Shown here: one piece after another, positions 1 through 64,000 of the stretch | Layout of the letters: each line of letters opens with the position of its first letter | Position numbering within the stretch: the stretch's first letter is position 1 | From: Candidatus Nanohalococcus occultus | GTDB lineage: Archaea > Nanohalarchaeota > Nanosalinia > Nanosalinales > Nanosalinaceae | Direction: 5' to 3' | DNA length: 64,000 nt | Assembly (NCBI RefSeq): GCF_029207735.1 | Contig: NZ_CP104395.1 | Coordinates: 540,692-604,691, forward strand | Notes under the pieces: model-generated | The model's database searches: none | Seen by the model: the letters and a program-made list of their open reading frames with translations, nothing else | What the model was told of the DNA's origin: nothing | Translations under genes and position numbers: made by a program

Positions 1-300
1 GGTTTTAATTTCTTTTTCCTCTAAGTCTGCTCTCTCAACGTTTTCATCACACCCGGTGAGATCCAGTACCTGGCAGTCGCCGTAGAAGTTTTCCAGGTCG
101 ATCTGTTTTACAGTCTCACCGTCTTCCTTGACGTGTTGGAGGGCATCGACGTGTGTGCCGGTATGGCTTCCAATACAGATCCTCGATTCGGTGGTAGAAT
201 CCTCCGGGATCTGCCTGTACCTTTCTATCTCCGGTGAAGGATTTCCAGGGTAAACCGGCATGTCCTCGGAGACCTCCATCGAGATATCTATTATTCGCAT
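1..300 (-). CDS. cyclase / kynurenine formamidase-like metal hydrolase (partial, C-terminus off left edge)
   Basis: The gene reads from 300 toward base 1 and stays open to the window edge, so only the first 100 residues are seen. Residues 46-56 hold the family signature HxGTHxDxxxH (His46, His50, Asp52, His56), the metal ligands of the cyclase/KynB fold. It starts MRIIDISMEV with the ATG at 300, and the family normally begins this way with the first strand. Known members hydrolyse amide or cyclic imide bonds; the substrate here cannot be told. The complete protein is expected to be about 200 residues. Confidence 0.8.
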   Translation of the reverse strand, partial: MRIIDISMEVSEDMPVYPGNPSPEIERYRQIPEDSTTESRICIGSHTGTHVDALQHVKEDGETVKQIDLENFYGDCQVLDLTGCDENVERADLEEKEIKT

Positions 301-344
301 AGGAAAAATTAGTCTCAGGAGACTTTAACATTTGACGAAGAGAG

Positions 345-749
345 CTAGACTTCGATATATCCGTCCTTAATGTCTTGGAGAACCGTTCCTGTGTGAAGAG
401 CCACTGCCAGCATCAGGAAAATCACCAGCAACGAGAGATCAACTCCGAACTCAAGGAAACCTACGGCCTCAAAATTCCTTGTGGAACCATAAAAGGCAGA
501 TAAACCTCCTACCAGACCTCCGAAAGCGCCTCCCCAGTAGTTCAGCCCATCCCTTCTAACAAATGCCAAAGGCAGGTCGAACTCATCGCTCAGCTTTTTC
601 ATCGAGTAAACTACCGCAGATATCCCCAGAACCGAAACCAGGAACCTGATCGGCGTATGAGCAAAGTAGCTAAGAACGCCGACAACCAGTACTGCGGCAA
701 AACCTGCGACTCCAAGCTTCTGATCCGATGTAACGTTTTCTAAAACCAT
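345..749 (-). CDS. four-helix membrane protein of unknown function
   Basis: A 134-residue protein with four hydrophobic stretches at about 14-31, 33-49, 70-90 and 101-122, the third rich in glycine (GGAFGGLVGG). There is a charged loop at 50-68 (KKLSDEFDL) and an acidic C-terminus. No catalytic or transport motif is recognisable. It lies 44 bases upstream of the cyclase gene on the same strand and may be cotranscribed with it. The ATG at 749 is the only sensible start. The reading frame and hydrophobic pattern support a real gene; the function is unknown. Confidence 0.65.
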   Translation of the reverse strand: MVLENVTSDQKLGVAGFAAVLVVGVLSYFAHTPIRFLVSVLGISAVVYSMKKLSDEFDLPLAFVRRDGLNYWGGAFGGLVGGLSAFYGSTRNFEAVGFLEFGVDLSLLVIFLMLAVALHTGTVLQDIKDGYIEV

Positions 750-794
750 AACAGAAGTTTTCCAGCCGGGTTTTTAACGTTTTTTGGCATAAGC

Positions 795-1310
795 CTAGCT
801 TTGAGACTCTTTAAGAAAACTTTCTCTGCCGCTGGCTTTCTTGTACCGTTTGTAACGACCTGGGTTTTTCTTCGAGTAGTCTTGGTGTTTCTCCTCGGCC
901 GGGAAAAACGTTGTAAACTCTTCGATAACTGTTGCTATCGGTTTTTCGAACCTCCCTGAGTTTTCAAGCCGTTGTCGGGATTCTTCCGCCTGTTTTCTCT
1001 GTTTTTCGTTGTGGAAATAGATGGCTGTGGTGTACTGGAAGCCTTTATCGGCGAACTGGCCGTCCGGGTCAGTCGGATCGATGTTTTTCCAGAAGATATC
1101 CAGTAGTTCGGAGTAAGATACAGTCTCAGGGTTAAACTTGAGCTGTACGGCCTCTCTGTGATCTGTTTTACCCGTGGAGACTTCAGAGTATTTTGCGTTT
1201 TTCTCTTCGCCGCCGGCATAGCCGCTTGTCGCTTCCAATACGCCCTCTGTCTCTTTGAGTACTGCTTCGATACACCAGAAACATCCTCCTGCGAAAGTCG
1301 CAGTCTTCAG
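795..1310 (-). CDS. msrA: peptide methionine sulfoxide reductase A, non-AUG start
   Basis: Reduces methionine-S-sulfoxide in proteins. The catalytic motif GGCFWC is present with the nucleophile Cys10 when translation begins at the CTG codon at 1310; the rest matches MsrA through the C-terminal HQDYSKKNPGRY region. No ATG, GTG or TTG precedes the motif in frame: the first TTG (1238) would remove the active site. Upstream in the same frame an ATG (1346) is followed after six codons by TAG (1326-1328), and that TAG overlaps a strong Shine-Dalgarno-like GGAGGT. The most economical reading is a CTG start about 12 bases after GGAGGT. A point mutation, a sequencing error or an upstream mini-ORF are alternatives. 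Confidence 0.85.
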   Translation of the reverse strand: MKTATFAGGCFWCIEAVLKETEGVLEATSGYAGGEEKNAKYSEVSTGKTDHREAVQLKFNPETVSYSELLDIFWKNIDPTDPDGQFADKGFQYTTAIYFHNEKQRKQAEESRQRLENSGRFEKPIATVIEEFTTFFPAEEKHQDYSKKNPGRYKRYKKASGRESFLKESQS

Positions 1311-1433
1311 ATCCTTACCGACCTCCTAATCTGACTCGGATGGCATACAGTATTAACGGGTTTTCAGAGTCTAAAAATGTGTGAACTGTGTGAAATCGTT
1401 ACGTTCAATAAGATTCAACAACCAGGCTACGGT

Positions 1434-2225
1434 ATGTCGAAGAAAATACTGATCACAGGCGCGAGCGGAACTGTCGGTACCGCAGCAGCAAAGCATCTAG
1501 CAAGCGAAGGACATTACGTTATAGGAGTGAGCAGATCGGTCGATGAAAACTGTTACTCCGAGTGCCATCAGCTGGATTTACTGGACGGAAAAGACCTTGA
1601 GAGACTGGAGGACGTTCTTGAAGACGTTGACGTGGTCTTCCACTTGGCTTGGAACGTCGGAGTTGAAAACTTCGATACCGGTGAAAAATGGCCTGGAAAC
1701 ATGGAGATGTATGAAAACGTGTTGAATGCGGCCGCAAAAGCAGAGGTATCAACCTTCATCAACGGATCTTCGATACACGCAGGCACAGGCTCGATACCGG
1801 CTTATACGGTCGAGGCGAGTCTGGAAGATACCCCGGAACCGTATCGTAGTAGCATTGATCCGGAAACCGACTTTGATCTCCGAAAAGAGGAACCTGAAAA
1901 ACTGCTTTCAGCGCTTGAAGACGATCCCGACAGTCCCTACGGAGAGTCAAAGGTTGAGACCGAACACGTACTCAGAGAGAAAGTTGAAGACGGCGTCTTC
2001 GAACTCGGAGTCAGCATAAGAATCGGAGGAGTCAACCCAGAAGACAAAAACGAGATAGAAGGAGAGCCTTACTACCCAAGTCTCTACTGGAGCCACGCAG
2101 ATCTAGGCCGAACAGTCGAAAGAATCGCAGACTCAAAGGAGAAAGGTTACTTCCAGTTCTACGGAGTCTCCGATAACCCGGGACGGATTTTCTCGATCGA
2201 GACCGTTTTCCACCCGGAAAACTGA
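1434..2225 (+). CDS. NAD-dependent epimerase/dehydratase (extended SDR)
   Basis: A 263-residue extended short-chain dehydrogenase. The nucleotide-binding motif GASGTVG lies at residues 9-15, and the catalytic Tyr-x3-Lys is YGESK with Tyr169 and Lys173; Ser131-Ser132 of NGSS in longer numbering is the probable catalytic serine region. Proteins of this class act on nucleotide sugars, but the short length and an inserted acidic stretch near 130-160 make the substrate uncertain. I chose the ATG at 1434 because the SDR fold begins there; the in-frame ATG at 1377 would add 19 residues rich in Cys with no counterpart in the family. It is convergent with the next gene, whose stop lies 3 bases away. 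Confidence 0.8.
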   Translation: MSKKILITGASGTVGTAAAKHLASEGHYVIGVSRSVDENCYSECHQLDLLDGKDLERLEDVLEDVDVVFHLAWNVGVENFDTGEKWPGNMEMYENVLNAAAKAEVSTFINGSSIHAGTGSIPAYTVEASLEDTPEPYRSSIDPETDFDLRKEEPEKLLSALEDDPDSPYGESKVETEHVLREKVEDGVFELGVSIRIGGVNPEDKNEIEGEPYYPSLYWSHADLGRTVERIADSKEKGYFQFYGVSDNPGRIFSIETVFHPEN

Positions 2226-2228
2226 GAT

Positions 2229-2705
2229 CTAGGTAGTGGCCGATTCCAACGCGGAGTCGGTCCCTACAGCGGCTTTATCTTCTTTAAGCTCAGTTACCGA
2301 GTCTATGCCTTCCGCTATTTCGCCGAGATAATCTGCCACATCCTGCTCCAGAGAAGAGCCAGAGGATTCAATTGAGGAAAGTTTTTCGTAAGCATCCTGT
2401 GCCTCCCGGTAGTTTTCCCGAGCGCTCTGAATATGATTTTTCGCCTCCGTGGCGGTTGCGTTGTCCAAAAGGTGACGTGCATTCCTTAGATCTTCATCGA
2501 TAGACTCCAGGGCAGAACATAGCTTTTCCGCGTTCTCTGAGAAACAGCAGTAAGGATTCTCGGAAAATTCATTTCCCGGCCTATAGCTGCCGACAATCGC
2601 ATCAAGGTGCTGTTCGTAAGCATCCGTTTTCCGTACCAATCCCGGTAAGTCTTCTCTAACATCTATCTGGTGAGTCCTGCCATCAAGATCTGTGGACTTT
2701 ATCAT
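2229..2705 (-). CDS. unknown acidic helical protein with CC motif
   Basis: A 158-residue protein of unknown function. It is strongly acidic and mostly predicted helical, with a likely coiled coil at about 60-115 (heptad-like SARENYREAQDAYEKL). A CysCys pair at 53-54 and Cys63 are its only cysteines, which is notable in a cysteine-poor proteome. No signal peptide or membrane segment is present. The ATG at 2705 follows a TATA-like TTTTAAAA stretch about 25 bases upstream, so the message may be leaderless. It is convergent with the epimerase gene. Confidence 0.6.
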   Translation of the reverse strand: MIKSTDLDGRTHQIDVREDLPGLVRKTDAYEQHLDAIVGSYRPGNEFSENPYCCFSENAEKLCSALESIDEDLRNARHLLDNATATEAKNHIQSARENYREAQDAYEKLSSIESSGSSLEQDVADYLGEIAEGIDSVTELKEDKAAVGTDSALESATT

Positions 2706-2808
2706 ATGTGAAGTTGTTCACTCGTTTTAAAAAAGTTTTTCGGCGGGTAGAAGAATCTCTGAGAGAAAATCAAACCTAGATTTGATCTTTCTCTTCTTTC
2801 CCGCCGGT

Positions 2809-3504
2809 TTAGGCTATGCCCAGTAACCTTCTGGATATGTTGGAAGCAGGTATGGACAGCAGTAGGTAATAGCCCAGCCAGTTGATAGCGCTACCTGCTA
2901 GCGGCAAACTGAAGGGTAGATCAAGGAAGTCAGCGTTTAAGCTGAGTTTTGCTTGGCGCCCATCTGTCTTAAACTTCTGAAGCTGCCACCTACTGCCTAC
3001 GGCGTAAAAGGATTCTCCTACCTCTGCTTTCTGATCCCGAAGCTCCAAAACAGGTTTGGAAACATTTCTTACTATCAACTGATCTTCTCTCCCGGCATAG
3101 TTCAAACTTCCTCTGTAAGTATGGTTTGAGGTCCGGTTCATATTTACAGTCGGAGAGTAAGTAGCCCTCAGCCATGGGAAAAAGAGTATGCTAACCAACA
3201 TGATTACGAGTATCGGTTTGAAGTTCACAACCATCATTTTCTGCTGGAGAGACATTGCCTTTTTCTGATGGCGCGCTGTTTTCTGCTCGTCTTCGGCAGC
3301 CTGGGCCTTGGACTGATGTTCGTTCATACGCTCTTCAATTCTTTTAATTTTCTCGTGATCGCCGATATACCAATGAATCACAGAATAAAATCCTGCCAGA
3401 GTTACCGCAAATATTCCAAGCCCTATATGATGTTCTAGAGCCAAAAGCGGCTGAAAAACTGTGCTATAGGCTGCGTAAAGATTTGAGACCATCGTTGATA
3501 TCAT
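2809..3504 (-). CDS. DUF106 / EMC3-like YidC-superfamily membrane insertase
   Basis: A 231-residue archaeal member of the Oxa1/YidC/EMC3 superfamily (DUF106), thought to insert proteins into the membrane. It has an N-terminal membrane segment at about 27-46, a long charged coiled coil at 50-90 (the ribosome-facing hairpin in the family), a second membrane segment at 97-113, and a third near 203-221. The extracytoplasmic domain between helices two and three is basic and beta-rich. The gene begins one base after the secY stop, so both are made from one message. This coupling to SecY agrees with a role beside the translocon. Confidence 0.8.
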   Translation of the reverse strand: MISTMVSNLYAAYSTVFQPLLALEHHIGLGIFAVTLAGFYSVIHWYIGDHEKIKRIEERMNEHQSKAQAAEDEQKTARHQKKAMSLQQKMMVVNFKPILVIMLVSILFFPWLRATYSPTVNMNRTSNHTYRGSLNYAGREDQLIVRNVSKPVLELRDQKAEVGESFYAVGSRWQLQKFKTDGRQAKLSLNADFLDLPFSLPLAGSAINWLGYYLLLSIPASNISRRLLGIA

Positions 3505-3505
3505 T

Positions 3506-4885
3506 CTAGCTGAAAAACTCCTTCATAGATGGATGTAGTTCTTCCATGTGCTTTTGAGCCAGCTGTTCATACATCTGATACATTATCATGACTGTCAGCA
3601 GGATTCCCGTACCGCTTATAGACGGATTTGTTTCATTCGCGAAGGCCGCAATTAGACCTACCGTAGCTCCCGACATCACAGTTAGAGCAGGTATGTACCG
3701 GTTTAACACCTTCTTGATTACACGGGTGTCTCTACGGAATCCTGGGACCTTCATACCCGTGTTTTGGATCTGCTGAGCTACAGTTTCCGCATCCTGCCCC
3801 GAAGTCCTCATCCAGAAAACCGAGAAAACTGCTCCGCCCACCATGTAAAACGTATCATAGACCAAGAAATGGATAATATCTTTGAAACCTACTGCTTCAA
3901 GCCCTACACCTATTAGGTTTGATACCACGTTTGTCGGCGCAGTCAGATACCAGTCTATACCTGATATGGCGTGGCCGTTTGAGAAACATCCAAGGACCGA
4001 GCATCCGTTAGGACCGGCGAGCGTAGAACCCAGGATCTGGAAATTTGATATTAGAGCTGCTAAGAGTATTACAGGCATGTTTGAGGTGTAGAGGAATTTC
4101 AGAGGCCATTTCTGCCCGAAACCCCTTACATTTCCAAGCGTTAACGGTATTTCCACTCTCATAGACTGAAGATATACTGCCGCTGAGAAAACTATCAGAA
4201 CAGAGGCCACAGGTATCAGAGTAGTAATTTCAAGCGTTGTGGCAAACTTGAACAGCTGTCCTACAGGTGTGCCGCCAACAACCCAGAAAAGACGGCCTGT
4301 AGATGCCAGAGGAGATATTAGAGAGACGTAAAGCGATTTCGCGACCCCTGCGGCAATAAGAAGGCTTACGCCGGATCCGAAACCCCATTTTTGGACAAGA
4401 TCATCCATCAAGATGATCAGCCAGGCTCCAAGAGTTATCTGCCCCGCGAGTAAAACCACTAGGAAAGGATCTCCTGCTATATTTCCAAAGGTACCGGCAA
4501 GAACATAGCCTAAGGCTTCTATAACGGCAAGCGAGTAAGCAAGCACTTTCTGACTTGCCTGGAATATCGCTTTTCCTTCACCTGTGTTTGTATTCCAGCC
4601 TAGTAGCTCGGATCCTACAAGCATCTGTAGTATAATACTTGAGGTGACGATCGGACCGATACCCAATGTCAGTATAGTTCCTATTTGAGCGCCTAGAAGT
4701 GTTTGGTATGTCTGGAACTGCTGTATTGCCTGTTGTACCGAGGCCGAATTAGCGCCGTAGAGAGGTATGGCTCCCATCAGGAAATAGAGTGCGATTACAA
4801 CACCTGTCCAAGTCATCATTTCTTTCAAAGACTGTTCTTGTTCCGGCTCTCTGACACTAGGTAAAAAACCGGCTACCTTCAACAC
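3506..4885 (-). CDS. secY: preprotein translocase subunit SecY
   Basis: Central pore of the Sec translocon, 459 residues and about ten membrane helices. The N-terminus contains the typical region ending in AIPLYG, and later GFGSGVSLLIAAGV and the cytoplasmic loop RNPGF-type basic segment (VPGFRRDTRVIKKVLNRYIP) are present, as expected for SecY. An extracytoplasmic plug/loop with two cysteines (PNGCSVLGC) is unusual. The GTG at 4885 is the likely start, giving an N-terminus that fits the family. In many archaea secY lies at the end of the ribosomal spc operon; here it is only followed by the DUF106 insertase. Confidence 0.95.
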   Translation of the reverse strand: MLKVAGFLPSVREPEQEQSLKEMMTWTGVVIALYFLMGAIPLYGANSASVQQAIQQFQTYQTLLGAQIGTILTLGIGPIVTSSIILQMLVGSELLGWNTNTGEGKAIFQASQKVLAYSLAVIEALGYVLAGTFGNIAGDPFLVVLLAGQITLGAWLIILMDDLVQKWGFGSGVSLLIAAGVAKSLYVSLISPLASTGRLFWVVGGTPVGQLFKFATTLEITTLIPVASVLIVFSAAVYLQSMRVEIPLTLGNVRGFGQKWPLKFLYTSNMPVILLAALISNFQILGSTLAGPNGCSVLGCFSNGHAISGIDWYLTAPTNVVSNLIGVGLEAVGFKDIIHFLVYDTFYMVGGAVFSVFWMRTSGQDAETVAQQIQNTGMKVPGFRRDTRVIKKVLNRYIPALTVMSGATVGLIAAFANETNPSISGTGILLTVMIMYQMYEQLAQKHMEELHPSMKEFFS

Positions 4886-5085
4886 TGTGGAATCTGACGT
4901 TTTTAACCACCGGAAAAACCATCAACCGAAAATGCTTTTATCCTCCTGCTGAACAAATTTTGGGGTAAATTGGGTGTGGAAATAAGAAGTTATGAATACT
5001 TTCCAACTTACTTTTATTGTATCTGGCTGAAACTGACTAAATCAGGAAACCCAGAGAAAAACCCCGGTTAACACTCGATGGAAAA

Positions 5086-5379
5086 ATGGACGATTTTGAA
5101 AAAATGCTACGATGGCTCGTTGAAGGCACCAAAGGAGGAGAAAACAGGCTGAGAATAATCATAGCTCTTTCAAATGGACCGATGAACACCAACAGGCTGT
5201 CAGACTATCTGAATCTAGACTACAAGACCGTATCCCACCATCTTGAACGACTAGAGAAGAATAACATAGTTGAGATAATGGGAAAAGGTTACGGCAAAAA
5301 CTACTTTCTTACCCGGGAAACAGAGAAGAACATGGATATAATCAAAGAAGTTAGAGAAAAAACAGGTGTACAACTGTGA
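5086..5379 (+). CDS. winged helix-turn-helix transcriptional regulator (ArsR-like)
   Basis: A 97-residue DNA-binding protein. Residues 15-75 form a winged helix: helix at 20-30 (RIIIALSNGPMN), recognition helix around 46-58 (DYKTVSHHLERL), and a wing at 62-76 with the pattern GKGYGKNYFLT. There are no cysteine metal ligands, so it is not a classical ArsR metal sensor. It overlaps the next gene by a GTGA junction and is surely cotranscribed with that membrane protein. Such regulator plus small membrane protein pairs are common in salt-loving archaea; the signal they respond to is unknown. Confidence 0.8.
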   Translation: MDDFEKMLRWLVEGTKGGENRLRIIIALSNGPMNTNRLSDYLNLDYKTVSHHLERLEKNNIVEIMGKGYGKNYFLTRETEKNMDIIKEVREKTGVQL

Positions 5380-5765
5380 AATCAAGAAACTACCTCCACA
5401 CCCTAGTGATCGGCGCATTAATAGCCGCCGGCCTAGCTACATTAACAGCTAGAACAGTCATGGCAAACACTATGGAAGCAGTTGAAACTGTTTTACTAGC
5501 CGAAGTTTTTCTTTCAACTTTCAACATAGTCCTGCTCTCTGCGCTAACCGCGAACTACCTTAAAATGACTAGAAAACTTTCCACGCCAATGACAAGAAGC
5601 CTTCTAATCTTCAGCTCAGCACTTACACTCTATGCGGTCACATCCAGCCCCATAATCCACTACATGCTTAATATAAATCCTATAAACATCGGGCCGTTAA
5701 CCTACATCCCCGAAATCTTTGTGACAATCGCATCACTGACCCTTCTCTATCAAAACTACCGTTGA
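5376..5765 (+). CDS. four-helix membrane protein paired with wHTH regulator
   Basis: A 129-residue integral membrane protein with hydrophobic segments at about 8-28, 40-62, 72-92 and 106-125. It starts at GTG (5376), overlapping the TGA of the winged-helix gene, so translation is coupled. No transport or enzymatic motif is seen. From its position I infer that it may sense the membrane state or modulate the regulator, but this is only guilt by association. Confidence 0.7.
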   Translation: MKSRNYLHTLVIGALIAAGLATLTARTVMANTMEAVETVLLAEVFLSTFNIVLLSALTANYLKMTRKLSTPMTRSLLIFSSALTLYAVTSSPIIHYMLNINPINIGPLTYIPEIFVTIASLTLLYQNYR

Positions 5766-5886
5766 ACAAGGAACGACGGTACGGACAGGGTTAGAAAATC
5801 GGGTGTACAAAAACCGACCGACACGTATCATGAGACAAGCCAAACTATGAAACGTCATTAAAAATAAGCGGTTCGCAGTTAATCCT

Positions 5887-6495
5887 GTGAGAAAATTCTT
5901 GTTGGCCGGCTTAATCCTTCTCCTTGTGTCAGTTGTTACAGGTTTAATCGCTGCCGGAGGACACAATCCTGAAGACGCAGCACAAAAATCCGATGCCGTA
6001 ATTTACGGAGCGGTATCCAGCATCTCTGAATCCGGAGAAGTTACAGAGCATCATCCTGTCAAGATAGACGTGATAGATGCTTTCAAAGGGAACAAAACCG
6101 AACTACTCGGGAGGGATCTGTCAAACACAGTAACAGTTCAAGTCAAAGGAACAGAAAGAATGGATGTTTCCACCGCCGCGGATTTTACTGAAGGAGAAGA
6201 AGTCGTAGTAATGCTGGAAGAACAGAGCGGCCGCTACTATATGACTACAGGTTACGCTACCAAGTACGAAGTCTCCAATAACAACACCCTCCAGCTCGTA
6301 GCACCTGAACGCAAAAACATTACTGTGGCCCAAATGGAGAGCATGGTGGAGAATTCTACCACTGTTTCTCATCATCGACGCCAGGAAAACAACAGTTCTG
6401 GAAACTCTGTAACAGATGAAGACATGGAACTTCCTTGGACCGCCCACCTCAATAATTTCCTCGAAGACGTGTACAGCCTCTTCAAAAACCTTTAA
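5887..6495 (+). CDS. secreted or membrane-anchored protein of unknown function
   Basis: A 202-residue protein with an N-terminal signal sequence (MRKFLLAGLILLLVSVVTGL, residues 1-20, followed by IAAGG). The rest is a beta-rich acidic domain with several possible N-glycosylation sites (NKT, NNT, NIT, NST, NNSS), consistent with export in a halophilic archaeon. The region at 28-110 (SDAVIYGAVSSI ... VVVMLEE) looks like a small beta-barrel. It starts at GTG (5887). No family was recognised. The end of the gene lies 57 bases before tRNA-Gly, which is on the other strand. Confidence 0.65.
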   Translation: MRKFLLAGLILLLVSVVTGLIAAGGHNPEDAAQKSDAVIYGAVSSISESGEVTEHHPVKIDVIDAFKGNKTELLGRDLSNTVTVQVKGTERMDVSTAADFTEGEEVVVMLEEQSGRYYMTTGYATKYEVSNNNTLQLVAPERKNITVAQMESMVENSTTVSHHRRQENNSSGNSVTDEDMELPWTAHLNNFLEDVYSLFKNL

Positions 6496-6552
6496 ACACT
6501 CAAAACTAGCTTAACCTTCTCAAACACCCGAAACCAATTACCAAAGATAAAG

Positions 6553-6624
6553 TGCGGCGTCCGGGATTTGAACCCGGGTTGCTGGCTTGGAAGGCCAGAG
6601 TCTTAGCCACTGGACCAACACCGC
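6553..6624 (-). tRNA. tRNA-Gly(UCC)
   Basis: Reading the minus strand from 6624, the acceptor arm GCGGUGU pairs with ACGCCGC, followed by discriminator A at 6553. The anticodon arm is CUGGC-CUUCCAA-GCCAG with anticodon UCC, which reads GGA and probably other glycine codons. The T arm is CCCGG-GUUCAAAU-type with the usual TTCAAAT loop. CCA is not encoded. There is no intron. The length is 72 bases. Confidence 0.95.
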
Positions 6625-6779
6625 GAAACTGCTGTCAGTTTCAGCAACAGAAGCCACAAAGAGTGGCTTTCTCAATATGCTGTATATGGAAAAATAGGCG
6701 CTAGGGTTAAAAAGGGATGGTATTCTAGTTTCCCGGAAGAAACTTGTTTCTAATAAGACTAGTCTGATATAGAGTTAAC

Positions 6780-7706
6780 GTGACAGAAGACGTTGAAGAT
6801 CTGGTTATTGTCGGTGGGTCGGCGGCAGCGCTGACAGCAGCAATCTATGCGAAAAGAAGCGGAGTGAGTGTAACGGTCGTTACCGATGGTTACGGTGGAC
6901 AGATAAACAATACTGATGTAGTTGAAAACTACTTAGGGTTTAAATCGATCTCCGGTCCAGATCTAGCGGAAAAGTACGTCGAACACATGCGTGAATACGA
7001 TATTAACGAAGAAGTCGGAGACAAGGTAACCGACATCAGAAAGAAAGACGGCATTTTCGAAGTTGAGACCGAGGGAGGGAAAGTGATTGAAGGAAACTCT
7101 GTTATTGTCTGTACAGGAGGCTCTCGCAGACACCTGAATGTGCCGGGCGAAGACGAGTTCAACAACCGCGGAGTTGCCTACTGTGCGGTATGTGACGGCC
7201 CTCTGTATGAAGGCGAGGAGGTCGCGGTTATCGGCGGCGGATACGCTGGCACGGAAGCAGCGGATTACCTATCCGATGTCGCATCGAAGGTTTATCTGCT
7301 TTCCAGAAGCGGTGAGCTGAAAGGAGAGGAAATCACAATCCAGAAAGTTTTGAACGATGAGAACGTTGAGATCATCCGCGGAGCCGACACCAAGGAATTT
7401 TACGGAGAGAACCTATTAGATGGCGTTCGTTACGAGCAGGACGGAGAACTCAAGGAACTGGAGGTTACCGGCGCCTTCATCGAGATCGGTACGGTGCCAA
7501 ACAGTCAGATAACAGACCTAGTTGAGACCGACGATTCCGGGTACATCAAAGTCGATGAAGAGTTCGAGACCTCTACCGCCGGTCTTTTCGCCGCCGGGGA
7601 CGTAACGGATAAAGGAATCCAGCAGCTCTCAGTTTCCTCCGGACAGGGATGTATGGCAGGTTTAAACGCAGCAGACTACATCAAACAACAGAGGCACTCG
7701 GAATGA
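6780..7706 (+). CDS. trxB: thioredoxin reductase (FAD/NAD(P)-dependent)
   Basis: A 308-residue low-molecular-weight thioredoxin reductase. The N-terminal FAD motif is a variant, GGSAAALTA (residues 12-20) instead of GxGxxG/A. The redox-active pair is Cys135-Ala-Val-Cys138 in CAVCDG, and a second nucleotide-binding motif GGGYAG lies near 152-157. The C-terminal FAD-binding signature AAGDVTDKG lies near 271-279. It keeps a reduced thioredoxin-type pool in the cytoplasm. It starts at GTG (6780). The TGA stop overlaps the ATG of the next gene, so at least three genes form one operon. Confidence 0.93.
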   Translation: MTEDVEDLVIVGGSAAALTAAIYAKRSGVSVTVVTDGYGGQINNTDVVENYLGFKSISGPDLAEKYVEHMREYDINEEVGDKVTDIRKKDGIFEVETEGGKVIEGNSVIVCTGGSRRHLNVPGEDEFNNRGVAYCAVCDGPLYEGEEVAVIGGGYAGTEAADYLSDVASKVYLLSRSGELKGEEITIQKVLNDENVEIIRGADTKEFYGENLLDGVRYEQDGELKELEVTGAFIEIGTVPNSQITDLVETDDSGYIKVDEEFETSTAGLFAAGDVTDKGIQQLSVSSGQGCMAGLNAADYIKQQRHSE

Positions 7707-7981
7707 TAGAAGAACACAGCAACATGAAAAATTCCTGGACTTCTCCAACCAACCCGGAGATCGCGGACAAGGAATACAGCCCATGGGAAGACAGCCGCTA
7801 CAGTCTAGAAGAGCTTGAAGAAGACGTATACAACGAGTTCAACAACCCGGCTGGAAGCCCGGAGCTAGCCGCAAACGTCTACCGGGAGATCACCGCCCGT
7901 CTAACCGAGGAAGAGTACGTTACCGGAGAAGACATCTTAGAGGAGAAAACACCGAGGCGGTTCGTCGAGGACTGGAGCTAA
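7703..7981 (+). CDS. small acidic protein of unknown function, trxB operon
   Basis: A 92-residue very acidic protein, start ATG at 7703 overlapping the trxB stop and its own TAA overlapping the ATG of the zinc-finger gene (TAATG). It has no cysteine and no recognised domain. The pattern of Glu-rich helices (SLEELEEDVYNEF) interrupted by Pro and Gly suggests a helical bundle. The longer frame beginning at 7649 lies inside trxB and is less likely. Its tight coupling on both sides supports that it is translated. Confidence 0.6.
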   Translation: MIEEHSNMKNSWTSPTNPEIADKEYSPWEDSRYSLEELEEDVYNEFNNPAGSPELAANVYREITARLTEEEYVTGEDILEEKTPRRFVEDWS

Positions 7982-8226
7982 TGGCACGGGAAACCAAGAT
8001 GACTAAATGCGTTTTCTGCGGGGAAAACGCGACCAAGCAAAACAGCGCCGGCCAACCGGTATGTAAAGAATGTAGAGAAAAAGAACCGAGAGACGTTGCC
8101 TGCCCGGACTGTGGAATGCCGATGAAGATTAAAGAAGGACGGTACGGATACTTCTGGGGCTGTGAAGGCTACCCTCAATGTCAGAAAACCTACCAGATCG
8201 AAGCACTGGTAGAGGAAGAGGACTAG
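7981..8226 (+). CDS. topoisomerase-type zinc finger protein
   Basis: An 81-residue protein with two zinc-binding units. The first is a CxxC...CxxC ribbon at about 10-36 (CVFCGENATK ... VCKECREK). The second, residues 42-70, has CPDCGMPMKI followed by FWGCEGYPQC, the pattern of the C-terminal zinc finger of bacterial topoisomerase IA that binds single-stranded DNA. It is too short to be a topoisomerase itself. It is third in the trxB operon, and thiol-dependent metal sites next to thioredoxin reductase make functional sense. Confidence 0.75.
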   Translation: MARETKMTKCVFCGENATKQNSAGQPVCKECREKEPRDVACPDCGMPMKIKEGRYGYFWGCEGYPQCQKTYQIEALVEEED

Positions 8227-8241
8227 GAAGTAATGGCGATC

Positions 8242-8433
8242 TCAGAGAGTTTCTTCTAAATCTACAGCAACCTCGAGATCCGCTGTTAACCATGTTGTAG
8301 TGAGGTTATCAGCATCAGGATCATAAATAGTCACTTCGCTCGGATCGTCTGGATCATCAAGCCTGCGCTCTAATTCATAAGGTTCTGAAGGTTCTAGGTT
8401 ATAATCTCCGTTATTGTTGTAGTCCATACACAT
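8242..8433 (-). CDS. possible small acidic protein with EF-hand-like start
   Basis: A 63-residue frame, very acidic, with an N-terminal stretch DYNNNGDYNLEPSE that resembles a calcium-binding EF-hand or dockerin loop (D-x-N-x-G-D-x-x-x-x-x-E). The frame lies between the trxB operon and tRNA-Arg with no competing gene. The acidity agrees with the proteome, but there is no clear ribosome binding site, so it may not be translated. Confidence 0.4.
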   Translation of the reverse strand: MCMDYNNNGDYNLEPSEPYELERRLDDPDDPSEVTIYDPDADNLTTTWLTADLEVAVDLEETL

Positions 8434-8527
8434 CCAAGCACATCCAAGTTTTAATTACTTTTTGGTAACACTGTACATGCTTCGTTCTCGTGACCAGCGA
8501 TGTTACAATAGCAGAACTTCCAAACCC

Positions 8528-8536
8528 TTATTTAAG
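8528..8536 (+). promoter_or_regulatory. TATA box of tRNA-Arg
   Basis: TTATTTAAG is centred 30 bases upstream of the first tRNA base (8562), the normal distance for an archaeal TATA box. Confidence 0.6.
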
Positions 8537-8561
8537 ACTCCTCACCGAGAATTGGTTTACA

Positions 8562-8728
8562 GGGCCCGTAGCTCAGCCCGGACAGAGCGAGCGGCTTCGG
8601 TTGGCTATTCGTTCAGGACTTTCAAGGACTCGAGCCGTTAGGCGAGAGTGGATCGCAGGTGACCTTGAGGTCGGAACGATCCGTCATAAGATACCGCTAG
8701 GTCCAGGGTTCAAATCCCTGCGGGCTCG
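8562..8728 (+). tRNA. tRNA-Arg(UCG) with 92-base intron
   Basis: Acceptor arm GGGCCCG (8562-8568) pairs with CGGGCUC (8721-8727) with one G-U; discriminator G at 8728. D arm GCUC/GAGC at 8571-8588. The anticodon stem AGCGG (8590-8594) pairs with CCGCU (8694-8698); the loop reads C-U-U-C-G-G then A at 8693, giving anticodon UCG (reads CGA). The intron is 8601-8692, between positions 37 and 38, the canonical archaeal site. The intron folds well: GGATCG/CGATCC enclose an inner GACC-UUGA-GGTC hairpin. The T arm is CAGGG-UUCAAAU-CCCUG. CCA is not encoded. Confidence 0.92.
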
Positions 8729-8790
8729 TATTTTCTAAATTTTAATTTACGCAGAATTTGATTTGAGAACCAGTCTTTCTCTGAAAAGGG

Positions 8791-8799
8791 TTTTTAAGA
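8791..8799 (+). promoter_or_regulatory. TATA box for the leaderless gene at 8821
   Basis: TTTTTAAGA is centred 26 bases upstream of the ATG at 8821, so transcription should start at or very near the start codon (leaderless message). Confidence 0.55.
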
Positions 8800-8820
8800 A
8801 AAAACGATCTTTGATAGCTT

Positions 8821-10185
8821 ATGGATTTTGAAAAGCTAAGAGAGTTCGCAGACGAACACAGGTTCGCTGTAACATACTTTCTGGCAGTAACGACTCTTTT
8901 ACTCTACCAGCACAGTCTTGGATGGAGCTGGGATTTTTCCGTCTACTCGATGAACGGCCAGTACTTTTTCCATCAAAGCGTCTACGCGGAGTGGATGAGG
9001 GCGCCGATCGCTTCGTTTACAATGGGTCTTTTACAGTTCGTTTTCCCTCGCAGAGTCTCAGAGTATGTTTTCATACTAATGGTCTCAACCCTGTTTTTCT
9101 ACGCATCTTACAGGGCTGCTGAGAAACTACAAGTGGATTTCGATAAGTTCTACGTTGTTTTGATGACGCCGGCAGCGATTCTTTTCGCAACGGCTGTTGG
9201 AACGGAGATGCTGAGCTTGGCGTTTGTAATGCTGTTTTTCGCCGACATGGATCGGACTAAATCTGGTTTTTGGATCGCAGGGGCTTTTCTAACACGTTAT
9301 ACAATGGCTGCTGTGATACCATTGGTTCTGATTCAGAGAAAGTTCAAAAAGATTGCTTTGACCCTGGGAGTGTCCGCTGTACCGGTTATTGGCTGGTTAG
9401 GTTTCAACTACCTGAAAACCGGGGATCCGTTCACAAGCTTTGCGAACTTCCTTGCTTTGAACCTTGTTTTCCGAGGACTGGACACACCGATTCCTTTCGA
9501 GAACTTCGCTCTAATTACACTGCCAGCCTCACTTTTGCTAGCAGGCTACCTGAGACCGGAGCTTAGAGAAAAGTTTACTTTGAGATCGAAAGAATCATAC
9601 TTTTTGCTTGGACTAACGGCAGTCATCTCTCTGATCTACTTTAAAGCAGACCCTAACCCGATGAGATATCTCTACCCTCTGATCTTCCCAGTCGCAGCTT
9701 TCGCAGTACCAGTACTCGAAAGTTTGACTGAGAGATACGGTGAGAGACCTCTCTACGTTCTCGCAGTTTTCAACCTAATTGTAGGTTTCGCAGCGATTCT
9801 ACAGATGGGGATGGCGAACCCTGGTGGTTACGAGAGAGCTGTCGAAGAGATAGACAACCAGTGTATGACTGAATCAAACCAGTGGGTGTACATGAGCTAT
9901 GCCGGAGTCCCAACCCTTCCACAGACCAACAGAGAGACCACATTTGATAGATTGAACAGAGGCTACAACACTGTTTACTTCGGAGAGTTTTTCGAAAACG
10001 AGAGCAAACCAGATTACCTAGACATGGTTGGAAGCGGCTATCCCGAGATCTATACAGTTGACGATGTCTGTGAGGAACGTCAGGTGGCCGATCAGACCTA
10101 CTTGGAGGAGTTAAGAGAGCAGGGGCGGACGAATATAACGCCGACAGAGTTTATGGTTGGACTGGCTAAAGGCGAGTATCACTGA
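8821..10185 (+). CDS. polytopic GT-C-like glycosyltransferase or related membrane protein
   Basis: A 454-residue protein with about ten membrane segments in its first 330 residues. The first extracytoplasmic loop carries SWDFSVYS (residues 36-43), which fits the acidic catalytic residue that GT-C enzymes place after the first helix. The membrane part is followed by a soluble, probably extracellular domain (about 335-454) with two Cys (QCMTE, DVCEE) and acidic sequence. GT-C members use lipid-linked sugars for N-glycosylation or lipid modification; the donor and acceptor are unknown here. A TATA box sits 26 bases before the ATG. Confidence 0.65.
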   Translation: MDFEKLREFADEHRFAVTYFLAVTTLLLYQHSLGWSWDFSVYSMNGQYFFHQSVYAEWMRAPIASFTMGLLQFVFPRRVSEYVFILMVSTLFFYASYRAAEKLQVDFDKFYVVLMTPAAILFATAVGTEMLSLAFVMLFFADMDRTKSGFWIAGAFLTRYTMAAVIPLVLIQRKFKKIALTLGVSAVPVIGWLGFNYLKTGDPFTSFANFLALNLVFRGLDTPIPFENFALITLPASLLLAGYLRPELREKFTLRSKESYFLLGLTAVISLIYFKADPNPMRYLYPLIFPVAAFAVPVLESLTERYGERPLYVLAVFNLIVGFAAILQMGMANPGGYERAVEEIDNQCMTESNQWVYMSYAGVPTLPQTNRETTFDRLNRGYNTVYFGEFFENESKPDYLDMVGSGYPEIYTVDDVCEERQVADQTYLEELREQGRTNITPTEFMVGLAKGEYH

Positions 10186-10225
10186 GTTTGTATCTATATT
10201 TTTGTCCTCCAAGTAATTCTGTTCG

Positions 10226-10235
10226 TTTTATAAAA
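10226..10235 (+). promoter_or_regulatory. TATA box upstream of the PAN-like gene
   Basis: TTTTATAAAA would set transcription start near 10257, leaving a leader of about 65 bases before the preferred ATG at 10324. Confidence 0.5.
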
Positions 10236-10323
10236 CTGAATTGAGAAGGTTTAGCGTGTTAACTAGATGCCATGGCACAGATTCCGACGGTTTCTGAAAC
10301 GCATGGTTTCAAAGGTGAAGAAG

Positions 10324-11508
10324 ATGACTGAAGACGAGAATACTGAAGGCAAGCAGGAAGAGGAGAAATCCGGAAAGAAGCAGCGAGTACAGTTCCCACA
10401 GTACTTTAACAAGAACCAGGGAACGGACAATCCGAACGGAACAGCTCTGAAAACACCTGTTCTACGAGGAGTTGTTGTCTCCGAGTTCGACGGAGACCGG
10501 ATCTGGGTGGAGGCAAGCGGAAACATGAAAGGCCGCTACGGAGTCGAAGTACCGAACGGATACGATCCAGAGGACTTTACAGCAGGCACCGAAGTAGCAC
10601 TTGACCCTAACACGTTCACAGTAACGGATGTAGTGGATAAATCAAAGGATGCTGTTTTCAACGCTGTAGATACCAAGGTAACCTTCCAGGATATCGGAGG
10701 GCTTGATAACATAATTAAGGCAATGAAATCGAACGTCGGAGCGCAGCTTGACTCCGATAAGAAGCAAAAGATCGAAGACTGGGGTCTGGAGATGGATAAA
10801 TCCATTTTACTTGTCGGACGGCCGGGTACAGGTAAAACACACCTTGTCAAGGCAGTTTCAAACGAGTACGATGCGGAAATGTTTATGATCAACGGACCGC
10901 AGCTAGTCGAGAAATTCATCGGAGAAGGCGCAAAGAAGGTCAAGAGACTTTACGAACAGGCACGAGCCTCCGATAAGCCCTCAATTATCTTTATCGACGA
11001 GATCGATGCGATCGCAAAGAAACGGCTAGATGATCGTAGACACGGCGGCGAGGAAGTTGAACGTACAATGTCTCAGCTGCTCTCCGAGCTTGACGGACTG
11101 GACACCGAGGAGGGTGGAAACGTTATCAGCATCTTCGCATCCAACAAGCCGGATATCATGGATCCAGCGCTCTTGAACCGCTGTAACGCTCTTGAAGTAC
11201 CGGTACCTACCAAGGAAGCTAAAAGAGAGATTCTACAGGTTCACACCCGGTCACTTGATCTTGACGACAGCGTTGATCTTGAGATCATCGCAGATGAGAT
11301 GGAAGATGATTACACCGGAAGAGACATCAAACAGATCGTAAAACAGGCAGCGGTTAACGCACTTGAAAGATACGAAGATGTCTCGGAAGCCGAGATCAGT
11401 ATGCAGGACTTCCAGGAAGCAGTAGAGGACCTGAGAGAAGGAAATCTAGGAGCTGAAAAGGACTTCCTTGCAGATGATAAGATGACTCCGGAAGAGATGT
11501 TTGCGTAA
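10324..11508 (+). CDS. PAN-like AAA ATPase with degenerate arginine-finger region
   Basis: A 394-residue AAA ATPase in the layout of the proteasome-activating nucleotidase: an OB-like domain (about 45-115), then AAA. Walker A is GRPGTGKT (165-172, Arg where PAN has Pro), Walker B IIFIDEID (221-228). The second region of homology reads PALLNRCNALEVPVP instead of a LRPGRxDR type, so at most one of the two arginine fingers is left. The C-terminus EEMFA may be a Phe version of the HbYX motif that docks on the 20S proteasome. The ATG at 10324 has AAGGTGAAG just upstream; the in-frame ATG at 10267 would add a basic tail of 19 residues. It may unfold proteins for the proteasome or be a separate remodelling ATPase. 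Confidence 0.75.
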   Translation: MTEDENTEGKQEEEKSGKKQRVQFPQYFNKNQGTDNPNGTALKTPVLRGVVVSEFDGDRIWVEASGNMKGRYGVEVPNGYDPEDFTAGTEVALDPNTFTVTDVVDKSKDAVFNAVDTKVTFQDIGGLDNIIKAMKSNVGAQLDSDKKQKIEDWGLEMDKSILLVGRPGTGKTHLVKAVSNEYDAEMFMINGPQLVEKFIGEGAKKVKRLYEQARASDKPSIIFIDEIDAIAKKRLDDRRHGGEEVERTMSQLLSELDGLDTEEGGNVISIFASNKPDIMDPALLNRCNALEVPVPTKEAKREILQVHTRSLDLDDSVDLEIIADEMEDDYTGRDIKQIVKQAAVNALERYEDVSEAEISMQDFQEAVEDLREGNLGAEKDFLADDKMTPEEMFA

Positions 11509-11512
11509 GCGG

Positions 11513-11533
11513 ATCGGAGAGTTATTCTCCGAT
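11513..11533 (+). terminator. hairpin terminator after the PAN-like gene
   Basis: ATCGGAGA and TCTCCGAT form a perfect 8-bp stem with a GTTAT loop, followed by TTTCCTT, directly after the stop codon. Confidence 0.6.
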
Positions 11534-11561
11534 TTTCCTTCCAATCTATATCAGTGATACA

Positions 11562-11783
11562 ATGAGCAACGAAGAGTTCCACAAAGAACTGCGTTTGAAA
11601 AAGAAGGATGCCGCAGATTTCCTGAGAGAGCTAGCCGACTCGATTGAGGACGAAGAACAGGTTAACCTTAAAGGCGATGACTGGCAGGTCTACCAGCCTT
11701 ACGAAGACATTGTTCCCTTCCGATTAGTCAAGGACGATGAAGGTCTGGAAGTTGATCTGAAGCTGATTAACCCGGAAGAGTAG
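11562..11783 (+). CDS. small amphi-Trp-like domain protein
   Basis: A 73-residue protein that resembles the amphi-Trp family: an N-terminal helix (RLKKKDAADFLRELADSI, residues 11-28), then three beta strands ending in VDLKLINPEE. The final Trp that names the family is replaced, so the assignment is tentative. The function of the family is unknown. It sits between two hairpins, the PAN terminator and the convergent one at 11775-11797. Confidence 0.6.
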   Translation: MSNEEFHKELRLKKKDAADFLRELADSIEDEEQVNLKGDDWQVYQPYEDIVPFRLVKDDEGLEVDLKLINPEE

Positions 11784-11797
11784 ACCGTCTACTCTTC
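11775..11797. terminator. bidirectional convergent terminator palindrome
   Basis: GAAGAGTAGAC and GTCTACTCTTC form an 11-bp stem around one base. The palindrome contains the Glu-Glu-stop ends of both converging genes (GAAGAGTAG on each strand), so one hairpin serves both messages. Confidence 0.6.
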
Positions 11798-12052
11798 TTC
11801 CGGAAGCTTCTTTCCGACGAAGTCCGCGATTTTCTCAAGTTTCTGGCGTTTGACATAGTTCTGTGATGAAGAAAGAAAATCCTGTGTGAGCTTGTACATA
11901 TATCCTTCCTCTTCCCGTAACCGTTCGACAGGCTGTTTTACCTCTTCCTCGAAGTAAGTTTCTACCAGTATCTCGAAGACCTTAAACATTCCGTAACGTT
12001 GTCTTGCTACATCATTCGAGTTTAACTGTTCGCTGTAGTCTTCAATTTTCAT
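11789..12052 (-). CDS. small helical protein of unknown function, gat operon
   Basis: An 87-residue protein, charged and predicted all-helical, with no Cys and no membrane segment. It starts with an ATGA overlap with the end of the YbaK-GatB fusion gene and is last in the nine-gene gat operon. No family was recognised. Its regular spacing of Leu/Val/Phe in the first 40 residues (MFKVFEILVETYFEEEV) suggests dimerisation. Confidence 0.6.
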   Translation of the reverse strand: MKIEDYSEQLNSNDVARQRYGMFKVFEILVETYFEEEVKQPVERLREEEGYMYKLTQDFLSSSQNYVKRQKLEKIADFVGKKLPEEE

Positions 12053-12942
12053 AACCTTTCAATCAGTTTCCGCCGTGTCTGTCCGCCATCTGCCTTACCG
12101 CTCGTTCTGCTCATAACCTGGCCTAGGAGATAGTTTAGCGCAGAATCCGTACCGGAACGGTAGTCTTCAACCGCATCCGGGCTATCCTCAATTACCTGGC
12201 TGATGACTTCATCAAGTTCAAAGTCATCTCCCGAATCGATTTCCCCGGTTTCCGCAAAACGTTCCACTGTTTTCTGCATGTGCGTCTGGTTTTCTGAAGC
12301 AGCCAGGATATTCTCAAGATCGGACTGTTCACATTCTAGGTCATTCCGCTCGAACTCTCTGATGGCATCAACTACGCGGTCAGGTTCGAAGACGTCCGAT
12401 AGATGGAGGAAGACCGAGCGGTGGCCGTTTTCCGACAGAAAACGCGTTTGTTCCTCTCCGGCACCTGCCTCCTCCAAGAGTTCGAAATCGTCTTCATCTG
12501 AGACAACAATATCTTTTTTCTCAAAGCTGAATTCCGCGGATTCAAACGCTTCCTCAAGCTGAACGGTTTCTATACCTACCGCCTCCATCTCCGTACCTAC
12601 GGTGAAAGAGACTTTTTCTTTTTCAAAAACCCGTTCATCAACCACGTGATCAAGACCGGAGGCGAAAGGATGCACCGTACCTGATTTCTGACCGGTCAGC
12701 TGCTTCGATTTTTCCTTCTCAACCAGACGGTAATCTCCGAACTTACCTTCCGATACCTCACGGTCGCCGGGAAGGCACAGATGATACAGATCCCCGTCCT
12801 TTCTTACAATCAAAGATTTTACAATTTGAGATGTCTCCATCCCGCGCTCTTCAGCAGCTTGACTACATTTAAGCGTCGGCCTATCCTGTTCTATCAGTTC
12901 AAAGACTGCTCCAAGCTCTTCAAGCTTCCTATCAGCTCTCAA
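12049..12942 (-). CDS. YbaK/ProX-type tRNA deacylase domain fused to GatB/YqeY tail
   Basis: A 297-residue two-part protein. Residues about 15-130 resemble the YbaK/aminoacyl-tRNA deacylase (INS) fold, including IVKSLIVRKDGD and LPGDREVSEGKF-type strands; such proteins remove a wrong amino acid from tRNA. Residues about 185-297 are a GatB/YqeY helical tail. Its last 50 residues (IEDSPDAVEDYRSG ... SGKADGG ... LIERL) match the end of the neighbouring GatB (IEDNPDAVEDYNSG ... GGKADPN ... ILDRL), so the tail was probably copied from gatB. The start is TTG at 12942, overlapping the previous stop. It is not an AspRS or GatE. I infer a tRNA-proofreading role beside GatABC. Confidence 0.75.
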   Translation of the reverse strand: MRADRKLEELGAVFELIEQDRPTLKCSQAAEERGMETSQIVKSLIVRKDGDLYHLCLPGDREVSEGKFGDYRLVEKEKSKQLTGQKSGTVHPFASGLDHVVDERVFEKEKVSFTVGTEMEAVGIETVQLEEAFESAEFSFEKKDIVVSDEDDFELLEEAGAGEEQTRFLSENGHRSVFLHLSDVFEPDRVVDAIREFERNDLECEQSDLENILAASENQTHMQKTVERFAETGEIDSGDDFELDEVISQVIEDSPDAVEDYRSGTDSALNYLLGQVMSRTSGKADGGQTRRKLIERL

Positions 12943-13382
12943 AGTTTCTCCACCACTTGTTCGAGTTCCTCAGGTCTCTGAGTTCCTATAACAATTTCTT
13001 TACCATCCTTTTTCTTTATCCGTAATCCTTGGTTTCCGCTTACGTTGTAAGCGCGTTTACCGGGTCGCCAGCGCAGACCCCAGCCACCGAACTCTCTTAG
13101 CGGCGAGTATCTCTCAACACTCAGATCCTCAATCTCATCGTAGCTCAGGGTTCTGCTGGAAATATGGAAAGGGAAAAGCCGTATGCTTATCTCGTCTTCA
13201 TCAATCCTTGTATCAAGTCTGACGGCGTAGAGAAAGCCAGCAGTTAAAGCCATTACAGCCAATGCCATTAGACCGGAGATATACTGTCCGTCGAAGGCCA
13301 GAGCTAGAACCGTCATAACCGTTGTTCCAAGCACAATCGTCCAGAGCCATGGCTGGCGGAACCGCTGGGTTTCCTCAAACAC
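12939..13382 (-). CDS. two-helix membrane protein with PH-like domain
   Basis: A 147-residue protein: two hydrophobic helices at about 13-30 and 35-53, then a beta-rich domain with the pattern SYDEIEDLSVERYSPL, EFGGWGLRWRPGKRAYN and GLRIKKKDGKEIVIGTQRP. This is the arrangement of the small bacterial/archaeal PH-like membrane proteins (DUF6141-type). The role of the family is unknown. The start is GTG at 13382. It overlaps the fusion gene and lies 2 bases after gatB, so it is in the gat operon without an obvious link to tRNA. Confidence 0.7.
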   Translation of the reverse strand: MFEETQRFRQPWLWTIVLGTTVMTVLALAFDGQYISGLMALAVMALTAGFLYAVRLDTRIDEDEISIRLFPFHISSRTLSYDEIEDLSVERYSPLREFGGWGLRWRPGKRAYNVSGNQGLRIKKKDGKEIVIGTQRPEELEQVVEKL

Positions 13383-13384
13383 GC

Positions 13385-14806
13385 TTAACCCTCCAGTCTG
13401 TCCAGAATTTTCTCCCTAGCAGTGTTTGGATCGGCCTTCCCACCGGACTGTCGCATTACCTGTCCGACCAGGAAGTTGATAGCGCCTTCTTCACCCGAGT
13501 TATAGTCTTCGACCGCATCAGGATTGTCCTCAATAACCTGTTCGACTACCTGATCGACTTCATCGTCCTCAGCTTTCAGAAGATCCTCTTGTTCAACAAT
13601 CTCTTCCGGACCTCTAGGTTCTTCTACCAGATCACGTAAGAGCTGTTCGGCGTTTCTATCCGAGATCTTATCTTCTTCAAGAAGCTCAAGGACGTACTCA
13701 ATCCATTCGGTTTTTACACCGGATTCTTCGTAGCTGACTTCGTTGTAGTTCAGTGTTTTCTTTAACTCTCCTGTCATCCAGGAGGCGACAAGCTCCGGTT
13801 CGTGTTCTTCGGCTAAATTCTCAAAGTCATCTGCCATCGCTGGCACGGAGATCAGTGACTCGATTAGTTTATCAGCGATTCCGTACTCTTCTTTGAACCG
13901 TGAGAACTTCTGACGTGGAAGCTCCGGGACCTTCTCGCTCGCAGCTGATTTCCGCTCTTCATCTAGTTCCTGACGTGTAAGATCCGGCTCGAAGATGTAA
14001 CCATAGTCTTCCTCCGTCTCCTTCTTACGCATCGAGGTGGTCGACCCCATGTCGCTGTTGAAGCTGCGGGTTTCCTGTTCGACTTCTCCGCCTCTAGCCG
14101 TCATCTGTTTCTGACGGGAGATCTCGAAGCTCAATGCTTTCTCGACTTCCTTGGTTCCGGTAATGTTTTTGACTTCCACACGGTTTCCGCCGTCGATCGA
14201 GACGTTCGCATCGGATTTGATGGAAAACTCGGTGTCGGAAAAGTAGATTTCCAGGTACTCGAGTACGCGTTCAAGCTGCTGTAGGTACTCGCGTGCTTCC
14301 TGCGGACTGGTAAAGTCCGGTTTGGTGACGATCTCCAGTAGAGGGGTTCCCGCACGGTTGTAATCAACCAAGGTGTAATCGGAGTTGGAGATGTCTCCTC
14401 CAACGTGGTCAAGTTTTGCCGGATCCTCTTCAATATGGATTCTCTTGATCCCGATATCGATGTCTTGATCTTCCAGGGAGATTTCGAAGTTCCCGTTTTC
14501 CGCTACCGGTAGCTCGAACTGCGTTGTCTGGAAGTTCTTCGACATGTCCGGGTAAAAGTAAGTCTTCCGGGAAAAGAAGACGTCTTCGTTTACATCACAG
14601 TCAAGTGCTTCGGCCAGTTTGAGTGCTTCTTCAATCACTTTCTCGTTCAGCCTTGGTTTTGCCCCTGGATGACCTAGACAGGTCGGACAGACGTTCGTGT
14701 TCGGATCCGAATCCTGTTCGTTTTCACATCCGCACAGTAGCTTGGTATCTGTATCAAGTTGGACGTGAGTCTCTAAACCAATCATTACCTCTGTTTCATC
14801 GCTCAT
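13385..14806 (-). CDS. gatB: aspartyl/glutamyl-tRNA amidotransferase subunit B
   Basis: A 473-residue GatB. It phosphorylates the carboxylate of misacylated Asp-tRNA(Asn) or Glu-tRNA(Gln) using ATP and then amidates it with ammonia from GatA. Present are the opening GLETHVQL, the cradle region with zinc-like cysteines (CGCENEQ, CPTCLGHPG), DYNRAGTPLLEIV and the YqeY tail with GGKADPN. I chose the ATG at 14806, giving MSDETEVMIGLETHVQL; it has GAGGTG 7 bases upstream. A longer frame would add 38 residues with no counterpart. Confidence 0.95.
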   Translation of the reverse strand: MSDETEVMIGLETHVQLDTDTKLLCGCENEQDSDPNTNVCPTCLGHPGAKPRLNEKVIEEALKLAEALDCDVNEDVFFSRKTYFYPDMSKNFQTTQFELPVAENGNFEISLEDQDIDIGIKRIHIEEDPAKLDHVGGDISNSDYTLVDYNRAGTPLLEIVTKPDFTSPQEAREYLQQLERVLEYLEIYFSDTEFSIKSDANVSIDGGNRVEVKNITGTKEVEKALSFEISRQKQMTARGGEVEQETRSFNSDMGSTTSMRKKETEEDYGYIFEPDLTRQELDEERKSAASEKVPELPRQKFSRFKEEYGIADKLIESLISVPAMADDFENLAEEHEPELVASWMTGELKKTLNYNEVSYEESGVKTEWIEYVLELLEEDKISDRNAEQLLRDLVEEPRGPEEIVEQEDLLKAEDDEVDQVVEQVIEDNPDAVEDYNSGEEGAINFLVGQVMRQSGGKADPNTAREKILDRLEG

Positions 14807-14858
14807 TGGAAAACACCTCGTGTTTTCTGGATGTTCGAGAAAATCTTTGATTTTCGAC

Positions 14859-16241
14859 TCATTGAGATTCACCTCTCTTTTCTTCGTATGTGTAAGCCAG
14901 GTCGAGAATCGTTTCCTCATCGAAGTGATCTCCTATAATATGTAAGCCGGTCGGCATTCCCTCCGATTTCCCGTTCGGCACTGAGATCATCGGAACTCCG
15001 GCAAGGTTCGGACCGACTGTCAAGGTATCCATCGCATAGACCTCGGATGGTTTCATTGATTCAGCCTCATCTATCTTCGGCGCGATATTCGGCATTGAAG
15101 GAGCGACTAAAACGTCGTACTCTTCAAATGCGTCTTTGAACTGGTTGATTATTTTCTGCCTTACTTCTGCGGCTTTGATGTAGTATTCGTCTCTGTAGCC
15201 CGCCATCCGGGTATAGGTTCCAAGGAGTACCCGTCTTTTGGCTTCTTCTCCGAATCCTTCCGTCCGGACCGCACTGAAGTACTCGTTGTACCCATCGAAC
15301 TCTTCTGGGTCTTTTTCCATGCCGTAACGCATACCTGAGAACTTCGCTAGGTTGGTTGAGGCCTCGCTCATTGCCAGCACGTAGTATGCTGCGACCGAGT
15401 AATCCGCTGAAAGCAGCGGCATATCAACCCTCTCAATTTCAGCTCCCAGACCTTCCAATGTTTCGAGAGACTCTTCGAAGTTCTCTCTCACTCCTTCTTC
15501 GATTCCCTCTAGGTTTTCGTACTGTTTTGGGATTCCAATTTTCAGATTTTCTGTTTTTTCAAGATCTGAGAACTCAGGCACTTTCTTATCGACTGTCGTC
15601 TGATCTTTTCCGTCCTCTCCGGCAATTACTTCGAGTCCTTTGGCCGCTCCGTAAACGTTTTTCGATAGTACTCCGATCTTATCCAAGCTGTTTGCGTAAC
15701 TTATCAGTCCGTAACGGGAGACTCTTCCATAGGTTGGAGTTAAACCGACCACTCCGTTGTAGCTAGCAGGGTTTGTGATCGATCCACCGGTTGATTCTCC
15801 TATCGAAATAATTGGAGAGTCCATTGCTGCTACTATAGCTCCTGCGCCTCCTGAAGATCCTCCAACAACCCGGGTTTCATCGTGCGGGTTTTTCGGGGTC
15901 TGGAACGCACAGTTTGTCGAGAAGGTTCCGAAACCGAACTCGTCTTGGTTTGTTTTACCGTAAATCTTTGCGCCAGCGTCTTTGAGTCTTTCAACAACTG
16001 TCGCATCGAATACCGGCGAGTAGTCTTCAATTATATTTGATCCTGCGCTTGTTGTAACGTTTTCAACGCAGATAGCGTCCTTTAATACGACAGGCACGCC
16101 GTTAAGCTCTCCGTTGCCGTTTTCCTCTGGTTCTACGATCTCTCGCATGAAACCGAGTTTTTCATCTGCGGCTTTGAGTTGTTGTAAAAAATCTTTTTCG
16201 TCGACTTCAGATTCTCCCTCGACTATTTTCTCTAGACTCAC
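14859..16241 (-). CDS. gatA: aspartyl/glutamyl-tRNA amidotransferase subunit A
   Basis: A 460-residue amidase-signature enzyme that releases ammonia from glutamine for GatB. The Ser-cisSer-Lys triad is visible: Lys54 in VVLKDAI, Ser129/130 in VVGGSSGGAGA, and Ser154 in GESTGGSI. The family usually has SDTGGSIRQPA there; GESTGGSITNPA is a small variation. YGRVSRYG follows as expected. It is a full-length, intact subunit. It lies 52 bases upstream of gatB in the same operon, and gatC is the first gene of the operon. Confidence 0.95.
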   Translation of the reverse strand: MSLEKIVEGESEVDEKDFLQQLKAADEKLGFMREIVEPEENGNGELNGVPVVLKDAICVENVTTSAGSNIIEDYSPVFDATVVERLKDAGAKIYGKTNQDEFGFGTFSTNCAFQTPKNPHDETRVVGGSSGGAGAIVAAMDSPIISIGESTGGSITNPASYNGVVGLTPTYGRVSRYGLISYANSLDKIGVLSKNVYGAAKGLEVIAGEDGKDQTTVDKKVPEFSDLEKTENLKIGIPKQYENLEGIEEGVRENFEESLETLEGLGAEIERVDMPLLSADYSVAAYYVLAMSEASTNLAKFSGMRYGMEKDPEEFDGYNEYFSAVRTEGFGEEAKRRVLLGTYTRMAGYRDEYYIKAAEVRQKIINQFKDAFEEYDVLVAPSMPNIAPKIDEAESMKPSEVYAMDTLTVGPNLAGVPMISVPNGKSEGMPTGLHIIGDHFDEETILDLAYTYEEKRGESQ

Positions 16242-16271
16242 GGTTTAACGTCGGGAGCGATTCTTAAAAAT

Positions 16272-16391
16272 TCATTCAGTCAAACAGTTGTCAATATGGA
16301 AAGTCTCATCACATTCTGTACATGTAAGGAACAGCATCCGGTATCCTTGGAAGCTCATTTCGCCGCCACAGTCCGGACAAAGATAGCTCAT
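16272..16391 (-). CDS. 39-residue zinc ribbon protein
   Basis: A tiny frame that reads MSYLCPDCGGEMSF with CxxC at Cys5/Cys8, and a second knuckle CTEC at Cys24/Cys27, plus Cys36. Two CxxC pairs 15 residues apart are the pattern of a zinc ribbon. Its ATG overlaps the TGA of the phosphoesterase gene (ATGA), so translation is coupled. It sits between the phosphoesterase and gatA genes. A structural or RNA-binding helper is possible; this is inference. Confidence 0.7.
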   Translation of the reverse strand: MSYLCPDCGGEMSFQGYRMLFLTCTECDETFHIDNCLTE

Positions 16392-16879
16392 TGAACTCTG
16401 TGGAACTCTACTTCTCCTGTTTCCAGGTCAAGGGTTGCGACGTGAAGTTCTTCTTCCTGACCTGGAAGTTTGATCCCGCCAGGATTGATTTCTATACAGC
16501 CTCCGTAATCGTAGATCTTCTTTTCATGCGTGTGACCTCTTAGAACATAGTCATAGTTGAATGAGTGAACCAGACTATTCATGATAGCTTCTTCCGTGCC
16601 GTGATACGCTGCGATAAAGTTACCTTCTATCTCGAGTTCTGCGATGTTGTTATAGAAAGTTCCGAACCCCTCGATTGTTTCTTTCAGGTTCCACTCGCCG
16701 TCATTGTTCCCTCTAACATAATGGAACTCGAAGTCAGCATCGAACAGTCCGGCGGTGAAAGGTGAGACCATATCTCCGCAGTGAACCACAGTATCAACTT
16801 GTTCCTGCTCGAAGAAACTGACTGCTTCCTTAGTCTTTTCCAAGTTATCGTGAGTATCGGAGACTACTCCAAGTTTCAT
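16388..16879 (-). CDS. YfcE/MJ0936-type metallophosphoesterase
   Basis: A 163-residue phosphodiesterase of the YfcE family. All metal motifs are present: Asp8 and His10 (SDTH), Asp36 (CGD), GNND at 57-60, His93 and GHTH at 115-118. Such enzymes hydrolyse phosphodiesters, often cyclic nucleotides or bis-p-nitrophenyl phosphate in tests, with Mn2+ or Ni2+. The ATG at 16879 gives MKLGVVSDTHDN, the usual start; an earlier start would lie inside nudix. It is in the gat operon between nudix and the zinc ribbon. Confidence 0.88.
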   Translation of the reverse strand: MKLGVVSDTHDNLEKTKEAVSFFEQEQVDTVVHCGDMVSPFTAGLFDADFEFHYVRGNNDGEWNLKETIEGFGTFYNNIAELEIEGNFIAAYHGTEEAIMNSLVHSFNYDYVLRGHTHEKKIYDYGGCIEINPGGIKLPGQEEELHVATLDLETGEVEFHRVQ

Positions 16880-17307
16880 TTTTCCTCGCCGTAGAACTCC
16901 GAGGACTCTTTCTTTTCGATAACCCCTACTATGTAATCGATTGTTTTTTCCGGCAAGTTGTCTGGTTCGACCCAACGGATCTCACTACATTTTTCAGGTT
17001 CTTCGTTCGTGATCTCGCCTTCCCATTCAGTGGCTTTGAAGAACAGATCGACGTACGCAGAATCACCTGTGGTTCTATGTAATACATGTACTGGTTCGAG
17101 GTCTTCGGGTTTTACTTCGACCCCTACTTCTTCTTTGGCTTCTCTAATCATTGCTTCGCTAAAAGTCTCTCCTTCATCGACGTGACCAGCTACCAAGCTG
17201 TAGTGTCCGTCCTTGAAACCAGTATTTTTCCGTTTGTGGAGGAGAATCTCGCCGTCTTTTTCGAAAATTACATACGAGGCAGTCTTCGGTTCGTGGTCTT
17301 CAGGCAT
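16876..17307 (-). CDS. NUDIX hydrolase
   Basis: A 143-residue NUDIX hydrolase. The NUDIX box spans residues 41-63: GHVDEGETFSEAMIREAKEE followed by VG. It fits the Gx5Ex7REUxEExGU signature in full. Members cut nucleoside diphosphates linked to another moiety, often to clean the nucleotide pool. The gene starts at 17307, sharing a base with the stop of gatC, and overlaps the phosphoesterase by ATGA. The substrate cannot be told. A second, ruined NUDIX gene lies at 21661. Confidence 0.9.
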   Translation of the reverse strand: MPEDHEPKTASYVIFEKDGEILLHKRKNTGFKDGHYSLVAGHVDEGETFSEAMIREAKEEVGVEVKPEDLEPVHVLHRTTGDSAYVDLFFKATEWEGEITNEEPEKCSEIRWVEPDNLPEKTIDYIVGVIEKKESSEFYGEEK

Positions 17308-17585
17308 TAAGCGCTTGGACCTTTAAACTTCCCGTCTTCCTCGTTTTCGGTGTTCACAAAGACCTGTCCGCTGTCAAGAGAGTCTTCGAGTTCATCCTCT
17401 CTTGTCTTTGACTTTACCTCGATCGGATGAAATGCCGGTTCCACATCGGAAGTATCTACCTCCTCCAGTTTGTTGAATGTGTCTAGTATCTGTTCGAACT
17501 CCTCTGTGAACTTTTCAGCCTCTTCGTCCTGAAGGTTTATCCGTGCGTTTTTAGCCGCTCTCTGGACCGCCTGCTTTTCTACCAT
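17307..17585 (-). CDS. gatC: aspartyl/glutamyl-tRNA amidotransferase subunit C
   Basis: A 92-residue GatC, the small belt that holds GatA and GatB together. The pattern VQRAAKNARINLQDEEAEKF, a helix, ILDTFNKLEEVDTSDVEPAFHPIE, and an acidic tail match the family. I chose the ATG at 17585 (MVEKQAVQRAA). The coordinate upstream, 17595-17600, shows GCCCAA on the mRNA 10 bases before the start, the exact complement of the UUGGGC loops in the adjacent array. gatC is the first gene of the gat operon. Confidence 0.85.
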   Translation of the reverse strand: MVEKQAVQRAAKNARINLQDEEAEKFTEEFEQILDTFNKLEEVDTSDVEPAFHPIEVKSKTREDELEDSLDSGQVFVNTENEEDGKFKGPSA

Positions 17586-17657
17586 AGTATACCATTGGGC
17601 GGAAATTCTTTTGTATTCTAGTCTCGTGAACAGTCTACGGCGTAAATTAGCCAAACA

Positions 17658-17665
17658 TTTATAAA
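17658..17665. promoter_or_regulatory. palindromic TATA box between gatC and the hairpin array
   Basis: TTTATAAA is its own reverse complement. Toward the plus strand it would set a start near 17690, just ahead of the first hairpin (17704); toward the minus strand, near 17635 for gatC. One box may serve both directions. Confidence 0.55.
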
Positions 17666-17689
17666 CTAGGTAAGAAAATGTAATCTTAA

Positions 17690-17835
17690 GATCAAAGTCT
17701 TATCACGCTTGGGCGCGTGTCGGACTTGACATGATCGAACTCGTTTGGGCGCGAGTTCAAAGGTCGATTCGAATTGGGCTTCGAATCGGAATCAGTATGT
17801 ACGTGTTACGTTTGGGTATTGGGCTTACTTCTATG
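17690..17835 (+). ncRNA. candidate structured RNA: tandem hairpins with identical UUGGGC loops
   Basis: Three perfect hairpins follow each other, each closing the same six-base loop UUGGGC. Hairpin 1: CACGC (17704-17708) / GCGTG (17715-17719). Hairpin 2: GAACTCG-T (17737-17744) / G-CGAGTTC (17751-17758), eight pairs with a G-U next to the loop. Hairpin 3: CGATTCGAA (17765-17773) / TTCGAATCG (17780-17788), nine pairs. A fourth TTGGGC (17819-17824) has only a weak stem. The stems differ in sequence but the loop is constant, the mark of RNA selected for its loop. A TATA box at 17658 would begin transcription near 17690. It is not a tRNA, SRP RNA, RNase P RNA, or C/D guide. The ends are estimated. 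Confidence 0.6.
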
Positions 17836-17895
17836 ACAGCATTAGCTTTACCGCTTTAAAAAGGTGGTGGCTAGCGGCTGAGGTATGAATCCAAA

Positions 17896-18978
17896 ATGGA
17901 ATCCATAATCGACAACTCAACAGAAGGGGGCTCGCAAGAGCAGCACAAAGACGCAAATCTCGACGACGTAAAAGATGCTAAAATACTAGTAGTAGGAGTC
18001 GGAGGTGCCGGCAACAACCAGGTTACACGTATCCAGAACAAGGAAGTTGAGGGAGCAGAAACTATAGCGATAAACACAGACAAACAGCACCTAGAGATTT
18101 CCTCAGCTGACAGAAAGATTCTCGTAGGCCGAGACTTGACCAAGGGACTTGGAGCTGGAGGTAAGCCGGAAAGAGGCGCACGTTCAGCGGAGGAAAACCG
18201 CGCCGAGCTACGTGAACTGTTCAAGGAGGCCGACATGGTTTTCATCACCTGTGGACTCGGAGGAGGAACAGGAACCGGAGCAGCACCGGTGCTAGCGGAA
18301 ATTGCCTCAAAAGAAGACTGTATCGTAATCGGCACAGTCACAATGCCTTTCGAGATCGAAGGCGCACGGATGAGCAAAGCCGAGGAAGGACTGTACCGGC
18401 TTCGACAGCACGTTGATACAGCAATTGTAATTGAAAACGACCGACTCTTGGATATCGCAGGCGACATGCCGCTCGATCAGGCGTTCGGAGTAGCAGACGA
18501 ACTGATCACAACCATGATCAAGGGAGTCACAGAGACAATCAGTAAGCCTTCACTGGTCAACCTGGATTATGCGGACGTCCAAGCAATCATGAACGAGGGC
18601 GGCGTCGCAGTTGTTGGATACGGAGAGTCCGATACCAACAAGAAAGGGAAGGAAGCGATCAGCGAAGCACTTTCCAACCCGCTGCTTGACGTTGACTTCA
18701 GCGGCGCAGACGGCGCACTGATGCACGTGGCCGGAGGACAGGACCTAACACTGAACGAGATCAACGACGTCGGTCAGACAGTAAAGAACCGGCTTGATAA
18801 GAACGCACAGGTTATCTGGGGCGCCAGAGTCAAGGAAGAACTTGAAGGCAAGCTCCAGGTAATCTCGATCATCACCGGTGTAAGAAGCCCTTACATCCTC
18901 GGCGAAGTCGAAGACGAGAAGGAATCGGAAGTATCCGGTGACGTCAACGACCTCGGTCTCGAGGTTATGAACAGCTGA
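17896..18978 (+). CDS. ftsZ: cell division GTPase FtsZ
   Basis: A 360-residue FtsZ that polymerises with GTP at the division ring. The GVGGAGN motif is at 34-40, the tubulin signature GGGTGTG at 122-128, and the synergy-loop region NLDYADVQ at about 222-229 supplies the catalytic aspartates for the next subunit. The C-terminal tail is short and acidic (EVEDEKESEVSGDVNDLGLEVMNS type), without a conserved hydrophobic membrane anchor peptide. The ATG at 17896 is preferred; another ATG at 17885 opens a seven-codon reading that stops. CTTTAAAAAG near 17844 may be the TATA box. Confidence 0.95.
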   Translation: MESIIDNSTEGGSQEQHKDANLDDVKDAKILVVGVGGAGNNQVTRIQNKEVEGAETIAINTDKQHLEISSADRKILVGRDLTKGLGAGGKPERGARSAEENRAELRELFKEADMVFITCGLGGGTGTGAAPVLAEIASKEDCIVIGTVTMPFEIEGARMSKAEEGLYRLRQHVDTAIVIENDRLLDIAGDMPLDQAFGVADELITTMIKGVTETISKPSLVNLDYADVQAIMNEGGVAVVGYGESDTNKKGKEAISEALSNPLLDVDFSGADGALMHVAGGQDLTLNEINDVGQTVKNRLDKNAQVIWGARVKEELEGKLQVISIITGVRSPYILGEVEDEKESEVSGDVNDLGLEVMNS

Positions 18979-18981
18979 CCT

Positions 18982-19036
18982 GAAGCGCAAGCTTCTGCGT
19001 CAGAAGAGAAAACCAGGGCTTGATGCTCTGGTTTTC
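18982..19036 (+). terminator. two hairpins after ftsZ, one with a GNRA loop
   Basis: GAAGC-GCAA-GCTTC (18982-18995) is a five-pair stem with a GNRA tetraloop just after the stop. GAAAACCAG (19008-19016) and CTGGTTTTC (19028-19036) form a nine-pair stem. There is no U tract, so these may shape the 3' end of the ftsZ message rather than end it. Confidence 0.5.
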
Positions 19037-19056
19037 GCGAAATTATGTTAGCAGGT

Positions 19057-19187
19057 GAGGCCTTCAACACAACTCCCTTCCCCCCTTCGAAGGCCTCCCT
19101 CCTAAAATATATTTTAGACAAGCAAGGAGAACCGTCGGGCAGTAGCATCAAAACGGTGCTGCGTTTAATTCACTCCCCTCCCCCCTT
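19057..19187 (+). repeat. C-rich 15-mer repeated 100 bases apart, first copy in a hairpin loop
   Basis: CTCCCTTCCCCCCTT (19073-19087) recurs as CTCCCCTCCCCCCTT (19173-19187), one mismatch, exactly 100 bases later. The first copy lies in the loop of a perfect nine-pair stem GAGGCCTTC (19057-19065) / GAAGGCCTC (19089-19097). Between the copies is the palindrome CTAAAATATATTTTAG (about 19101-19116), which could be a TATA box. The stretch 18979-19259 has no gene and may hold a small RNA. Confidence 0.45.
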
Positions 19188-19259
19188 AGGTTTCAACCCC
19201 GGCTTTTCTCCCTGCTTTCTTAACCTACCTATTTAATTTTTCGACCACTCACTGTCTAT

Positions 19260-19766
19260 ATGAAGGCTCCAATTTGCAACGTATGCTTGAAGAGTGAGGG
19301 AGAACTCTGTAGCATGTGCGAGGAGAAATACGATGAAGGCGAGATTTCAGATGCCGACATCCGAGTTTCACGAATCCTACACACGCTAAGCGAAGAGTAT
19401 GGCTCACTACAGGATTCAGAAATTAAGAAAATCTTCGATATGGAAAACGTAACTGTTATCGCAACCGCTGAAGGCGACGGCGCCAAAGTAGTTGGACGTC
19501 AGGGAGAGATCGTCAAGAAGATCGCTGACAGAATCGATAACTCGATCAGAGTTGTCGAGGCAGCACAGGACGACATGGAAGTAATCAAGGGATTGCTTTC
19601 ACCTGCGGAAGTCGAATCGATCAACACAGTCTTCGCACCGGAAGGACAGTCCAAAAAGATTGTTGTAAGCGAAGAATACGAGGGAAAGATCAATCTTTCC
19701 ATCGAAGAGTTCGAGGAGATCATCGACGAGATAACAGGAACGAACTACAAGCTGAGCTTCGAATAG
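19260..19766 (+). CDS. NusA-like KH-domain protein with N-terminal zinc knuckle
   Basis: A 168-residue archaeal protein: a small zinc-binding N-terminus with CNVC (residues 6-9) and CSMC (17-20), a linker, then a KH-type RNA-binding domain at about 55-120 with the GxxG-like loop VVGRQGEIVKKIADRI. It resembles the archaeal transcription factors called NusA-like. TATTTAATTTTT about 30 bases upstream would give a leaderless start at 19260. It is followed by abce1, another RNA-machine gene. Confidence 0.75.
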   Translation: MKAPICNVCLKSEGELCSMCEEKYDEGEISDADIRVSRILHTLSEEYGSLQDSEIKKIFDMENVTVIATAEGDGAKVVGRQGEIVKKIADRIDNSIRVVEAAQDDMEVIKGLLSPAEVESINTVFAPEGQSKKIVVSEEYEGKINLSIEEFEEIIDEITGTNYKLSFE

Positions 19767-19844
19767 CTCACCCACATTTTCTCTCTTTAATTTTCTACAG
19801 CCTAGAACTTGAGTATTAAGTAGCTTTTACACCAATCGAGTGTT

Positions 19845-21656
19845 ATGAGCAGTAAAAAGAACTCGGATCGTTTCATCGTTGTAATCGATCAGGACAAGAT
19901 TGAACCGGATCTAGCCCGTGAGACAGTGATCAACTTCGATCCTTTGAACAGAGCGGGAAAGGAAGGCGGGTTCTACATAGATGATAAAGAGGAGTTACAT
20001 ATCGACGACGATGATGTGATGGCCGCCCACCGTATGGCTATCAAAAAGTATCCTTACGACAATGCGATCCGGATGGTACAGCTAATCAGCGAGGAGGAAG
20101 GCGAACCACTCCACCAGTTCGGGAACAACACCTTCCGGCTTTACGGCGCACCGGCCCCGGAGAAAGGAAACGTTGTTGGAATCCTAGGGGAAAACGGTAT
20201 CGGAAAATCAACCGCTTTAAACATACTAACAGGGGATCTCAAGCCGAACCTTGGAAGATACGATGAAGAGGTTGAATGGAGCGAGATCAAAAAACGGTTC
20301 AGAGGAACCGGATTACAACAGCATTTCAACAAGCTAGCTGAAGGAAACGTCGATGCCGCTGTAAAACCCCAGCAGGTCGAACGAATGCCTGATGCCTACG
20401 ACGGGAAGGTCCGGGATCTACTGGAGAAAGTACGCGACGCACAGGAAGAATCAGAAAGAAAAGATCTTGAGGCGCTAGCCGAGGAGTTCGAGGTAGCCAA
20501 GCTGATGGATCGGGATCTCGAGGAGCTTTCCGGCGGAGAGCTACAAAGAGTTGCGATCGCTTCAACCGCATTAAAGGATGCGAACCTGTATGTATTCGAC
20601 GAACCATCCTCATTCCTTGATGTACGTCAGCGTTTGAAGATGGCAAACAAGATAAGAGAGCTATCGGAAGATGCCGCCGTCTTAGTGGTTGAACACGACC
20701 TGGCAACCCTTGATTTGGTCTCGGATCGAATCCACGTATTCTACGGGGAGCCGGGAAGCTATGGAATGGTATCGAACACCATGAGCGCCAAAGACGGTAT
20801 AAACCAGTACCTTGAAGGCATGCTGGAGAGTCACAACCTGCGGATCAGAGACGAGCCTATCTCCTTCGATCGTTCGAAGAGAAGTCAGGTAGAGAAAAAA
20901 CGAGCAGTCATGGAGTACCCGCGCCTGGAAAAGGACTTCGGCGAAGGAGAGTTCAGCCTTGAAATCGAAGAAGGTGAAGTTCACCGCGAGGAGATCCTCG
21001 GTATCTTCGGTGAAAACGGGTTAGGTAAAACCGTCTTCGCAAAGATGCTGGCAGGGGTGATCGAGCCGGACAACACCGAATCACTCGATATCTCGATCAG
21101 CTTCAAACCACAGTACCTAGAGGCCAAAGACGAGACCGTCCGGGAAGCAATCTCTAAACACATCAACCCTCAGAACAAACGGTTCGAGGTACGGATCGCC
21201 GAGCCGCTCGGATTAGAAGACCTCTACGATCAGGATCTGGAAGAACTTTCCGGCGGAGAGCTACAAAGGGTTGGAGTAGCGATCTGTCTGGCCAAAGACG
21301 CCGATATCTACCTGCTGGATGAGCCAAGTGCCTACATGGACGTAGAGGCACGTGTAGAGCTAGGTAAAACCTTGAAACGGTTTGCGCGTAAAACCGAGAA
21401 GCCTTTGATGGTGATCGATCACGACCTGATGCTTCTGGACTATATTTCGGACCGCGGAGTAGTTTTCTCAGGAGAACCGGGAATAAAAGGTACGGCAGAT
21501 TCTCCGGAACGAATCGAAAACGCCATGAACGAGTTTTTGAAGGAAGTAAGTATTACCTACAGGAAAGACCCTGAGACCAACCGTCCTCGTGGAAACAAGC
21601 CGGGAAGCCAGAAGGACAAACAGCAGCGTAAATCCGGTCAGTTCTATGAACAGTAA
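19845..21656 (+). CDS. ABCE1/Rli1 ribosome-recycling ATPase lacking Fe-S cysteines
   Basis: A 603-residue twin-ATPase of the ABCE1 family, which splits ribosomes after termination together with aRF1 or Pelota. Both ATPase sites are intact: Walker A GENGIGKST (115-123) and GENGLGKT (near 389), signature LSGGELQR in both halves (near 228 and 468), Walker B VFDEPSSFLD and LLDEPSAYMD. In the family the first 75 residues bind two 4Fe-4S clusters through eight cysteines. Here that domain is present by length and pattern (KIEPDLARETVINFDPLNRAGK...), but contains no cysteine at all; the whole protein has one. The C-terminal tail is basic and Gln-rich. The protein must work without these clusters. Confidence 0.93.
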   Translation: MSSKKNSDRFIVVIDQDKIEPDLARETVINFDPLNRAGKEGGFYIDDKEELHIDDDDVMAAHRMAIKKYPYDNAIRMVQLISEEEGEPLHQFGNNTFRLYGAPAPEKGNVVGILGENGIGKSTALNILTGDLKPNLGRYDEEVEWSEIKKRFRGTGLQQHFNKLAEGNVDAAVKPQQVERMPDAYDGKVRDLLEKVRDAQEESERKDLEALAEEFEVAKLMDRDLEELSGGELQRVAIASTALKDANLYVFDEPSSFLDVRQRLKMANKIRELSEDAAVLVVEHDLATLDLVSDRIHVFYGEPGSYGMVSNTMSAKDGINQYLEGMLESHNLRIRDEPISFDRSKRSQVEKKRAVMEYPRLEKDFGEGEFSLEIEEGEVHREEILGIFGENGLGKTVFAKMLAGVIEPDNTESLDISISFKPQYLEAKDETVREAISKHINPQNKRFEVRIAEPLGLEDLYDQDLEELSGGELQRVGVAICLAKDADIYLLDEPSAYMDVEARVELGKTLKRFARKTEKPLMVIDHDLMLLDYISDRGVVFSGEPGIKGTADSPERIENAMNEFLKEVSITYRKDPETNRPRGNKPGSQKDKQQRKSGQFYEQ

Positions 21657-21660
21657 ATAA

Positions 21661-21967
21661 ACAGGGAAAGTAGCAGCGGTTGTAATCCCTAGAACCGAGA
21701 GAGTTGATCGGTACCTGGTGGCCAAACGCTCTGATAACGGAGACTGGGAGTTCCCTGGCGGAAAACAGGAGGACGGCGAGATCATCCTTGAGACCGCTGA
21801 ACGGAAGATAAGAGAAGAACTGAATCTTTTTCCGGGAGATAGAGCTTTCCAATGAACACCAGGAGGCAAGATGGATGAGGTCCGAAGATTTCAAAGGCTG
21901 TGAGTGGCACCGTGATGTAGGATACGCCTTGCCGGCGATGTACTATCTTGAAGACTACCTGCGTTAA
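21661..21967 (+). pseudogene. ruined NUDIX hydrolase gene
   Basis: After the abce1 stop, the frame from 21661 reads a NUDIX domain (KVAAVVIPRTERVDRYLVAK, then WEFPGGKQEDGEIILETA and ERKIREELNL, a full NUDIX box) with no start codon and a stop at about 21853-21855. The C-terminal part continues in another frame (MRSEDFKGCEWHRDVGYALP to a stop at 21967). The missing start and the frame change show that the gene is dead. It is different from the live NUDIX gene at 16876. Confidence 0.75.
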
Positions 21968-22001
21968 ACCACTGATAAGTTTTACCACATCAGAATAACA
22001 C

Positions 22002-22508
22002 ATGTCAGTGTTAACGTACGACGATGTTGGTTTGGAAGAGGTAAAAGGAAAACTTGAGAGCGAGGACTACGGGAACCATTCCGAAGATGATGTTGAAGCA
22101 CTCTTCGAGGGAGATTACACTCCTCCGAGCGATGTAGAGCAAGGAACTCTTCTTAAAGACATCGGAGATGCTGCTTTAGAATGTTGTTACGAGAAAAAAG
22201 TTGATAGGATTGCTGGCGAACTTGAGCTGCCAGATGAAACAAGATTGCTGGCCAGAGAGGCAGCCCGATATTCGGGAATTAACACTGATCTTGCGAACCA
22301 TGAGACTGACACAGTAGCGGGCGCGGCAGTATACTTTAGCACAGTCTGGACGAACAACCTACGAACACAGGGAGAAATATCCGAGACATATGGAGGCTCC
22401 AGAGTAAGCCTGAGAGAAACCTTCCATAAACTATCCGAGCATATAGGAGAGGAAACTCCACACGGAATGCTGCCGAAGGAAGTAATCGAAAGATCAAGAC
22501 CTGTCTGA
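22002..22508 (+). CDS. TFB-like protein with a single cyclin fold
   Basis: A 168-residue protein. Residues about 85-160 match one cyclin repeat of archaeal TFB: LPDETRLLAREAARYSG, then VAGAAVYFSTVW, then RTQGEISETYGGSRVSLRET. TFB has a zinc ribbon and two repeats; here there is neither ribbon nor second repeat. The N-terminal 70 residues are acidic and unknown, with a CysCys at 66-67. It could modulate transcription initiation or compete with TFB; that is inference. Confidence 0.55.
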   Translation: MSVLTYDDVGLEEVKGKLESEDYGNHSEDDVEALFEGDYTPPSDVEQGTLLKDIGDAALECCYEKKVDRIAGELELPDETRLLAREAARYSGINTDLANHETDTVAGAAVYFSTVWTNNLRTQGEISETYGGSRVSLRETFHKLSEHIGEETPHGMLPKEVIERSRPV

Positions 22509-22526
22509 AGTCTTAACCCAAACGTT

Positions 22527-23060
22527 TCAGCCCGGTAAAACTACGTTGATTACAGCTGCTGCTATACCGGCTAAGCCCATCCGAAGACCTGCCTTCCACC
22601 ATAGTTGATCGGATATTCTTGACATGTATACTCCGAAAAGGAATAGCATTGAGATAGCAGTAAAGACAGCTCCAATAGTTGCCTGTAAGGTGTTTAGACC
22701 AGGAACAAGATAGAAGCTAGCAGGCAGTACGACTCCGAGAACCGGGCCTAGACCGCTCATAAACGAGTTCATCTTTCTGTTTTCCATCTTCCGGTCTTCG
22801 AGTTCGGTGCCTTCCAGGTCCGTCATCATCTTAGCTTCCAGTTCATCGATCTCCGAAAGTTTTTCCGCTCGCTCTATCTCCCAGACGCTCCATACCCCGG
22901 AGGTTGCCAGACCGACGGCTGCTCCCACCGCGACCTTGAAAACCGTAGGATTCGAGGTCACCCCGGACAGATATGAGCCGACGGCGATACCGGTAAGTGT
23001 GAGTGCGCCGTCGAAACCGTTCGATATGAAGTACCTTCGGGAGATAGGATCAAGTTTCAT
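22527..23060 (-). CDS. VIT1/CCC1-family membrane protein
   Basis: A 177-residue membrane protein of the VIT1/CCC1 (DUF125-like) family. The first helix begins FISNGFDGALTLTGIAVG, as in the metal transporters. A cytoplasmic charged stretch at about 64-95 (ERAEKLSEIDELEAKMM) is where iron or manganese would bind in the family. Two hydrophobic regions follow at about 101-145 and 155-176. Metal export or storage is inferred from the family. It lies one base after the DUF211 gene. Confidence 0.75.
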   Translation of the reverse strand: MKLDPISRRYFISNGFDGALTLTGIAVGSYLSGVTSNPTVFKVAVGAAVGLATSGVWSVWEIERAEKLSEIDELEAKMMTDLEGTELEDRKMENRKMNSFMSGLGPVLGVVLPASFYLVPGLNTLQATIGAVFTAISMLFLFGVYMSRISDQLWWKAGLRMGLAGIAAAVINVVLPG

Positions 23061-23061
23061 T

Positions 23062-23349
23062 CTAGTCTTGAGGCGTTGAAACTTCCTCTACAAGCCTTTC
23101 TCCGCAGATTGCCTGATCTATTCCGTGGATGCTGCCTCCAAGGTTCTCGACAGTTTCCTTTACTTTTTCAAAGGAGAATCCGTCTCCCTGTACAGTTATC
23201 TTTATGTTTTCAACGTCTTTTTCATTCTCAACAAGCGTGGTGTTCGTTCCTTTGACTCCTTCCAGTTCGCTTGTCTCCTGGGCGAAATCCAGTATTTCCG
23301 GATCATGTGGTTTCAGGACATCCAGTACAACTCTTCTTAGCTTCGACAT
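23062..23349 (-). CDS. DUF211 protein
   Basis: A 95-residue protein of the archaeal DUF211 family, an ACT-like ferredoxin-fold: RRVVLDVLKPHDPEILDFAQ, TTLVENEKDVENIKITVQGD, and VENLGGSIHGIDQAICGERL. The ATG at 23349 gives MSKLRRVVLDV; the longer frame to 23388 is not conserved. The family's job is unknown. It forms an operon with the VIT1-like protein, which hints at a regulatory or metal-linked partner. Confidence 0.8.
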   Translation of the reverse strand: MSKLRRVVLDVLKPHDPEILDFAQETSELEGVKGTNTTLVENEKDVENIKITVQGDGFSFEKVKETVENLGGSIHGIDQAICGERLVEEVSTPQD

Positions 23350-23430
23350 ACCAGGATTTTGTTCCACTTGGTTAAAGAGCGTTGCCAAGAAGCAGGGGTT
23401 TAAAAGGATTTAGAGTTGAGTAGTTTCTAC

Positions 23431-23631
23431 ATGGGACGTGTACGACCAACCTACATCAAGAGACTGGCGAAAGATCTAGTCAAAGCAGACCCAGAAAGAT
23501 TCACACAAGATTTTGAAGAAAACAAAGAAGAGCTAAAGGATACCGAAGAGTTCGAATCCAAGAAGCTACGTAATCGGGTCGCAGGCTACATCGTCAGAGT
23601 AAAAGAGAACAAGCCGAAGACACCGCAGTAA
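23431..23631 (+). CDS. rps17e: 30S ribosomal protein eS17
   Basis: A 66-residue ribosomal protein. MGRVRPTYIKRLAKDLV at the start and KKLRNRVAGYIVRV near the end match archaeal eS17, with the typical FEENKEEL between them. The ATG at 23431 is used because the family starts MGR; an earlier frame begins at 23416. It is a stand-alone gene flanked by opposite-strand genes. Confidence 0.92.
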   Translation: MGRVRPTYIKRLAKDLVKADPERFTQDFEENKEELKDTEEFESKKLRNRVAGYIVRVKENKPKTPQ

Positions 23632-23684
23632 CACATTTTTGGACCTCTCTGTGTTTTAACGGATCAGGCCGGGTTCATTATACC

Positions 23685-26600
23685 TTAGAGCATCATATAG
23701 GCTAAGGAAGCAGCTGCCAGTACAGCAAGGTTAACTATGGATATTCCAGGAACTTCATTGGCGCTTCCTGGGCGTTGAACTGTCTCTTTCGAGGTTATGG
23801 TAGTAGACATTTTTTTCACAGTGTTAAGCTCGTTGTTCCTTGCCTCCAGTTCAAGTGTCCGTGAGCCGGTGAAATCAGGTGCTACATTTATCAGGGAAGT
23901 CCGGGTCTCATTGCCCAAGGTAAATGTCTGTGAGTCAGTTCCATCGACGAAACTTGAGAAAGATCCGCCCTCCGTAATTGTCAGTGTAATGTCTCTTTGC
24001 TCCTTCCTGTTTTTGGTCTCGAATACAATTGTCTGTTCTTGGCCCCGTGGTACGACATACTCCTGCCGTCCGTTTTCAAAGTCGAGCCTGTAGCCCTCGA
24101 ACTCCAGATTGGATACATCGCCGTAGGGTTTTGTCCGGAAGCTCCATTCACCAGTCTCCGGAACTCTTATCCAGTCGCTTTCTCCGCTTCTGACGCGGAC
24201 GTACCAGTCATATGATGCCAGGTTATCGGATGCCGAAGAGTACTCAACCCCGCATTCCTCTCCAGTCACCAGGTTGTTACATGATCCGATTAAACCTGCG
24301 CTTCCCGTATAAAACTCCATTTCACCGATATCGCCGTTTGGATCTCTGTAAGTAGCGTTAACCTCCGGATCCAATGCTACGTTTGTCGCCCCGTCGGAAG
24401 GCTCAGGGTTGTAGGCGCTGGGATCTGACGCATCAGAGCAAAGTGTTTCAAAGCTCCAAACGTCGCTTACCGAAACCTTGGCACCGTCATCGGCGATCGC
24501 ATACCACGGATAAGTTCTCATACAGGCAACACCACCCCAGTTGAATGACGCAGTGGCCTCACCTGAGGACACATCTGTATTATGATCTTTTCCGATCAGA
24601 ATATCACATTCAGATCTGTCTTCTCCACACATTTGTATCTGGCTTCCTTCTCCCTGATCCCATATCTGGATGTATGAACTCGAATCTATGTTTAGATGGT
24701 TTGTATACAACGTCGAGTTCTCATAATTAGAGTTACCTACTCTCAACACTCCGCCGTTGATCACGGTAACGTTATCGTAGAGTCCGAGTCCCTGCACTTT
24801 CCTGTTTTCACCGTCGACCACAAGATCGTATTCTTCGTCACTGTAAGCACTCCAGTTCAGGAGGAAATCTACGTCAACAGAGTCCGAGGCCGGCGCCCTG
24901 ACATTAACAGATATATCCGGGCTTTTCCCCACTACACCTCCATCAGCCGGATCAGGATTATACATATCCGGACGACATTCCGCAGCCGACATAATTCCCC
25001 GGAGAACAGGGTAGGTCCCACCTATGTCCGCTCCCACACATTTGCCGAAACCCCATACGTTCTCAAAGTCCCATTCTGGCTGGAACGTAGATTCTTCCTG
25101 AAGTTCGGAACTAGTCGTCGGAGCTGCCGATCCATCACTTGTAGAAGCAGTTGACTCCAACCAGTAACTGTACTGCTCTGTAGCCTCGCTGTTTGAAACA
25201 AAACCATGTAACTGCCCGCTAGATCCAGAATCGCCGTCATCCGCACCACAGTAGGTACAACTAAGTGTAGATCCGCCATAACCTCCAGCACCTCCAGAAC
25301 CAGAGTTTAACTCGCTAACAGTATATGATCTATCGATTTCTCCATTGTTCATGTTCCTAGCCGAAAAACCGGTAGCATCACCTCCATCGCCGCCATCGCC
25401 TCCGCGATTGTCATTGCTCAAATCGGCGCCATCATCAGATATATCGCCTCCATGTCCACCATCACCTCCATTACCGCCTCTTACCGTAGCATTGGAGTAA
25501 GTATCAGTGATATCAAGCCGGTTGGTAAACACTACTCCTGCGGCATCGCCTCCTTGACCGCCTTCTTCAGCTCTCCCGGATCCAATATCCTGATCACCAT
25601 CATCCGTGTTTCCTCCGTCCCCGCCGTTACCGCCGTTACCGCCTCTTATAGTCGTCTCGCTGACTCTGCTCTTTCTAATAACGTTGTTATTCACGAATGC
25701 TATCCCTGAAGCATGTCTGCCGTCACCAGCGTTGCCTGCGTAACCAGCGTCCTTATCATCGTCCCGTCCCGACGGATCGTCGGCGCCATCTCCGCCGTGA
25801 CCTGCTCTACCAGCTTTTACTGTCGCATCAACCACAGAGGTCCTTAAAATAGTGCCGGCATTCTGGTAGACAATCCCTGCTGCGCTCCGACCATCGGCTC
25901 CTTGACCTCCGTTAGCACCTGTTTCCGTGTAACCATCTCCACCATCACCGGACTTTCCAGATCTTACAGAGCCGCTGAAAGTTGTATTAGCCATAAAACC
26001 ATTGTTACTGCGGGCAATACCTGCTGCCATACCTGCCTGGGATCCGCTACCTCCGTCGACGCCGTTGCCTCCGGAGCCACCGTCTCCGCTTCTAACCGTT
26101 CCGTTAAACTGTACGCGCACCAAGCTATTCTGATTGTCGATTACAACACCGGCAGCAAGACCTCCTTGACCGCCCGTGCCTCCGGAACCGCCCGATGTAG
26201 AAAATCCGTTGCCGCCATTACCTGCCCGGATTTTACTCATAGTATCGAAACCAACGTTTTCTACAAGACCGTTGTTAGTTAAAGCCAGTCCTGCGGCGTT
26301 CTGCCCGTTCTCACCGTTTTTAGCCGAAGAAGTTCCATAGGAGCCATCCTGGACGTAGACATCGAAATTCTCAAATGTTATGTTCCCGACCTCTCCACCG
26401 GATCCGATGCGCCAAAAAAGAGCCAGGGAATTTTCTCCGCTTAAATCTAAATCCTGTATAGAATATCCGTTACCATCGATTCTGCCTGTAAACGCTTGGC
26501 TTTCTCCTATCATATCAAAGGGGTATGAAGAACAGTCAATGTCGTTCCTGAGTTCGTAGTCAGCGCCGAGATCGTTGTTAACCTGTTGGAGTTCGGAACA

Positions 26601-26699
26601 GGAAGTTACATCCACCGCGGCCGTCGAGCCGACAGCAGCTAAAACCATCAGCGAAACCACTGTTAACTTCAATAGTATAGAATAAGCTGATGAGGTCAT
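23685..26699 (-). CDS. large glycine-rich surface protein
   Basis: A 1004-residue exported protein. The signal peptide spans residues 1-28 (LTVVSLMVLAAVGSTAA). Residues about 50-125 have a GLUG-like start (IDGNGYSIQDLDLSG). From about 125 to 500 there are seven or eight imperfect units, each with a hydrophobic strand (AAGVVFTN), then a polar part and a glycine-rich loop (GGNGGDGGHGGD). This resembles a parallel beta-helix with Gly-Asp loops. The C-terminal part has Ig-like beta domains (NPEPSDGATNVALDPEVNAT) and ends in a membrane helix (near 985-1003) for anchoring. It is probably a cell-surface adhesin or part of host contact. Confidence 0.85.
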   Translation of the reverse strand: MTSSAYSILLKLTVVSLMVLAAVGSTAAVDVTSCSELQQVNNDLGADYELRNDIDCSSYPFDMIGESQAFTGRIDGNGYSIQDLDLSGENSLALFWRIGSGGEVGNITFENFDVYVQDGSYGTSSAKNGENGQNAAGLALTNNGLVENVGFDTMSKIRAGNGGNGFSTSGGSGGTGGQGGLAAGVVIDNQNSLVRVQFNGTVRSGDGGSGGNGVDGGSGSQAGMAAGIARSNNGFMANTTFSGSVRSGKSGDGGDGYTETGANGGQGADGRSAAGIVYQNAGTILRTSVVDATVKAGRAGHGGDGADDPSGRDDDKDAGYAGNAGDGRHASGIAFVNNNVIRKSRVSETTIRGGNGGNGGDGGNTDDGDQDIGSGRAEEGGQGGDAAGVVFTNRLDITDTYSNATVRGGNGGDGGHGGDISDDGADLSNDNRGGDGGDGGDATGFSARNMNNGEIDRSYTVSELNSGSGGAGGYGGSTLSCTYCGADDGDSGSSGQLHGFVSNSEATEQYSYWLESTASTSDGSAAPTTSSELQEESTFQPEWDFENVWGFGKCVGADIGGTYPVLRGIMSAAECRPDMYNPDPADGGVVGKSPDISVNVRAPASDSVDVDFLLNWSAYSDEEYDLVVDGENRKVQGLGLYDNVTVINGGVLRVGNSNYENSTLYTNHLNIDSSSYIQIWDQGEGSQIQMCGEDRSECDILIGKDHNTDVSSGEATASFNWGGVACMRTYPWYAIADDGAKVSVSDVWSFETLCSDASDPSAYNPEPSDGATNVALDPEVNATYRDPNGDIGEMEFYTGSAGLIGSCNNLVTGEECGVEYSSASDNLASYDWYVRVRSGESDWIRVPETGEWSFRTKPYGDVSNLEFEGYRLDFENGRQEYVVPRGQEQTIVFETKNRKEQRDITLTITEGGSFSSFVDGTDSQTFTLGNETRTSLINVAPDFTGSRTLELEARNNELNTVKKMSTTITSKETVQRPGSANEVPGISIVNLAVLAAASLAYMML

Positions 26700-26823
26700 C
26701 TAAGATTAGTTTCTCGTGCCAGAATAAAAACCCACATAACCTGTTTTAGAGCCATCACTGTCTCCGATCAGCGGCTTCTGATAGCCAGGATTTTTACGAG
26801 TTTCTAACCAGTCTTTCTAATGT

Positions 26824-27582
26824 ATGGATATATCCGAAGCAGATTACTTTTTCATCGATCTGGAGGGAACTCTGATCAAGTGGAACGACACAATTATCGG
26901 CGCAGAAGAGCTAGTACACACCTTGAGAGAGAAAGGGAAGACTGTCTACTTCCATACCGATAACTCCTTGCTCTCCCGAAGCGGTTTCGCCCATAAACTC
27001 CAGAACATGGGGATAGACGCCAAGGAAGATGAGATCATCACTTCTGCGTATTCAGCCGCCCGTTATCTTGAGAGAAAGAATGTTAGAGAAGTTTATGCTA
27101 TCGGAGAACGCGGACTTATACAGGAACTGTCGAATAAAGGAATCTCGACTTCAAGAGAATGTGAAAACGTTTTGATAGGATTGGACCGGCAGTTTAACTA
27201 CAGTAAGTTGAAGGATGCTGCCGAGATCGCGGAAAGCGGGAATGTCTACGTATGTAGCGATGAGAAACAGGTTTACGCTGAGAAGTTTTTCCCACATCAG
27301 CTGGCGATTAACAACGCCGTCGAGACTTTCGCAGAGTCAAGTCTGCTTGGAAAGCCGAGCAATCCCTTCATCGATGCCTTGAGAGAGAAAACATTTGTCC
27401 CTGATAAAACTGTTTTCATAGGAGACCGGATGTCGGATGTGGAGACCGGGAAGAAACTGGGTGTCAAGACAGCGCTTGTTATGTCCGGAGAGACCACCAG
27501 AAGCGATTTAATGAGATTGGAAGACAGTGAGAAACCTGATTTCGGCGTCTCTAATCTTACCAAGCTTACCGGCCGGCTCTAG
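26824..27582 (+). CDS. HAD-superfamily phosphatase, NagD-like, with Asp to Glu change in motif I
   Basis: A 252-residue HAD phosphatase of the NagD/nitrophenylphosphatase type. Motif I is FIDLEGTL with nucleophile Asp12, but the second aspartate is Glu14. Motif II is TDNS (45-48), motif III Lys177 in LGKPS, and motif IV GDRMSDVE (200-207). A cap domain at 85-170 would choose the substrate, usually a small sugar phosphate. The change to Glu may reduce phosphatase activity or alter it. A lone gene with its promoter in 26750-26820. Confidence 0.8.
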   Translation: MDISEADYFFIDLEGTLIKWNDTIIGAEELVHTLREKGKTVYFHTDNSLLSRSGFAHKLQNMGIDAKEDEIITSAYSAARYLERKNVREVYAIGERGLIQELSNKGISTSRECENVLIGLDRQFNYSKLKDAAEIAESGNVYVCSDEKQVYAEKFFPHQLAINNAVETFAESSLLGKPSNPFIDALREKTFVPDKTVFIGDRMSDVETGKKLGVKTALVMSGETTRSDLMRLEDSEKPDFGVSNLTKLTGRL

Positions 27583-27641
27583 AAATCTTAGATGGAAACG
27601 TGACCGGTCAGTAGTTATAGTTTACCCACCAGTTAACGAGA

Positions 27642-28292
27642 ATGGAACGACTAGACAAACACTTTCTGATGGACCGTCTTGAAACCCTTGAGTTAGACGA
27701 AGCCAGGTTCCCGGAGCGGCTGGATGTAATCTTCAGCGCCGAGAAAGGATCGGAGTTCCGGGTTGAAGATTATGAGGTCCCGGAGCATGTTTCGAGCTGG
27801 CTTGAGAATGCGGAAAAATGGGATGAGACACCGCGCAGATCAGCTTTCATTCCTAACTACTTCGAGCTGGATGAGAGAGTTGAATCCGAGCTAGTTGCTG
27901 GCATGGAGTCGGAACTCGAGAGTCCTGGTCTGGAAGGTGTAAAGCTCGCAGCAAATGCGATCCAGGCACAAAAGGAAAAGCCCGCGGTGAACTTCAGTGC
28001 GTACCTTGGACTGCCTGTAAACAGGTTAGAAGAGGAGTTTAACATGACTCAGGTCGCAGGGCCGTACGGAGCGGACAACATGGTTGAGACACCTGTATGG
28101 CTGGGAGTTGATGACTGGTACTCTGATATCGGCGAGGAAAACTACGTCGGAGTTATAATCGATGACGATACGGCTTACGCCCGACATATCATGGACAACG
28201 GCCTGATAATGGAAAACGAGGACCGAGAGTTCGACCCACGGTTCTGGCAGAGCTACCAGGAAACCATCCAGGGCTATACGGGCTGGATCTAG
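27642..28292 (+). CDS. unknown acidic protein
   Basis: A 216-residue soluble acidic protein with no recognised family. It begins with a helical region (MERLDKHFLMDRLETLELDE), has Trp pairs (SSWLENAEKW) and a beta-rich second half (YVGVIIDDDTAYARHIMDNG), ending in GYTGWI. There is no signal sequence and no Cys. It lies 60 bases after the HAD gene and just before metG in the same frame. Its stop at 28290 is followed by an open frame running into metG. Confidence 0.6.
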   Translation: MERLDKHFLMDRLETLELDEARFPERLDVIFSAEKGSEFRVEDYEVPEHVSSWLENAEKWDETPRRSAFIPNYFELDERVESELVAGMESELESPGLEGVKLAANAIQAQKEKPAVNFSAYLGLPVNRLEEEFNMTQVAGPYGADNMVETPVWLGVDDWYSDIGEENYVGVIIDDDTAYARHIMDNGLIMENEDREFDPRFWQSYQETIQGYTGWI

Positions 28293-28340
28293 AAAAAGAA
28301 GTTAAAACATTTCCACTTCATTTTCTGGATAGGTGAACAA

Positions 28341-30404
28341 ATAATTACAGAACAACGTCGCGTTACGGTTACATCAGCACTGCCTTACATCCACGGAGTA
28401 CCACACTTAGGGAACATCGTAGGCTCGATGCTGCCGGCCGATATTTTCCACCGGTACCTGGATATCCGCGGCGTTGACAACATCCTCGTCGGCGGAAGCG
28501 ATGTCCACGGAACACCTCTCGAGTTAGAGGCAATGGAACGCGACATGGAAGTAGAGGATCTCAAAGACGAGAACCACCGAAAAGTCAAAGAAGTAATAAA
28601 CAAATTCGAAATCGATTTTTCGATCTACTCGAATACCCACAGCGAGTTCAACGAACGCCAGACCCACGACATGTTCGAAAAACTTTATCTGAACGGTTAC
28701 ATCAAAGAAGACACTCAGAGACTTCCTTACTCGGCGGAAGACGATCGCTTCCTCCCGGATAGATACATTGAAGGAGAATGCCCGGAATGTGGCGGATTGG
28801 CAAGAGGCGACCAGTGCGATGACTGCGGAACGTTACTCGATCCGGAAGAGATCGTAAACCCGCATTCGACTATCTCCGGCAGCGAGGACATCGAGTTCAA
28901 GGAAACCAAACACCTCTTTTTGGACCTACCGCAGTTCAAAGAGGAGCTGCTTGAATGGCTGGACGAAGCCGAGGAATCACCGGTACCGGATTCATCCCTG
29001 AAAGAGGTCAAAAACGCGATTGAGAACACTGAAAGACGTGCTATCACACGTGATATTGACTGGGGATTCGACATACCTGTCGAACGCGTCAACGAAAAGA
29101 TTGAGGAAACCGGAAGAGACGTTCCAAAGCTTGAAGGAGACGTTTACAGCGAGAAAGTGCTTTACGTCTGGTTCGATGCTCCGATCGGATACATCGGATT
29201 CACCCGTGAGCTTTTCGACGACTCTGAGGAATGGAAAGATTACTGGATGAACGGGGAGGCAGAGACATACTACTCTATTGGAAAGGACAATACCATTTTC
29301 CACACCGTTATCTGGCCTTCGATGCTGATGGGGAGTTCAACCGAGGAAGAGACCTACAACTTGCCAAGTTACGAGTTTATCCAGCAGTTCTTGATGGCTG
29401 AGGACACACAGTTTTCGAAAAGCCGTGGGAAAGGACTGTCGACCGAAGACGCACTGGAGATGCAGCCAGCCGATTACTGGCGGTTCTACCTCGCTAGAAA
29501 CCTACCGCAGGAACACGATGCGAAGTTCTCCTTCGATGACTTCGAAGCCGAGATCAACAACGTACTAAACGATACCGTCGGAAACTTCGTGAACCGGACC
29601 CTGGCACTGACAGAAAAATGGTTTGAAAACGAGGTGCCGGTCGGAGAGCTTGAGTACGAGGACCGTCAAGCGGTTGCGGAAGCCGAGAGAGTGACAGAAG
29701 AGTACGTCGAAGCCTTCGAAGACCATGATATCCGTACCGCAGTGGAAAAGGCCGTCGAGTTGGCGAGAGTCGGCGACCGTTACCTGTCCAAAGAAGAACC
29801 TTGGAACAACGAAGACAGACGCGAGCCTGTTTTACAGGTAGCAGTTCAGATCGTCCGCGGACTGGGCGTCTTAATGTATCCGTTTACACCGGAAGCATCG
29901 AAGAACATCGCAGAGATGCTTGATGTGGACATTCATACCGAGGAAGGCTACGATGAGTTACAGGACCCGCTTCTGGGCGGAATCGGAGCGGGCGAGAAGC
30001 TCGGAGAGCGCAAACAGCTATTCGAGAAGATCGAAGTACAGCCACCTGAAGAAGGAAATGATAGTATGTTTAACGAAGAGACCGTAAGCTTCGAAGATTT
30101 CGGAGAGATGGATCTCCGGGTTGGAGAAGTCAAAGAAGTTGAAGAACATCCAAACGCAGACAAACTCTACAAAGTCCAGATCGACGTCGGCGAAGCCACT
30201 CTACAGACATGTGCCGGTCTCAAGAACCACTACGAGGCAGATGACCTGGTCGGCCGTAGAGTTGTTGTGCTTGCGAACCTAGAACCAGCCGAGCTACGCG
30301 GAGAGAAAAGCGAATGTATGATGCTGGCAGCAGAGGACGAAGACGGAAACGTCTCGATGCTGACAACGGATAAGGAAATAAAGGTAGGGAGCAAGGTCCG
30401 CTAA
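28341..30404 (+). CDS. metG: methionyl-tRNA synthetase without an AUG start
   Basis: A 687-residue class I synthetase. HLGN (residues 22-25 from codon 28341) is the HIGH motif, FSKSRG (358-363) the KMSKS loop, two CxxC pairs (147/150 and 159/162) the zinc knob, and residues about 581-687 are an EMAP-type tRNA-binding domain (DFGEMDLRVGEV). In this frame there is no ATG, GTG or TTG between 28293 and 28428; the ATG at 28428 would cut off the HIGH motif. AGGTGA (28331-28336) is followed by ATA (28341) and ATT (28344), the likely starts. An unusual initiator may keep synthesis low or self-regulated. Confidence 0.9.
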   Translation: MITEQRRVTVTSALPYIHGVPHLGNIVGSMLPADIFHRYLDIRGVDNILVGGSDVHGTPLELEAMERDMEVEDLKDENHRKVKEVINKFEIDFSIYSNTHSEFNERQTHDMFEKLYLNGYIKEDTQRLPYSAEDDRFLPDRYIEGECPECGGLARGDQCDDCGTLLDPEEIVNPHSTISGSEDIEFKETKHLFLDLPQFKEELLEWLDEAEESPVPDSSLKEVKNAIENTERRAITRDIDWGFDIPVERVNEKIEETGRDVPKLEGDVYSEKVLYVWFDAPIGYIGFTRELFDDSEEWKDYWMNGEAETYYSIGKDNTIFHTVIWPSMLMGSSTEEETYNLPSYEFIQQFLMAEDTQFSKSRGKGLSTEDALEMQPADYWRFYLARNLPQEHDAKFSFDDFEAEINNVLNDTVGNFVNRTLALTEKWFENEVPVGELEYEDRQAVAEAERVTEEYVEAFEDHDIRTAVEKAVELARVGDRYLSKEEPWNNEDRREPVLQVAVQIVRGLGVLMYPFTPEASKNIAEMLDVDIHTEEGYDELQDPLLGGIGAGEKLGERKQLFEKIEVQPPEEGNDSMFNEETVSFEDFGEMDLRVGEVKEVEEHPNADKLYKVQIDVGEATLQTCAGLKNHYEADDLVGRRVVVLANLEPAELRGEKSECMMLAAEDEDGNVSMLTTDKEIKVGSKVR

Positions 30405-30868
30405 CTTTCCTCTATAACTTTTTCCTTTATTCTATTTGCTTGGGCGCTGTTCCATCCTGAAGGCGGTTTTCCTGGAGCATCCAGCATAGCTTCTATGCCC
30501 TGTGACATCGGGTGCCGGTACTCTTCAGAATCCAAAGTGTTCTCAATAGATCTGAAAGCCACCCCGCTCACAGTCGGATTTTCCTGACTCGTCCGGCCTG
30601 GCGGATTCTGCGCAGCATACTGTTCTACTGCTCTGGCATCGCCCAAGGCACGGGGTTTGAACACATGGCCTCTCTGGATGCCATATACCGCCTTGCCGTG
30701 CCGATCCATGTACATAAAAGTCTCTATGCCATCGTCTCTAGAATCCTTCTCAGTGTAGCTTATCTTCCGATCGCTGATATCTTCCAGTATGCGTGCGTTT
30801 ACAACTTCCACTCCGGCGTCTTCCATTTGATCGTAAACTGCTTGTTCAAGATCTTTTGTACTGTTCAT
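30401..30868 (-). CDS. unknown acidic protein of the accessory block
   Basis: A 155-residue protein with no recognised family: helical N-terminus (LEQAVYDQMEDAGVEVVN), a middle beta part (FMYMDRHGKAVYGIQRG) and a helical C-terminus. Its stop overlaps the stop of metG by four bases (CTAA), so it was set into the block right against metG. Last gene of a small operon beginning at 31565. A proline-rich patch (PPGRTSQENP) lies near 88-98. Confidence 0.6.
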   Translation of the reverse strand: MNSTKDLEQAVYDQMEDAGVEVVNARILEDISDRKISYTEKDSRDDGIETFMYMDRHGKAVYGIQRGHVFKPRALGDARAVEQYAAQNPPGRTSQENPTVSGVAFRSIENTLDSEEYRHPMSQGIEAMLDAPGKPPSGWNSAQANRIKEKVIEES

Positions 30869-30957
30869 TTTTAGTTCACCTTCTTTGGCTTATATCCAAC
30901 ATACCTCACGTATGTGCTAAACAATATATGAAGAACTGATGAGAAGGCGGAAGAACT

Positions 30958-31182
30958 CTAATCGAACCTAAAGAGTTCTTCGGCTTCGCTATTGTCTTCA
31001 ACTACTTTCTCTTCCTCCGTTCCTGGTTCCTTAATCTCATTGTACGTGGAATTTCTGCCTCCGTACACTCTCCCGCCTCTCAGCTCAAGATCGTCACTGC
31101 CCGCCAGATTGTAGTCGGGATCGTTTATCGCCTCTTGTCTTTTCTTTATATTCCAGAGATTATCTTTCTCTACCTTGTCCAT
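30958..31182 (-). CDS. small acidic protein of the accessory block
   Basis: A 74-residue protein, hydrophilic and probably disordered in its second half (EEEKVVEDNSEAEELFRFD). No Cys and no membrane segment. There is no matching family. It follows the next gene by 15 bases and is preceded by a GAGGTGAG-like site. Part of the small operon 30401-31565. Confidence 0.5.
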   Translation of the reverse strand: MDKVEKDNLWNIKKRQEAINDPDYNLAGSDDLELRGGRVYGGRNSTYNEIKEPGTEEEKVVEDNSEAEELFRFD

Positions 31183-31197
31183 TATTATCTCACCTCC

Positions 31198-31461
31198 TTA
31201 CTCTAGTGCTTCCACATGCCATTGATCGGCATCTTTTCCCTGATTTTGCTGAGATTCTTTCCTGCTCTCGAATGTCTCGATGATCTCTGTAGTAGTTGTG
31301 TACTCATCGACAGCGATCTGTTCTTCATGGTTATCCGAGTAAACATTCACTGACTCATCACCAAACTCTATATTATATTCCATAGATACAACACTGTATC
31401 CTTCCTCGGTTTCCACAACTCTATCTCTGACGACTGTTTCAGCCTCTTGTTCCAAGATCAT
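31198..31461 (-). CDS. small beta-rich acidic protein of the accessory block
   Basis: An 87-residue protein whose first 50 residues alternate polar and hydrophobic (VVSMEYNIEFGDESVNVYS), as in a beta sheet, followed by a helix with Gln. No domain was recognised. The start at 31461 overlaps the TGA of the tiny gene upstream (TGATG), and that gene's end holds the ribosome-binding sequence GAGGTGAG. Second gene of the operon. Confidence 0.55.
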   Translation of the reverse strand: MILEQEAETVVRDRVVETEEGYSVVSMEYNIEFGDESVNVYSDNHEEQIAVDEYTTTTEIIETFESRKESQQNQGKDADQWHVEALE

Positions 31462-31565
31462 CAGGTTCTCACCTCGATGCTGTGTCTTTCAGTGGTGTTT
31501 GGACCGAACTCGTCACGGAGATCATCCAGTTCTTTTGTTGCCACTTGTTGGTAAACATTTTCCAT
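31461..31565 (-). CDS. 34-residue leader gene of the small operon
   Basis: A tiny frame starting with the ATG at 31565, seven bases after the expected transcription start. It reads MENVYQQVATKELDDL and ends HSIEVRT. It is first in the operon, and its last codons carry the Shine-Dalgarno sequence of the next gene. It is likely translated; the peptide may be a regulator or only a leader. Confidence 0.5.
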   Translation of the reverse strand: MENVYQQVATKELDDLRDEFGPNTTERHSIEVRT

Positions 31566-31575
31566 TGTCTTAATT

Positions 31576-31594
31576 GTTACTTACTCATGGTAAC
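31576..31594. promoter_or_regulatory. operator-like palindrome at the small-operon promoter
   Basis: GTTAC (31576-31580) and GTAAC (31590-31594) flank TTACTCATG. The element lies between the TATA box (31595-31603, CTTTATATA on the minus strand) and the ATG at 31565, so a bound protein would block transcription start. A near-identical element TTACTCATATGTAAC occurs at 38771-38785. Confidence 0.5.
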
Positions 31595-31603
31595 TATATA
31601 AAG
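31595..31603 (-). promoter_or_regulatory. TATA box of the small operon
   Basis: On the minus strand CTTTATATA, about 30 bases upstream of the predicted start near 31572. Confidence 0.55.
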
Positions 31604-31607
31604 TTTT

Positions 31608-31670
31608 CGTTTAATTGGGCTTTGTTCAAAAAGCAGGTTCTGTTCAAAAACTTGACTCTGTGTTCAAAAA
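31608..31670 (+). repeat. left repeat cluster of the accessory block
   Basis: CGTTTAATTGGGC (31608-31620) is followed by three copies of TGTTCAAAAA (31623-31632, 31641-31650, 31661-31670). The last copy is followed by AAAGCCCAA, which forms an inverted repeat with TTGGGCTTT (31615-31623). The same 13-mer and the same 10-mer occur at 36171-36225, on the far side of the three-gene operon. Confidence 0.55.
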
Positions 31671-31885
31671 GCCCAAAACAGACCTCACAGAGAAACTAAC
31701 AAAAAGAAAACAGTATTCCACAGATCAAACAAAAATTCGGAGAAGACATGAACAGCAGAAAGCATAGAAGCCAACTGGAAAGGAAACACTGCTCAAAATA
31801 CTAAACCACAACATCGCCGTAACAGTACACCAAACCAACAAAAACAGAATACAACCAGAATATTGAGTCTTGAAACAGTTAACTG
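31671..31885. other. AT-rich stretch without a gene
   Basis: About 215 bases, and 320 with the repeats before it, between the small operon and the three-gene operon. It is A-rich on the plus strand (AACAAAAAGAAAAC and similar). I see no convincing frame longer than about 17 codons, no tRNA and no terminator with a U tract. It may be a decayed gene or an untranslated 3' end. Confidence 0.4.
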
Positions 31886-33937
31886 CTATATTGCTGAAGC
31901 TTGCTGAGCTTCTGTATATTCAAACTCGGTTTCAACCTCTATGTCTTCGTACGCCTTAGAATCAAAGTTCATTGGGTCAAGTGCGGCACCGATCTCTCTG
32001 AGAGCATCGTTAGAAGCGACTCCGTTTGGATCCCGTTGGTATGAAGCTTCGACCTCAAGGTTGTTAGGCACTATTCTATCTACGGAGTATTCGAACTCAG
32101 CCTTTGCTTCCAAGGCTTTTTTATCTCTCGTTTTCATGTAGCTAGAACCATCTTCCTCTTCTAAATCAACTAGTTCTTCTTCAGCCATTTTCTCTATGTC
32201 CTCTTGGAATTCGTCGCTGTACTGTTCAAGAGAACCAAGGTCGTACTCCACACCTCTTGAACCTAGTTTTCCGAACTCATCAGGGCTGTGGTTCTTGGTA
32301 TCTCTCCAAGAGATGTTTCTATTTATTACAATACTGGCTTCATTTTCCTGTAGTTCTTCTTGGTAGCTTGAAATGATAAGATTGCTGATAGGTATCTCAT
32401 GATCTGTTTCATCCTTCAGTTCTCCGTCTTCCACCTCTAAAGAAAGGTGGTTACAGCTACTGAAAACACTTTGTTTAGCTTCTGTTGGAGTACGATAATC
32501 GGATTCTTCTTCATCCTCAAATACGGCTTCGATGTACTGTATGTCACTATCTTTGTCTTCGACAACTTTCGCTTCTGCTTCCTCGAAGTTTTCATCTATT
32601 TTCCTCAATTCTTCATCCCATCCGGCGTCTTCTATTAGTTCTTCTTGAGTGGAATATCCGAAGTCGCTCAGAATCTCTCCTAGTTCTTCGCCTTTGTTGG
32701 CGTATTCTGACCAGTTATCCAGTTCTTCTAGTGTCTTGATTCTGTATTCGGCATTTTCAATCTCTAGGTTTTCTGCCTTAGCATTATTTTGTTCAAACAT
32801 GTCGAGGATTCTTTCTTCATATCTGGAGTTGAGGAATGCTTCTTCAGTGAAAGGATCATTCTCCATTAGTTCCGCTACTTTCTCAACATCTTTGCTGTTG
32901 AGTTCTCTTAAATCTCCTTCCTCAATATCTGAGATTGAAAACCCTCCGAATCCTGTACCAAATACTATATCTTCCACAAGTTCTTCTGTCTCAAATTCGG
33001 TATACCTGTCTGTTCTATCCACTGTTGCTCCTGTATCATAGTCTCCAACCCTCTCTTCGTCCGCATATCTTCCTTCAGGGATTGTAAATGTTAGATTTAC
33101 ATTGCCGACCTCTGTAAATTCTTCAACTTCTCCTGGAATATGCTCTTTTTCTAGGTTAGCAAAAGATATTACATCATCTTTGTCTTCAAGGCTTCGAATG
33201 TCTGGAGCTTCGAGGTCGACTGCTGACAACCACCCTTTCAGAGTCAGGTTTCCGTTTTCGCTGACTAATCCTATCTCTCTTGCTTGTTCATATCCTTCTT
33301 CAAACTCTCTTCTTTCAATATCCTCCGATCTTACTGCTTCTCCTACGTTATTGTTTTCCAGCATCATTCTAGGAACCTGGTTTCTTTCAAAAACAGCGTT
33401 GTCCTGCCTAATTCTGAGGTTTCTTGCGAGTCTCTGTGTCTGTTCAGGGTTAAGTGGCTCTCCATCTAGTTCTATGCGATAGCTGTGAATATCGCCTTCA
33501 TTATCTAGCTGTAGATGCTCAAGCCCTCTATTTACGCCATCTCTATTTCTTACATTTCTTGTTTCTTCTCTGTAGGAGTCTTCATCCATTAGAGTCCACC
33601 ACTTAATGTTTCCTACGTCTTGGAATCCATCGAGGTTCTGATTTACGAAGTATTCTTCTCCTACTACCTGTGCTTCTGTTCCGTCTTCAAGTTCTACTGT
33701 ATTTTCTTCTGGGTTGTTGAGGCTTCTGATTGGTGCTTGGAAGTGGTTTCTTACTACGCCTCTCAAGTTTTCGTCTGCGATTTCGCTAACTTGTCTTACT
33801 GCATCTTCCACATCTTCGTTTTCTACATCTTCCATCCTATCTATTATTTGTTCCAAATCTGCTTCGCTTCTTGGCGAATAGACATCTTGTTCTCTTTCTC
33901 CAGTATCCGGAGTGTTTATGTTCTGAGCAGCAGCCAT
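31886..33937 (-). CDS. 683-residue unknown acidic protein, accessory operon
   Basis: A large, very acidic protein with no recognised domain, no signal peptide and no membrane segment. It has charged helices with coiled-coil character at about 20-60 and 375-470 and alternating beta-like stretches (NVNLTFTIPEGRYADEER; VNRNISWRDTKNHSPDE). One Cys (SSCNHLS). Many short repeats of Glu/Asp/Asn suggest a halophilic scaffold or structural protein. It overlaps the gene upstream by one base and is last in the three-gene operon. Codon choice is richer in AT than in the neighbours, which supports horizontal transfer. Confidence 0.6.
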   Translation of the reverse strand: MAAAQNINTPDTGEREQDVYSPRSEADLEQIIDRMEDVENEDVEDAVRQVSEIADENLRGVVRNHFQAPIRSLNNPEENTVELEDGTEAQVVGEEYFVNQNLDGFQDVGNIKWWTLMDEDSYREETRNVRNRDGVNRGLEHLQLDNEGDIHSYRIELDGEPLNPEQTQRLARNLRIRQDNAVFERNQVPRMMLENNNVGEAVRSEDIERREFEEGYEQAREIGLVSENGNLTLKGWLSAVDLEAPDIRSLEDKDDVISFANLEKEHIPGEVEEFTEVGNVNLTFTIPEGRYADEERVGDYDTGATVDRTDRYTEFETEELVEDIVFGTGFGGFSISDIEEGDLRELNSKDVEKVAELMENDPFTEEAFLNSRYEERILDMFEQNNAKAENLEIENAEYRIKTLEELDNWSEYANKGEELGEILSDFGYSTQEELIEDAGWDEELRKIDENFEEAEAKVVEDKDSDIQYIEAVFEDEEESDYRTPTEAKQSVFSSCNHLSLEVEDGELKDETDHEIPISNLIISSYQEELQENEASIVINRNISWRDTKNHSPDEFGKLGSRGVEYDLGSLEQYSDEFQEDIEKMAEEELVDLEEEDGSSYMKTRDKKALEAKAEFEYSVDRIVPNNLEVEASYQRDPNGVASNDALREIGAALDPMNFDSKAYEDIEVETEFEYTEAQQASAI

Positions 33938-34653
33938 TAGATCATCCCTCCGTTTTCTGAGCCATCGTAGTCAAGAGGAGCAATCACTGATTTCCCCCAT
34001 CCAGATCCCGTGTCATAATTCAGGAAATAGGTTTGGCGCCCTTCTGGAATTGTTTCGATTTCCCCAATCGTTAGGTTTGACTGTATTTCGGTTTGGAAAT
34101 CCTTTTCTTCTTTTTTCAAATCGTAAATAGATTTTGCTGCCTGTGCTGAAGTCGTTCCAGCAAAAACTTCAAGCGCATTTATGCCCATTAAAGGGTCGTG
34201 GAGTTGTGTTCCCGATAAGACGGCTGCACCTGCTCCAACCGCTGCCAGGCCACTTACAATTGAGGTGCCTAAAGCTTGATTATAAGAAGGATTGTTTCCT
34301 TCAGCCACCACAGGTAATTTGGTCAGAAATTCTGTAATATCTTCCTTAGGGACTTCCTGGTCTACCGTAAAGTAAAATCCTACGTTTCTTTGGGTTTTTT
34401 GAGCTTCAATGATCTCTCTAGTGGCAGATTCGATAAACTCGCCGTACGAACAAGTATCGCCGATACCGTCAATGTTTTTGAATAATCCGTTTTCCTCTCT
34501 ATCTCTTACCTTGAATTCGTCTAGACTGGAAATATCCCCATCATATCTGAATTCGGCATTTGAAAAATCATCCTTCTCATCTATATCCCACCCTATTCCT
34601 TCAAGGCTGTAAAAATCCCACTCATTATCAGACTCAGGCGAGTTTACACTCAC
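33937..34653 (-). CDS. 238-residue unknown protein with hydrophobic hairpin, accessory operon
   Basis: A protein with an acidic N-terminal domain (1-125), then a hydrophobic, Ala/Gly-rich stretch (about 126-160, SIVSGLAAVGAGAAVLSG) that could be a membrane hairpin or a channel-type segment, and a C-terminal beta domain (FLNYDTGSGWGKSVIAPL). The start is GTG at 34653, overlapping the TGA of the PEP-synthase-like gene. No family recognised. Together with the neighbours it suggests a membrane-linked complex. Confidence 0.6.
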   Translation of the reverse strand: MSVNSPESDNEWDFYSLEGIGWDIDEKDDFSNAEFRYDGDISSLDEFKVRDREENGLFKNIDGIGDTCSYGEFIESATREIIEAQKTQRNVGFYFTVDQEVPKEDITEFLTKLPVVAEGNNPSYNQALGTSIVSGLAAVGAGAAVLSGTQLHDPLMGINALEVFAGTTSAQAAKSIYDLKKEEKDFQTEIQSNLTIGEIETIPEGRQTYFLNYDTGSGWGKSVIAPLDYDGSENGGMI

Positions 34654-36101
34654 AGAGAATCACTTCCGTCATATAGTTCTCCTTCGTGGCCGTTTACTGC
34701 CATGTAGAGAGGATCGCCGTGTTCAAGACTTTCTTCTATGTCTGTTTCGAGTGCCCCCATGTACATTGTTCCCTCTTCTGCTGCAACAGTGGTTGCATGA
34801 CAACTTCTACCTGAATCACTGCCAACTATCGCCTCCATGTTTTCTGTCAAATTCTGTATTTCATTACTCATGATATTTGTGACTAAGATATATCCGTCTG
34901 AGAATTCCGAATCATATTCCCTAATCTCATTCCTAACATCTCTATATTGTTCATCTACTGGGTCCGTATCGTAAAGTCCGTCTGGATCAGTGTCTCTAAC
35001 AACTAGAGCAGGCGCTTCTAAAATGCCATGATTTGCAACTGTTTCAGTTTCAGCTAGTGTTTCATTTGTCGGAGGTTCGATGTCGCCTGGCATATCGAAA
35101 GCTGGTTGATCGTATCCATCAACTGTGATTGGTCTTCCTTGAAGCACCCAGAGATTTCCTTCATTGTCGTAAGCCGCTTCAATATCCATAGGTGAGTCAT
35201 AAGTTGATTGAATATTTGCTGCCTTCTCAGCGAGATCCTCTACTTGACTCTCTGAAATTATAGAAACTGATTCAAAAGGATATTTGTTTTTATGATCCAT
35301 CTCTGTAGCTTCAGCTTCTGCTCTAGGACTTTCAGGCCTATCCATTTCGACTTCTATGCGCTCTCTTTCTCCATCCTCTACCGCATCTCCAGGTGTCTCA
35401 CAGAGCTCCATATAGACGTTTTGTGGGTCTCCATTAGGATGTGCACTGAATATTACTCCTCCAGAAGCAGTATCTATGGCTTCCTGTACTGGTACAGCAA
35501 CTCCGCCGAAGCTTTCCATATCATTGTCCAATAAGTAGTTAAGTGCCGTCTCACTGAACGCTGTCGAATAAACTGCTTTTATGCCTTTGAAAACTCCATT
35601 TTTGGCGTTTGAGTATCTAATATCTCCCGATAAGAATTCTTCACTGGCTATAACCCCTCCGTTATTTGAAATAGGACCGAAGCTTTCGAGCCTTCCTGCT
35701 CCTGAGTTGTCTTCTCCGTCTTCGTTGACTGCGGAGCTTCTTGTAAAGAATTCTGGTTCGTAGTCTTGTAGTGCTTCGTCAATCTCTGCTTCGTAGTTTG
35801 AAGGTATCTGGTTGTTTAGGAATATTTCTTGAGTAGTGTCTTGGATTTCCGAAAGAGTAACATCTCCTCTTTGTCTATTAGTTTGAATCCAGTCGAGGTC
35901 TACATCTCCGTCGTTGTCGATCCATTCTAGTCCTTGTATTTCGGATTGCTGGACGAACTCGTCGTAGCCGTCAGCGTTTACAATAAAGCCTGGAGGTACG
36001 TTATTGAACTGTGCGAGTTCGAGTAGGTTTGCTCCTTTCCCTCCCCAATCTTCAGTTGACGGAGTTAGTACCGGATCGCCTATGTGCTTTACTTCTTTCA
36101 T
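34650..36101 (-). CDS. PEP-synthase-like ATP-grasp plus phosphohistidine domain protein (no PEP barrel)
   Basis: A 483-residue protein. The first ~330 residues are the PEP synthase/PPDK/rifampicin phosphotransferase ATP-grasp domain: GGKGANL (20-26), FTRSSAVNEDGE, SGGVIFSAHPNGDP and LWVLQGRPIT. Then a swivelling phosphohistidine domain with GRSCHATTVAAEEG, His435 being the phosphorylated residue. In PEP synthase a PEP-binding barrel follows, in Rph a rifampicin domain lies between; both are missing. So the acceptor is unknown or lies on another protein, perhaps on one of the two operon partners. The ATG at 36101 is preferred because AGGTGG lies 6 bases upstream. Confidence 0.75.
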   Translation of the reverse strand: MKEVKHIGDPVLTPSTEDWGGKGANLLELAQFNNVPPGFIVNADGYDEFVQQSEIQGLEWIDNDGDVDLDWIQTNRQRGDVTLSEIQDTTQEIFLNNQIPSNYEAEIDEALQDYEPEFFTRSSAVNEDGEDNSGAGRLESFGPISNNGGVIASEEFLSGDIRYSNAKNGVFKGIKAVYSTAFSETALNYLLDNDMESFGGVAVPVQEAIDTASGGVIFSAHPNGDPQNVYMELCETPGDAVEDGERERIEVEMDRPESPRAEAEATEMDHKNKYPFESVSIISESQVEDLAEKAANIQSTYDSPMDIEAAYDNEGNLWVLQGRPITVDGYDQPAFDMPGDIEPPTNETLAETETVANHGILEAPALVVRDTDPDGLYDTDPVDEQYRDVRNEIREYDSEFSDGYILVTNIMSNEIQNLTENMEAIVGSDSGRSCHATTVAAEEGTMYMGALETDIEESLEHGDPLYMAVNGHEGELYDGSDSL

Positions 36102-36170
36102 ATTTACCACCTAGCAGTAACACTTTAAACATGTTTTGGTTAGATATCTGCCACAGCAAAATTAGATCTC

Positions 36171-36225
36171 TATTCAAAAAGTTCGTGTTCAAAAAGAATT
36201 CTTGAGCAAAGCCGTTTAATTGGGC
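36171..36225 (+). repeat. right repeat cluster of the accessory block
   Basis: TATTCAAAAA (36171-36180), TGTTCAAAAA (36186-36195) and CGTTTAATTGGGC (36213-36225). The 13-mer is identical to that at 31608-31620 and in the same orientation, so the three-gene operon lies between direct repeats about 4.6 kb apart. Part of the 13-mer (GTTTAATTG) could also act as the TATA box of the gene at 36261. Confidence 0.55.
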
Positions 36226-36260
36226 AGAACTAACTTGTAAACCAGGAGACAACTTAGGCT

Positions 36261-36521
36261 ATGGACCCCATGAAGGACGTGAAACAAGATGTGATCTCGA
36301 AGATGGCACAGGCTTCCGTAGAGAACTTATCCGACAAGGAAGCTCTGGAATTACACGGACAGGCGGCATCTCTTCTTGAAGACGCCTCAAAACACGAGTA
36401 CCGAGACGATCTGGACGACAACAAAGCACATTTCCTCTACGGAGAAGCATTGAGGAAACTGGAATATTATGAAAACGTCCGGGAGCTTGACAAAGGAGCC
36501 TATACGTCCGATTACCTTTAG
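36261..36521 (+). CDS. small helical protein of unknown function
   Basis: An 86-residue protein, all-helical by pattern (VKQDVISKMAQASVENLS; ALELHGQAASLLEDASKHEY). No Cys, no membrane part, no family recognised. The helices resemble small tetratricopeptide-like or bundle proteins. It lies between the accessory operon and a metallo-hydrolase gene on the plus strand. Confidence 0.55.
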   Translation: MDPMKDVKQDVISKMAQASVENLSDKEALELHGQAASLLEDASKHEYRDDLDDNKAHFLYGEALRKLEYYENVRELDKGAYTSDYL

Positions 36522-36596
36522 GCTCTCTATTCTTGTTCGAGAGGTTCCGGTTCAAGGACCTCTCTGTTTTTGAGTTTTCTCCGATAAAAGTTTTTT

Positions 36597-37373
36597 ATGA
36601 AGCTTAACTTTCTCGGAACAGGTGGCGGAAGATACGCGACCGGAGAACAAGACCGTCGGACCGGAGGAATCGTAGTTGAAACACAGGAAACCCAGATACA
36701 TATTGATCCCGGGCCAGGCGCACTTGTCTGGAACCATGAAGAGATCGAAGAACCATTGGAGACGGAGGCAGTGATTGTCTCACACGCACATCTGGATCAC
36801 GCAAACGACGCAGAAGCCATAATCGAGATGATGACAGAGGCCGCCAAGCTACCAGGGAACCTTTTCGCGAACGAAACCGCTTTGAACAGCTACGGCGACA
36901 TCGAACAATGTATATCGAACTTCCACCAAGAACTATGCCTGAATGTAAAAACACTGGAGGAAGGCTCAAGCTTCGAGTTCAAGGACGTAACTATCGAAAG
37001 CCAGCACATGTTCCACGGCGATCCGAAAACCGCAGGACTAAAGATAAAAGGAGAGAAAACCATTGGTTTCTGGACGGATACAGAGTTTTCCGAAGAGCTA
37101 CTCGGGTTTTACGAAGAATGTGACTGGCTTGTAATTTACTGTACTCGTCCGAAGGATCGTGGTGTTCCAAGCCATACCGGTATCAGCGACGTACCGAAGA
37201 TTCTGGAAGCAGTTCAGCCGGAAAAATGCCTTCTAACCCATTTCGGGAAAGCAATGTTGGACTCGGACATGGAAGCGCAAAAAGAGTGGTTGAAAGAACA
37301 GACAGACGTGAAAATTACCTTCGCCGAGGACGGGATGAGTTTCCCCGGGAACCGAAGCCTCGGTGACTTCTAG
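36597..37373 (+). CDS. metallo-beta-lactamase-fold hydrolase
   Basis: A 258-residue MBL-fold protein. The metal motif HAHLDH is at 63-68, the third ligand is near MFHGD (about 140), and the late motifs WTDTEF and LTHFGK (Asp and His) complete the site. It resembles RNase Z-like or lactonase-type arms of the family but has no beta-CASP or RNase Z exosite. It is about the usual length for a stand-alone MBL domain. Substrate unknown. Confidence 0.8.
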   Translation: MKLNFLGTGGGRYATGEQDRRTGGIVVETQETQIHIDPGPGALVWNHEEIEEPLETEAVIVSHAHLDHANDAEAIIEMMTEAAKLPGNLFANETALNSYGDIEQCISNFHQELCLNVKTLEEGSSFEFKDVTIESQHMFHGDPKTAGLKIKGEKTIGFWTDTEFSEELLGFYEECDWLVIYCTRPKDRGVPSHTGISDVPKILEAVQPEKCLLTHFGKAMLDSDMEAQKEWLKEQTDVKITFAEDGMSFPGNRSLGDF

Positions 37374-37526
37374 GCACATGCTTCGGTCGCAGCTGTAAGA
37401 ACAGCGATCAGAACGATCGATTTAGAGACTCCTTTGGAAAAATAACTCGTTCAAAACAAGATTACAGGAAGAAATAAAGAATAATGTAGGTTACTGGGCG
37501 GCTGCCTGGTCTATCGATAGCTGCTA

Positions 37527-38738
37527 TTATGCTCCTGCTTCAGCCGTCTGATTTGTATCTGTTCCCGGTGCTGAAGGCGCTCTCTGTGCTTGTACCTGTT
37601 GCTGGAACTGCTGTTGAGCGAACTTATAGCCTTCTATGTATGCTTCGGCCTCATTCTGTTCGTAACCTTTATCCTCCATCAGTCCTTCGACAAGAGATGC
37701 TTCTTCTTGTGATTGCTGCTCTTGCTGTTCTTGTGCCTGCCTTTGAACACGTTCTCTAGGATCTTCAAAGATCTGTTCGTAGCTATGATCTTCGTACATG
37801 CCGCCTTGAAGTTCAACTTCGGAAGCACCTAAAGCAGAGTTGATGACCTTAGCATCTCCTACTGTTTTGTCTCCGCTTCCGTGGTCGTGGCCTCCTAGAA
37901 CCATATCTACAGCTCCGGATTCTGCCAGATCTCTGTTGATGTCGGATCCGTACTTCCATTCTTCGTCTCTTGTTACCGCGTGATCCGCTAGGATTACCGG
38001 TTTGTCATATTCTGCGAGTTTTTCTTCAATCGCCTGTTTCTCTTCTCTGTATTCTTTGTGTTCTTCTGTGATTAGTTCATCCGGAACGTCTCTATAGTCT
38101 AAGCTTTCAGGATCAACATCCGTGTTGAATCCGCCGGTAACTGACTTGTAGACTGTTCCCCAGTTTCTTGGATCTACATAGTCCCAGACACCGAAGTCTT
38201 CGGTTGGATCGTCTTCTTCCAGCTCTCCGGCTATCTCTTCAAAGTCGTATCCGAATCCGCCATCTTTGTCACCGGGTTCTCCAGGTAGTTCAGGGTCCTG
38301 ATGTGTGTCTCCGAAGTAAAATACGTGATCTTCTTTCTCAACTACCGAGTTTCTAACATCGTTTACGCCATCGTGCTGGGCTATAATTACATCAAAAATG
38401 CTTTCGGCATCCTCAGGGTCTTCACCTTCTTTGCCAGTAAGCTCTGTATAAACCGAGGTATCATCATCAATCTGTTCTCTGACCTCATCGTATGTAGGTA
38501 CGTGACCGTGCTTGCCAGTCATATCGTGGTTGCCTGGCATGAAATCCCACTCTGCGTCAGAATCACTTCTGGCCTCAAACTCAGAGTCAAGGGCTTTGGC
38601 TCGATCATAAAGATTGTCATGATCGCCCATGTAGATCGCATCGCCAGTCTCCACCACATGCCCATTTACAGACTGTATATCCTGTTCATCTGCCGATCCA
38701 TGTGCGTCAGACCAGTGGTGGAATTGGGTTGAGACCAT
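37527..38738 (-). CDS. calcineurin-like metallophosphoesterase with Gln-rich tail
   Basis: A 403-residue protein. The metal motifs are SDAH (Asp11, His13), GD-type acids at 33 and 39 (TGDAIYMGDHDN), GNHD (69-72), a late His (LADHAVTRDE) and GGHDHG. It is larger than simple members because of acidic insertions (140-220). The last 90 residues are Gln-rich and probably coiled (QRQAQEQQEQQSQEEAS). The ATG at 38738 is 27 bases from a TATA box, so the message is leaderless. It shares the palindrome TTACTCAT-GTAAC with the small operon at 31565, so both are probably controlled together. Confidence 0.78.
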   Translation of the reverse strand: MVSTQFHHWSDAHGSADEQDIQSVNGHVVETGDAIYMGDHDNLYDRAKALDSEFEARSDSDAEWDFMPGNHDMTGKHGHVPTYDEVREQIDDDTSVYTELTGKEGEDPEDAESIFDVIIAQHDGVNDVRNSVVEKEDHVFYFGDTHQDPELPGEPGDKDGGFGYDFEEIAGELEEDDPTEDFGVWDYVDPRNWGTVYKSVTGGFNTDVDPESLDYRDVPDELITEEHKEYREEKQAIEEKLAEYDKPVILADHAVTRDEEWKYGSDINRDLAESGAVDMVLGGHDHGSGDKTVGDAKVINSALGASEVELQGGMYEDHSYEQIFEDPRERVQRQAQEQQEQQSQEEASLVEGLMEDKGYEQNEAEAYIEGYKFAQQQFQQQVQAQRAPSAPGTDTNQTAEAGA

Positions 38739-38760
38739 ATACCTATATTGTAACCGCAGC

Positions 38761-38769
38761 CTTATAATA
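38761..38769 (-). promoter_or_regulatory. TATA box of the calcineurin-like gene
   Basis: The minus strand reads TATTATAAG, centred 27 bases before the ATG at 38738. Confidence 0.6.
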
Positions 38770-38785
38770 GTTACTCATATGTAAC
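38770..38785. promoter_or_regulatory. operator-like palindrome next to the TATA box
   Basis: GTTAC-TCATAT-GTAAC is an inverted repeat directly upstream of the TATA box. The position is suitable for an activator or a competitor of TBP/TFB. It matches the element at 31576-31594. Confidence 0.5.
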
Positions 38786-38866
38786 AACAAGTCTATCTTT
38801 TCTGGTATACTCCAACTGTTTTAAGAATCAATCCCAGAGGTTCTAACTGTAGAGGTTAACAAAATA

Positions 38867-41464
38867 ATGCCGGAAGGAGATTACGACGCGGAAAAGGTCG
38901 AGGCAAAATGGCAGAGAAAATGGGTTAAAGAAGAGACGTTCAAATACCCCGGAGCAGAAAACGAACGAGAAGTGTTCTCGATAGACACTCCGCCACCAAC
39001 CGTGTCAGGAAGCCTTCACATGGGTCACTTGTACGGCCAGACACTTCAGGACTTCCAGGCACGTTTCCAGCGTATGAGAGGGAAAAAGGTCTTCCAGCCA
39101 TTCGGCTACGATGATAACGGAATCGCAAGCGAGCGTTTGACCGAAAAAGAGCTTGGAATCCGACACCAGGACTTTACTCGCAGAGAGTTCCAGGAAAAAT
39201 GCCGAAAAGTCTGTAAAGAGTACGAAGATCAGTTTACAGAAAACATGCAGTCACTGGGCGTAAGCCATGACTGGACGAATACTTACAAGACAATCGAGCC
39301 ACGGGTACAGAAAATCAGCCAGCTATCGTTCATTGACTTGTACGATAAAGGCCGAGAGTACAGGAAAAAGGCTCCAGCGATCTGGTGTCCTGACTGTGAG
39401 ACAGCCATCTCCCAGGTTGAAACCGAGGACATGGAACAGCAGGCGCATTTCAACGACATCGAGTTCCCGATGGCCTCAGGAAACGGCTCGATTGTAATAT
39501 CTACCACTCGACCGGAGCTTTTACCGGCCTGTGTGGCAATCATGGTTCATCCGGAAGATGAAGCCAACGCACATCTTGCCGGGGAAAAGGTCAAGGTCCC
39601 GATCTTCGATTACGAGGTACCTATTATAGAAGATGAAGACGTTGATATCGAGACCGGTACCGGTGTTGTAATGGTCTGTACCTTCGGAGATCAGAAAGAC
39701 ATCGAGTGGTACCAGGCACATGACTTGCCGTTGAGGACCGCGATCGATGAATCTGGTACAATGACAGACTTGGCCGGAAAATACGAGGGAATCGATTCCT
39801 CGGTTATGAAAAAGAAAATAGTTGAAGATCTAGACGAAGAAGGTTATCTCCTGGACCGTGAACGGATCACCCACGACGTACAGGTCCACGAAAGATGCGA
39901 TACAGGAATCGAGTTCATGGTAACCGAACAGTGGTACGTAGAGATACTTGATAACAAGGAAAAGTACCTTGATGCCGGCGACCAGATGGAATGGTTCCCG
40001 GAGAAAATGAAGACCCGGTACACTAACTGGATTGAAGGCCTGAAATGGGACTGGTGTATCTCCCGTCAACGCGATTCCGGGATTCCGTTCCCTGTCTGGT
40101 ACTGTAAAGACTGCGGACAGGAAGTACTGGCCGCGAAAAAGGACTTGCCGGTCGATCCACTCGAGGACGAACCACCTTTCGAAGAATGTCCGGACTGTGG
40201 ATGCGAGGAGTTCGAGGCAGAAGAAGACGTATTCGATACCTGGGCGACCTCTTCACTAACACCACTGGTTAATGCTGGATGGGACTGGAATGAGGAAACC
40301 GAAGAGTACGAGATGAGTCGTCCGGAGCTTTACAGCTTCGATGTCCGACCGGAGGGACACGACATCATCAGCTTCTGGCTTTTCCACACCGTTGTAAAAT
40401 GCTATGAGCATACCGGCGAAGTGCCGTTTGACTCGGTTATGAACCACGGACACGTACTGGATGAAAACCGCGAGAAGATGAGTACGTCCCGTGGGAACGT
40501 TGTAGCACCGAAGGAAGTTCTAGAGGAGTTCCCTGTTGATGCGGCCCGTTACTGGGCTGCCGGCTCAAAGGTAGGAGATGACTTCCCGTTCAAGGAAAAG
40601 GAACTTGTCTCCGGAGAGAAACTGATGAGAAAGATCTGGAACGCCTCGAAGCTCGTCGAACAGCTATCGGATGAAGACATTGAGGTCGAAGAATCCGATC
40701 TTTCCGAGATGGATAAGTTCATGCTGGCTAAAACCGATGAACTGCTAGAAGAAGTCACCGAACATTTCGAGAGCTACGAGTTCGCGAAAGCACGGGACAA
40801 GATACGGAGTAGTTTCTGGGATACATTCTGCGGGGATTATCTCGAGGTCTCAAAACAGAAGCTTGATACAGGCGATTACCGTGGAACCCAACATACACTA
40901 CGTAGAGTCCATGAAAGGTATCTGAAGATGTTCGCACCGATCATCTCCCATGTAACAGAACAAGTCTACTCGGAGATGTACGATGGAGAGTCCATTCATC
41001 TAAGCCGGTGGCCGGAAAAGACAGGCATCAAAGCTGATGTACAGAGGGGAGAAAACGCTTTCAAGGCTATTTCTGCGTTGAGAAAGTACAAAACCAGCAA
41101 CCAGATGTCTCCAACCGCCGAACTAGGAAAAGTCGAGCTTTATTCGAACGTTGAAGGTTTCGAAGAAGAGATCAAAGGAACCATGCACATCGAAGAACTG
41201 GCGATGAAAGACGGACGACCGGAGGTCGAATCCCAGATATCGGAGATCAAACTGGATTACTCGAAGGTCGGACCGAAGTACGGAGACAAGGTCGGAGAGC
41301 TAGAAGCAGCCTTGAGCAACAACGAGTGGATGATAGAGGACGGACACCTGGAAGTAGCCGATGAGAAGCTAAAACCTGAAGAGTTCGATGTAATCGAGGA
41401 AAAACAGTTTACCGGCGAAGGCGAGATGATCGAACACGAAGGAATCATGGCGGTGATAAAATGA
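38867..41464 (+). CDS. valS: valyl-tRNA synthetase
   Basis: An 865-residue class I synthetase. HMGH (51-54) is the HIGH motif and EKMSTSRGN (near 537) the KMSKS loop. The CP1 editing domain is present with STTRPELLPACVAIMVHP and the acid-rich EDVDIETGTGVVMVCTFGD. Zinc-type CxxC pairs occur (CPDC at 173-176; CKDC, CPDCGC in the insert). The C-terminal anticodon domain is shortened as in archaeal enzymes. It overlaps the next gene by an ATGA. Confidence 0.95.
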   Translation: MPEGDYDAEKVEAKWQRKWVKEETFKYPGAENEREVFSIDTPPPTVSGSLHMGHLYGQTLQDFQARFQRMRGKKVFQPFGYDDNGIASERLTEKELGIRHQDFTRREFQEKCRKVCKEYEDQFTENMQSLGVSHDWTNTYKTIEPRVQKISQLSFIDLYDKGREYRKKAPAIWCPDCETAISQVETEDMEQQAHFNDIEFPMASGNGSIVISTTRPELLPACVAIMVHPEDEANAHLAGEKVKVPIFDYEVPIIEDEDVDIETGTGVVMVCTFGDQKDIEWYQAHDLPLRTAIDESGTMTDLAGKYEGIDSSVMKKKIVEDLDEEGYLLDRERITHDVQVHERCDTGIEFMVTEQWYVEILDNKEKYLDAGDQMEWFPEKMKTRYTNWIEGLKWDWCISRQRDSGIPFPVWYCKDCGQEVLAAKKDLPVDPLEDEPPFEECPDCGCEEFEAEEDVFDTWATSSLTPLVNAGWDWNEETEEYEMSRPELYSFDVRPEGHDIISFWLFHTVVKCYEHTGEVPFDSVMNHGHVLDENREKMSTSRGNVVAPKEVLEEFPVDAARYWAAGSKVGDDFPFKEKELVSGEKLMRKIWNASKLVEQLSDEDIEVEESDLSEMDKFMLAKTDELLEEVTEHFESYEFAKARDKIRSSFWDTFCGDYLEVSKQKLDTGDYRGTQHTLRRVHERYLKMFAPIISHVTEQVYSEMYDGESIHLSRWPEKTGIKADVQRGENAFKAISALRKYKTSNQMSPTAELGKVELYSNVEGFEEEIKGTMHIEELAMKDGRPEVESQISEIKLDYSKVGPKYGDKVGELEAALSNNEWMIEDGHLEVADEKLKPEEFDVIEEKQFTGEGEMIEHEGIMAVIK

Positions 41465-42216
41465 GGTTCGGAGGAAGCGTAGGACCGGAAATAGAAGACG
41501 TAGCAGAGATACCAGCTGTCTTTGATTTCGTAGAGATCGCGATCGGAGAGATGGAGGTATCCCTCGAGGAGATCGATACAGAATCACTTAGAGAAGACCT
41601 GGAGGAAAACGATCTAGATCTTATAATCCATCTTCCTTTCCGACAGCCCCTAGCTACGACCGTACCCGAGTTAAACGACGGACTTTACAACTACTACGAT
41701 CGACTGCTGGAGTTTTCCGCTGAACTAGGTGCGGAGAAAGCGGTTGTCCACCTGAATACACGTCACGGACAGGACCGCGAAGACGTCTTGGAAGAGTTGA
41801 AAGACCAGATCAAAGAACTGAAGGTTTTAGAGGAAAAACACGGAGTCGAACTTGTCTATGAGAACATTCCGTTCGGAGCATCGAAGGCTATGGACTTAGA
41901 GGACCTACCTGAGTTTGCCGAAGAACTCGATATCTCACTCTGTATAGACACCGGACATGCCTACGCGGAGGACGAACAGGAAGGAATCAACATGATACTT
42001 GAGGAAGCTTCCGAGAACATCTCACACCTACACATCCAGGATTCGATGGGCGGCAGCGACTCACATGTAGCGGTAGGACACGGAGATATCGACTGGGAAC
42101 AAACTTGTGAAAGACTCGAGGAGTTTGAAGGAACCGCGACCCTGGAGATTTTCACTAACGACTTCGAGTACTCGGAGATCTCCCATCGGAAGCTTCTGGA
42201 GTATCTTCCTTCATAG
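41461..42216 (+). CDS. xylose-isomerase-like / AP endonuclease 2 TIM barrel
   Basis: A 251-residue TIM-barrel protein of the sugar-phosphate isomerase/AP endonuclease family. The metal ligands of the family are visible: Glu in VYENIPF, DTGHAYA (Asp and His), HLHIQDS (His and Asp) and GHGDIDW, with a last Glu in TLEIFTND. It is translationally coupled to valS through ATGA. Whether it isomerises sugars or cuts DNA is not clear. It is a simple one-domain member, unlike the giant relative at 51717. Confidence 0.8.
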   Translation: MRFGGSVGPEIEDVAEIPAVFDFVEIAIGEMEVSLEEIDTESLREDLEENDLDLIIHLPFRQPLATTVPELNDGLYNYYDRLLEFSAELGAEKAVVHLNTRHGQDREDVLEELKDQIKELKVLEEKHGVELVYENIPFGASKAMDLEDLPEFAEELDISLCIDTGHAYAEDEQEGINMILEEASENISHLHIQDSMGGSDSHVAVGHGDIDWEQTCERLEEFEGTATLEIFTNDFEYSEISHRKLLEYLPS

Positions 42217-42235
42217 AGTGTTCGGAACAGCCGGC

Positions 42236-42292
42236 GGCTGAAGTCAGTTACGAAGAGCTGGTTCGATTCGGACAGGTTAAAAGACTTCAGCC
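42236..42292 (+). promoter_or_regulatory. long inverted repeat before the aRF1 gene
   Basis: GGCTGAAGTC (42236-42245) and GACTTCAGCC (42283-42292) are perfect complements; CCG/CGG extend the stem with one bulge. GTTAAAAG inside it may be the TATA box for aRF1 (ATG 42306). It may be the terminator of the gene before, or a control element of aRF1. Confidence 0.5.
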
Positions 42293-42305
42293 CGGAAAGT
42301 AGGTT

Positions 42306-43541
42306 ATGAGCGAAGAAAAATCTAACTCGATGAACAAGTACCAGCTGAAAAAGTTGATCAAGAAGCTGGAAGGCATCCGCGGACGGAACACGGAGCTAGT
42401 ATCGCTTTACATCCCGGCAGGATACGACATGTCGAAGATTTCTGACTTTGTTACTTCCGAGGCTTCCGAGGCCGAATCGATCAAGTCCAAACACACCCGG
42501 AAAAACGTACAGGGAGCATTGGAGAAGATCGCACGTAAGGTCTCAGAAGAACACGAGACACCGGAAAACGGAGTGGTGCTTTTCGCCGGAAACGTCAGCG
42601 AAACGGAGGGTCGTCCGGATATCCAGATCTGGGAGGTTCATCCGCCGCAGACAATCGAGTCCAGAAGGTACAGATGCGACAAGGAGTTCGTACTGGAGCC
42701 GTTAAAACAGATGATCGTAGACGATAGAGTCTACGGACTGATCGTGCTGGATAAAAACGAGGCGGCGATCGGATACCTCCAGGGTTCCTCGATCAAGACA
42801 GAGTACAAGATGTCTTCGGAAGTACCGGGGAAGACCCGGGCAGGAGGACAGTCAGCCCAGAGATTCGCCCGTATACGAAAGCAGATGCTGAAAACCTTCA
42901 TGAAGGATATCAACGACAATGCGAAAACCGCTTTCCTGGAAAAAGCCCGTGAAGGCAAGCTTCTCGGCATTCTCGTCGGAGGACCGGGATGGACCAAAGA
43001 CAAGTTTGTCGATGAGTACATGCACCAAGAGCTGAAAGACGAGCTGATCGATGTAAAGTCCTTGAACTACTCGGGAGAGGAAGCGCTGGAAGAACTCGTA
43101 GAGAAGGCCGAAGAGTCACTTCAGGATGCTTCCGCGGTAAAGGAAAAGAACCTGGTTGAAAGCTTCTTCGAGAACCTGAAAGAGGAAAACGGGAAATCCG
43201 AGTACGGACTCAAGCAGGTCATCAAAGCCATGGACATGGGTGCGGTTGATACTGTTTTGATCAGCGAAGATTTCAACCATTACCGTGCGACCTACATCTG
43301 TGGGAACGAACACGAAAAAGAGGTCTACGAGGAAGAAGCCAAGATCAGCGAGAACGTAAAATGCGATGAATGCGGCGAACAGATGGACCTCGAGCAGATG
43401 ACCGACATAGTCGATATAATGGATGAAAAAGCCGAACAGATGGGAAGCAGCCTAGAGTTAATATCTACCGACCACGAACAGGGCCGCCGGCTCTACAACA
43501 TGGGAGGTATCGCAGCGATTCTAAGGTACCGGATCCGCTAA
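42306..43541 (+). CDS. prf1: peptide chain release factor aRF1
   Basis: A 411-residue class I release factor. GGQ lies at 180-182 in RAGGQSAQRFARIR and triggers peptide release. In the stop-codon-reading domain the NIKS loop reads SIKS (58-61), with an uncommon Ser in place of Asn; the YxCxxxF motif is YRCDKEF (122-128). The C-terminal domain includes a zinc-type pair CDECGEQM. It works with ABCE1 (19845), the unusual Fe-S-free one. An inverted repeat lies just before the start. Confidence 0.93.
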   Translation: MSEEKSNSMNKYQLKKLIKKLEGIRGRNTELVSLYIPAGYDMSKISDFVTSEASEAESIKSKHTRKNVQGALEKIARKVSEEHETPENGVVLFAGNVSETEGRPDIQIWEVHPPQTIESRRYRCDKEFVLEPLKQMIVDDRVYGLIVLDKNEAAIGYLQGSSIKTEYKMSSEVPGKTRAGGQSAQRFARIRKQMLKTFMKDINDNAKTAFLEKAREGKLLGILVGGPGWTKDKFVDEYMHQELKDELIDVKSLNYSGEEALEELVEKAEESLQDASAVKEKNLVESFFENLKEENGKSEYGLKQVIKAMDMGAVDTVLISEDFNHYRATYICGNEHEKEVYEEEAKISENVKCDECGEQMDLEQMTDIVDIMDEKAEQMGSSLELISTDHEQGRRLYNMGGIAAILRYRIR

Positions 43542-43582
43542 ACCGGCTAAGTTACTTACAGTTTAACTCCACAACTCCAGTT

Positions 43583-44161
43583 ATGGAGATCGAGAACCTA
43601 TCGGAAGATGCCGAAGATTTCACCGGAAACATCTGGAAACTATCCAACGGACAAACTGTTTTGATAGATGTTGGAACCGGAGATGCGTGGAAAGCCATTG
43701 AGAAGCTCGAAGAAATCGATAAAGTCGTTATCACTCATTCTCATTACGATCACGTAGATAACCTACCAGAGACCGTAGAGAAGTTCGGTCCGGAGGTCTA
43801 TGCCTTCGAGCCGGAGAATCTGGATACCTCGGCTGAGAAACTCTCTGAGGGCGATGAAATCGAGTTGTGCGGCGAATCCTTCGAAGTCTTCCATACTCCC
43901 GGTCACAAGAATGATTCGATCTGTCTTTACTCGGAGTCAGGAATTCTTTTCGCCGGAGATCTTCTTTTCCCGGACGGCGGATTCGGCCGGACCGACTTGG
44001 AGGAAGGTGATAGAGAACTTCTGATTGAATCAATCCAGAAGATCACCGAGCTGGATGTAGAGCAGATGTACTGCGGCCACGATAAAGCCGTAACCGAAGA
44101 GGCTAACAGCCAGATAAGGAAATCGCTTTCTGAAGCTGAGAAAAGAGAGTCAAAATACTGA
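43583..44161 (+). CDS. glyoxalase II-like MBL hydrolase
   Basis: A 192-residue MBL-fold hydrolase of the glyoxalase II-like group. THSHYDHVDN (51-60) and TPGHKNDS are the metal motifs, followed by GDLLFPDGGFGRTDL and GHDKAV. The length is normal for the stand-alone type. Substrates in this group are thioesters or other lactone-like compounds. It lies 41 bases after the aRF1 gene. Confidence 0.85.
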   Translation: MEIENLSEDAEDFTGNIWKLSNGQTVLIDVGTGDAWKAIEKLEEIDKVVITHSHYDHVDNLPETVEKFGPEVYAFEPENLDTSAEKLSEGDEIELCGESFEVFHTPGHKNDSICLYSESGILFAGDLLFPDGGFGRTDLEEGDRELLIESIQKITELDVEQMYCGHDKAVTEEANSQIRKSLSEAEKRESKY

Positions 44162-44209
44162 AATATATACTGCCGTAAATACTTTTGAATTTTTGTCTGC
44201 TGAACTCAA

Positions 44210-44407
44210 ATGTGGAAAATGGGAGTAGACGAATACGACAACGATAACTATCTTGTAAGAGAAGAGATGAACCAGATCAGAGATGGAGATTACACGGTTG
44301 AAAACACCGGAGCCGGCTACGATGGAGAGGTCACAGACACAGGGCTGGAAGAGCTTTCCGCCGATGAAATGGTAGCGAACTCGATTCTGGGCGGAGAGTC
44401 AGAGTAA
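44210..44407 (+). CDS. small acidic protein
   Basis: A 65-residue, very acidic protein (MWKMGVDEYDNDNYLVREEM) with no recognised domain. It lies 48 bases after the MBL gene and may be in the same operon. The C-terminus is GGESE. Real but of unknown function; possibly partly disordered. Confidence 0.5.
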   Translation: MWKMGVDEYDNDNYLVREEMNQIRDGDYTVENTGAGYDGEVTDTGLEELSADEMVANSILGGESE

Positions 44408-44436
44408 CTTTTCTCCTTACTCTTTGTTCTTTCTTT

Positions 44437-45087
44437 TTAGAATTTCTCGAATAGCAGGTACTTGTAAAGTGACTGGGTTTTCCTGTAGAGAATGAATCCT
44501 CCAACTGTTGCGACTGTAAGAACTGCTACTGCTCTTGACGCCGAGCTGATCTGCGTTGAGATCTGGATCAGGCTGTCGGCAAAGTACCAGCCCAGCATAG
44601 CCAGCGCGAAGTTCCTTGGCAACATTCCCATGAACGTCCAGACGCTGTAGCTTTTCCATTCCATCTGGAACAAGCCTGCCGCTCCGGATACAAGTGAAAG
44701 CGGGACTATCGGAATAGCTCGGAAAGCGAATACGAGGTATTTTTCCCGTCGGCCGCCGAAATGTCTTTCAAGCTGCTGGACTTCATCCCAGCGAAGATCA
44801 AGGTACTTGCCGTACCTCCTGATAATCGGCTCGCCGCCGAAGTACGCTATTGCGTAGACGAAATACGAGCTAATTACCGAGGCGATCGAGGCCGGTAACG
44901 CAATGATGAAAAACGCATGTAAAGCAGCAGTCTGTACCATACTGTACGGTTCAAGTATTATCGAACCGGCCGCCATCGGAATCAGCGGTGAAGGAATCGG
45001 TACAAGTATCTCTTCGATCATCGCACCGGCCATTACAGCCAGAACCCCGTGTTGCTGGATTAACTCGATTATTTGCTGTTCAATCAT
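44437..45087 (-). CDS. DedA/VTT-family membrane protein
   Basis: A 216-residue integral membrane protein of the DedA (SNARE-associated, VTT) family. It has about five hydrophobic stretches and the family pattern EEILVPIPSPLI in the first reentrant region and FRAIPIVPLSLVSGAAG (Arg) in the second. DedA proteins are linked to lipid flipping (undecaprenyl phosphate or phospholipid scramblases). It lies 9 bases after the secreted peptidase gene. Confidence 0.85.
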   Translation of the reverse strand: MIEQQIIELIQQHGVLAVMAGAMIEEILVPIPSPLIPMAAGSIILEPYSMVQTAALHAFFIIALPASIASVISSYFVYAIAYFGGEPIIRRYGKYLDLRWDEVQQLERHFGGRREKYLVFAFRAIPIVPLSLVSGAAGLFQMEWKSYSVWTFMGMLPRNFALAMLGWYFADSLIQISTQISSASRAVAVLTVATVGGFILYRKTQSLYKYLLFEKF

Positions 45088-45096
45088 ATTAGTTAA

Positions 45097-46533
45097 TCAC
45101 TTCCAAGAGTTCAAAAAGCCCATCAGGCTCTCGAAAAAACCATCCAGCCAGGAACTCGCTCTCTGTACCTCGATGCTTTCCGGTCTCCGGACCGGCTCCG
45201 GTTCCTCTACCTCAAGCTGCTGGACGTTAAGAGATCTGTTAGTCTTTTTGATATCTGTAACGGTATAAACCGGGTAATCGAAACTGTTTAACTCATCTAG
45301 ACAGCTATCAAATCTATCCCGAGATTCATACTTACATGGCGTGGTATCTACGTACTTGGAAAGACCGCGCCATTTTTCCTCATCCGTCCTGTAGCTTTCA
45401 TCCCGGATATCCTGGTAAAGCTGGCTTAGACGGCCTCCGTTCCGGACGTAGTTACGTACCACTAGCTCGCTGTAGGCATAGCCGAACTCCCTGTTGCCCT
45501 GTTTCGGACCCCAGTTTTTCATCCAAGAGCTGTTGGACTCATAGTAAGCCCACAGCCGATCCTTATCTCCTTCCGAAGGCAAGGTATAACGGTAACGTCG
45601 GCCTTCCCGGTTCCTAGTATAGCTTACCGGCTCTCCGAAGACCTCCCGGGTGTAATCACCGCTGGATTTTCGGACCAAAAACTCTACGTATTTAGCAGTT
45701 CCCTCATCGAACCATGAGCTACGAGAACGCCATCCAAGCGCCTGGTCGTTTAAGCCGTGGACGGTTTCATGAGCCAAGACCGGTTTCTCATCTTCCCCGA
45801 GACCGTCTCTGAGATAGATAGTTGCGTTAGTGTACTGGCCGGCACTCCATTCGTTGACCGTTCTGTTATAGACACTGGTATCTATTACTGCGGCCGGGAA
45901 ACGTTCGAACCTGTTGGTAACTCCTAAAGTCCCGACAGAAATTTTATAGGCTTTCGAAGAGTTTTCAACCGGTTTGCCGAAGAACTCGAAGTACTCTGCC
46001 TTATCTCCCTGACCGAAGGCGGTGACGAAGTTAGTGGCTCCTGTTCCGGTGAAGTTAACAGTGTTCTTATCCACCGAGTAACGGAAGCCGTTGCCTGACC
46101 TTGCGGAGATAAAATCCTGGACTGTCAGCGTCCCAGATGTCTGCTCGCCGGAGAAACCCGGGAGGCTGATCGAACGCGTGTAAAGATTTTCAGTTACCTT
46201 CTGGGCGTTCCGATCGATGACATACTCTACATTTATCAGCTCGGATCTGGTTGGCGGCGTCTCGGTTCTAACCGTCAAAGTATTACCGGTACGTTCGTAG
46301 TCAAGTACCTCGCCGTTTTCACTTGAAACATCCTGTATCTGTGCGGAAGCCGGAACCGAGAGCCTTGCCGTCCACCGGCTTACAGGACAGCCCGACCCAT
46401 CAGAATCACATTCAAGCTTGACTGATGAAGCCACCTCCAAGCTTTTCGAGTCAGCATCCACTTCGTAGAATACCTCGCCCGCCGACAAGCCGGTTAAAAG
46501 TATCAGCAAACTCACAAGTTTTAGATATTTCAC
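45097..46533 (-). CDS. secreted gluzincin-type metallopeptidase
   Basis: A 478-residue exported protein. The GTG at 46533 gives a signal peptide (KYLKLVSLLILLTGLSAG). The zinc site is HETVH (255-259) with Glu277 in WFDEGTAKYVE, as in gluzincins. N-terminal beta domain (about 20-180) carries Cys pairs (LECDSDGSGCPV) and N-glycosylation sites. The C-terminus ends with a Trp-rich amphipathic helix (SSWLDGFFESLMGF), possibly a membrane anchor. A longer frame would start inside dcd's region. It may cut surface or host proteins. Confidence 0.8.
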   Translation of the reverse strand: MKYLKLVSLLILLTGLSAGEVFYEVDADSKSLEVASSVKLECDSDGSGCPVSRWTARLSVPASAQIQDVSSENGEVLDYERTGNTLTVRTETPPTRSELINVEYVIDRNAQKVTENLYTRSISLPGFSGEQTSGTLTVQDFISARSGNGFRYSVDKNTVNFTGTGATNFVTAFGQGDKAEYFEFFGKPVENSSKAYKISVGTLGVTNRFERFPAAVIDTSVYNRTVNEWSAGQYTNATIYLRDGLGEDEKPVLAHETVHGLNDQALGWRSRSSWFDEGTAKYVEFLVRKSSGDYTREVFGEPVSYTRNREGRRYRYTLPSEGDKDRLWAYYESNSSWMKNWGPKQGNREFGYAYSELVVRNYVRNGGRLSQLYQDIRDESYRTDEEKWRGLSKYVDTTPCKYESRDRFDSCLDELNSFDYPVYTVTDIKKTNRSLNVQQLEVEEPEPVRRPESIEVQRASSWLDGFFESLMGFLNSWK

Positions 46534-46577
46534 ACGAACATATTTTCTCGGAACGAATAAAATAACTGGTACGGGAT

Positions 46578-47171
46578 ATGACAAGTATGGCTATACTCTC
46601 CGATAAACATCTCAAAGAAATAATTGAAGAAAACGCAGTATACGTAGATGAAGGACCGGAAATAGATGAAGACCTACAGCTCGGACCGTCGTCTTTCGAT
46701 CTCCGGCTGGGATACGAGTTCGGAATACTTGAGACCCGGAAGATCAAGGCAATCGATACCAAGGAGATGGACGATTACAGCGAACTGAAAAAATCGAAGA
46801 AGGTTACAGCAGAAGAAGGAATGGTCATCCATCCCGGAGAGTTCGTACTAGGCTCCACGCTTGAAAGCCTGAAAGTACCAAACAACATGGTCGCACGGAT
46901 CGAAGGCCGGTCAAGTTACGCCAGACTCGGTTTGATTCCGCATACGGCCGCAGGTTTCGTCGATGCCGGTTTCGACGGCCAGATCACCCTGGAGATCCAG
47001 AACCTCGGTAACGTACCGATCACAATCTATCCGGAAGAGAGGATCTGTCAGGTAGCTTTCGAGAAAATGACTTCGGAGGCTGAAAATCCTTACGGAGAGA
47101 AATCAGATTCAAAATACATGGGTCAGAAAGGAGCAACAGGCTCCAGACTCGAAAAGGAGAGTAGAAAATGA
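46578..47171 (+). CDS. dcd: dCTP deaminase
   Basis: A 197-residue dCTP deaminase/dUTPase-fold protein. GRSSYARLGLIPHTAAGFVDAGF is the active-site block, followed by ITLEIQNLGNVPITIYP (family: ITLELxN). It makes dUTP from dCTP, or dUMP if bifunctional. Start at ATG 46578 (MTSMAILSDK) or three codons on. It overlaps the next gene by four bases. Confidence 0.9.
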   Translation: MTSMAILSDKHLKEIIEENAVYVDEGPEIDEDLQLGPSSFDLRLGYEFGILETRKIKAIDTKEMDDYSELKKSKKVTAEEGMVIHPGEFVLGSTLESLKVPNNMVARIEGRSSYARLGLIPHTAAGFVDAGFDGQITLEIQNLGNVPITIYPEERICQVAFEKMTSEAENPYGEKSDSKYMGQKGATGSRLEKESRK

Positions 47172-47488
47172 GATCCGACGATACACAGAAGATAGACGTA
47201 CGGAACCTTCCGGAAGGCTGGAATAAAGTGGAAGGCGGACGTAACAGCTGTGCTTCGGCACCGACGGTATACGAAGGAGTTGTATCGGGAACCTACCAGG
47301 ATATAAGAGAAGATTATGCGCAGCGAGGTATCGAGCTTCCAGCACAGAACAGCTCTGTGGACGCAGAGATCGTCAACCAGCGAACGGAAACCTCGTACAA
47401 AGTACAGATCGAATCCCATGAAGCAACTCAGGGCAAATGGAAGCTGAAAATTACTTCTGACGAGAATATTGACGAGTTACTTGGATGA
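47168..47488 (+). CDS. unknown 106-residue protein, dcd operon
   Basis: A hydrophilic protein with no recognised family, bound by ATGA overlaps to dcd and tatD. The middle (RNSCASAPTVYEGVVSG) has one Cys, and the C-terminal 45 residues look beta-rich (VQIESHEATQGKWKLKITSD). Its placement between two nucleotide-related enzymes suggests a linked role, but there is no direct evidence. Confidence 0.6.
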   Translation: MRSDDTQKIDVRNLPEGWNKVEGGRNSCASAPTVYEGVVSGTYQDIREDYAQRGIELPAQNSSVDAEIVNQRTETSYKVQIESHEATQGKWKLKITSDENIDELLG

Positions 47489-48228
47489 GACCTGTTGACA
47501 GTCACTGCCATCTCGACTTTGATAGGTTCGATGAGGATCGAGACGAAGTTATAGAACGCTGTGAAGACGAACTTGAGTTCGTTGTCGTCGCCGGGTGTGA
47601 CCCGGAGCGCAACCAGGCGGTAAAAGAGCTATGTGAGTCCGAAGAACTTCTCGTGCCTAACTATGGTCTTCACCCTACCTTTACAGACAGTTTCGATGAA
47701 CTAGATGAGGTCAAGGATCAGGTAAGAGACTGGCGTCCTGTGGCGATCGGAGAGATCGGTCTCGATCACCATCACGTAACCGATGAAGATCTCCAAGAGC
47801 ATCAAGAGGAAGTCTTCCGTGAGATGTTGGAACTAGCTGAGGAACTGGATAAACCGGTTGTCATACATTCCCGATCGGCGGAAAAACAGGCAATCGAGGT
47901 TCTAGAAGAGTATGATGTCACCGCAATGTTTCACTGTTTCAATGGTTCAATCGAGTTAGCTGAACGCATAGTTGAAAACGGCGACTACATCGGGGTTACA
48001 ACCCAAGTGCTTTACTCTTCACGCGTCCAAAAAATAGCTGAAAATATTCCACTGGATTCTATGCTTTTGGAGACCGATTCGCCGTTCCTTTATCCAGACG
48101 GACGGAATGAGCCGGTACACGTACTTGAGAGCGCAGAAAAGATAGGTAATATCAAAGACATGTCGCCGCAGCAAGTTATGGGCCAGACAACGGAGAACGC
48201 CAAAAAACTGTTTAAACCAGAGCATTGA
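47485..48228 (+). CDS. tatD: TatD-family metal-dependent hydrolase
   Basis: A 247-residue TIM-barrel DNase. DSHCHLDF at the start, GEIGLDHH (about 92-99), VIHSRSAEKQA, FHCFNG and LETDSPFL (near 197) are the five metal-ligand motifs. TatD enzymes have 3' exonuclease activity and are used in DNA repair and turnover. It overlaps the previous gene by ATGA. Confidence 0.9.
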   Translation: MRPVDSHCHLDFDRFDEDRDEVIERCEDELEFVVVAGCDPERNQAVKELCESEELLVPNYGLHPTFTDSFDELDEVKDQVRDWRPVAIGEIGLDHHHVTDEDLQEHQEEVFREMLELAEELDKPVVIHSRSAEKQAIEVLEEYDVTAMFHCFNGSIELAERIVENGDYIGVTTQVLYSSRVQKIAENIPLDSMLLETDSPFLYPDGRNEPVHVLESAEKIGNIKDMSPQQVMGQTTENAKKLFKPEH

Positions 48229-48318
48229 ACTCTCCGAGAGGGTTCGATCCGGAGTGACCGGAGGCAGGGCTACTCGGCAGGCGACCGGTTTTTAACTCCT
48301 CGATTCAATCGTTTAATT

Positions 48319-48783
48319 ATGGTATTCGAAAGAGTAAAATCCAGGGTCGATAACAAACCGAACGTAGCAGTCTACGTCGACGGACCGAACGTAATCCGCA
48401 AAGAGTTCGACCTGGATCTTGACAGACTAAGAGAAGAGGTAGAAGAACTCGGACATCTAAAAATCGGCAAAGTATTCTTGAACCAGTATGCCTCCGAGAA
48501 ACTTATCGAGGCGATCGTATCACAGGGATTCGAAGCAGCACTCGGACTAGGCGGAGAGAAAGACAAGGAAAGCGATGTCGATGTCTACATGGCAGTCAAC
48601 GCAATGGAAGCAGTCTTCAACGACAGCATCGACACCGTTGTAATCGTTACAAGAGATACGGACTTCCTACCTGTTATCCAAAAGGCAAAGGAGCATGGGA
48701 AAAAGACCGTGGTCGTAGGAATGGAGCCAGGATTCTCTACAGCGCTGAAGAACGCTGCTGATAAAGTAATCGAGCTTGAATAG
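48319..48783 (+). CDS. NYN-domain (LabA-like, TIGR00288-type) protein
   Basis: A 154-residue protein with a PIN-like NYN fold. The acidic site is VYVDGPN (Asp21, Asn24), SDVDVYMAVN and RDTDFLPVIQ. Such domains are RNases, but the archaeal LabA-like group is little tested. TTTTTAACTC about 30 bases upstream serves as a TATA box. Located after tatD but with its own promoter. Confidence 0.82.
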   Translation: MVFERVKSRVDNKPNVAVYVDGPNVIRKEFDLDLDRLREEVEELGHLKIGKVFLNQYASEKLIEAIVSQGFEAALGLGGEKDKESDVDVYMAVNAMEAVFNDSIDTVVIVTRDTDFLPVIQKAKEHGKKTVVVGMEPGFSTALKNAADKVIELE

Positions 48784-48819
48784 AACTGTTTAAAACAGTG
48801 AGAGTTCTTTCAGAACTCA

Positions 48820-49128
48820 ATGCTTAGACCGGATCCTATCGGAGCCTTCGATCTCGCGATAGGAGTATTGATGTGGTTCACAGTATCGCCGCTGCCAGAA
48901 GTATTTGCCACAGCCCACGCCTCTGTGTTAATATTCAAGGGAGTTGGTACAATGTTGAAGTTCAGAGTTTTCCCGCCCGGCTCCGGGATAGTATTCGGCT
49001 TCGCCGACGTTATGAGCGCAGGAATTCTTTTCGTAGGTCAACCCCCATTGCTGGGAGGTTTTAAGGAGATAATTGCGTTAATACTGTTTGCCAAAGGCGG
49101 ATTAATGTTTACTTGGATACTTAGCTAG
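48820..49128 (+). CDS. small membrane protein
   Basis: A 102-residue integral membrane protein with about four hydrophobic helices (9-27, 31-48, 54-73, 78-101). There is no catalytic motif. The ending overlaps by eight bases with a small gene on the minus strand. It lies 36 bases after the NYN gene and may be cotranscribed with it. Confidence 0.65.
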   Translation: MLRPDPIGAFDLAIGVLMWFTVSPLPEVFATAHASVLIFKGVGTMLKFRVFPPGSGIVFGFADVMSAGILFVGQPPLLGGFKEIIALILFAKGGLMFTWILS

Positions 49129-49282
49129 AGTATTTGCGTTTTAGCTCCTGGATCATCCGTTTTTTCACCATTCCAGCGTCATCAGTATCATCTATCTTTT
49201 TCTCAAGTTCTTCCAGCTCTTCGACCTTTTTCTCATCGGATAGTTCATCGAAGTCTTCCGGTAGCTCTGCTTCAATATTCAT
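49121..49282 (-). CDS. 53-residue acidic helical protein
   Basis: A small frame starting MNIEAELPEDFDELS and ending ELKRKYSS, mostly a single charged helix (KKVEELEELEKKIDD). It starts with an ATGA overlap at the end of the disordered protein gene, so it is read from the same message. The longer plus-strand frame here is its shadow. It resembles small coiled-coil partners; function unknown. Confidence 0.6.
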   Translation of the reverse strand: MNIEAELPEDFDELSDEKKVEELEELEKKIDDTDDAGMVKKRMIQELKRKYSS

Positions 49283-49908
49283 CTGCGACCGCTCCGTCTC
49301 CCGCCGCGATTACGGCCTCCAGAGCCATTCTGGCCGTCAGCCAAGCTGTTACTGATACGTTTCAGAAGTTCGATTATCTGTTCGTTCTGGGATTTTAGCT
49401 CCTCGATTTCATCTCTCTGATCTGCGATCGAGTCCGTTGAGTTACCTCGGGAACCTCGATTTCTTTGATTAGGCTGGCTTCCTCTATCGTTCATCTCGAA
49501 ACCTGCGTTCTCCATTTTTCTTTGAGTATTCGAGCTTAGCTGAGGCTCCGAGCTTCCTGGCTCCGGGCGACCTGCCTGAGCGTTCGGAGTATCATTTCGC
49601 TGCCCCCGGGAGTTCCGACCAGTATTCTGCCGGCTTCTCTGGTTCTGTTGGCGTCCCGGCTGAGAGCGCCCAGCAGGACTCTGAGAACGTCCCTGCCCCT
49701 GATTCTGTCTTCCGGGAGACTGAGAGTTCTGTCCAAGCCCATCCGAACCCATACCGTCACTGCCGCCGAAATCGTTGTCACCGAAGTCACCGTCGGATTC
49801 AAAGGATGAGTCGAACTTCGAGTCCTCGAAGCCGTTGGATCCTGAATCCGATTCTGAGTCCTTGTGTCTGCCTGGAATAGAGTCTTTCACATCATCAAAA
49901 AGTCCCAT
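49279..49908 (-). CDS. disordered Q/G/R-rich protein with coiled coil
   Basis: A 209-residue low-complexity protein. Residues 1-60 are acidic with Gly-Asp-Phe repeats (DGDFGDNDFGGSDG), 60-150 are basic and Gln/Arg/Gly-rich (GRQNQGQGRSQSPAGRSQ), 160-185 form a coiled coil (RDEIEELKSQNEQIIELLKR), and the end is RG-rich (GRNRGGRRSGRR). Basic stretches are rare in this acidic proteome, so nucleic-acid or surface binding or phase separation is likely. It is divergent from the 560-residue gene and shares its promoter region. Confidence 0.7.
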   Translation of the reverse strand: MGLFDDVKDSIPGRHKDSESDSGSNGFEDSKFDSSFESDGDFGDNDFGGSDGMGSDGLGQNSQSPGRQNQGQGRSQSPAGRSQPGRQQNQRSRQNTGRNSRGQRNDTPNAQAGRPEPGSSEPQLSSNTQRKMENAGFEMNDRGSQPNQRNRGSRGNSTDSIADQRDEIEELKSQNEQIIELLKRISNSLADGQNGSGGRNRGGRRSGRR

Positions 49909-49990
49909 AAACCCAAAGTTAGCCTAGTCTGTTGATTAAACTTTGCCCTCTCAGCTGATTTTAAGTACAACAAGTTCCCTCTAATATAAT

Positions 49991-51673
49991 GTGAGTCACG
50001 GACACGACGATTCGGCAGGCTGTAAATACGGCCACATGTTCGAGGTACACGAGCAAGGAGGCGAGTTCCAACAAGAAGTCCAGGAAAAAATACAGAAAGG
50101 AGAGATTTCAAGCCTCGAAGAGCTTGAAAACGAAGAAGGCATGGGGCCGCTTTTCAACCAGATAATGGGAGAACATTTCAAGAAGCTGAAGGTATCGGCC
50201 GGCGGCCAGGGAACTCCTTACATGGTTTCATGGACGTGTGCGGACAGCTTCGATGAAGACTTAAACTACAGCGTCCACAAGACGAATGAAGATATTTTCG
50301 TGGCTCCGCAGTCGAACCTTCACCAGGAGTTCGCACAGAGAAAACAGCAGGCCGAACAACGCGTCAACCAGACACTTTCCGGTTTCTCCGATCTTAAACA
50401 GCAAAAACACTTGCTTGAACATGATATCCGGAAGCTACGTTCAAGGGTCGAGGCGTTAAACACTCATGATGATATCCAGTTGAAAGCTGATTTCGTCGAA
50501 CTGGTTGATGGTGCCGGCGGAGGCGCCCAGCAGGGAAGTGATGAAGCACCTTTGAAAACTTTGAGAGATCAGAACCTTTACCCATCAATTGTAGCGGATT
50601 TCTACGAGATGGACGGTCTGGACGATCTACGGAAGAAGGAAAATCTGGAGGATGCGGAGAAAGACGGGAAGCTCGCAAAGCTTCCGGCCAACGAGAAAGC
50701 GATCCTGAAGAAAAAGTTTGTGATGTATGAAAAGTGGAAGGATCTTTACGGCAGTGAGATCCAGAGAAAGCTGAAGGATCTGAAAGCTCAGCTGAAAAAC
50801 ATCGAGAGATCGATAGATGAGACTAAAAACAATCTTGAGCCTTACGTCCGGGATTTAGCTATGATTAACCCTAACGCAAGCCATTTGCTTAAAGGCGGGA
50901 TGGATTTTTACCCGGCGATCCAGGGAACGGCTTCGATGCGTAGAGATATTGAGTTCATCTGCTACAAGCCGCTGAAAAAATCCGAGTACGACATAGAGGT
51001 AATCGAAGACGAAGATGAGGCAACGCATTTCCGTGTTGTCGTGATCCATTCGGTACACGTAAACCTTGCTTCCGGTGAGCAGCCTAACTCTCCGGCCGGC
51101 GGACCTTCCTCTGCTACAGTGATGTACTATCCTGCCGTTGTCTGTAAACACGTTTTCAAAAACATTATCGAGCCACGGATCGAAAAGGAGAAAAACCGGT
51201 TCCAGCATATGATGGATGATTACGTCGGAGACTTCGATCCCGGAGACGGTCTCAGGTTCCGGCAGGCCAGAGAGAACAAAAACTGGAGCGTGCGGAAGCT
51301 GAGACGGGAGATAGGGAAGGAAGTACACGGCGAGGAAAAACAGATACCGCTCGAGTTCTCATCGTACATCAGACGGATAGAAGACGGAATGGACGAACCA
51401 GAGATTTTAACGAAAGGAGACGAATTCGAGAAAGGGAAAGAGTACTACGAGGCATGGACAGACCTACTGGATATAGAGGTCGATGAAGAAGACGAAAAAG
51501 GCCCCAGCGCCAGCGCACTTGATGAATACTTCGATAAACTTACCGGCAAGTACTGGGAGAACCCTTACGTCGCACCACCGGATGTAAACCCCATGAAAGA
51601 CCTGGAAAGCGAGATACAGTTCAGTTACTACTACGGCTACAAAATCGGCCTAGGACTGAATACAATGAAGTAA
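49991..51673 (+). CDS. 560-residue coiled-coil protein with HTH-like segment
   Basis: A large protein of no recognised family. It begins MSHGHDDSAGCKYGHMFEVH. Coiled coils occur at about 115-165 (RKQQAEQRVNQTL, LKQQKHLLEHDIRKL) and 245-290. The region 300-400 is beta-rich (FRVVVIHSVHVNLASGEQ). Residues about 425-460 (GLRFRQARENKNWSVRKLRR) look like an Xre-type helix-turn-helix. The start is GTG at 49991 (an overlapping ATG is followed by a stop). It is followed after 43 bases by the 801-residue barrel protein, and the two likely work together. Confidence 0.65.
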   Translation: MSHGHDDSAGCKYGHMFEVHEQGGEFQQEVQEKIQKGEISSLEELENEEGMGPLFNQIMGEHFKKLKVSAGGQGTPYMVSWTCADSFDEDLNYSVHKTNEDIFVAPQSNLHQEFAQRKQQAEQRVNQTLSGFSDLKQQKHLLEHDIRKLRSRVEALNTHDDIQLKADFVELVDGAGGGAQQGSDEAPLKTLRDQNLYPSIVADFYEMDGLDDLRKKENLEDAEKDGKLAKLPANEKAILKKKFVMYEKWKDLYGSEIQRKLKDLKAQLKNIERSIDETKNNLEPYVRDLAMINPNASHLLKGGMDFYPAIQGTASMRRDIEFICYKPLKKSEYDIEVIEDEDEATHFRVVVIHSVHVNLASGEQPNSPAGGPSSATVMYYPAVVCKHVFKNIIEPRIEKEKNRFQHMMDDYVGDFDPGDGLRFRQARENKNWSVRKLRREIGKEVHGEEKQIPLEFSSYIRRIEDGMDEPEILTKGDEFEKGKEYYEAWTDLLDIEVDEEDEKGPSASALDEYFDKLTGKYWENPYVAPPDVNPMKDLESEIQFSYYYGYKIGLGLNTMK

Positions 51674-51716
51674 AAATGATTGAGACAACTGTGAAAGAAA
51701 CGGAGCTGGTATAGAC

Positions 51717-54122
51717 GTGGCATCACACCTCTTAGATTCAATCAGGAAAAGACTCGGTATAGAAGAAGGAGACGAGGAGCCAGACACATTCGATGACATG
51801 CACTACATGGTCGGTAACACGACTGGTTTGAACATCGGACAGATTCCCGGACCTATCGATCAACGTATCGGCCGGATGGCACAGATCGGAGGAGAAACCC
51901 TCGAGATCACACTTTCGAACCCGGCAACTTTCCAACTGGACAGACCGGAGATGATGAACGTTATAGACCGCCTGGACTTCGAGAAAATCACGCTACACGG
52001 AGATCCCAACCTTGGATTCACCAGCGCGTACGCGACCCGGACACGCGGCGGAGCAGGTTTCAACATCGTACACCGTTATTTCAACAGCTACCTTGAACAC
52101 ATGGCCTCTTTCGCCTGGCAGGCACGTCAACAGGACCGGTTTGATGTAGACTATGTGAACATGCACGCATCGACCGATTCAATTCCCTCCCGAGACGAGA
52201 TCCAGGCAACCGACAAATCACTTGATCCGCTCGGAGTCCGGATAAGCGATGTGAAAAACGATGAGATAGATGACGTAAAGAACGTGGAAAACATCTACGA
52301 AGACAAAGACTACCTCGAGCTACTCTTCGAGTTCCTTATACTAGGAGACGTCAATGAGTCCGCTATACCTCAGCTTTACAGCGGCTTCTTTGTAAACCAT
52401 TCAGGGAAATTCGAGGACGACTGGCGCCAGGTACGATTAGAGGAAGTGAACGATAAGTTCGAAGAGTTAGACGAAGATGGAGAGGAAGTAAGTGACGACC
52501 AGTGGAAGGTAGTTGCCAACACAGGTAACTTACAGAGCGACATCATAGAAAAAATAATTGAAGAAGACATAGTGCCTCAGAACATAGCAGGACCGGATGA
52601 GATAAGAGGGCTTTTCAACAGAAGGAACGGCATACAGACCGGGGTCGCAGGTATAGTCAGGGAGGCCGAGAACACGAACGGTGTCGACTCGGAAGAACTT
52701 AAAGAAGAGCTACGTGCCACAATAACAGATCTATGGAGATCCTCAGACAAGTACGAGCAAAAACAGTCTGCTCTGGTCAACGTACCTAACCACATTAATG
52801 AACTGGACATTACCCAGCCCGCCGCCGAGAAAATCGAGGAAAAGGCCCGGAAAACTTTCGCCGGACGGGAGGAGATGTACCAAGAAGACGAATACGAACA
52901 AGCAGATGGAAACCCCCAACTCGATCTTATACAAGATCTTTTCGACAGTAGAGCGCTTAACCGCGAAGTCGATAAAGAATCTAAAGTGTTTTTCCATATG
53001 ATGCCGGCTTGGATGCAGGCACAGCCAAAGGGATCGGCACCGCGTTTCATCTGGGACTACATCGTGGGAACGAACGAGAACAAAACTGATGATATAGATC
53101 TGACGGATTTTGAAGACTACACCCAGTTCATTGACGACGAAAGACAGAATGAACTGGACGTTATCGCAGCCGTAGGCTGTTGTTACATCTGGGGGCATTT
53201 CACTCAACGGAAAAACAAGTTCGACCAAAAAACCTTCAAACCAACCAGAGAGAAGACCGCGGAAGGATTCAAGCTACCTGAGCTGGAAAAAGATTACTAC
53301 ACCTGGATACAGTGGCTTGGAAAGTTCGATCTAAAGGTCAACATCGAGGCAATGTATGGAAGCCCGGGAGGACTGTTAAGGGTTTGGCGGCCGAAAGACA
53401 TCGCCGTACTGTGTCATTCCATAGACATTACCGCTCAAAAACAGATCGAAGACTACAACGGCGAGACTGATCACCTAGTCAAGTTCACGATCGATATGGA
53501 ACACACCGCATCATTCGGTGTCGATCCATGGGCAGAGATGGAGAAGTTGAGGGACAACGAGAAAAAGATTGCGAAGGCGGCGGCCAAAAACAAGGTTAGC
53601 CTAGACATAGACGAAGATAAACCATTGGCCAAGGTCGTAAAGACCTACCACCTCACAAAGCCAGGCTGGGAGCAACAAAGCGGTCACAGACACGGACCTT
53701 TCTCCCGGGGAGATGAAACCCTCTACCAGTGGCTTTACCGAATGGTTGAGGCAGGATTCGCCCGTAACCCGGACGATAAAGCAATTGTGATGTTCGAGGT
53801 TGGAGGAGAGTACCGCGAGGAGATGTTTGTAACCCGTGTCGCCCTAGATATGATTCAGAGAGGAATTAAACCAAAGGACCTCAACCCTGAGGACATTCCA
53901 CTGGAAGGCGAGTATGAAAGCACCGATCAGGCCTTGATGGCTCGTTTCTTCGGACTTGACAAACCACAGTTTAACTCGGAGATGACTAAGATAGAGGATC
54001 ACGCATTCGACCCGCTCGATAACTTACTGGAAGCTGAATCCTTCGATCACACTTACTCTGGCAGCGGGTACATACAGGGCGGTGGACGTCCAGGCGAATG
54101 GATGAGTGAGGAAAATCAGTAG
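51717..54122 (+). CDS. giant xylose-isomerase/endonuclease IV-like barrel with large insertion
   Basis: An 801-residue protein with a split TIM barrel. The N-terminal part (about 30-165) has early barrel strands (GGETLEITLSNP, FEKITLHGDPN, DVDYVNMHAST). After an insertion of some 250-300 residues the barrel resumes (LVKFTIDMEHTASFGVDPW) and the metal ligands follow: Asp/His in DMEH, His in KTYHLTKPG, HRHGPFSRGD (His-x-His) and Glu in VMFEVGGEY. Endonuclease IV cuts DNA at abasic sites; xylose isomerase turns sugars. The ligands are kept, so it is probably an active metal enzyme. The start is GTG at 51717. No family with such an insertion is known to me. Confidence 0.65.
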   Translation: MASHLLDSIRKRLGIEEGDEEPDTFDDMHYMVGNTTGLNIGQIPGPIDQRIGRMAQIGGETLEITLSNPATFQLDRPEMMNVIDRLDFEKITLHGDPNLGFTSAYATRTRGGAGFNIVHRYFNSYLEHMASFAWQARQQDRFDVDYVNMHASTDSIPSRDEIQATDKSLDPLGVRISDVKNDEIDDVKNVENIYEDKDYLELLFEFLILGDVNESAIPQLYSGFFVNHSGKFEDDWRQVRLEEVNDKFEELDEDGEEVSDDQWKVVANTGNLQSDIIEKIIEEDIVPQNIAGPDEIRGLFNRRNGIQTGVAGIVREAENTNGVDSEELKEELRATITDLWRSSDKYEQKQSALVNVPNHINELDITQPAAEKIEEKARKTFAGREEMYQEDEYEQADGNPQLDLIQDLFDSRALNREVDKESKVFFHMMPAWMQAQPKGSAPRFIWDYIVGTNENKTDDIDLTDFEDYTQFIDDERQNELDVIAAVGCCYIWGHFTQRKNKFDQKTFKPTREKTAEGFKLPELEKDYYTWIQWLGKFDLKVNIEAMYGSPGGLLRVWRPKDIAVLCHSIDITAQKQIEDYNGETDHLVKFTIDMEHTASFGVDPWAEMEKLRDNEKKIAKAAAKNKVSLDIDEDKPLAKVVKTYHLTKPGWEQQSGHRHGPFSRGDETLYQWLYRMVEAGFARNPDDKAIVMFEVGGEYREEMFVTRVALDMIQRGIKPKDLNPEDIPLEGEYESTDQALMARFFGLDKPQFNSEMTKIEDHAFDPLDNLLEAESFDHTYSGSGYIQGGGRPGEWMSEENQ

Positions 54123-54919
54123 TCCAGACCGTTCTCTGAGAGCGGTTTTGCGATCTTCTTTGCCTTATCCTTTGCTGACTGTCCTGCCCAGTTTTTGAAA
54201 CGTTCGGCGGCTAGTAAGTCCCGTAACTGCTGTCTGTCATCTGTGACAGGCACTCCGGCTACGATGTACTCGTTTTCCGGAGAGTTAAATTCGTATTCAA
54301 AGGATTGCTCGTCTTGAACGAATACATCTCCGGGCGGCAAGCCGCTTCCAGCCCGATTAATTCGCTCGGAGAACGGCAGACCTCCTGGCACGGACATCAT
54401 ACCGCCGCGTACAAACTCTCTGCGGGAAGAGAAACCGCTGACACTCATTGAAGGGAAATCCGGGAACTCAAGTAAGTAGCCGTCGGAGACACCGGAGTGT
54501 TCAAGCTGTTTTCCTGCCTCGATACTTGTTCTCTGGACGTTATAGCTTGGAGGAAGTAATACAAGCGGTTCGTCTTCGGAGACAGCTTCCTTTAGCCCTG
54601 CGAGTTCTGCGGCTCTGCTGGACTCGCCTTCGTAGCTGAAGGCCTCAATGTTATCGAAAAGATCGTCTCTTTCATACAGCTCAGGATCTCTATCATTTAC
54701 AAGCACTCTGCCGAATTCGCAGTCAAAGCTTCCCAGTGCGTCCGTATAAGCTTCGATATCAGGGTTTCCAAGCATTACGGCAGTGTAATCCTGTGGGAAA
54801 CCGGATTCCTCCATTAACTCTTCTACCTCCCGAAGCTGGATAGAGTCTTCGTACCCAGAGTGAGTCCGAACATTATCGGGTACGAGACCTTCAATCACAC
54901 CCGACTCTTGATTACTCAT
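54116..54919 (-). CDS. unknown 267-residue acidic protein
   Basis: A soluble acidic protein with no recognised family. It opens with MSNQESGVIEGLVPD, has possible Rossmann-like strand-helix units at 45-120 (YTAVMLGNPDIEAYTDAL; GRVLVNDRDPELYE; PLVLLPPSY), and a Gly/Ser-rich middle (SMSVSGFSSRREFVRGG). The C-terminus is basic and Lys-rich (KDKAKKIAKPL). It overlaps the end of the 801-residue gene by seven bases. Methyltransferase-like folds show such patterns, but no motif proves it. Confidence 0.55.
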   Translation of the reverse strand: MSNQESGVIEGLVPDNVRTHSGYEDSIQLREVEELMEESGFPQDYTAVMLGNPDIEAYTDALGSFDCEFGRVLVNDRDPELYERDDLFDNIEAFSYEGESSRAAELAGLKEAVSEDEPLVLLPPSYNVQRTSIEAGKQLEHSGVSDGYLLEFPDFPSMSVSGFSSRREFVRGGMMSVPGGLPFSERINRAGSGLPPGDVFVQDEQSFEYEFNSPENEYIVAGVPVTDDRQQLRDLLAAERFKNWAGQSAKDKAKKIAKPLSENGLDY

Positions 54920-54978
54920 AAGTCACAAATCATAGCAAGATTTTTAAGGATAGCCCATCAACGTCTTAATATAATACC

Positions 54979-56196
54979 ATGAGTCACAAGGACAACATCA
55001 AGGAGATGCGTGAGAAGTCTAAGGAAAGCCGGATGAAAAGCGCCGAGGAGTTCGCGGACAAGCTGGTCGATAAACTAGGCGATAAAGTCAAATGTGTGGC
55101 CGTCTGGGGATCTGTTCCTAAAGGCGAACACGGATACGACAGCGATATCGATACCCTTGTGATTCTAGACGATACAAAACTACAGAACGACGTCCCACAG
55201 GACGCACGGGACAAGATCAAACGGAAAGTAACCGATCTAGCCAAGGAAACCGATGAAAGAATCACTATCCAGTACTTCCCGTTCCTGACAGAGTTCTGGG
55301 ACTCACTGAGAAGCGGAGAGCCGATCGCAATCGAAGCAGTGCGTAACGGAGAAGCAGTTTATGACGTTGGAATCTTCATGCCTGCGAAGAGACTTTTACA
55401 GAGAGGAAAGATTTCGGGAACCCAGGAATCGGTTAAAAAACGGTTGAATCTTGCGGCAAGCGGATACAAGAAAGCTGAAAATACTTTGAGAAGCTCGATT
55501 CCGCACAAGTTAGAGCAGGCAATGGCTAACGCAGGTCAGGCACCGATCATGCTCGCCGGAAAACAGCCACCGGCCAAGGAAAAGGTCCCTGAAGTACTAG
55601 AAGAGATGTTTGTCGAAAACGACATGCTGGAAGAGGAGTTCATCGAGAAAGCACAGGCAATCTATGACTTCGCAGATGTAGGCGAGAAGGAAAGCGATAA
55701 AGTCACCGGAGAGATGGTTGAAGAACACCTCCAGATGACAGATGACTTCGTGCGTAGAATGCACCAGCTCGTCTCCCAGATAGGCGCCCAGAAGAAGGTC
55801 AGAGGGCTTTACGATGACTACAAGAACTTCCTTAAGGCAAACGTCGCCGCGCTTAGAGCAGAGGACATCGAACCACCGGAAGATCGTGAGGATTTACCGG
55901 AGGTAGTAGCCTCTAACCTGGATCTAGGAGAGGAACACAACGAGCTGTTCGAAAGATGGGACGAACTCATAAGCAAGGTGAAGGAAAAATCCCTCAGCGA
56001 GGTCAACGACAAGGAGCTATACGACCTACAGAGCGAGTCAAGAGAGTTTGTCTCAACTGTTGGAAGAGACATCCAGAAGGCAAAACAGGATGCTGAGAAG
56101 ATGAGTCCTAAGATGGATCCTGAAAAGATCGCGAAGGCCGCTGACACCGAAGGCATGACGCCCGACGTGAATGGAGAGAAGAAGGGAGAGGAGTAG
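54979..56196 (+). CDS. MNT-type nucleotidyltransferase with helical HEPN-like tail
   Basis: A 405-residue protein. The nucleotidyltransferase motif is WGSVPKGEHGYDSDIDTLVIL spread over residues 43-63: Gly-Ser, then Asp-x-Asp (DSDID). Then a helical domain at about 140-270 (ANAGQAPIMLAGKQPPAKEK) with the pattern of HEPN-like proteins, followed by helices and a Lys/Glu-rich tail (KMSPKMDPEKIAKAADTEG). MNT-HEPN pairs act as toxin-antitoxin systems in many prokaryotes; here the two parts are on one protein. A TATA box (TTAATATAAT) lies just upstream of the ATG. Confidence 0.75.
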   Translation: MSHKDNIKEMREKSKESRMKSAEEFADKLVDKLGDKVKCVAVWGSVPKGEHGYDSDIDTLVILDDTKLQNDVPQDARDKIKRKVTDLAKETDERITIQYFPFLTEFWDSLRSGEPIAIEAVRNGEAVYDVGIFMPAKRLLQRGKISGTQESVKKRLNLAASGYKKAENTLRSSIPHKLEQAMANAGQAPIMLAGKQPPAKEKVPEVLEEMFVENDMLEEEFIEKAQAIYDFADVGEKESDKVTGEMVEEHLQMTDDFVRRMHQLVSQIGAQKKVRGLYDDYKNFLKANVAALRAEDIEPPEDREDLPEVVASNLDLGEEHNELFERWDELISKVKEKSLSEVNDKELYDLQSESREFVSTVGRDIQKAKQDAEKMSPKMDPEKIAKAADTEGMTPDVNGEKKGEE

Positions 56197-56225
56197 CTCC
56201 TCTCAAAATCTTTCTACATTTGATC

Positions 56226-56972
56226 TCAAAGATTTGAGTTCATAGTTCTTACTTGTTCATCGGAAAACTCCAGACAAGTATCACTCGTAATCTCGTAGTT
56301 CATTATATCATCTTCCCGCTCCGTATGTTCCAGTCCCAAGGTGTGACCTATCTCGTGTACTGTGCCTTTAACGCGGTAAGGCTCATCGAAGGCCATCACA
56401 GCCCTAGGTGAGGAACCTTGAATCGTCTTACCGTCAACCCAGAGTTCTTGTCCGTCTACAAAAGTTTTTAACTGGCCTTTGTTCGGCATCTCCGGTTTCC
56501 CAGGAACGAAAAACAACTGAATTGCGTTTCCTTTCATAATAGGGTCTGTCTGCTCGCTCCATAAGCTGTCTCGATCTTCAAGTAGTTCAGGAGCTACAGA
56601 TCCGTACTGTTGGTAGTCCGTTCTATCTAGTTTTTCCTCATTTTCCAACAGGACAGAGTTCAGACCAGTATCTTCAAGCAGACTTTCAATTATCTCTATG
56701 TCCTCCTCTGGCATCTCTTCGCCTTCGACGTAGTGAATGTCAAAAAGAAGATTTTCCTGATTTTTATCTATTTTCTGGACCTGTGGCTCCGGATAGTTAC
56801 TGTAGAGAAACTCTTCGAACTGTCGGTCAATTTCTTCTGGCTCTACAGCCAGTTCGGGTTCGAGTTCGGACTCCAGAGCAAATCCTAGTGTGCTGGAGTA
56901 ACCTGTCGCACCAACAGCAGCCAGAAGGTACTCTCTCCGGTTTAAACTGATTTCCTCGCCGTCCTCGGACAT
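56226..56972 (-). CDS. secreted metzincin-type metalloprotease with Tat-like signal
   Basis: A 248-residue exported protease. The zinc site is HEIGHTLGLEH (206-216: His206, Glu207, His210, His216) with the Met-turn IMNY (Met224), the marks of metzincins such as matrixins. The N-terminus (NRREYLLAAVGATGY, 11-25) has twin Arg and a short hydrophobic stretch, as in Tat signals, common in halophilic archaea. Acidic loops fit work in salt. It may cleave extracellular proteins or those of a host. Confidence 0.82.
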   Translation of the reverse strand: MSEDGEEISLNRREYLLAAVGATGYSSTLGFALESELEPELAVEPEEIDRQFEEFLYSNYPEPQVQKIDKNQENLLFDIHYVEGEEMPEEDIEIIESLLEDTGLNSVLLENEEKLDRTDYQQYGSVAPELLEDRDSLWSEQTDPIMKGNAIQLFFVPGKPEMPNKGQLKTFVDGQELWVDGKTIQGSSPRAVMAFDEPYRVKGTVHEIGHTLGLEHTEREDDIMNYEITSDTCLEFSDEQVRTMNSNL

Positions 56973-57098
56973 AGTTAACCGTTACAAAAACAGGCGATAA
57001 ATACCATATCTATTTACCGGCATATATACAGAAGCAAATACATTTGGAAAAGAACCAGAAAACTGAAGAAGATAATATAAGGAAAAGACGTGGGGGAA

Positions 57099-57731
57099 CT
57101 ATTCCTCGCTGTTCATGTCCTTAACCTTCTTCATACGGAAGGTCTCTTCCCTCTCGGATTCCTCCAAGGCTTGGGACACCGTGTCAAGATCGGCCTTTAG
57201 CTCAGGAACGACTTTGTGTTCCAGTGCGTTGACCCTTCTCTTCGTCTTCTTAATCTCTTCAAGAAGCTTGATGATCCGTGTCTGGGTCTCTGCGGCCTCG
57301 ACAATCTTTTCCAGCAGCTCCTCGTATTTATCCGCCACTGAATCAATTCTGGAGGTTGATGAGGTTATTCCGTACTCTCTTTCAAGCACGTTTTTCCTTA
57401 CATCGGTCTCAGCGTTGATCTCCGGGACCTTAACGCCCATGATGTTCTGTGTGCGGCTTGAGACCTTCGGAGCGTTCTCAATGGGCAGCGCTGAGGACTT
57501 GATCGCATCCTCTCCATCGTAGACCTTAGCAAGCTTCAACTTAAGCGTTGCTTCCCCGTAAAGATTAGCTAGCTCCTTGTTGATCTCTTTGGCATCTCCT
57601 GCGATCTCCATGAACTCGTGGATCAGTCCGTCACGTTTTTTCTCTAGTATGTCGTGACCTCCTTCCGCTAGATCAATGCGTTCTTTCAATCGAAGCTCTT
57701 CCGAGCGTGTCTTTTTCACATCGTTGCTCAT
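57099..57731 (-). CDS. atpD: A-type ATP synthase subunit D
   Basis: A 210-residue central-stalk subunit: long antiparallel helices at the two ends (SEELRLKERIDLAEGGHDIL; ETQTRIIKLLEEIKKTKRRV) and a beta part in the middle. KTKRRVNALEHKVVP is the typical C-terminal block. The ATG at 57731 overlaps the TAA of the 88-residue gene (TAATG). It is the last gene of the operon. Subunit D turns with F inside the A3B3 head. Confidence 0.92.
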   Translation of the reverse strand: MSNDVKKTRSEELRLKERIDLAEGGHDILEKKRDGLIHEFMEIAGDAKEINKELANLYGEATLKLKLAKVYDGEDAIKSSALPIENAPKVSSRTQNIMGVKVPEINAETDVRKNVLEREYGITSSTSRIDSVADKYEELLEKIVEAAETQTRIIKLLEEIKKTKRRVNALEHKVVPELKADLDTVSQALEESEREETFRMKKVKDMNSEE

Positions 57732-57997
57732 TATCCACATACCTCCTGTAGATAGCTTCCGACCTCGGTATCGGCTGTAAATGTCTTGAAAGCCGAGTGC
57801 CGGCCCGAGTAGGCACTTACCTTGTAGGCAGGCTGTACATCGGTTTTTCCGACGCCTACGGCTCTTTCAACCCGGACATCGAAGTCGTAATCGGTTGGGG
57901 AACCGTCTACCTGCTCGACGTTCTCCGGCAGCAGGTACGTCCAGCCGATCTCTTCGAGGAGATCTCGTGCCTCAGGTTTTTCCAGTCTCTGTTTCAT
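57731..57997 (-). CDS. 88-residue protein inserted between atpB and atpD
   Basis: A small acidic protein with a helical start (RLEKPEARDLLEEIGWTYL) and beta-like second half (DYDFDVRVERAVGVG, YKVSAYSGRHSAFK). It has no counterpart in the standard A-ATPase operon that I know. It is set tightly (3 bases after atpB and overlapping atpD) and so is produced together. It could be an assembly factor, inhibitor or extra stalk subunit; unknown. Confidence 0.6.
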   Translation of the reverse strand: MKQRLEKPEARDLLEEIGWTYLLPENVEQVDGSPTDYDFDVRVERAVGVGKTDVQPAYKVSAYSGRHSAFKTFTADTEVGSYLQEVCG

Positions 57998-58000
57998 TTT

Positions 58001-59380
58001 CTATTTCTCCTGTTTGCTTGGAAGGTACTTTTCTCTCATCTCGCTGTCAAGTCTGATTAGCTCATCGCTTGGCAGCATATCAAGTAGCTCCCATGCCTTA
58101 TCCAGCGAGTCCTCGATTGTCCGGTTTGTGAAAAAGCCCTGATCGATGAACTCTTTTTCGAACTTTTTCGTGAAGTTCAAGACTTTCTCGTCCTTCTCGC
58201 TGAGTGCGTCCTCTCCGACAATCGCAACTAAGTCTCTGAGATCCTGTCCTTCCGCATAAAGCGAATAGAGCTGGTCGGATACGTCGCCGTGGTCTTCACG
58301 GGTGAATCCTTCTCCTACACCGTTGTCCATCAGTCGGGAAAGACTTGGAAGCGGATCGATCGGAGGCTCTGCTCCCTGGTTGTCGAGATCTCTGTCGACA
58401 ACGATCTGTCCCTCTGTAATGTATCCTGTAAGGTCAGGGATCGGGTGGGTGATGTCATCGTTAGGCATCGTAAGGATTGGGATCTGAGTTACCGATCCTT
58501 CACGGCCTTCGATAATACCGGCTCTTTCGTAGAGGTTCGCCAGGTCGGTATACATGTATCCCGGGTATCCTCTTCGTCCTGGAACTTCCTCTCTTGCTGC
58601 TGAAACCTCTCTCAGTGCGTTACAGTAGTTTGTCATGTCAGTCATGACTACGAGGACCTCCATTCCTTTCTCGTATGCGAGGTATTCGGCTGTTGTCAGC
58701 GCCATTCTTGGCGTAATGATTCTTTCCGGTGCCGGATCATCTGCCTTGTTCAGGAATACTACCGATCTTTCGAGCGCTCCGGTTTCCTCGAACTCCTGGA
58801 TGAACTGCTGGGTTTCCTCTTCTGTAATTCCCATTCCTGCGAAGACTACTGCGAACTCTTCGTCTTCTCCGGAAACATCTGCCTGTCGTGCGATCTGCAT
58901 TGCGAGATCGTTGTGAGGTAGTCCGGATCCTGAGAAGATCGGAAGCTTCTGACCTCTAACCAACGTGTTCATGACGTCGATCGTGGAAACCCCTGTCTGG
59001 ATGAAGTCCTCCGGTAGCTCACGGGAGTAAGGGTTGATTGCCTCTCCGACGATGTCTCCTTCCTTCTCCGGGATGATCTCCGGTCCATCGTCCATTGGCT
59101 CTCCGGTTCCGTCAAGCACGCGGCCTAGAAGGTCTTCTGTCAGAGGCATTTTCACGTTTTCGTCCATGAAACGGACTGATGCGTCCCGTCCGATCCCTCT
59201 GGTCTCTTCGTAGACCTGTACTACTACGACGTCCTTGGATGTTTCCAGGACTTCTCCTTTCTTGATTTCTCCGTCCGGAGTTTCGATCTCTACGATGTCT
59301 CCGTACGCAATGTCTTCGGTTTTCTCGACAAATACGAGCGGTCCTTTGACCTGATTGATTGTTTGGTATTCTTGTTGCAT
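58001..59380 (-). CDS. atpB: A-type ATP synthase subunit B
   Basis: A 459-residue regulatory nucleotide-binding subunit of the head. The site that in subunit A is a P-loop is here [11 protein letters not shown], as in all B subunits. [58 protein letters not shown]-type blocks are conserved. Together with A it forms the A3B3 ring. It lies 39 bases after atpA. Confidence 0.95.
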
Positions 59381-59419
59381 AGTATGTTTTCACCTGGAAA
59401 AACTTCCAGGCCGAGGGTT

Positions 59420-61183
59420 TTACTCCTCGACCACCTGTTCGAACTCTTCGTCCATGAGTTCTTCGATTTCACTGATCTTATCCTCCCACTGTTCGGCTGT
59501 CTTGACTTCGCTAATCTTGTTTCTGGACTTGAGTGCGACGATGTCTTCTACCATTGCGCCGTCTTCAAGTGCCTGGAATGCGCGTTGCTTCCAGTCCAGT
59601 ACAAGACTCATCTGCCCGTAAGTTTTCTCAGGGCTTGAGTACTGATCGACAGGGTGGAAACCGTTTTGCTGTAGGAAGTGCTGTTTGATCATTGTAGCAA
59701 CCTCCAGTGTCAGCCGGTCATCGTCCTGTAATGCGTCCTTTCCGACGAGCTGGACTGTTTCCTGTAGATCTCCATCCTTCTTGAGAATATCTCTCATCTC
59801 CTGTACGTACTCTCCCCAGTTGTCTCCACCGTTTTCCTCCCAGAAGTTCTGGAGATCGCTGAAGTATCCTGAGTAAGAATCATCCCAGTTAATCGCCGGG
59901 AAGTGCCGTTTCTCAGCTAGATCCGAGTCAAGCGCCCAGAAGTTCTTTGCCACACGCAAAGTGTTCTGAGTAACCGGCTCCGAGAAGTCTCCACCAGGAG
60001 GACTGACCGCTCCGATGATCGAAACAGATCCCGGATCCTCGACTCCTAGAGGCTCGACACGTCCTGCGCGCTCGTAGAAACCTGCGAGTCTTGAGGAAAG
60101 ATACGCCGGATAACCTCGCTCTCCAGGCATCTCTTCGAGTCTTGCGGAAATCTCACGCATTGCTTCCGCCCAACGGCTCGTTGAGTCTGCCATCAGTGCG
60201 ACGTCCAGTCCCATGTCCCGGAAGTACTCTGCGATTGTAACTCCTGTGTAAATTGATGCTTCACGGGCTGCTACAGGCATGTTCGAAGTGTTTGCGATCA
60301 GAACAGTACGGTTGATCAGCTTGTCTCCTGTCTGAGGGTCCTCTAGCTCTGGGAACTCTTCTAGTACCTCGGTCATCTCGTTTCCACGTTCTCCACATCC
60401 AATGTAGACAATGATGTCGGCATCGGAGAACTTTGCGAGTGACTGCTGGGTAACTGTTTTCCCTGATCCGAATGGACCTGGGATTGCTGCGGTTCCTCCC
60501 TTCGCGATTGGGAAGAGTCCGTCAAGCACTCTCTGTCCTGTGATCAGTGGTACCTCTGGTTTGAGGTCTTTCCGGACGTCTCTGGCCTTACGTACAGGCC
60601 ATTTTTGTTTCATTGAGACTTCCTGTCCGTCTACTACGGCCACTGTCTCTGTTACTGTGTGTCCGCCTTCCTCGATCGATTCTACCTCTCCGGCTTCGAA
60701 ATCCGGTGATAGCAAGACTTTGTGTTCTCCGTAATCTACTTCTACGGTTCCAAGCACGTCTCCCGGTCCGACTTCATCGCCTTCTTCTACGGCCGGCTGG
60801 AAGTCATAGTGCTGTTGTTCATCGATTCCAGGTGCGTCCTCTCCTCTCTCGATGAAGTCACCGGATAGTTCCTGTAGGGCTGGAAGCGGTCTCTGAAGAC
60901 CGTCGTAGATCGAACCAAGTAGTCCTGGCCCTAGATCCACGGATAATGGTTCCTCTGTGTTGTGTACAGGTTCGCCGGGTTTGACACCTGTCGTGTCCTC
61001 GTAGACCTGGATGTAGGTTTTCTCTCCTTCAATCTGGATGACCTCTCCCATCAGTCCTTCGTCGCCTACGTAGACAACGTCGTACATCTGAGGGTTCATC
61101 TCGGTCGCTACAACGACCGGTCCGGTCACCTTGAAGATTTGTCCGTCTGCTTGTCCTTGCTGAAGTTGTTCTTGTTGTGTCAT
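59420..61183 (-). CDS. atpA: A-type ATP synthase subunit A (catalytic)
   Basis: A 587-residue catalytic subunit. The P-loop is GPFGSGKT (near 234), with [37 protein letters not shown] and GERGYPAYL as expected. No intein is present. The non-homologous region (about 110-200) is present. It couples ATP synthesis to ion flow, or pumps ions when run backward. The operon order is normal for this part. Confidence 0.96.
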
Positions 61184-61205
61184 AGTATCAGTTTGTCGAC
61201 AGTTT

Positions 61206-61517
61206 CTACGAGATGTCAGCTCCGATTACCTTCCTGATTTGCTCCTGAAGATTCGAGTCCTCTGCGTCCTCAGATAATGCTACCACTACAGGGCTTACCG
61301 ATGATTCAACCCTGTTCTGGATTCGGCCAGGCATCTGCTCAAGCAGGTCCTGTTCGGTTACAACAATCCCGATATCATCCCGATCGACCAGCTCCTGGAT
61401 CTGCTGTTTGTAGTTTTTATCGTCGTAGATCTCTCTGACTCCCGCAAGCTCGAAGCCTACAGTGAAATCATCGGATCCAATTACCGCGATATCCTTCATC
61501 TTGCTTTCTTCTGTCAT
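61206..61517 (-). CDS. atpF: A-type ATP synthase subunit F
   Basis: A 103-residue stalk subunit with a Rossmann-like fold: [44 protein letters not shown]. The length is normal. Its Shine-Dalgarno AGGAGGT lies inside the small frame upstream. It binds subunit D. Confidence 0.9.
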
Positions 61518-61518
61518 T

Positions 61519-61617
61519 TTAGTTGAAAACCTCCTGTTTTCGGCTACTCGAAACTACTTGAGTTTCTTCTACCGAGAAAACCCGGTTTTCGCCGATCGGG
61601 AAATCTGTGATTTCCAT
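61519..61617 (-). CDS. possible 32-residue frame between atpC and atpF
   Basis: A short frame beginning MEITDFPIGENRVFSV and ending SSRKQEVFN. It starts on the atpC stop (TGATG) and ends two bases before the atpF ATG, and its last codons carry the ribosome-binding site of atpF. It may be translated only to couple C and F, or may be the remnant of an older gene. Confidence 0.4.
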   Translation of the reverse strand: MEITDFPIGENRVFSVEETQVVSSSRKQEVFN

Positions 61618-62630
61618 CAGGCAATCACCAGGTTCTTCTTGATGGTTTCCGTGTTCTGAAGCCCGGTTTCCTTGGCTCTGATAAGCATCCGCAGGTTCTT
61701 GATCTCGATCTGTTTAGCGACAACGTAACCTATAATCGAAGTCGCTCCTAGCGGCTCTGCGTGAACCATTGTCAGAGCGTTCTGAAGCCGATCCGCTTCA
61801 AGCTCGTGTTCAAGCTCTTCCAGTCTCTCAGTTGACTTCGCCCGCCCGGACTTTACAACCAGATCCATAGCCTCTTCCAGATTCTCAGCCTCCATTATCT
61901 CAGTTAGAAGCCGGGTCTGATGGCCGTTGACGAAATGCTTGCTGATTTCCTCAGCTTCGTAACCGTACTTTTTGAGCCTTAAAGCAGTCACCAGGTTCTG
62001 GTGTTCAAGCTCCTGTTCCATGAACTTTCTGAAACGTTTGCTTGGAACCTCCTGGCAAAGCTGATCGAGTTCGGCCGAGTACGCCTTATCCAGGCTGTTT
62101 TCAACCTTTGAAAGCTCCTTAGAATCTATGAAGCCTTGGTAGTCTACGCGGGATTCCGGGAAGCTGATGTCCTCTACGATCTGCTCGTAGTCCTTTTCCA
62201 TTAACTCGGATAGCTCCTCGAAGCTGTATCTGCTGATCGGGATGAACATGTCCTTCGAATCCCGGTTTGAGCTGCCTTTCTTCCATCTAAGCAGTCTTTT
62301 CAGTGTCAGTATATCGAAACGTCTGAGATAGACTTCTATTATCCCGGAAAGCGGTTCCGGAGCCATCTCCGATAGCTCCCGCATCGTGTTCGATAGATTT
62401 CTGTTCAAAGCCAGTTCAACTAACTGTACGCCGTCATAACGCGCTCCGAGCTGGTCGATTTCCTTCCGGTACTCTCCTTCCTCAAGTCTTTTCGCGATCT
62501 GGTTCGGCTCCATCTTCAAGAGATCATCATAATCTCTCTCGTCTAAGAGCTTTGCTCGCTTCGCACTGATACGTGCGTACATGTAAGGATAGTCCTTCGG
62601 AATCTTTCTTTTCAGCCCGGAGAAGTTCAT
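61617..62630 (-). CDS. atpC: A-type ATP synthase subunit C
   Basis: A 337-residue, all-helical socket subunit that joins the central stalk to the membrane ring. DYPYMYARISAKRAKLLDERDY at the start and the LGATSIIGYVVAKQIEIKNLRML block near the end are typical. The ATG at 62630 is one base after atpE. Confidence 0.9.
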   Translation of the reverse strand: MNFSGLKRKIPKDYPYMYARISAKRAKLLDERDYDDLLKMEPNQIAKRLEEGEYRKEIDQLGARYDGVQLVELALNRNLSNTMRELSEMAPEPLSGIIEVYLRRFDILTLKRLLRWKKGSSNRDSKDMFIPISRYSFEELSELMEKDYEQIVEDISFPESRVDYQGFIDSKELSKVENSLDKAYSAELDQLCQEVPSKRFRKFMEQELEHQNLVTALRLKKYGYEAEEISKHFVNGHQTRLLTEIMEAENLEEAMDLVVKSGRAKSTERLEELEHELEADRLQNALTMVHAEPLGATSIIGYVVAKQIEIKNLRMLIRAKETGLQNTETIKKNLVIA

Positions 62631-62631
62631 C

Positions 62632-63171
62632 TTAGAAAAGCACCTCTGAAACTTCTTTACGGTGTTCGTCTTTCAGGCTCTGTACAATCCTGTCAAGACT
62701 GTATTCCTGTTTCCGGTTGCCGTCTTCCGATACAACCACTAAACCGGTTTTGTGGAAATCTTCGGGTTCGAATCCTTCGGATTCAACTACGTCCTTGAAC
62801 TCCTCGGATGCTTTGACCGTTCCTACTTCGAACTCGGCGCGTTCCAAGCAGTTTGCTACGAACTTCTGTCTTTCCTCACCGGAAAGCTCCTCTAGCTCGT
62901 CACGGAACCGGTCGAATACTTGTTCGAGAGCATTCTGTTTTGCGTCAAGCTTCTTCTTTTTTGCTTCCATCCGTGCGTTTGACAGCTGCTGTTTTTCAAG
63001 CGATTCTTTCTCCTCTTCGATCTCTTCTTCTGCTTCCTGAAGAATTCTGTCTGCTTCGTTTTCAGCTTCCTCGATTATCTCATCTGCTTTTGACTGTGCG
63101 TCAGAGGTTATACTGTCGGCTTGCTGCTGTGCTTCCTGCAAGATGTCGTCTTTAACTTCTTTTAGTCCCAT
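62632..63171 (-). CDS. atpE: A-type ATP synthase subunit E
   Basis: A 179-residue peripheral-stalk subunit. The first ~100 residues form a continuous coiled coil (AQQQADSITSDAQSKADEII; EEAENEADRIL), followed by the globular end (LDRIVQSLKDEHRKEVSEVLF). Normal length. It holds the head against rotation, with the H/G-type partner presumably upstream, outside the window. Confidence 0.9.
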   Translation of the reverse strand: MGLKEVKDDILQEAQQQADSITSDAQSKADEIIEEAENEADRILQEAEEEIEEEKESLEKQQLSNARMEAKKKKLDAKQNALEQVFDRFRDELEELSGEERQKFVANCLERAEFEVGTVKASEEFKDVVESEGFEPEDFHKTGLVVVSEDGNRKQEYSLDRIVQSLKDEHRKEVSEVLF

Positions 63172-63250
63172 AATACTGTTTCCTTCGCGTTGAACGTGTT
63201 TTTTGAATAAAATCAGGTGGTTGGAAGGGAACTAATCCCCTTCCGGTTTT

Positions 63251-63469
63251 CTAGATGAATCCTGTGGCGATTAGCGCTACAACCAGACCGAAAATTACAA
63301 TTGTTTCCGGTAGAGCTGTCAGGATTAGAACTGAACCGAAAAGACTGTCGTCTTCGGCTAATGCTCCGATTCCTGCGGCTCCGATCTTGGCCTGTGCGTA
63401 AGCGGTTGCGATTGCAGTGATACCTACTGCTGCTGCCGCTCCGATTGCTGCCATTCCTTCTACTGCCAC
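63251..63469 (-). CDS. atpK: A-type ATP synthase rotor-ring subunit K (c)
   Basis: A 72-residue single-hairpin membrane ring subunit. The ion-carrying residue is Glu55 in ALPETIVIF; Gln26 lies in the first helix (YAQAKIGAAG). The Glu-Thr pair and a Gln in helix one are also found in Na+-binding rings, so the ion is not certain. Its length shows that it is not a doubled c subunit. Confidence 0.9.
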   Translation of the reverse strand: MAVEGMAAIGAAAAVGITAIATAYAQAKIGAAGIGALAEDDSLFGSVLILTALPETIVIFGLVVALIATGFI

Positions 63470-63530
63470 TCAGAGATCACCCATGTGTGTTGATTTGTTT
63501 TTCAAGATTTTCACCAAAAATAATATCGGA

Positions 63531-64000
63531 TCACTCCGTTCCTCCGAACGGAGCGTATTTTCTGCCTCCTCCCTCGTAGAACTTCGTGAACATCTCGACA
63601 TAATGTAGTCGGATGCCTTGGAGGAAGCCTTCCATGATTTTCACGAACGTGTTGAACACGTGACCTACTACTAATACAACGGTTCCTAGTGCGAACCCTA
63701 CTGCGTTGCCCATTCCGAACAGCGGATCGGCCATTGCATTCACTACCGCTGCGAGTGATACTGCTGCGACCGATACTCCGAATATTCGGAAGTACGATAG
63801 GATGTTCGATAGCAGAGATGGGATCTCCACCATGCCTTCTACGCCTTCTCCGACGTAAAGCATCACCAGCGAGATAAGCAGTACTGGCGCTCCTACCTGC
63901 GCTCCGAACACGTACCAGGCGAAGGCGCCGATCTCAAGCAGGATCCATGAGATCTTCTCGAGGAACGCTTCTTTGAGGCCGTGTTTCATGAACTCGTTGT
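63531..64000 (-). CDS. atpI: A-type ATP synthase subunit I/a, partial at right edge
   Basis: The last ~156 residues of the large membrane stator subunit. The essential arginine is in LSNILSYFRIFGVSVAA. Four or five hydrophobic helices follow one another and the C-terminus is EMFTKFYEGGGRKYAPFGG. The frame is open to base 64000; the N-terminal cytoplasmic half lies outside the window. It is the first of the ATPase genes seen here, followed by K, E, C, F, A, B and D. Confidence 0.93.
   Translation of the reverse strand, partial: NEFMKHGLKEAFLEKISWILLEIGAFAWYVFGAQVGAPVLLISLVMLYVGEGVEGMVEIPSLLSNILSYFRIFGVSVAAVSLAAVVNAMADPLFGMGNAVGFALGTVVLVVGHVFNTFVKIMEGFLQGIRLHYVEMFTKFYEGGGRKYAPFGGTE

Follow-up and report, generated by a model that had tools for sequence, protein, structure and literature searches.

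ABCE1 is counted among the essential Fe-S proteins of all archaea and eukaryotes, and ranks among the chief reasons for the indispensability of Fe-S assembly. Its FeS domain and the cysteines therein are regarded as indispensable, both for the viability of yeast and for ribosome splitting in S. solfataricus (PMC8153317, PMC6656783). What, then, is to be made of a gene that encodes the two ATPase domains of ABCE1 and none of the eight ligand cysteines? Such a gene lies in the stretch of DNA analysed here, 64,000 nucleotides of the genome of Candidatus Nanohalococcus occultus (contig NZ_CP104395.1, positions 540,692 to 604,691), hereafter the window. Our search of the literature outside subscription journals and preprints found no prior report of a Cys-free ABCE1. 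We asked whether the gene is a genuine and sole ABCE1, how widely its state is shared, and which explanation fits it best.

A single ABCE1 with complete ATPase sites

The protein (Table 1) matched the NCBIfam equivalog PRK13409 with 706.9 bits against a cut-off of 469, with residues 11–602 covered. Pfam recognized two ABC_tran stretches in it, and neither Fer4_RLI nor Fer4. Both ATPase sites are complete: their Walker A motif, signature, Walker B glutamate and H-loop do not vary across the nanohaloarchaeal alignment; in addition to the NBD1 motifs listed in Table 1, the invariant columns include the NBD2 signature LSGGE (residues 468–472; L468–E472) and E253, H284, E493 and H526.

The whole genome (G000) gave one match only above the PRK13409 cut-off. 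Furthermore, Fer4_RLI (PF04068) had zero matches across the 948,351-base single-contig genome, while four control archaea were positive in the identical search. With neither a second copy nor a Fer4_RLI domain in the genome, a paralogue beside a normal ABCE1 is ruled out. A preliminary description of the window, based on its letters, had recognized an ABCE1 with intact ATPase domains and pointed to a Cys-bearing second copy as what would make it a mere paralogue; the identification is borne out, and the second copy was looked for and is absent.

Table 1. Coordinates, in the window, of ABCE1, its main elements and two related genes
Feature	Position	Strand	Basis
NusA-like KH-domain protein, upstream neighbour of ABCE1	19260..19766	+	PRK06418 133 bits, under cut-off 175; Pfam KH_5
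ABCE1/RLI gene, 603 aa, ATG start, single copy in genome	19845..21656	+	NCBIfam PRK13409
Cys-free ferredoxin-like N-terminal domain, residues 1–84	19845..20096	+	0 Cys; predicted fold
Ex-ligand positions C1–C4 = I19, A24, V28, D32	19899..19940	+	Alignment columns IAVD; X4, X3, X3 spacing unchanged
D32-P-L-N-R36-A37 loop, Asp at C4 position	19938..19955	+	D32-P33-L34-N35-R36 invariant in Cys-free sequences
Ex-ligand positions C5–C8 = M59, H62, A65, Y69	20019..20051	+	Columns MHAY; M59, H62 invariant
NBD1 Walker A, GILGENGIGKS	20178..20210	+	Sequence; G112, G115, N117, G118, G120, K121 invariant
NBD1 ABC signature LSGGE	20526..20540	+	L228–E232 invariant columns
aRF1, A-site partner of ABCE1	42306..43541	+	TIGR03676 442 bits, G000:583024-584223 (ORF 582997-584232 in genome coordinates)

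The N-terminal domain is Cys-free and constrained

Residues 1–100 contain no cysteine, and the full 603-residue protein contains one. None of the eight canonical ligands is present, and the CX4CX3CX3C and CX2CX2CX3C motifs are both missing. The protein is an ABCE1 by orthology, as placed by the tree of the ABC body described below, and not as a canonical Fe-S member. A general loss of cysteine is ruled out as the explanation, since the genome retains 0.75% Cys and many CXXC sites.

The Cys-free domain is under strong purifying selection. Among the Cys-free proteins its mean identity is 0.71, as compared with 0.61 for NBD1 and 0.67 for NBD2, and its dN/dS is 0.019–0.039 in the three pairs with measurable, unsaturated dS. 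A domain that is conserved above the ATPase body, with so low a dN/dS, is not decaying, and decay was rejected on these grounds. In addition to the loop and ligand positions in Table 1, G38, G42-F43, V58 and P70 are invariant in Cys-free N-domains.

Some of these invariants have a counterpart at the ribosome. S. solfataricus ABCE1 touches uS12 of the 30S post-splitting complex through P25 and R28 (PMC7196836), which P33 and R36 match by position; the offset of +8 residues is our own mapping, from the identical ligand spacing and the numbering in that paper. By contrast, the rRNA-contact positions R2, K15, N17 and E19 (numbering of PMC7196836) are substituted in the Cys-free ABCE1. With these positions changed, the 30S contact of the Cys-free domain may be weaker or different. 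The preliminary description was right that all cysteines of the domain are gone, and its proposal that a domain kept by length is probably still used gains support from the purifying selection and from the retained uS12-contact residues.

An AlphaFold2 model of the protein, computed from a 56-sequence alignment, reached a pLDDT of 89.8 and a pTM of 0.87. In the N-domain the pLDDT was 72–93 except for residues 1–10, and the predicted elements were strands at 10–14 and 75–79 and helices at 21–29, 33–36 and 62–68; the helix at 21–29 is placed where the C1–C3 loop lies in the canonical form. The best solved match in Foldseek was P. abyssi ABCE1 (3BK7; TM 0.88 over 604 columns). Since the alignment is dominated by eight-Cys relatives, the model is compatible with a ferredoxin-like fold rather than an independent proof of it. 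Residues 1–102 folded alone and without an alignment were poorly predicted (pLDDT 49).

A probable single loss in the nanohaloarchaea

ABCE1 was obtained from 22 of 28 Nanohaloarchaeota genomes, always as one copy per genome. In two families, f1 and f5, all 21 ABCE1s lack Cys at every one of the eight ligand columns; f1 is the family of the window (19 genomes in 11 genera, with one partial ORF) and f5 comprises two genomes. Seven of the Cys-free genomes are single-contig. With 21 ABCE1s alike and seven of them from such genomes, chance or sequencing error is excluded. All eight cysteines are present in the f2 genome (L021) and in the Nanohalarchaeota MAG L060. In a tree built from the ABC domains with the N-domain left out, the Cys-free proteins form one clade (SH-aLRT 96) within Nanohaloarchaeota (98), with L021 and L060 outside it. 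The simplest reading is a single loss in the f1/f5 ancestor followed by vertical inheritance. Thus, what the preliminary description had seen in one protein holds for a whole clade, whose extent it had missed, together with the one-cluster counterparts described below.

The ABCE1s of f1 and f5 carry the acidic signature of salt-in life, with a DE/KR ratio of about 1.45 compared with 0.9 in f2 and L060. A single branch combines cluster loss, halophily and SufBD; this is one event, in which order and cause are inseparable.

Several further observations were made in passing. No ABCE1 above the cut-off was found in Nanohaloarchaeota family f4 (G003-G007), four of whose five genomes have aRF1 matches, nor in G249 (single contig, 99% complete), G236, G241, G256, G258, G276 and G280. 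The genomes without an ABCE1 match are 80–99% complete, and ABCE1 may not be universal among archaea. In two nanohaloarchaeal families, aRF1 is interrupted at about model position 174 by a long in-frame, intein-like insert (G012:C7:4278-6974 and G004:C3:5232-8003). Finally, the genome of the window contains, outside the window, one open frame that runs for 9,409 codons and includes 99 Cys (G000:C1:272206-300435, minus strand).

Many ABCE1s of the Nanobdellota lost one ligand set

Outside the Cys-free clade we read 151 ABCE1s, 79 from named archaeal genomes and 72 from a sample of genomes spanning the domain. The eight ligand cysteines are in place in 142 of them, haloarchaea included. The nine exceptions are three one-cluster Woesearchaeota, four proteins with one or two ligands changed, and two, L113 and L106, that are exceptional only in appearance: the ORF of L113 is truncated by a contig end, and L106 has an intein-like insert at ligand C7, with all eight cysteines retained in its exteins. 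L106 is the ABCE1 of Terraquivivens tengchongensis, with the insert in frame 1, residues 467–847 upstream of the match. Two Heimdallarchaeota ABCE1s (L122, L129) have Val at C6 and an extra Cys after C8, and L361 has Glu at C6.

In the Nanobdellota (Woesearchaeota and kin) we read 130 of 164 ABCE1s, namely the 30 best and about 100 lower-scoring matches; these were not randomly sampled, so the one-cluster share is not an unbiased frequency. All eight cysteines are found in 88 of the 130, and in five others the sole deviation is a C2 that seems to be misaligned. Eleven retain C4–C7 only and eleven C1–C3 plus C8 only, nine approximate these two one-cluster patterns, and six lack C5 alone. The ABCE1s with one ligand set lost are L066, L072, L123, L199, L209, L210, L212-L219, L222, L223, L226, L227, L231, L238, L241, L242, L246, L248, L250-L252, L254, L255, L257, L260, L273, L276 and L293. 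They show no acidic signature.

In 25/25 ABCE1s with exactly four ligands lost (L066, L072 and L123 included), the missing set is either {C1,2,3,8} or {C4,5,6,7}, which we take to be the ligand sets of the two clusters in 2[4Fe-4S] ferredoxins. A random loss of four ligands would hit either set with a probability of 2/70, and, given the starred branches of the tree, each kind of loss requires five changes or more; chance is therefore excluded. Since the Nanobdellota repeatedly lost exactly one ligand set, the two clusters are separable in evolution, and a single cluster can be dispensed with.

Five one-cluster Nanobdellota ABCE1s of separate lineages (L212, L213, L214, L222 and L260) also have Asp at C4 and a DPxN loop. 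The N-domain identity of these Asp-C4 proteins is 0.32–0.39 to the nanohaloarchaea and 0.35–0.38 to eight-Cys forms. Since the two ranges are about equal, convergence is likelier than transfer of the N-domain as the source of the shared loop, and transfer is not favoured.

Alternative explanations

The preliminary description had linked the loss of cysteines to poor Fe-S supply in a reduced symbiont. There are reasons to take this seriously. The genome of the window is equipped to make Fe-S clusters and yet has few clients: it encodes one [2Fe-2S] ferredoxin and a single radical-SAM protein, the [4Fe-4S] enzyme Elp3, and the CX2CX2CX3C motif is absent from all its retained ORFs of at least 60 residues. 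Low iron, as distinct from absent assembly genes, is possible, and iron scarcity in brine, or oxidative stress, has tentatively been proposed for the cluster losses in haloarchaeal TFE-beta and RNAP subunit D (PMC5861453). However, the SUF genes, which were checked for absence, are there: SufB, SufD, SufS, SufU and SufC are all encoded at 345–357 kb, and the scarcity of clients may itself result from the same pressure. SufB/D occur in all 21 Cys-free f1/f5 genomes and were not found in f2, the eight-Cys sister family, nor in f3 and f4. One f5 genome (G008) has ten radical-SAM matches and its ABCE1 is still Cys-free. Even the trend in the Nanobdellota runs the opposite way, with SufB/D in 26/31 one-cluster genomes as against 22/43 eight-Cys genomes (Fisher p 0.006, uncorrected for kinship); with kinship corrected for by independent pairs, the sign test gave a median p of 0.22, so SUF presence is only suggestive as a driver of loss there. 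Since the SUF distribution in f1/f5, f2 and Nanobdellota is contrary to it, a lack of assembly genes is not the cause of the Cys loss, and poor supply in the wider sense is improbable. As far as sequences can tell, another point of the preliminary description does find support, namely that ABCE1 can do without Fe-S assembly. As a side observation, the SufB core of several Nanobdellota is split in an intein-like manner within open frames of 733–1267 residues (G042, G052, G060, G077, G089, G105, G108, G221, G228).

Could the gene then be an artefact of faulty sequencing or of a wrong gene model, or else a divergent paralogue next to a normal ABCE1? Nothing in favour of this turned up, and against it are the identical state in the 21 genomes, the one copy in each and the low dN/dS, which leave it a negligible chance. 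It might instead be argued that the domain binds another metal or cofactor, for example at a mononuclear site made of D32 and H62. These residues are invariant across the Cys-free ABCE1s and occupy ligand positions (C4 and C6) of one cluster, and Asp replaces C4 in the five Nanobdellota proteins as well. Yet they are the only two plausible hard ligands, as Met and Ala occupy the remaining ligand positions; the Nanobdellota Asp forms carry Met or Val aligned to C6; and D32 adjoins the uS12-contact P33, which could by itself account for its conservation. We regard such a site as doubtful. Equally hard to favour is a change of job, in which the protein would still bind the small subunit, serving perhaps in initiation or as an anti-association factor, and would no longer split 70S. 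The substituted rRNA contacts of the C1–C3 loop are in line with this, as is the report that deletion of the FeS domain yields merely a short-lived 30S complex (PMC6656783); furthermore, the five f4 nanohaloarchaea and several near-complete small genomes showed no ABCE1, so that some lineages may do without ribosome splitting by this protein. Against a changed job, the ATPase sites, signature motifs and N-domain are all strongly constrained, aRF1 is still encoded, and P33 and R36 are invariant.

A probable cluster-free splitter

We thus consider it probable that the one ABCE1 of this salt-in halophilic nanohaloarchaeon is functional, its clusters having been replaced by side-chain packing and its capacity for ribosome splitting retained. 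Both structural [4Fe-4S] clusters would have disappeared a single time, in the ancestor that f1 and f5 share. The ferredoxin-like fold would have been re-stabilized by ordinary packing at the ex-ligand sites, with the C1–C3 loop turned into a helix and with Asp at C4, Met at C5, His at C6, Ala at C7 and a bulky residue at C8; the domain would presumably hold no metal.

When the ATPase sites of canonical ABCE1 close, the FeS domain turns through about 150 degrees and enters a pocket formed by h44, the h5-h15 junction and uS12 (PMC7196836, PMC6656783). Closure of the two sites would likewise bring the Cys-free domain to the 30S pocket at uS12 and h44, and 70S would be split together with aRF1 or aPelota, independently of Fe-S assembly and by a protein not vulnerable to oxidation. 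The clusters of ABCE1 are viewed as structural and not redox-active (PMC8153317), and a domain with its shape and uS12 contact preserved could move in this way without them. The strong constraint and the residues now at the ligand positions, Ile, Ala, Val, Asp, Met, His, Ala and Tyr, are in keeping with such a replacement. The counterpoint is the published essentiality of the FeS domain and its cysteines (PMC8153317, PMC6656783).

As to the driver, oxygen and high salt seem better candidates than missing Fe-S assembly. Halophily alone was ruled out as the cause: salt is neither necessary nor sufficient, because the haloarchaea, which are also salt-in, keep eight Cys and the one-cluster Nanobdellota are not acidic. 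Oxidative or saline stress appears likeliest, because the cluster supply of yeast Rli1 is sensitive to reactive oxygen (PMC8153317), and because haloarchaeal TFE-beta works without an Fe-S cluster and the RNAP subunit D of halophiles has apparently lost its own (PMC5861453).

With less confidence, we lean towards a broader view, namely that recycling by ABCE1 has no mechanistic need of the Fe-S clusters. They would be structural staples, removed by DPANN archaea in whole ligand sets, either one of the two, ending in a cluster-free, fully active splitter in the halophilic nanohaloarchaea. A constrained cluster-free ABCE1 and natural one-cluster forms of both kinds would mean that the mechanical role of the domain is separable from its cofactor. 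New here are natural ABCE1s that extend the two-cluster form to one cluster and to none, and with this series the need for the clusters becomes directly testable. Moreover, the eight cysteines reportedly hinder labelling of the N-domain (PMC6656783); the Cys-free form offers an oxygen-stable protein for structural work and for labelling of this moving part.

Comparison with known systems

The ABCE1 of the window shares with canonical ABCE1/Rli1 (P. abyssi 3BK7, S. solfataricus, yeast Rli1) the domain order, the twin ATPase motifs, an N-terminal domain of like length and predicted fold, and the uS12-contact Pro and Arg. It differs in having 0/8 ligand Cys, a predicted helix for the C1–C3 loop and altered rRNA contacts. 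The one-cluster Nanobdellota ABCE1s (the three Woesearchaeota and those of 31 survey genomes) resemble it in that Cys were lost by ligand set and, in five cases, in the Asp at C4 and the DPxN loop. Unlike the nanohaloarchaeal proteins, however, they keep one ligand set, have separate origins in the ABC-body tree and are not acidic.

The closest parallel outside ABCE1 comes from transcription. In Haloferax volcanii TFE-beta and the RNAP subunit D of halophiles, as in the f1/f5 ABCE1s, a structural [4Fe-4S] cluster was lost from an information-processing factor of a halophile while the domain was retained (PMC5861453). These cases differ in that they concern transcription rather than translation and that the tfeB gene of H. 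volcanii is non-essential; the haloarchaea read here, unlike f1 and f5, have kept the cysteines of ABCE1.
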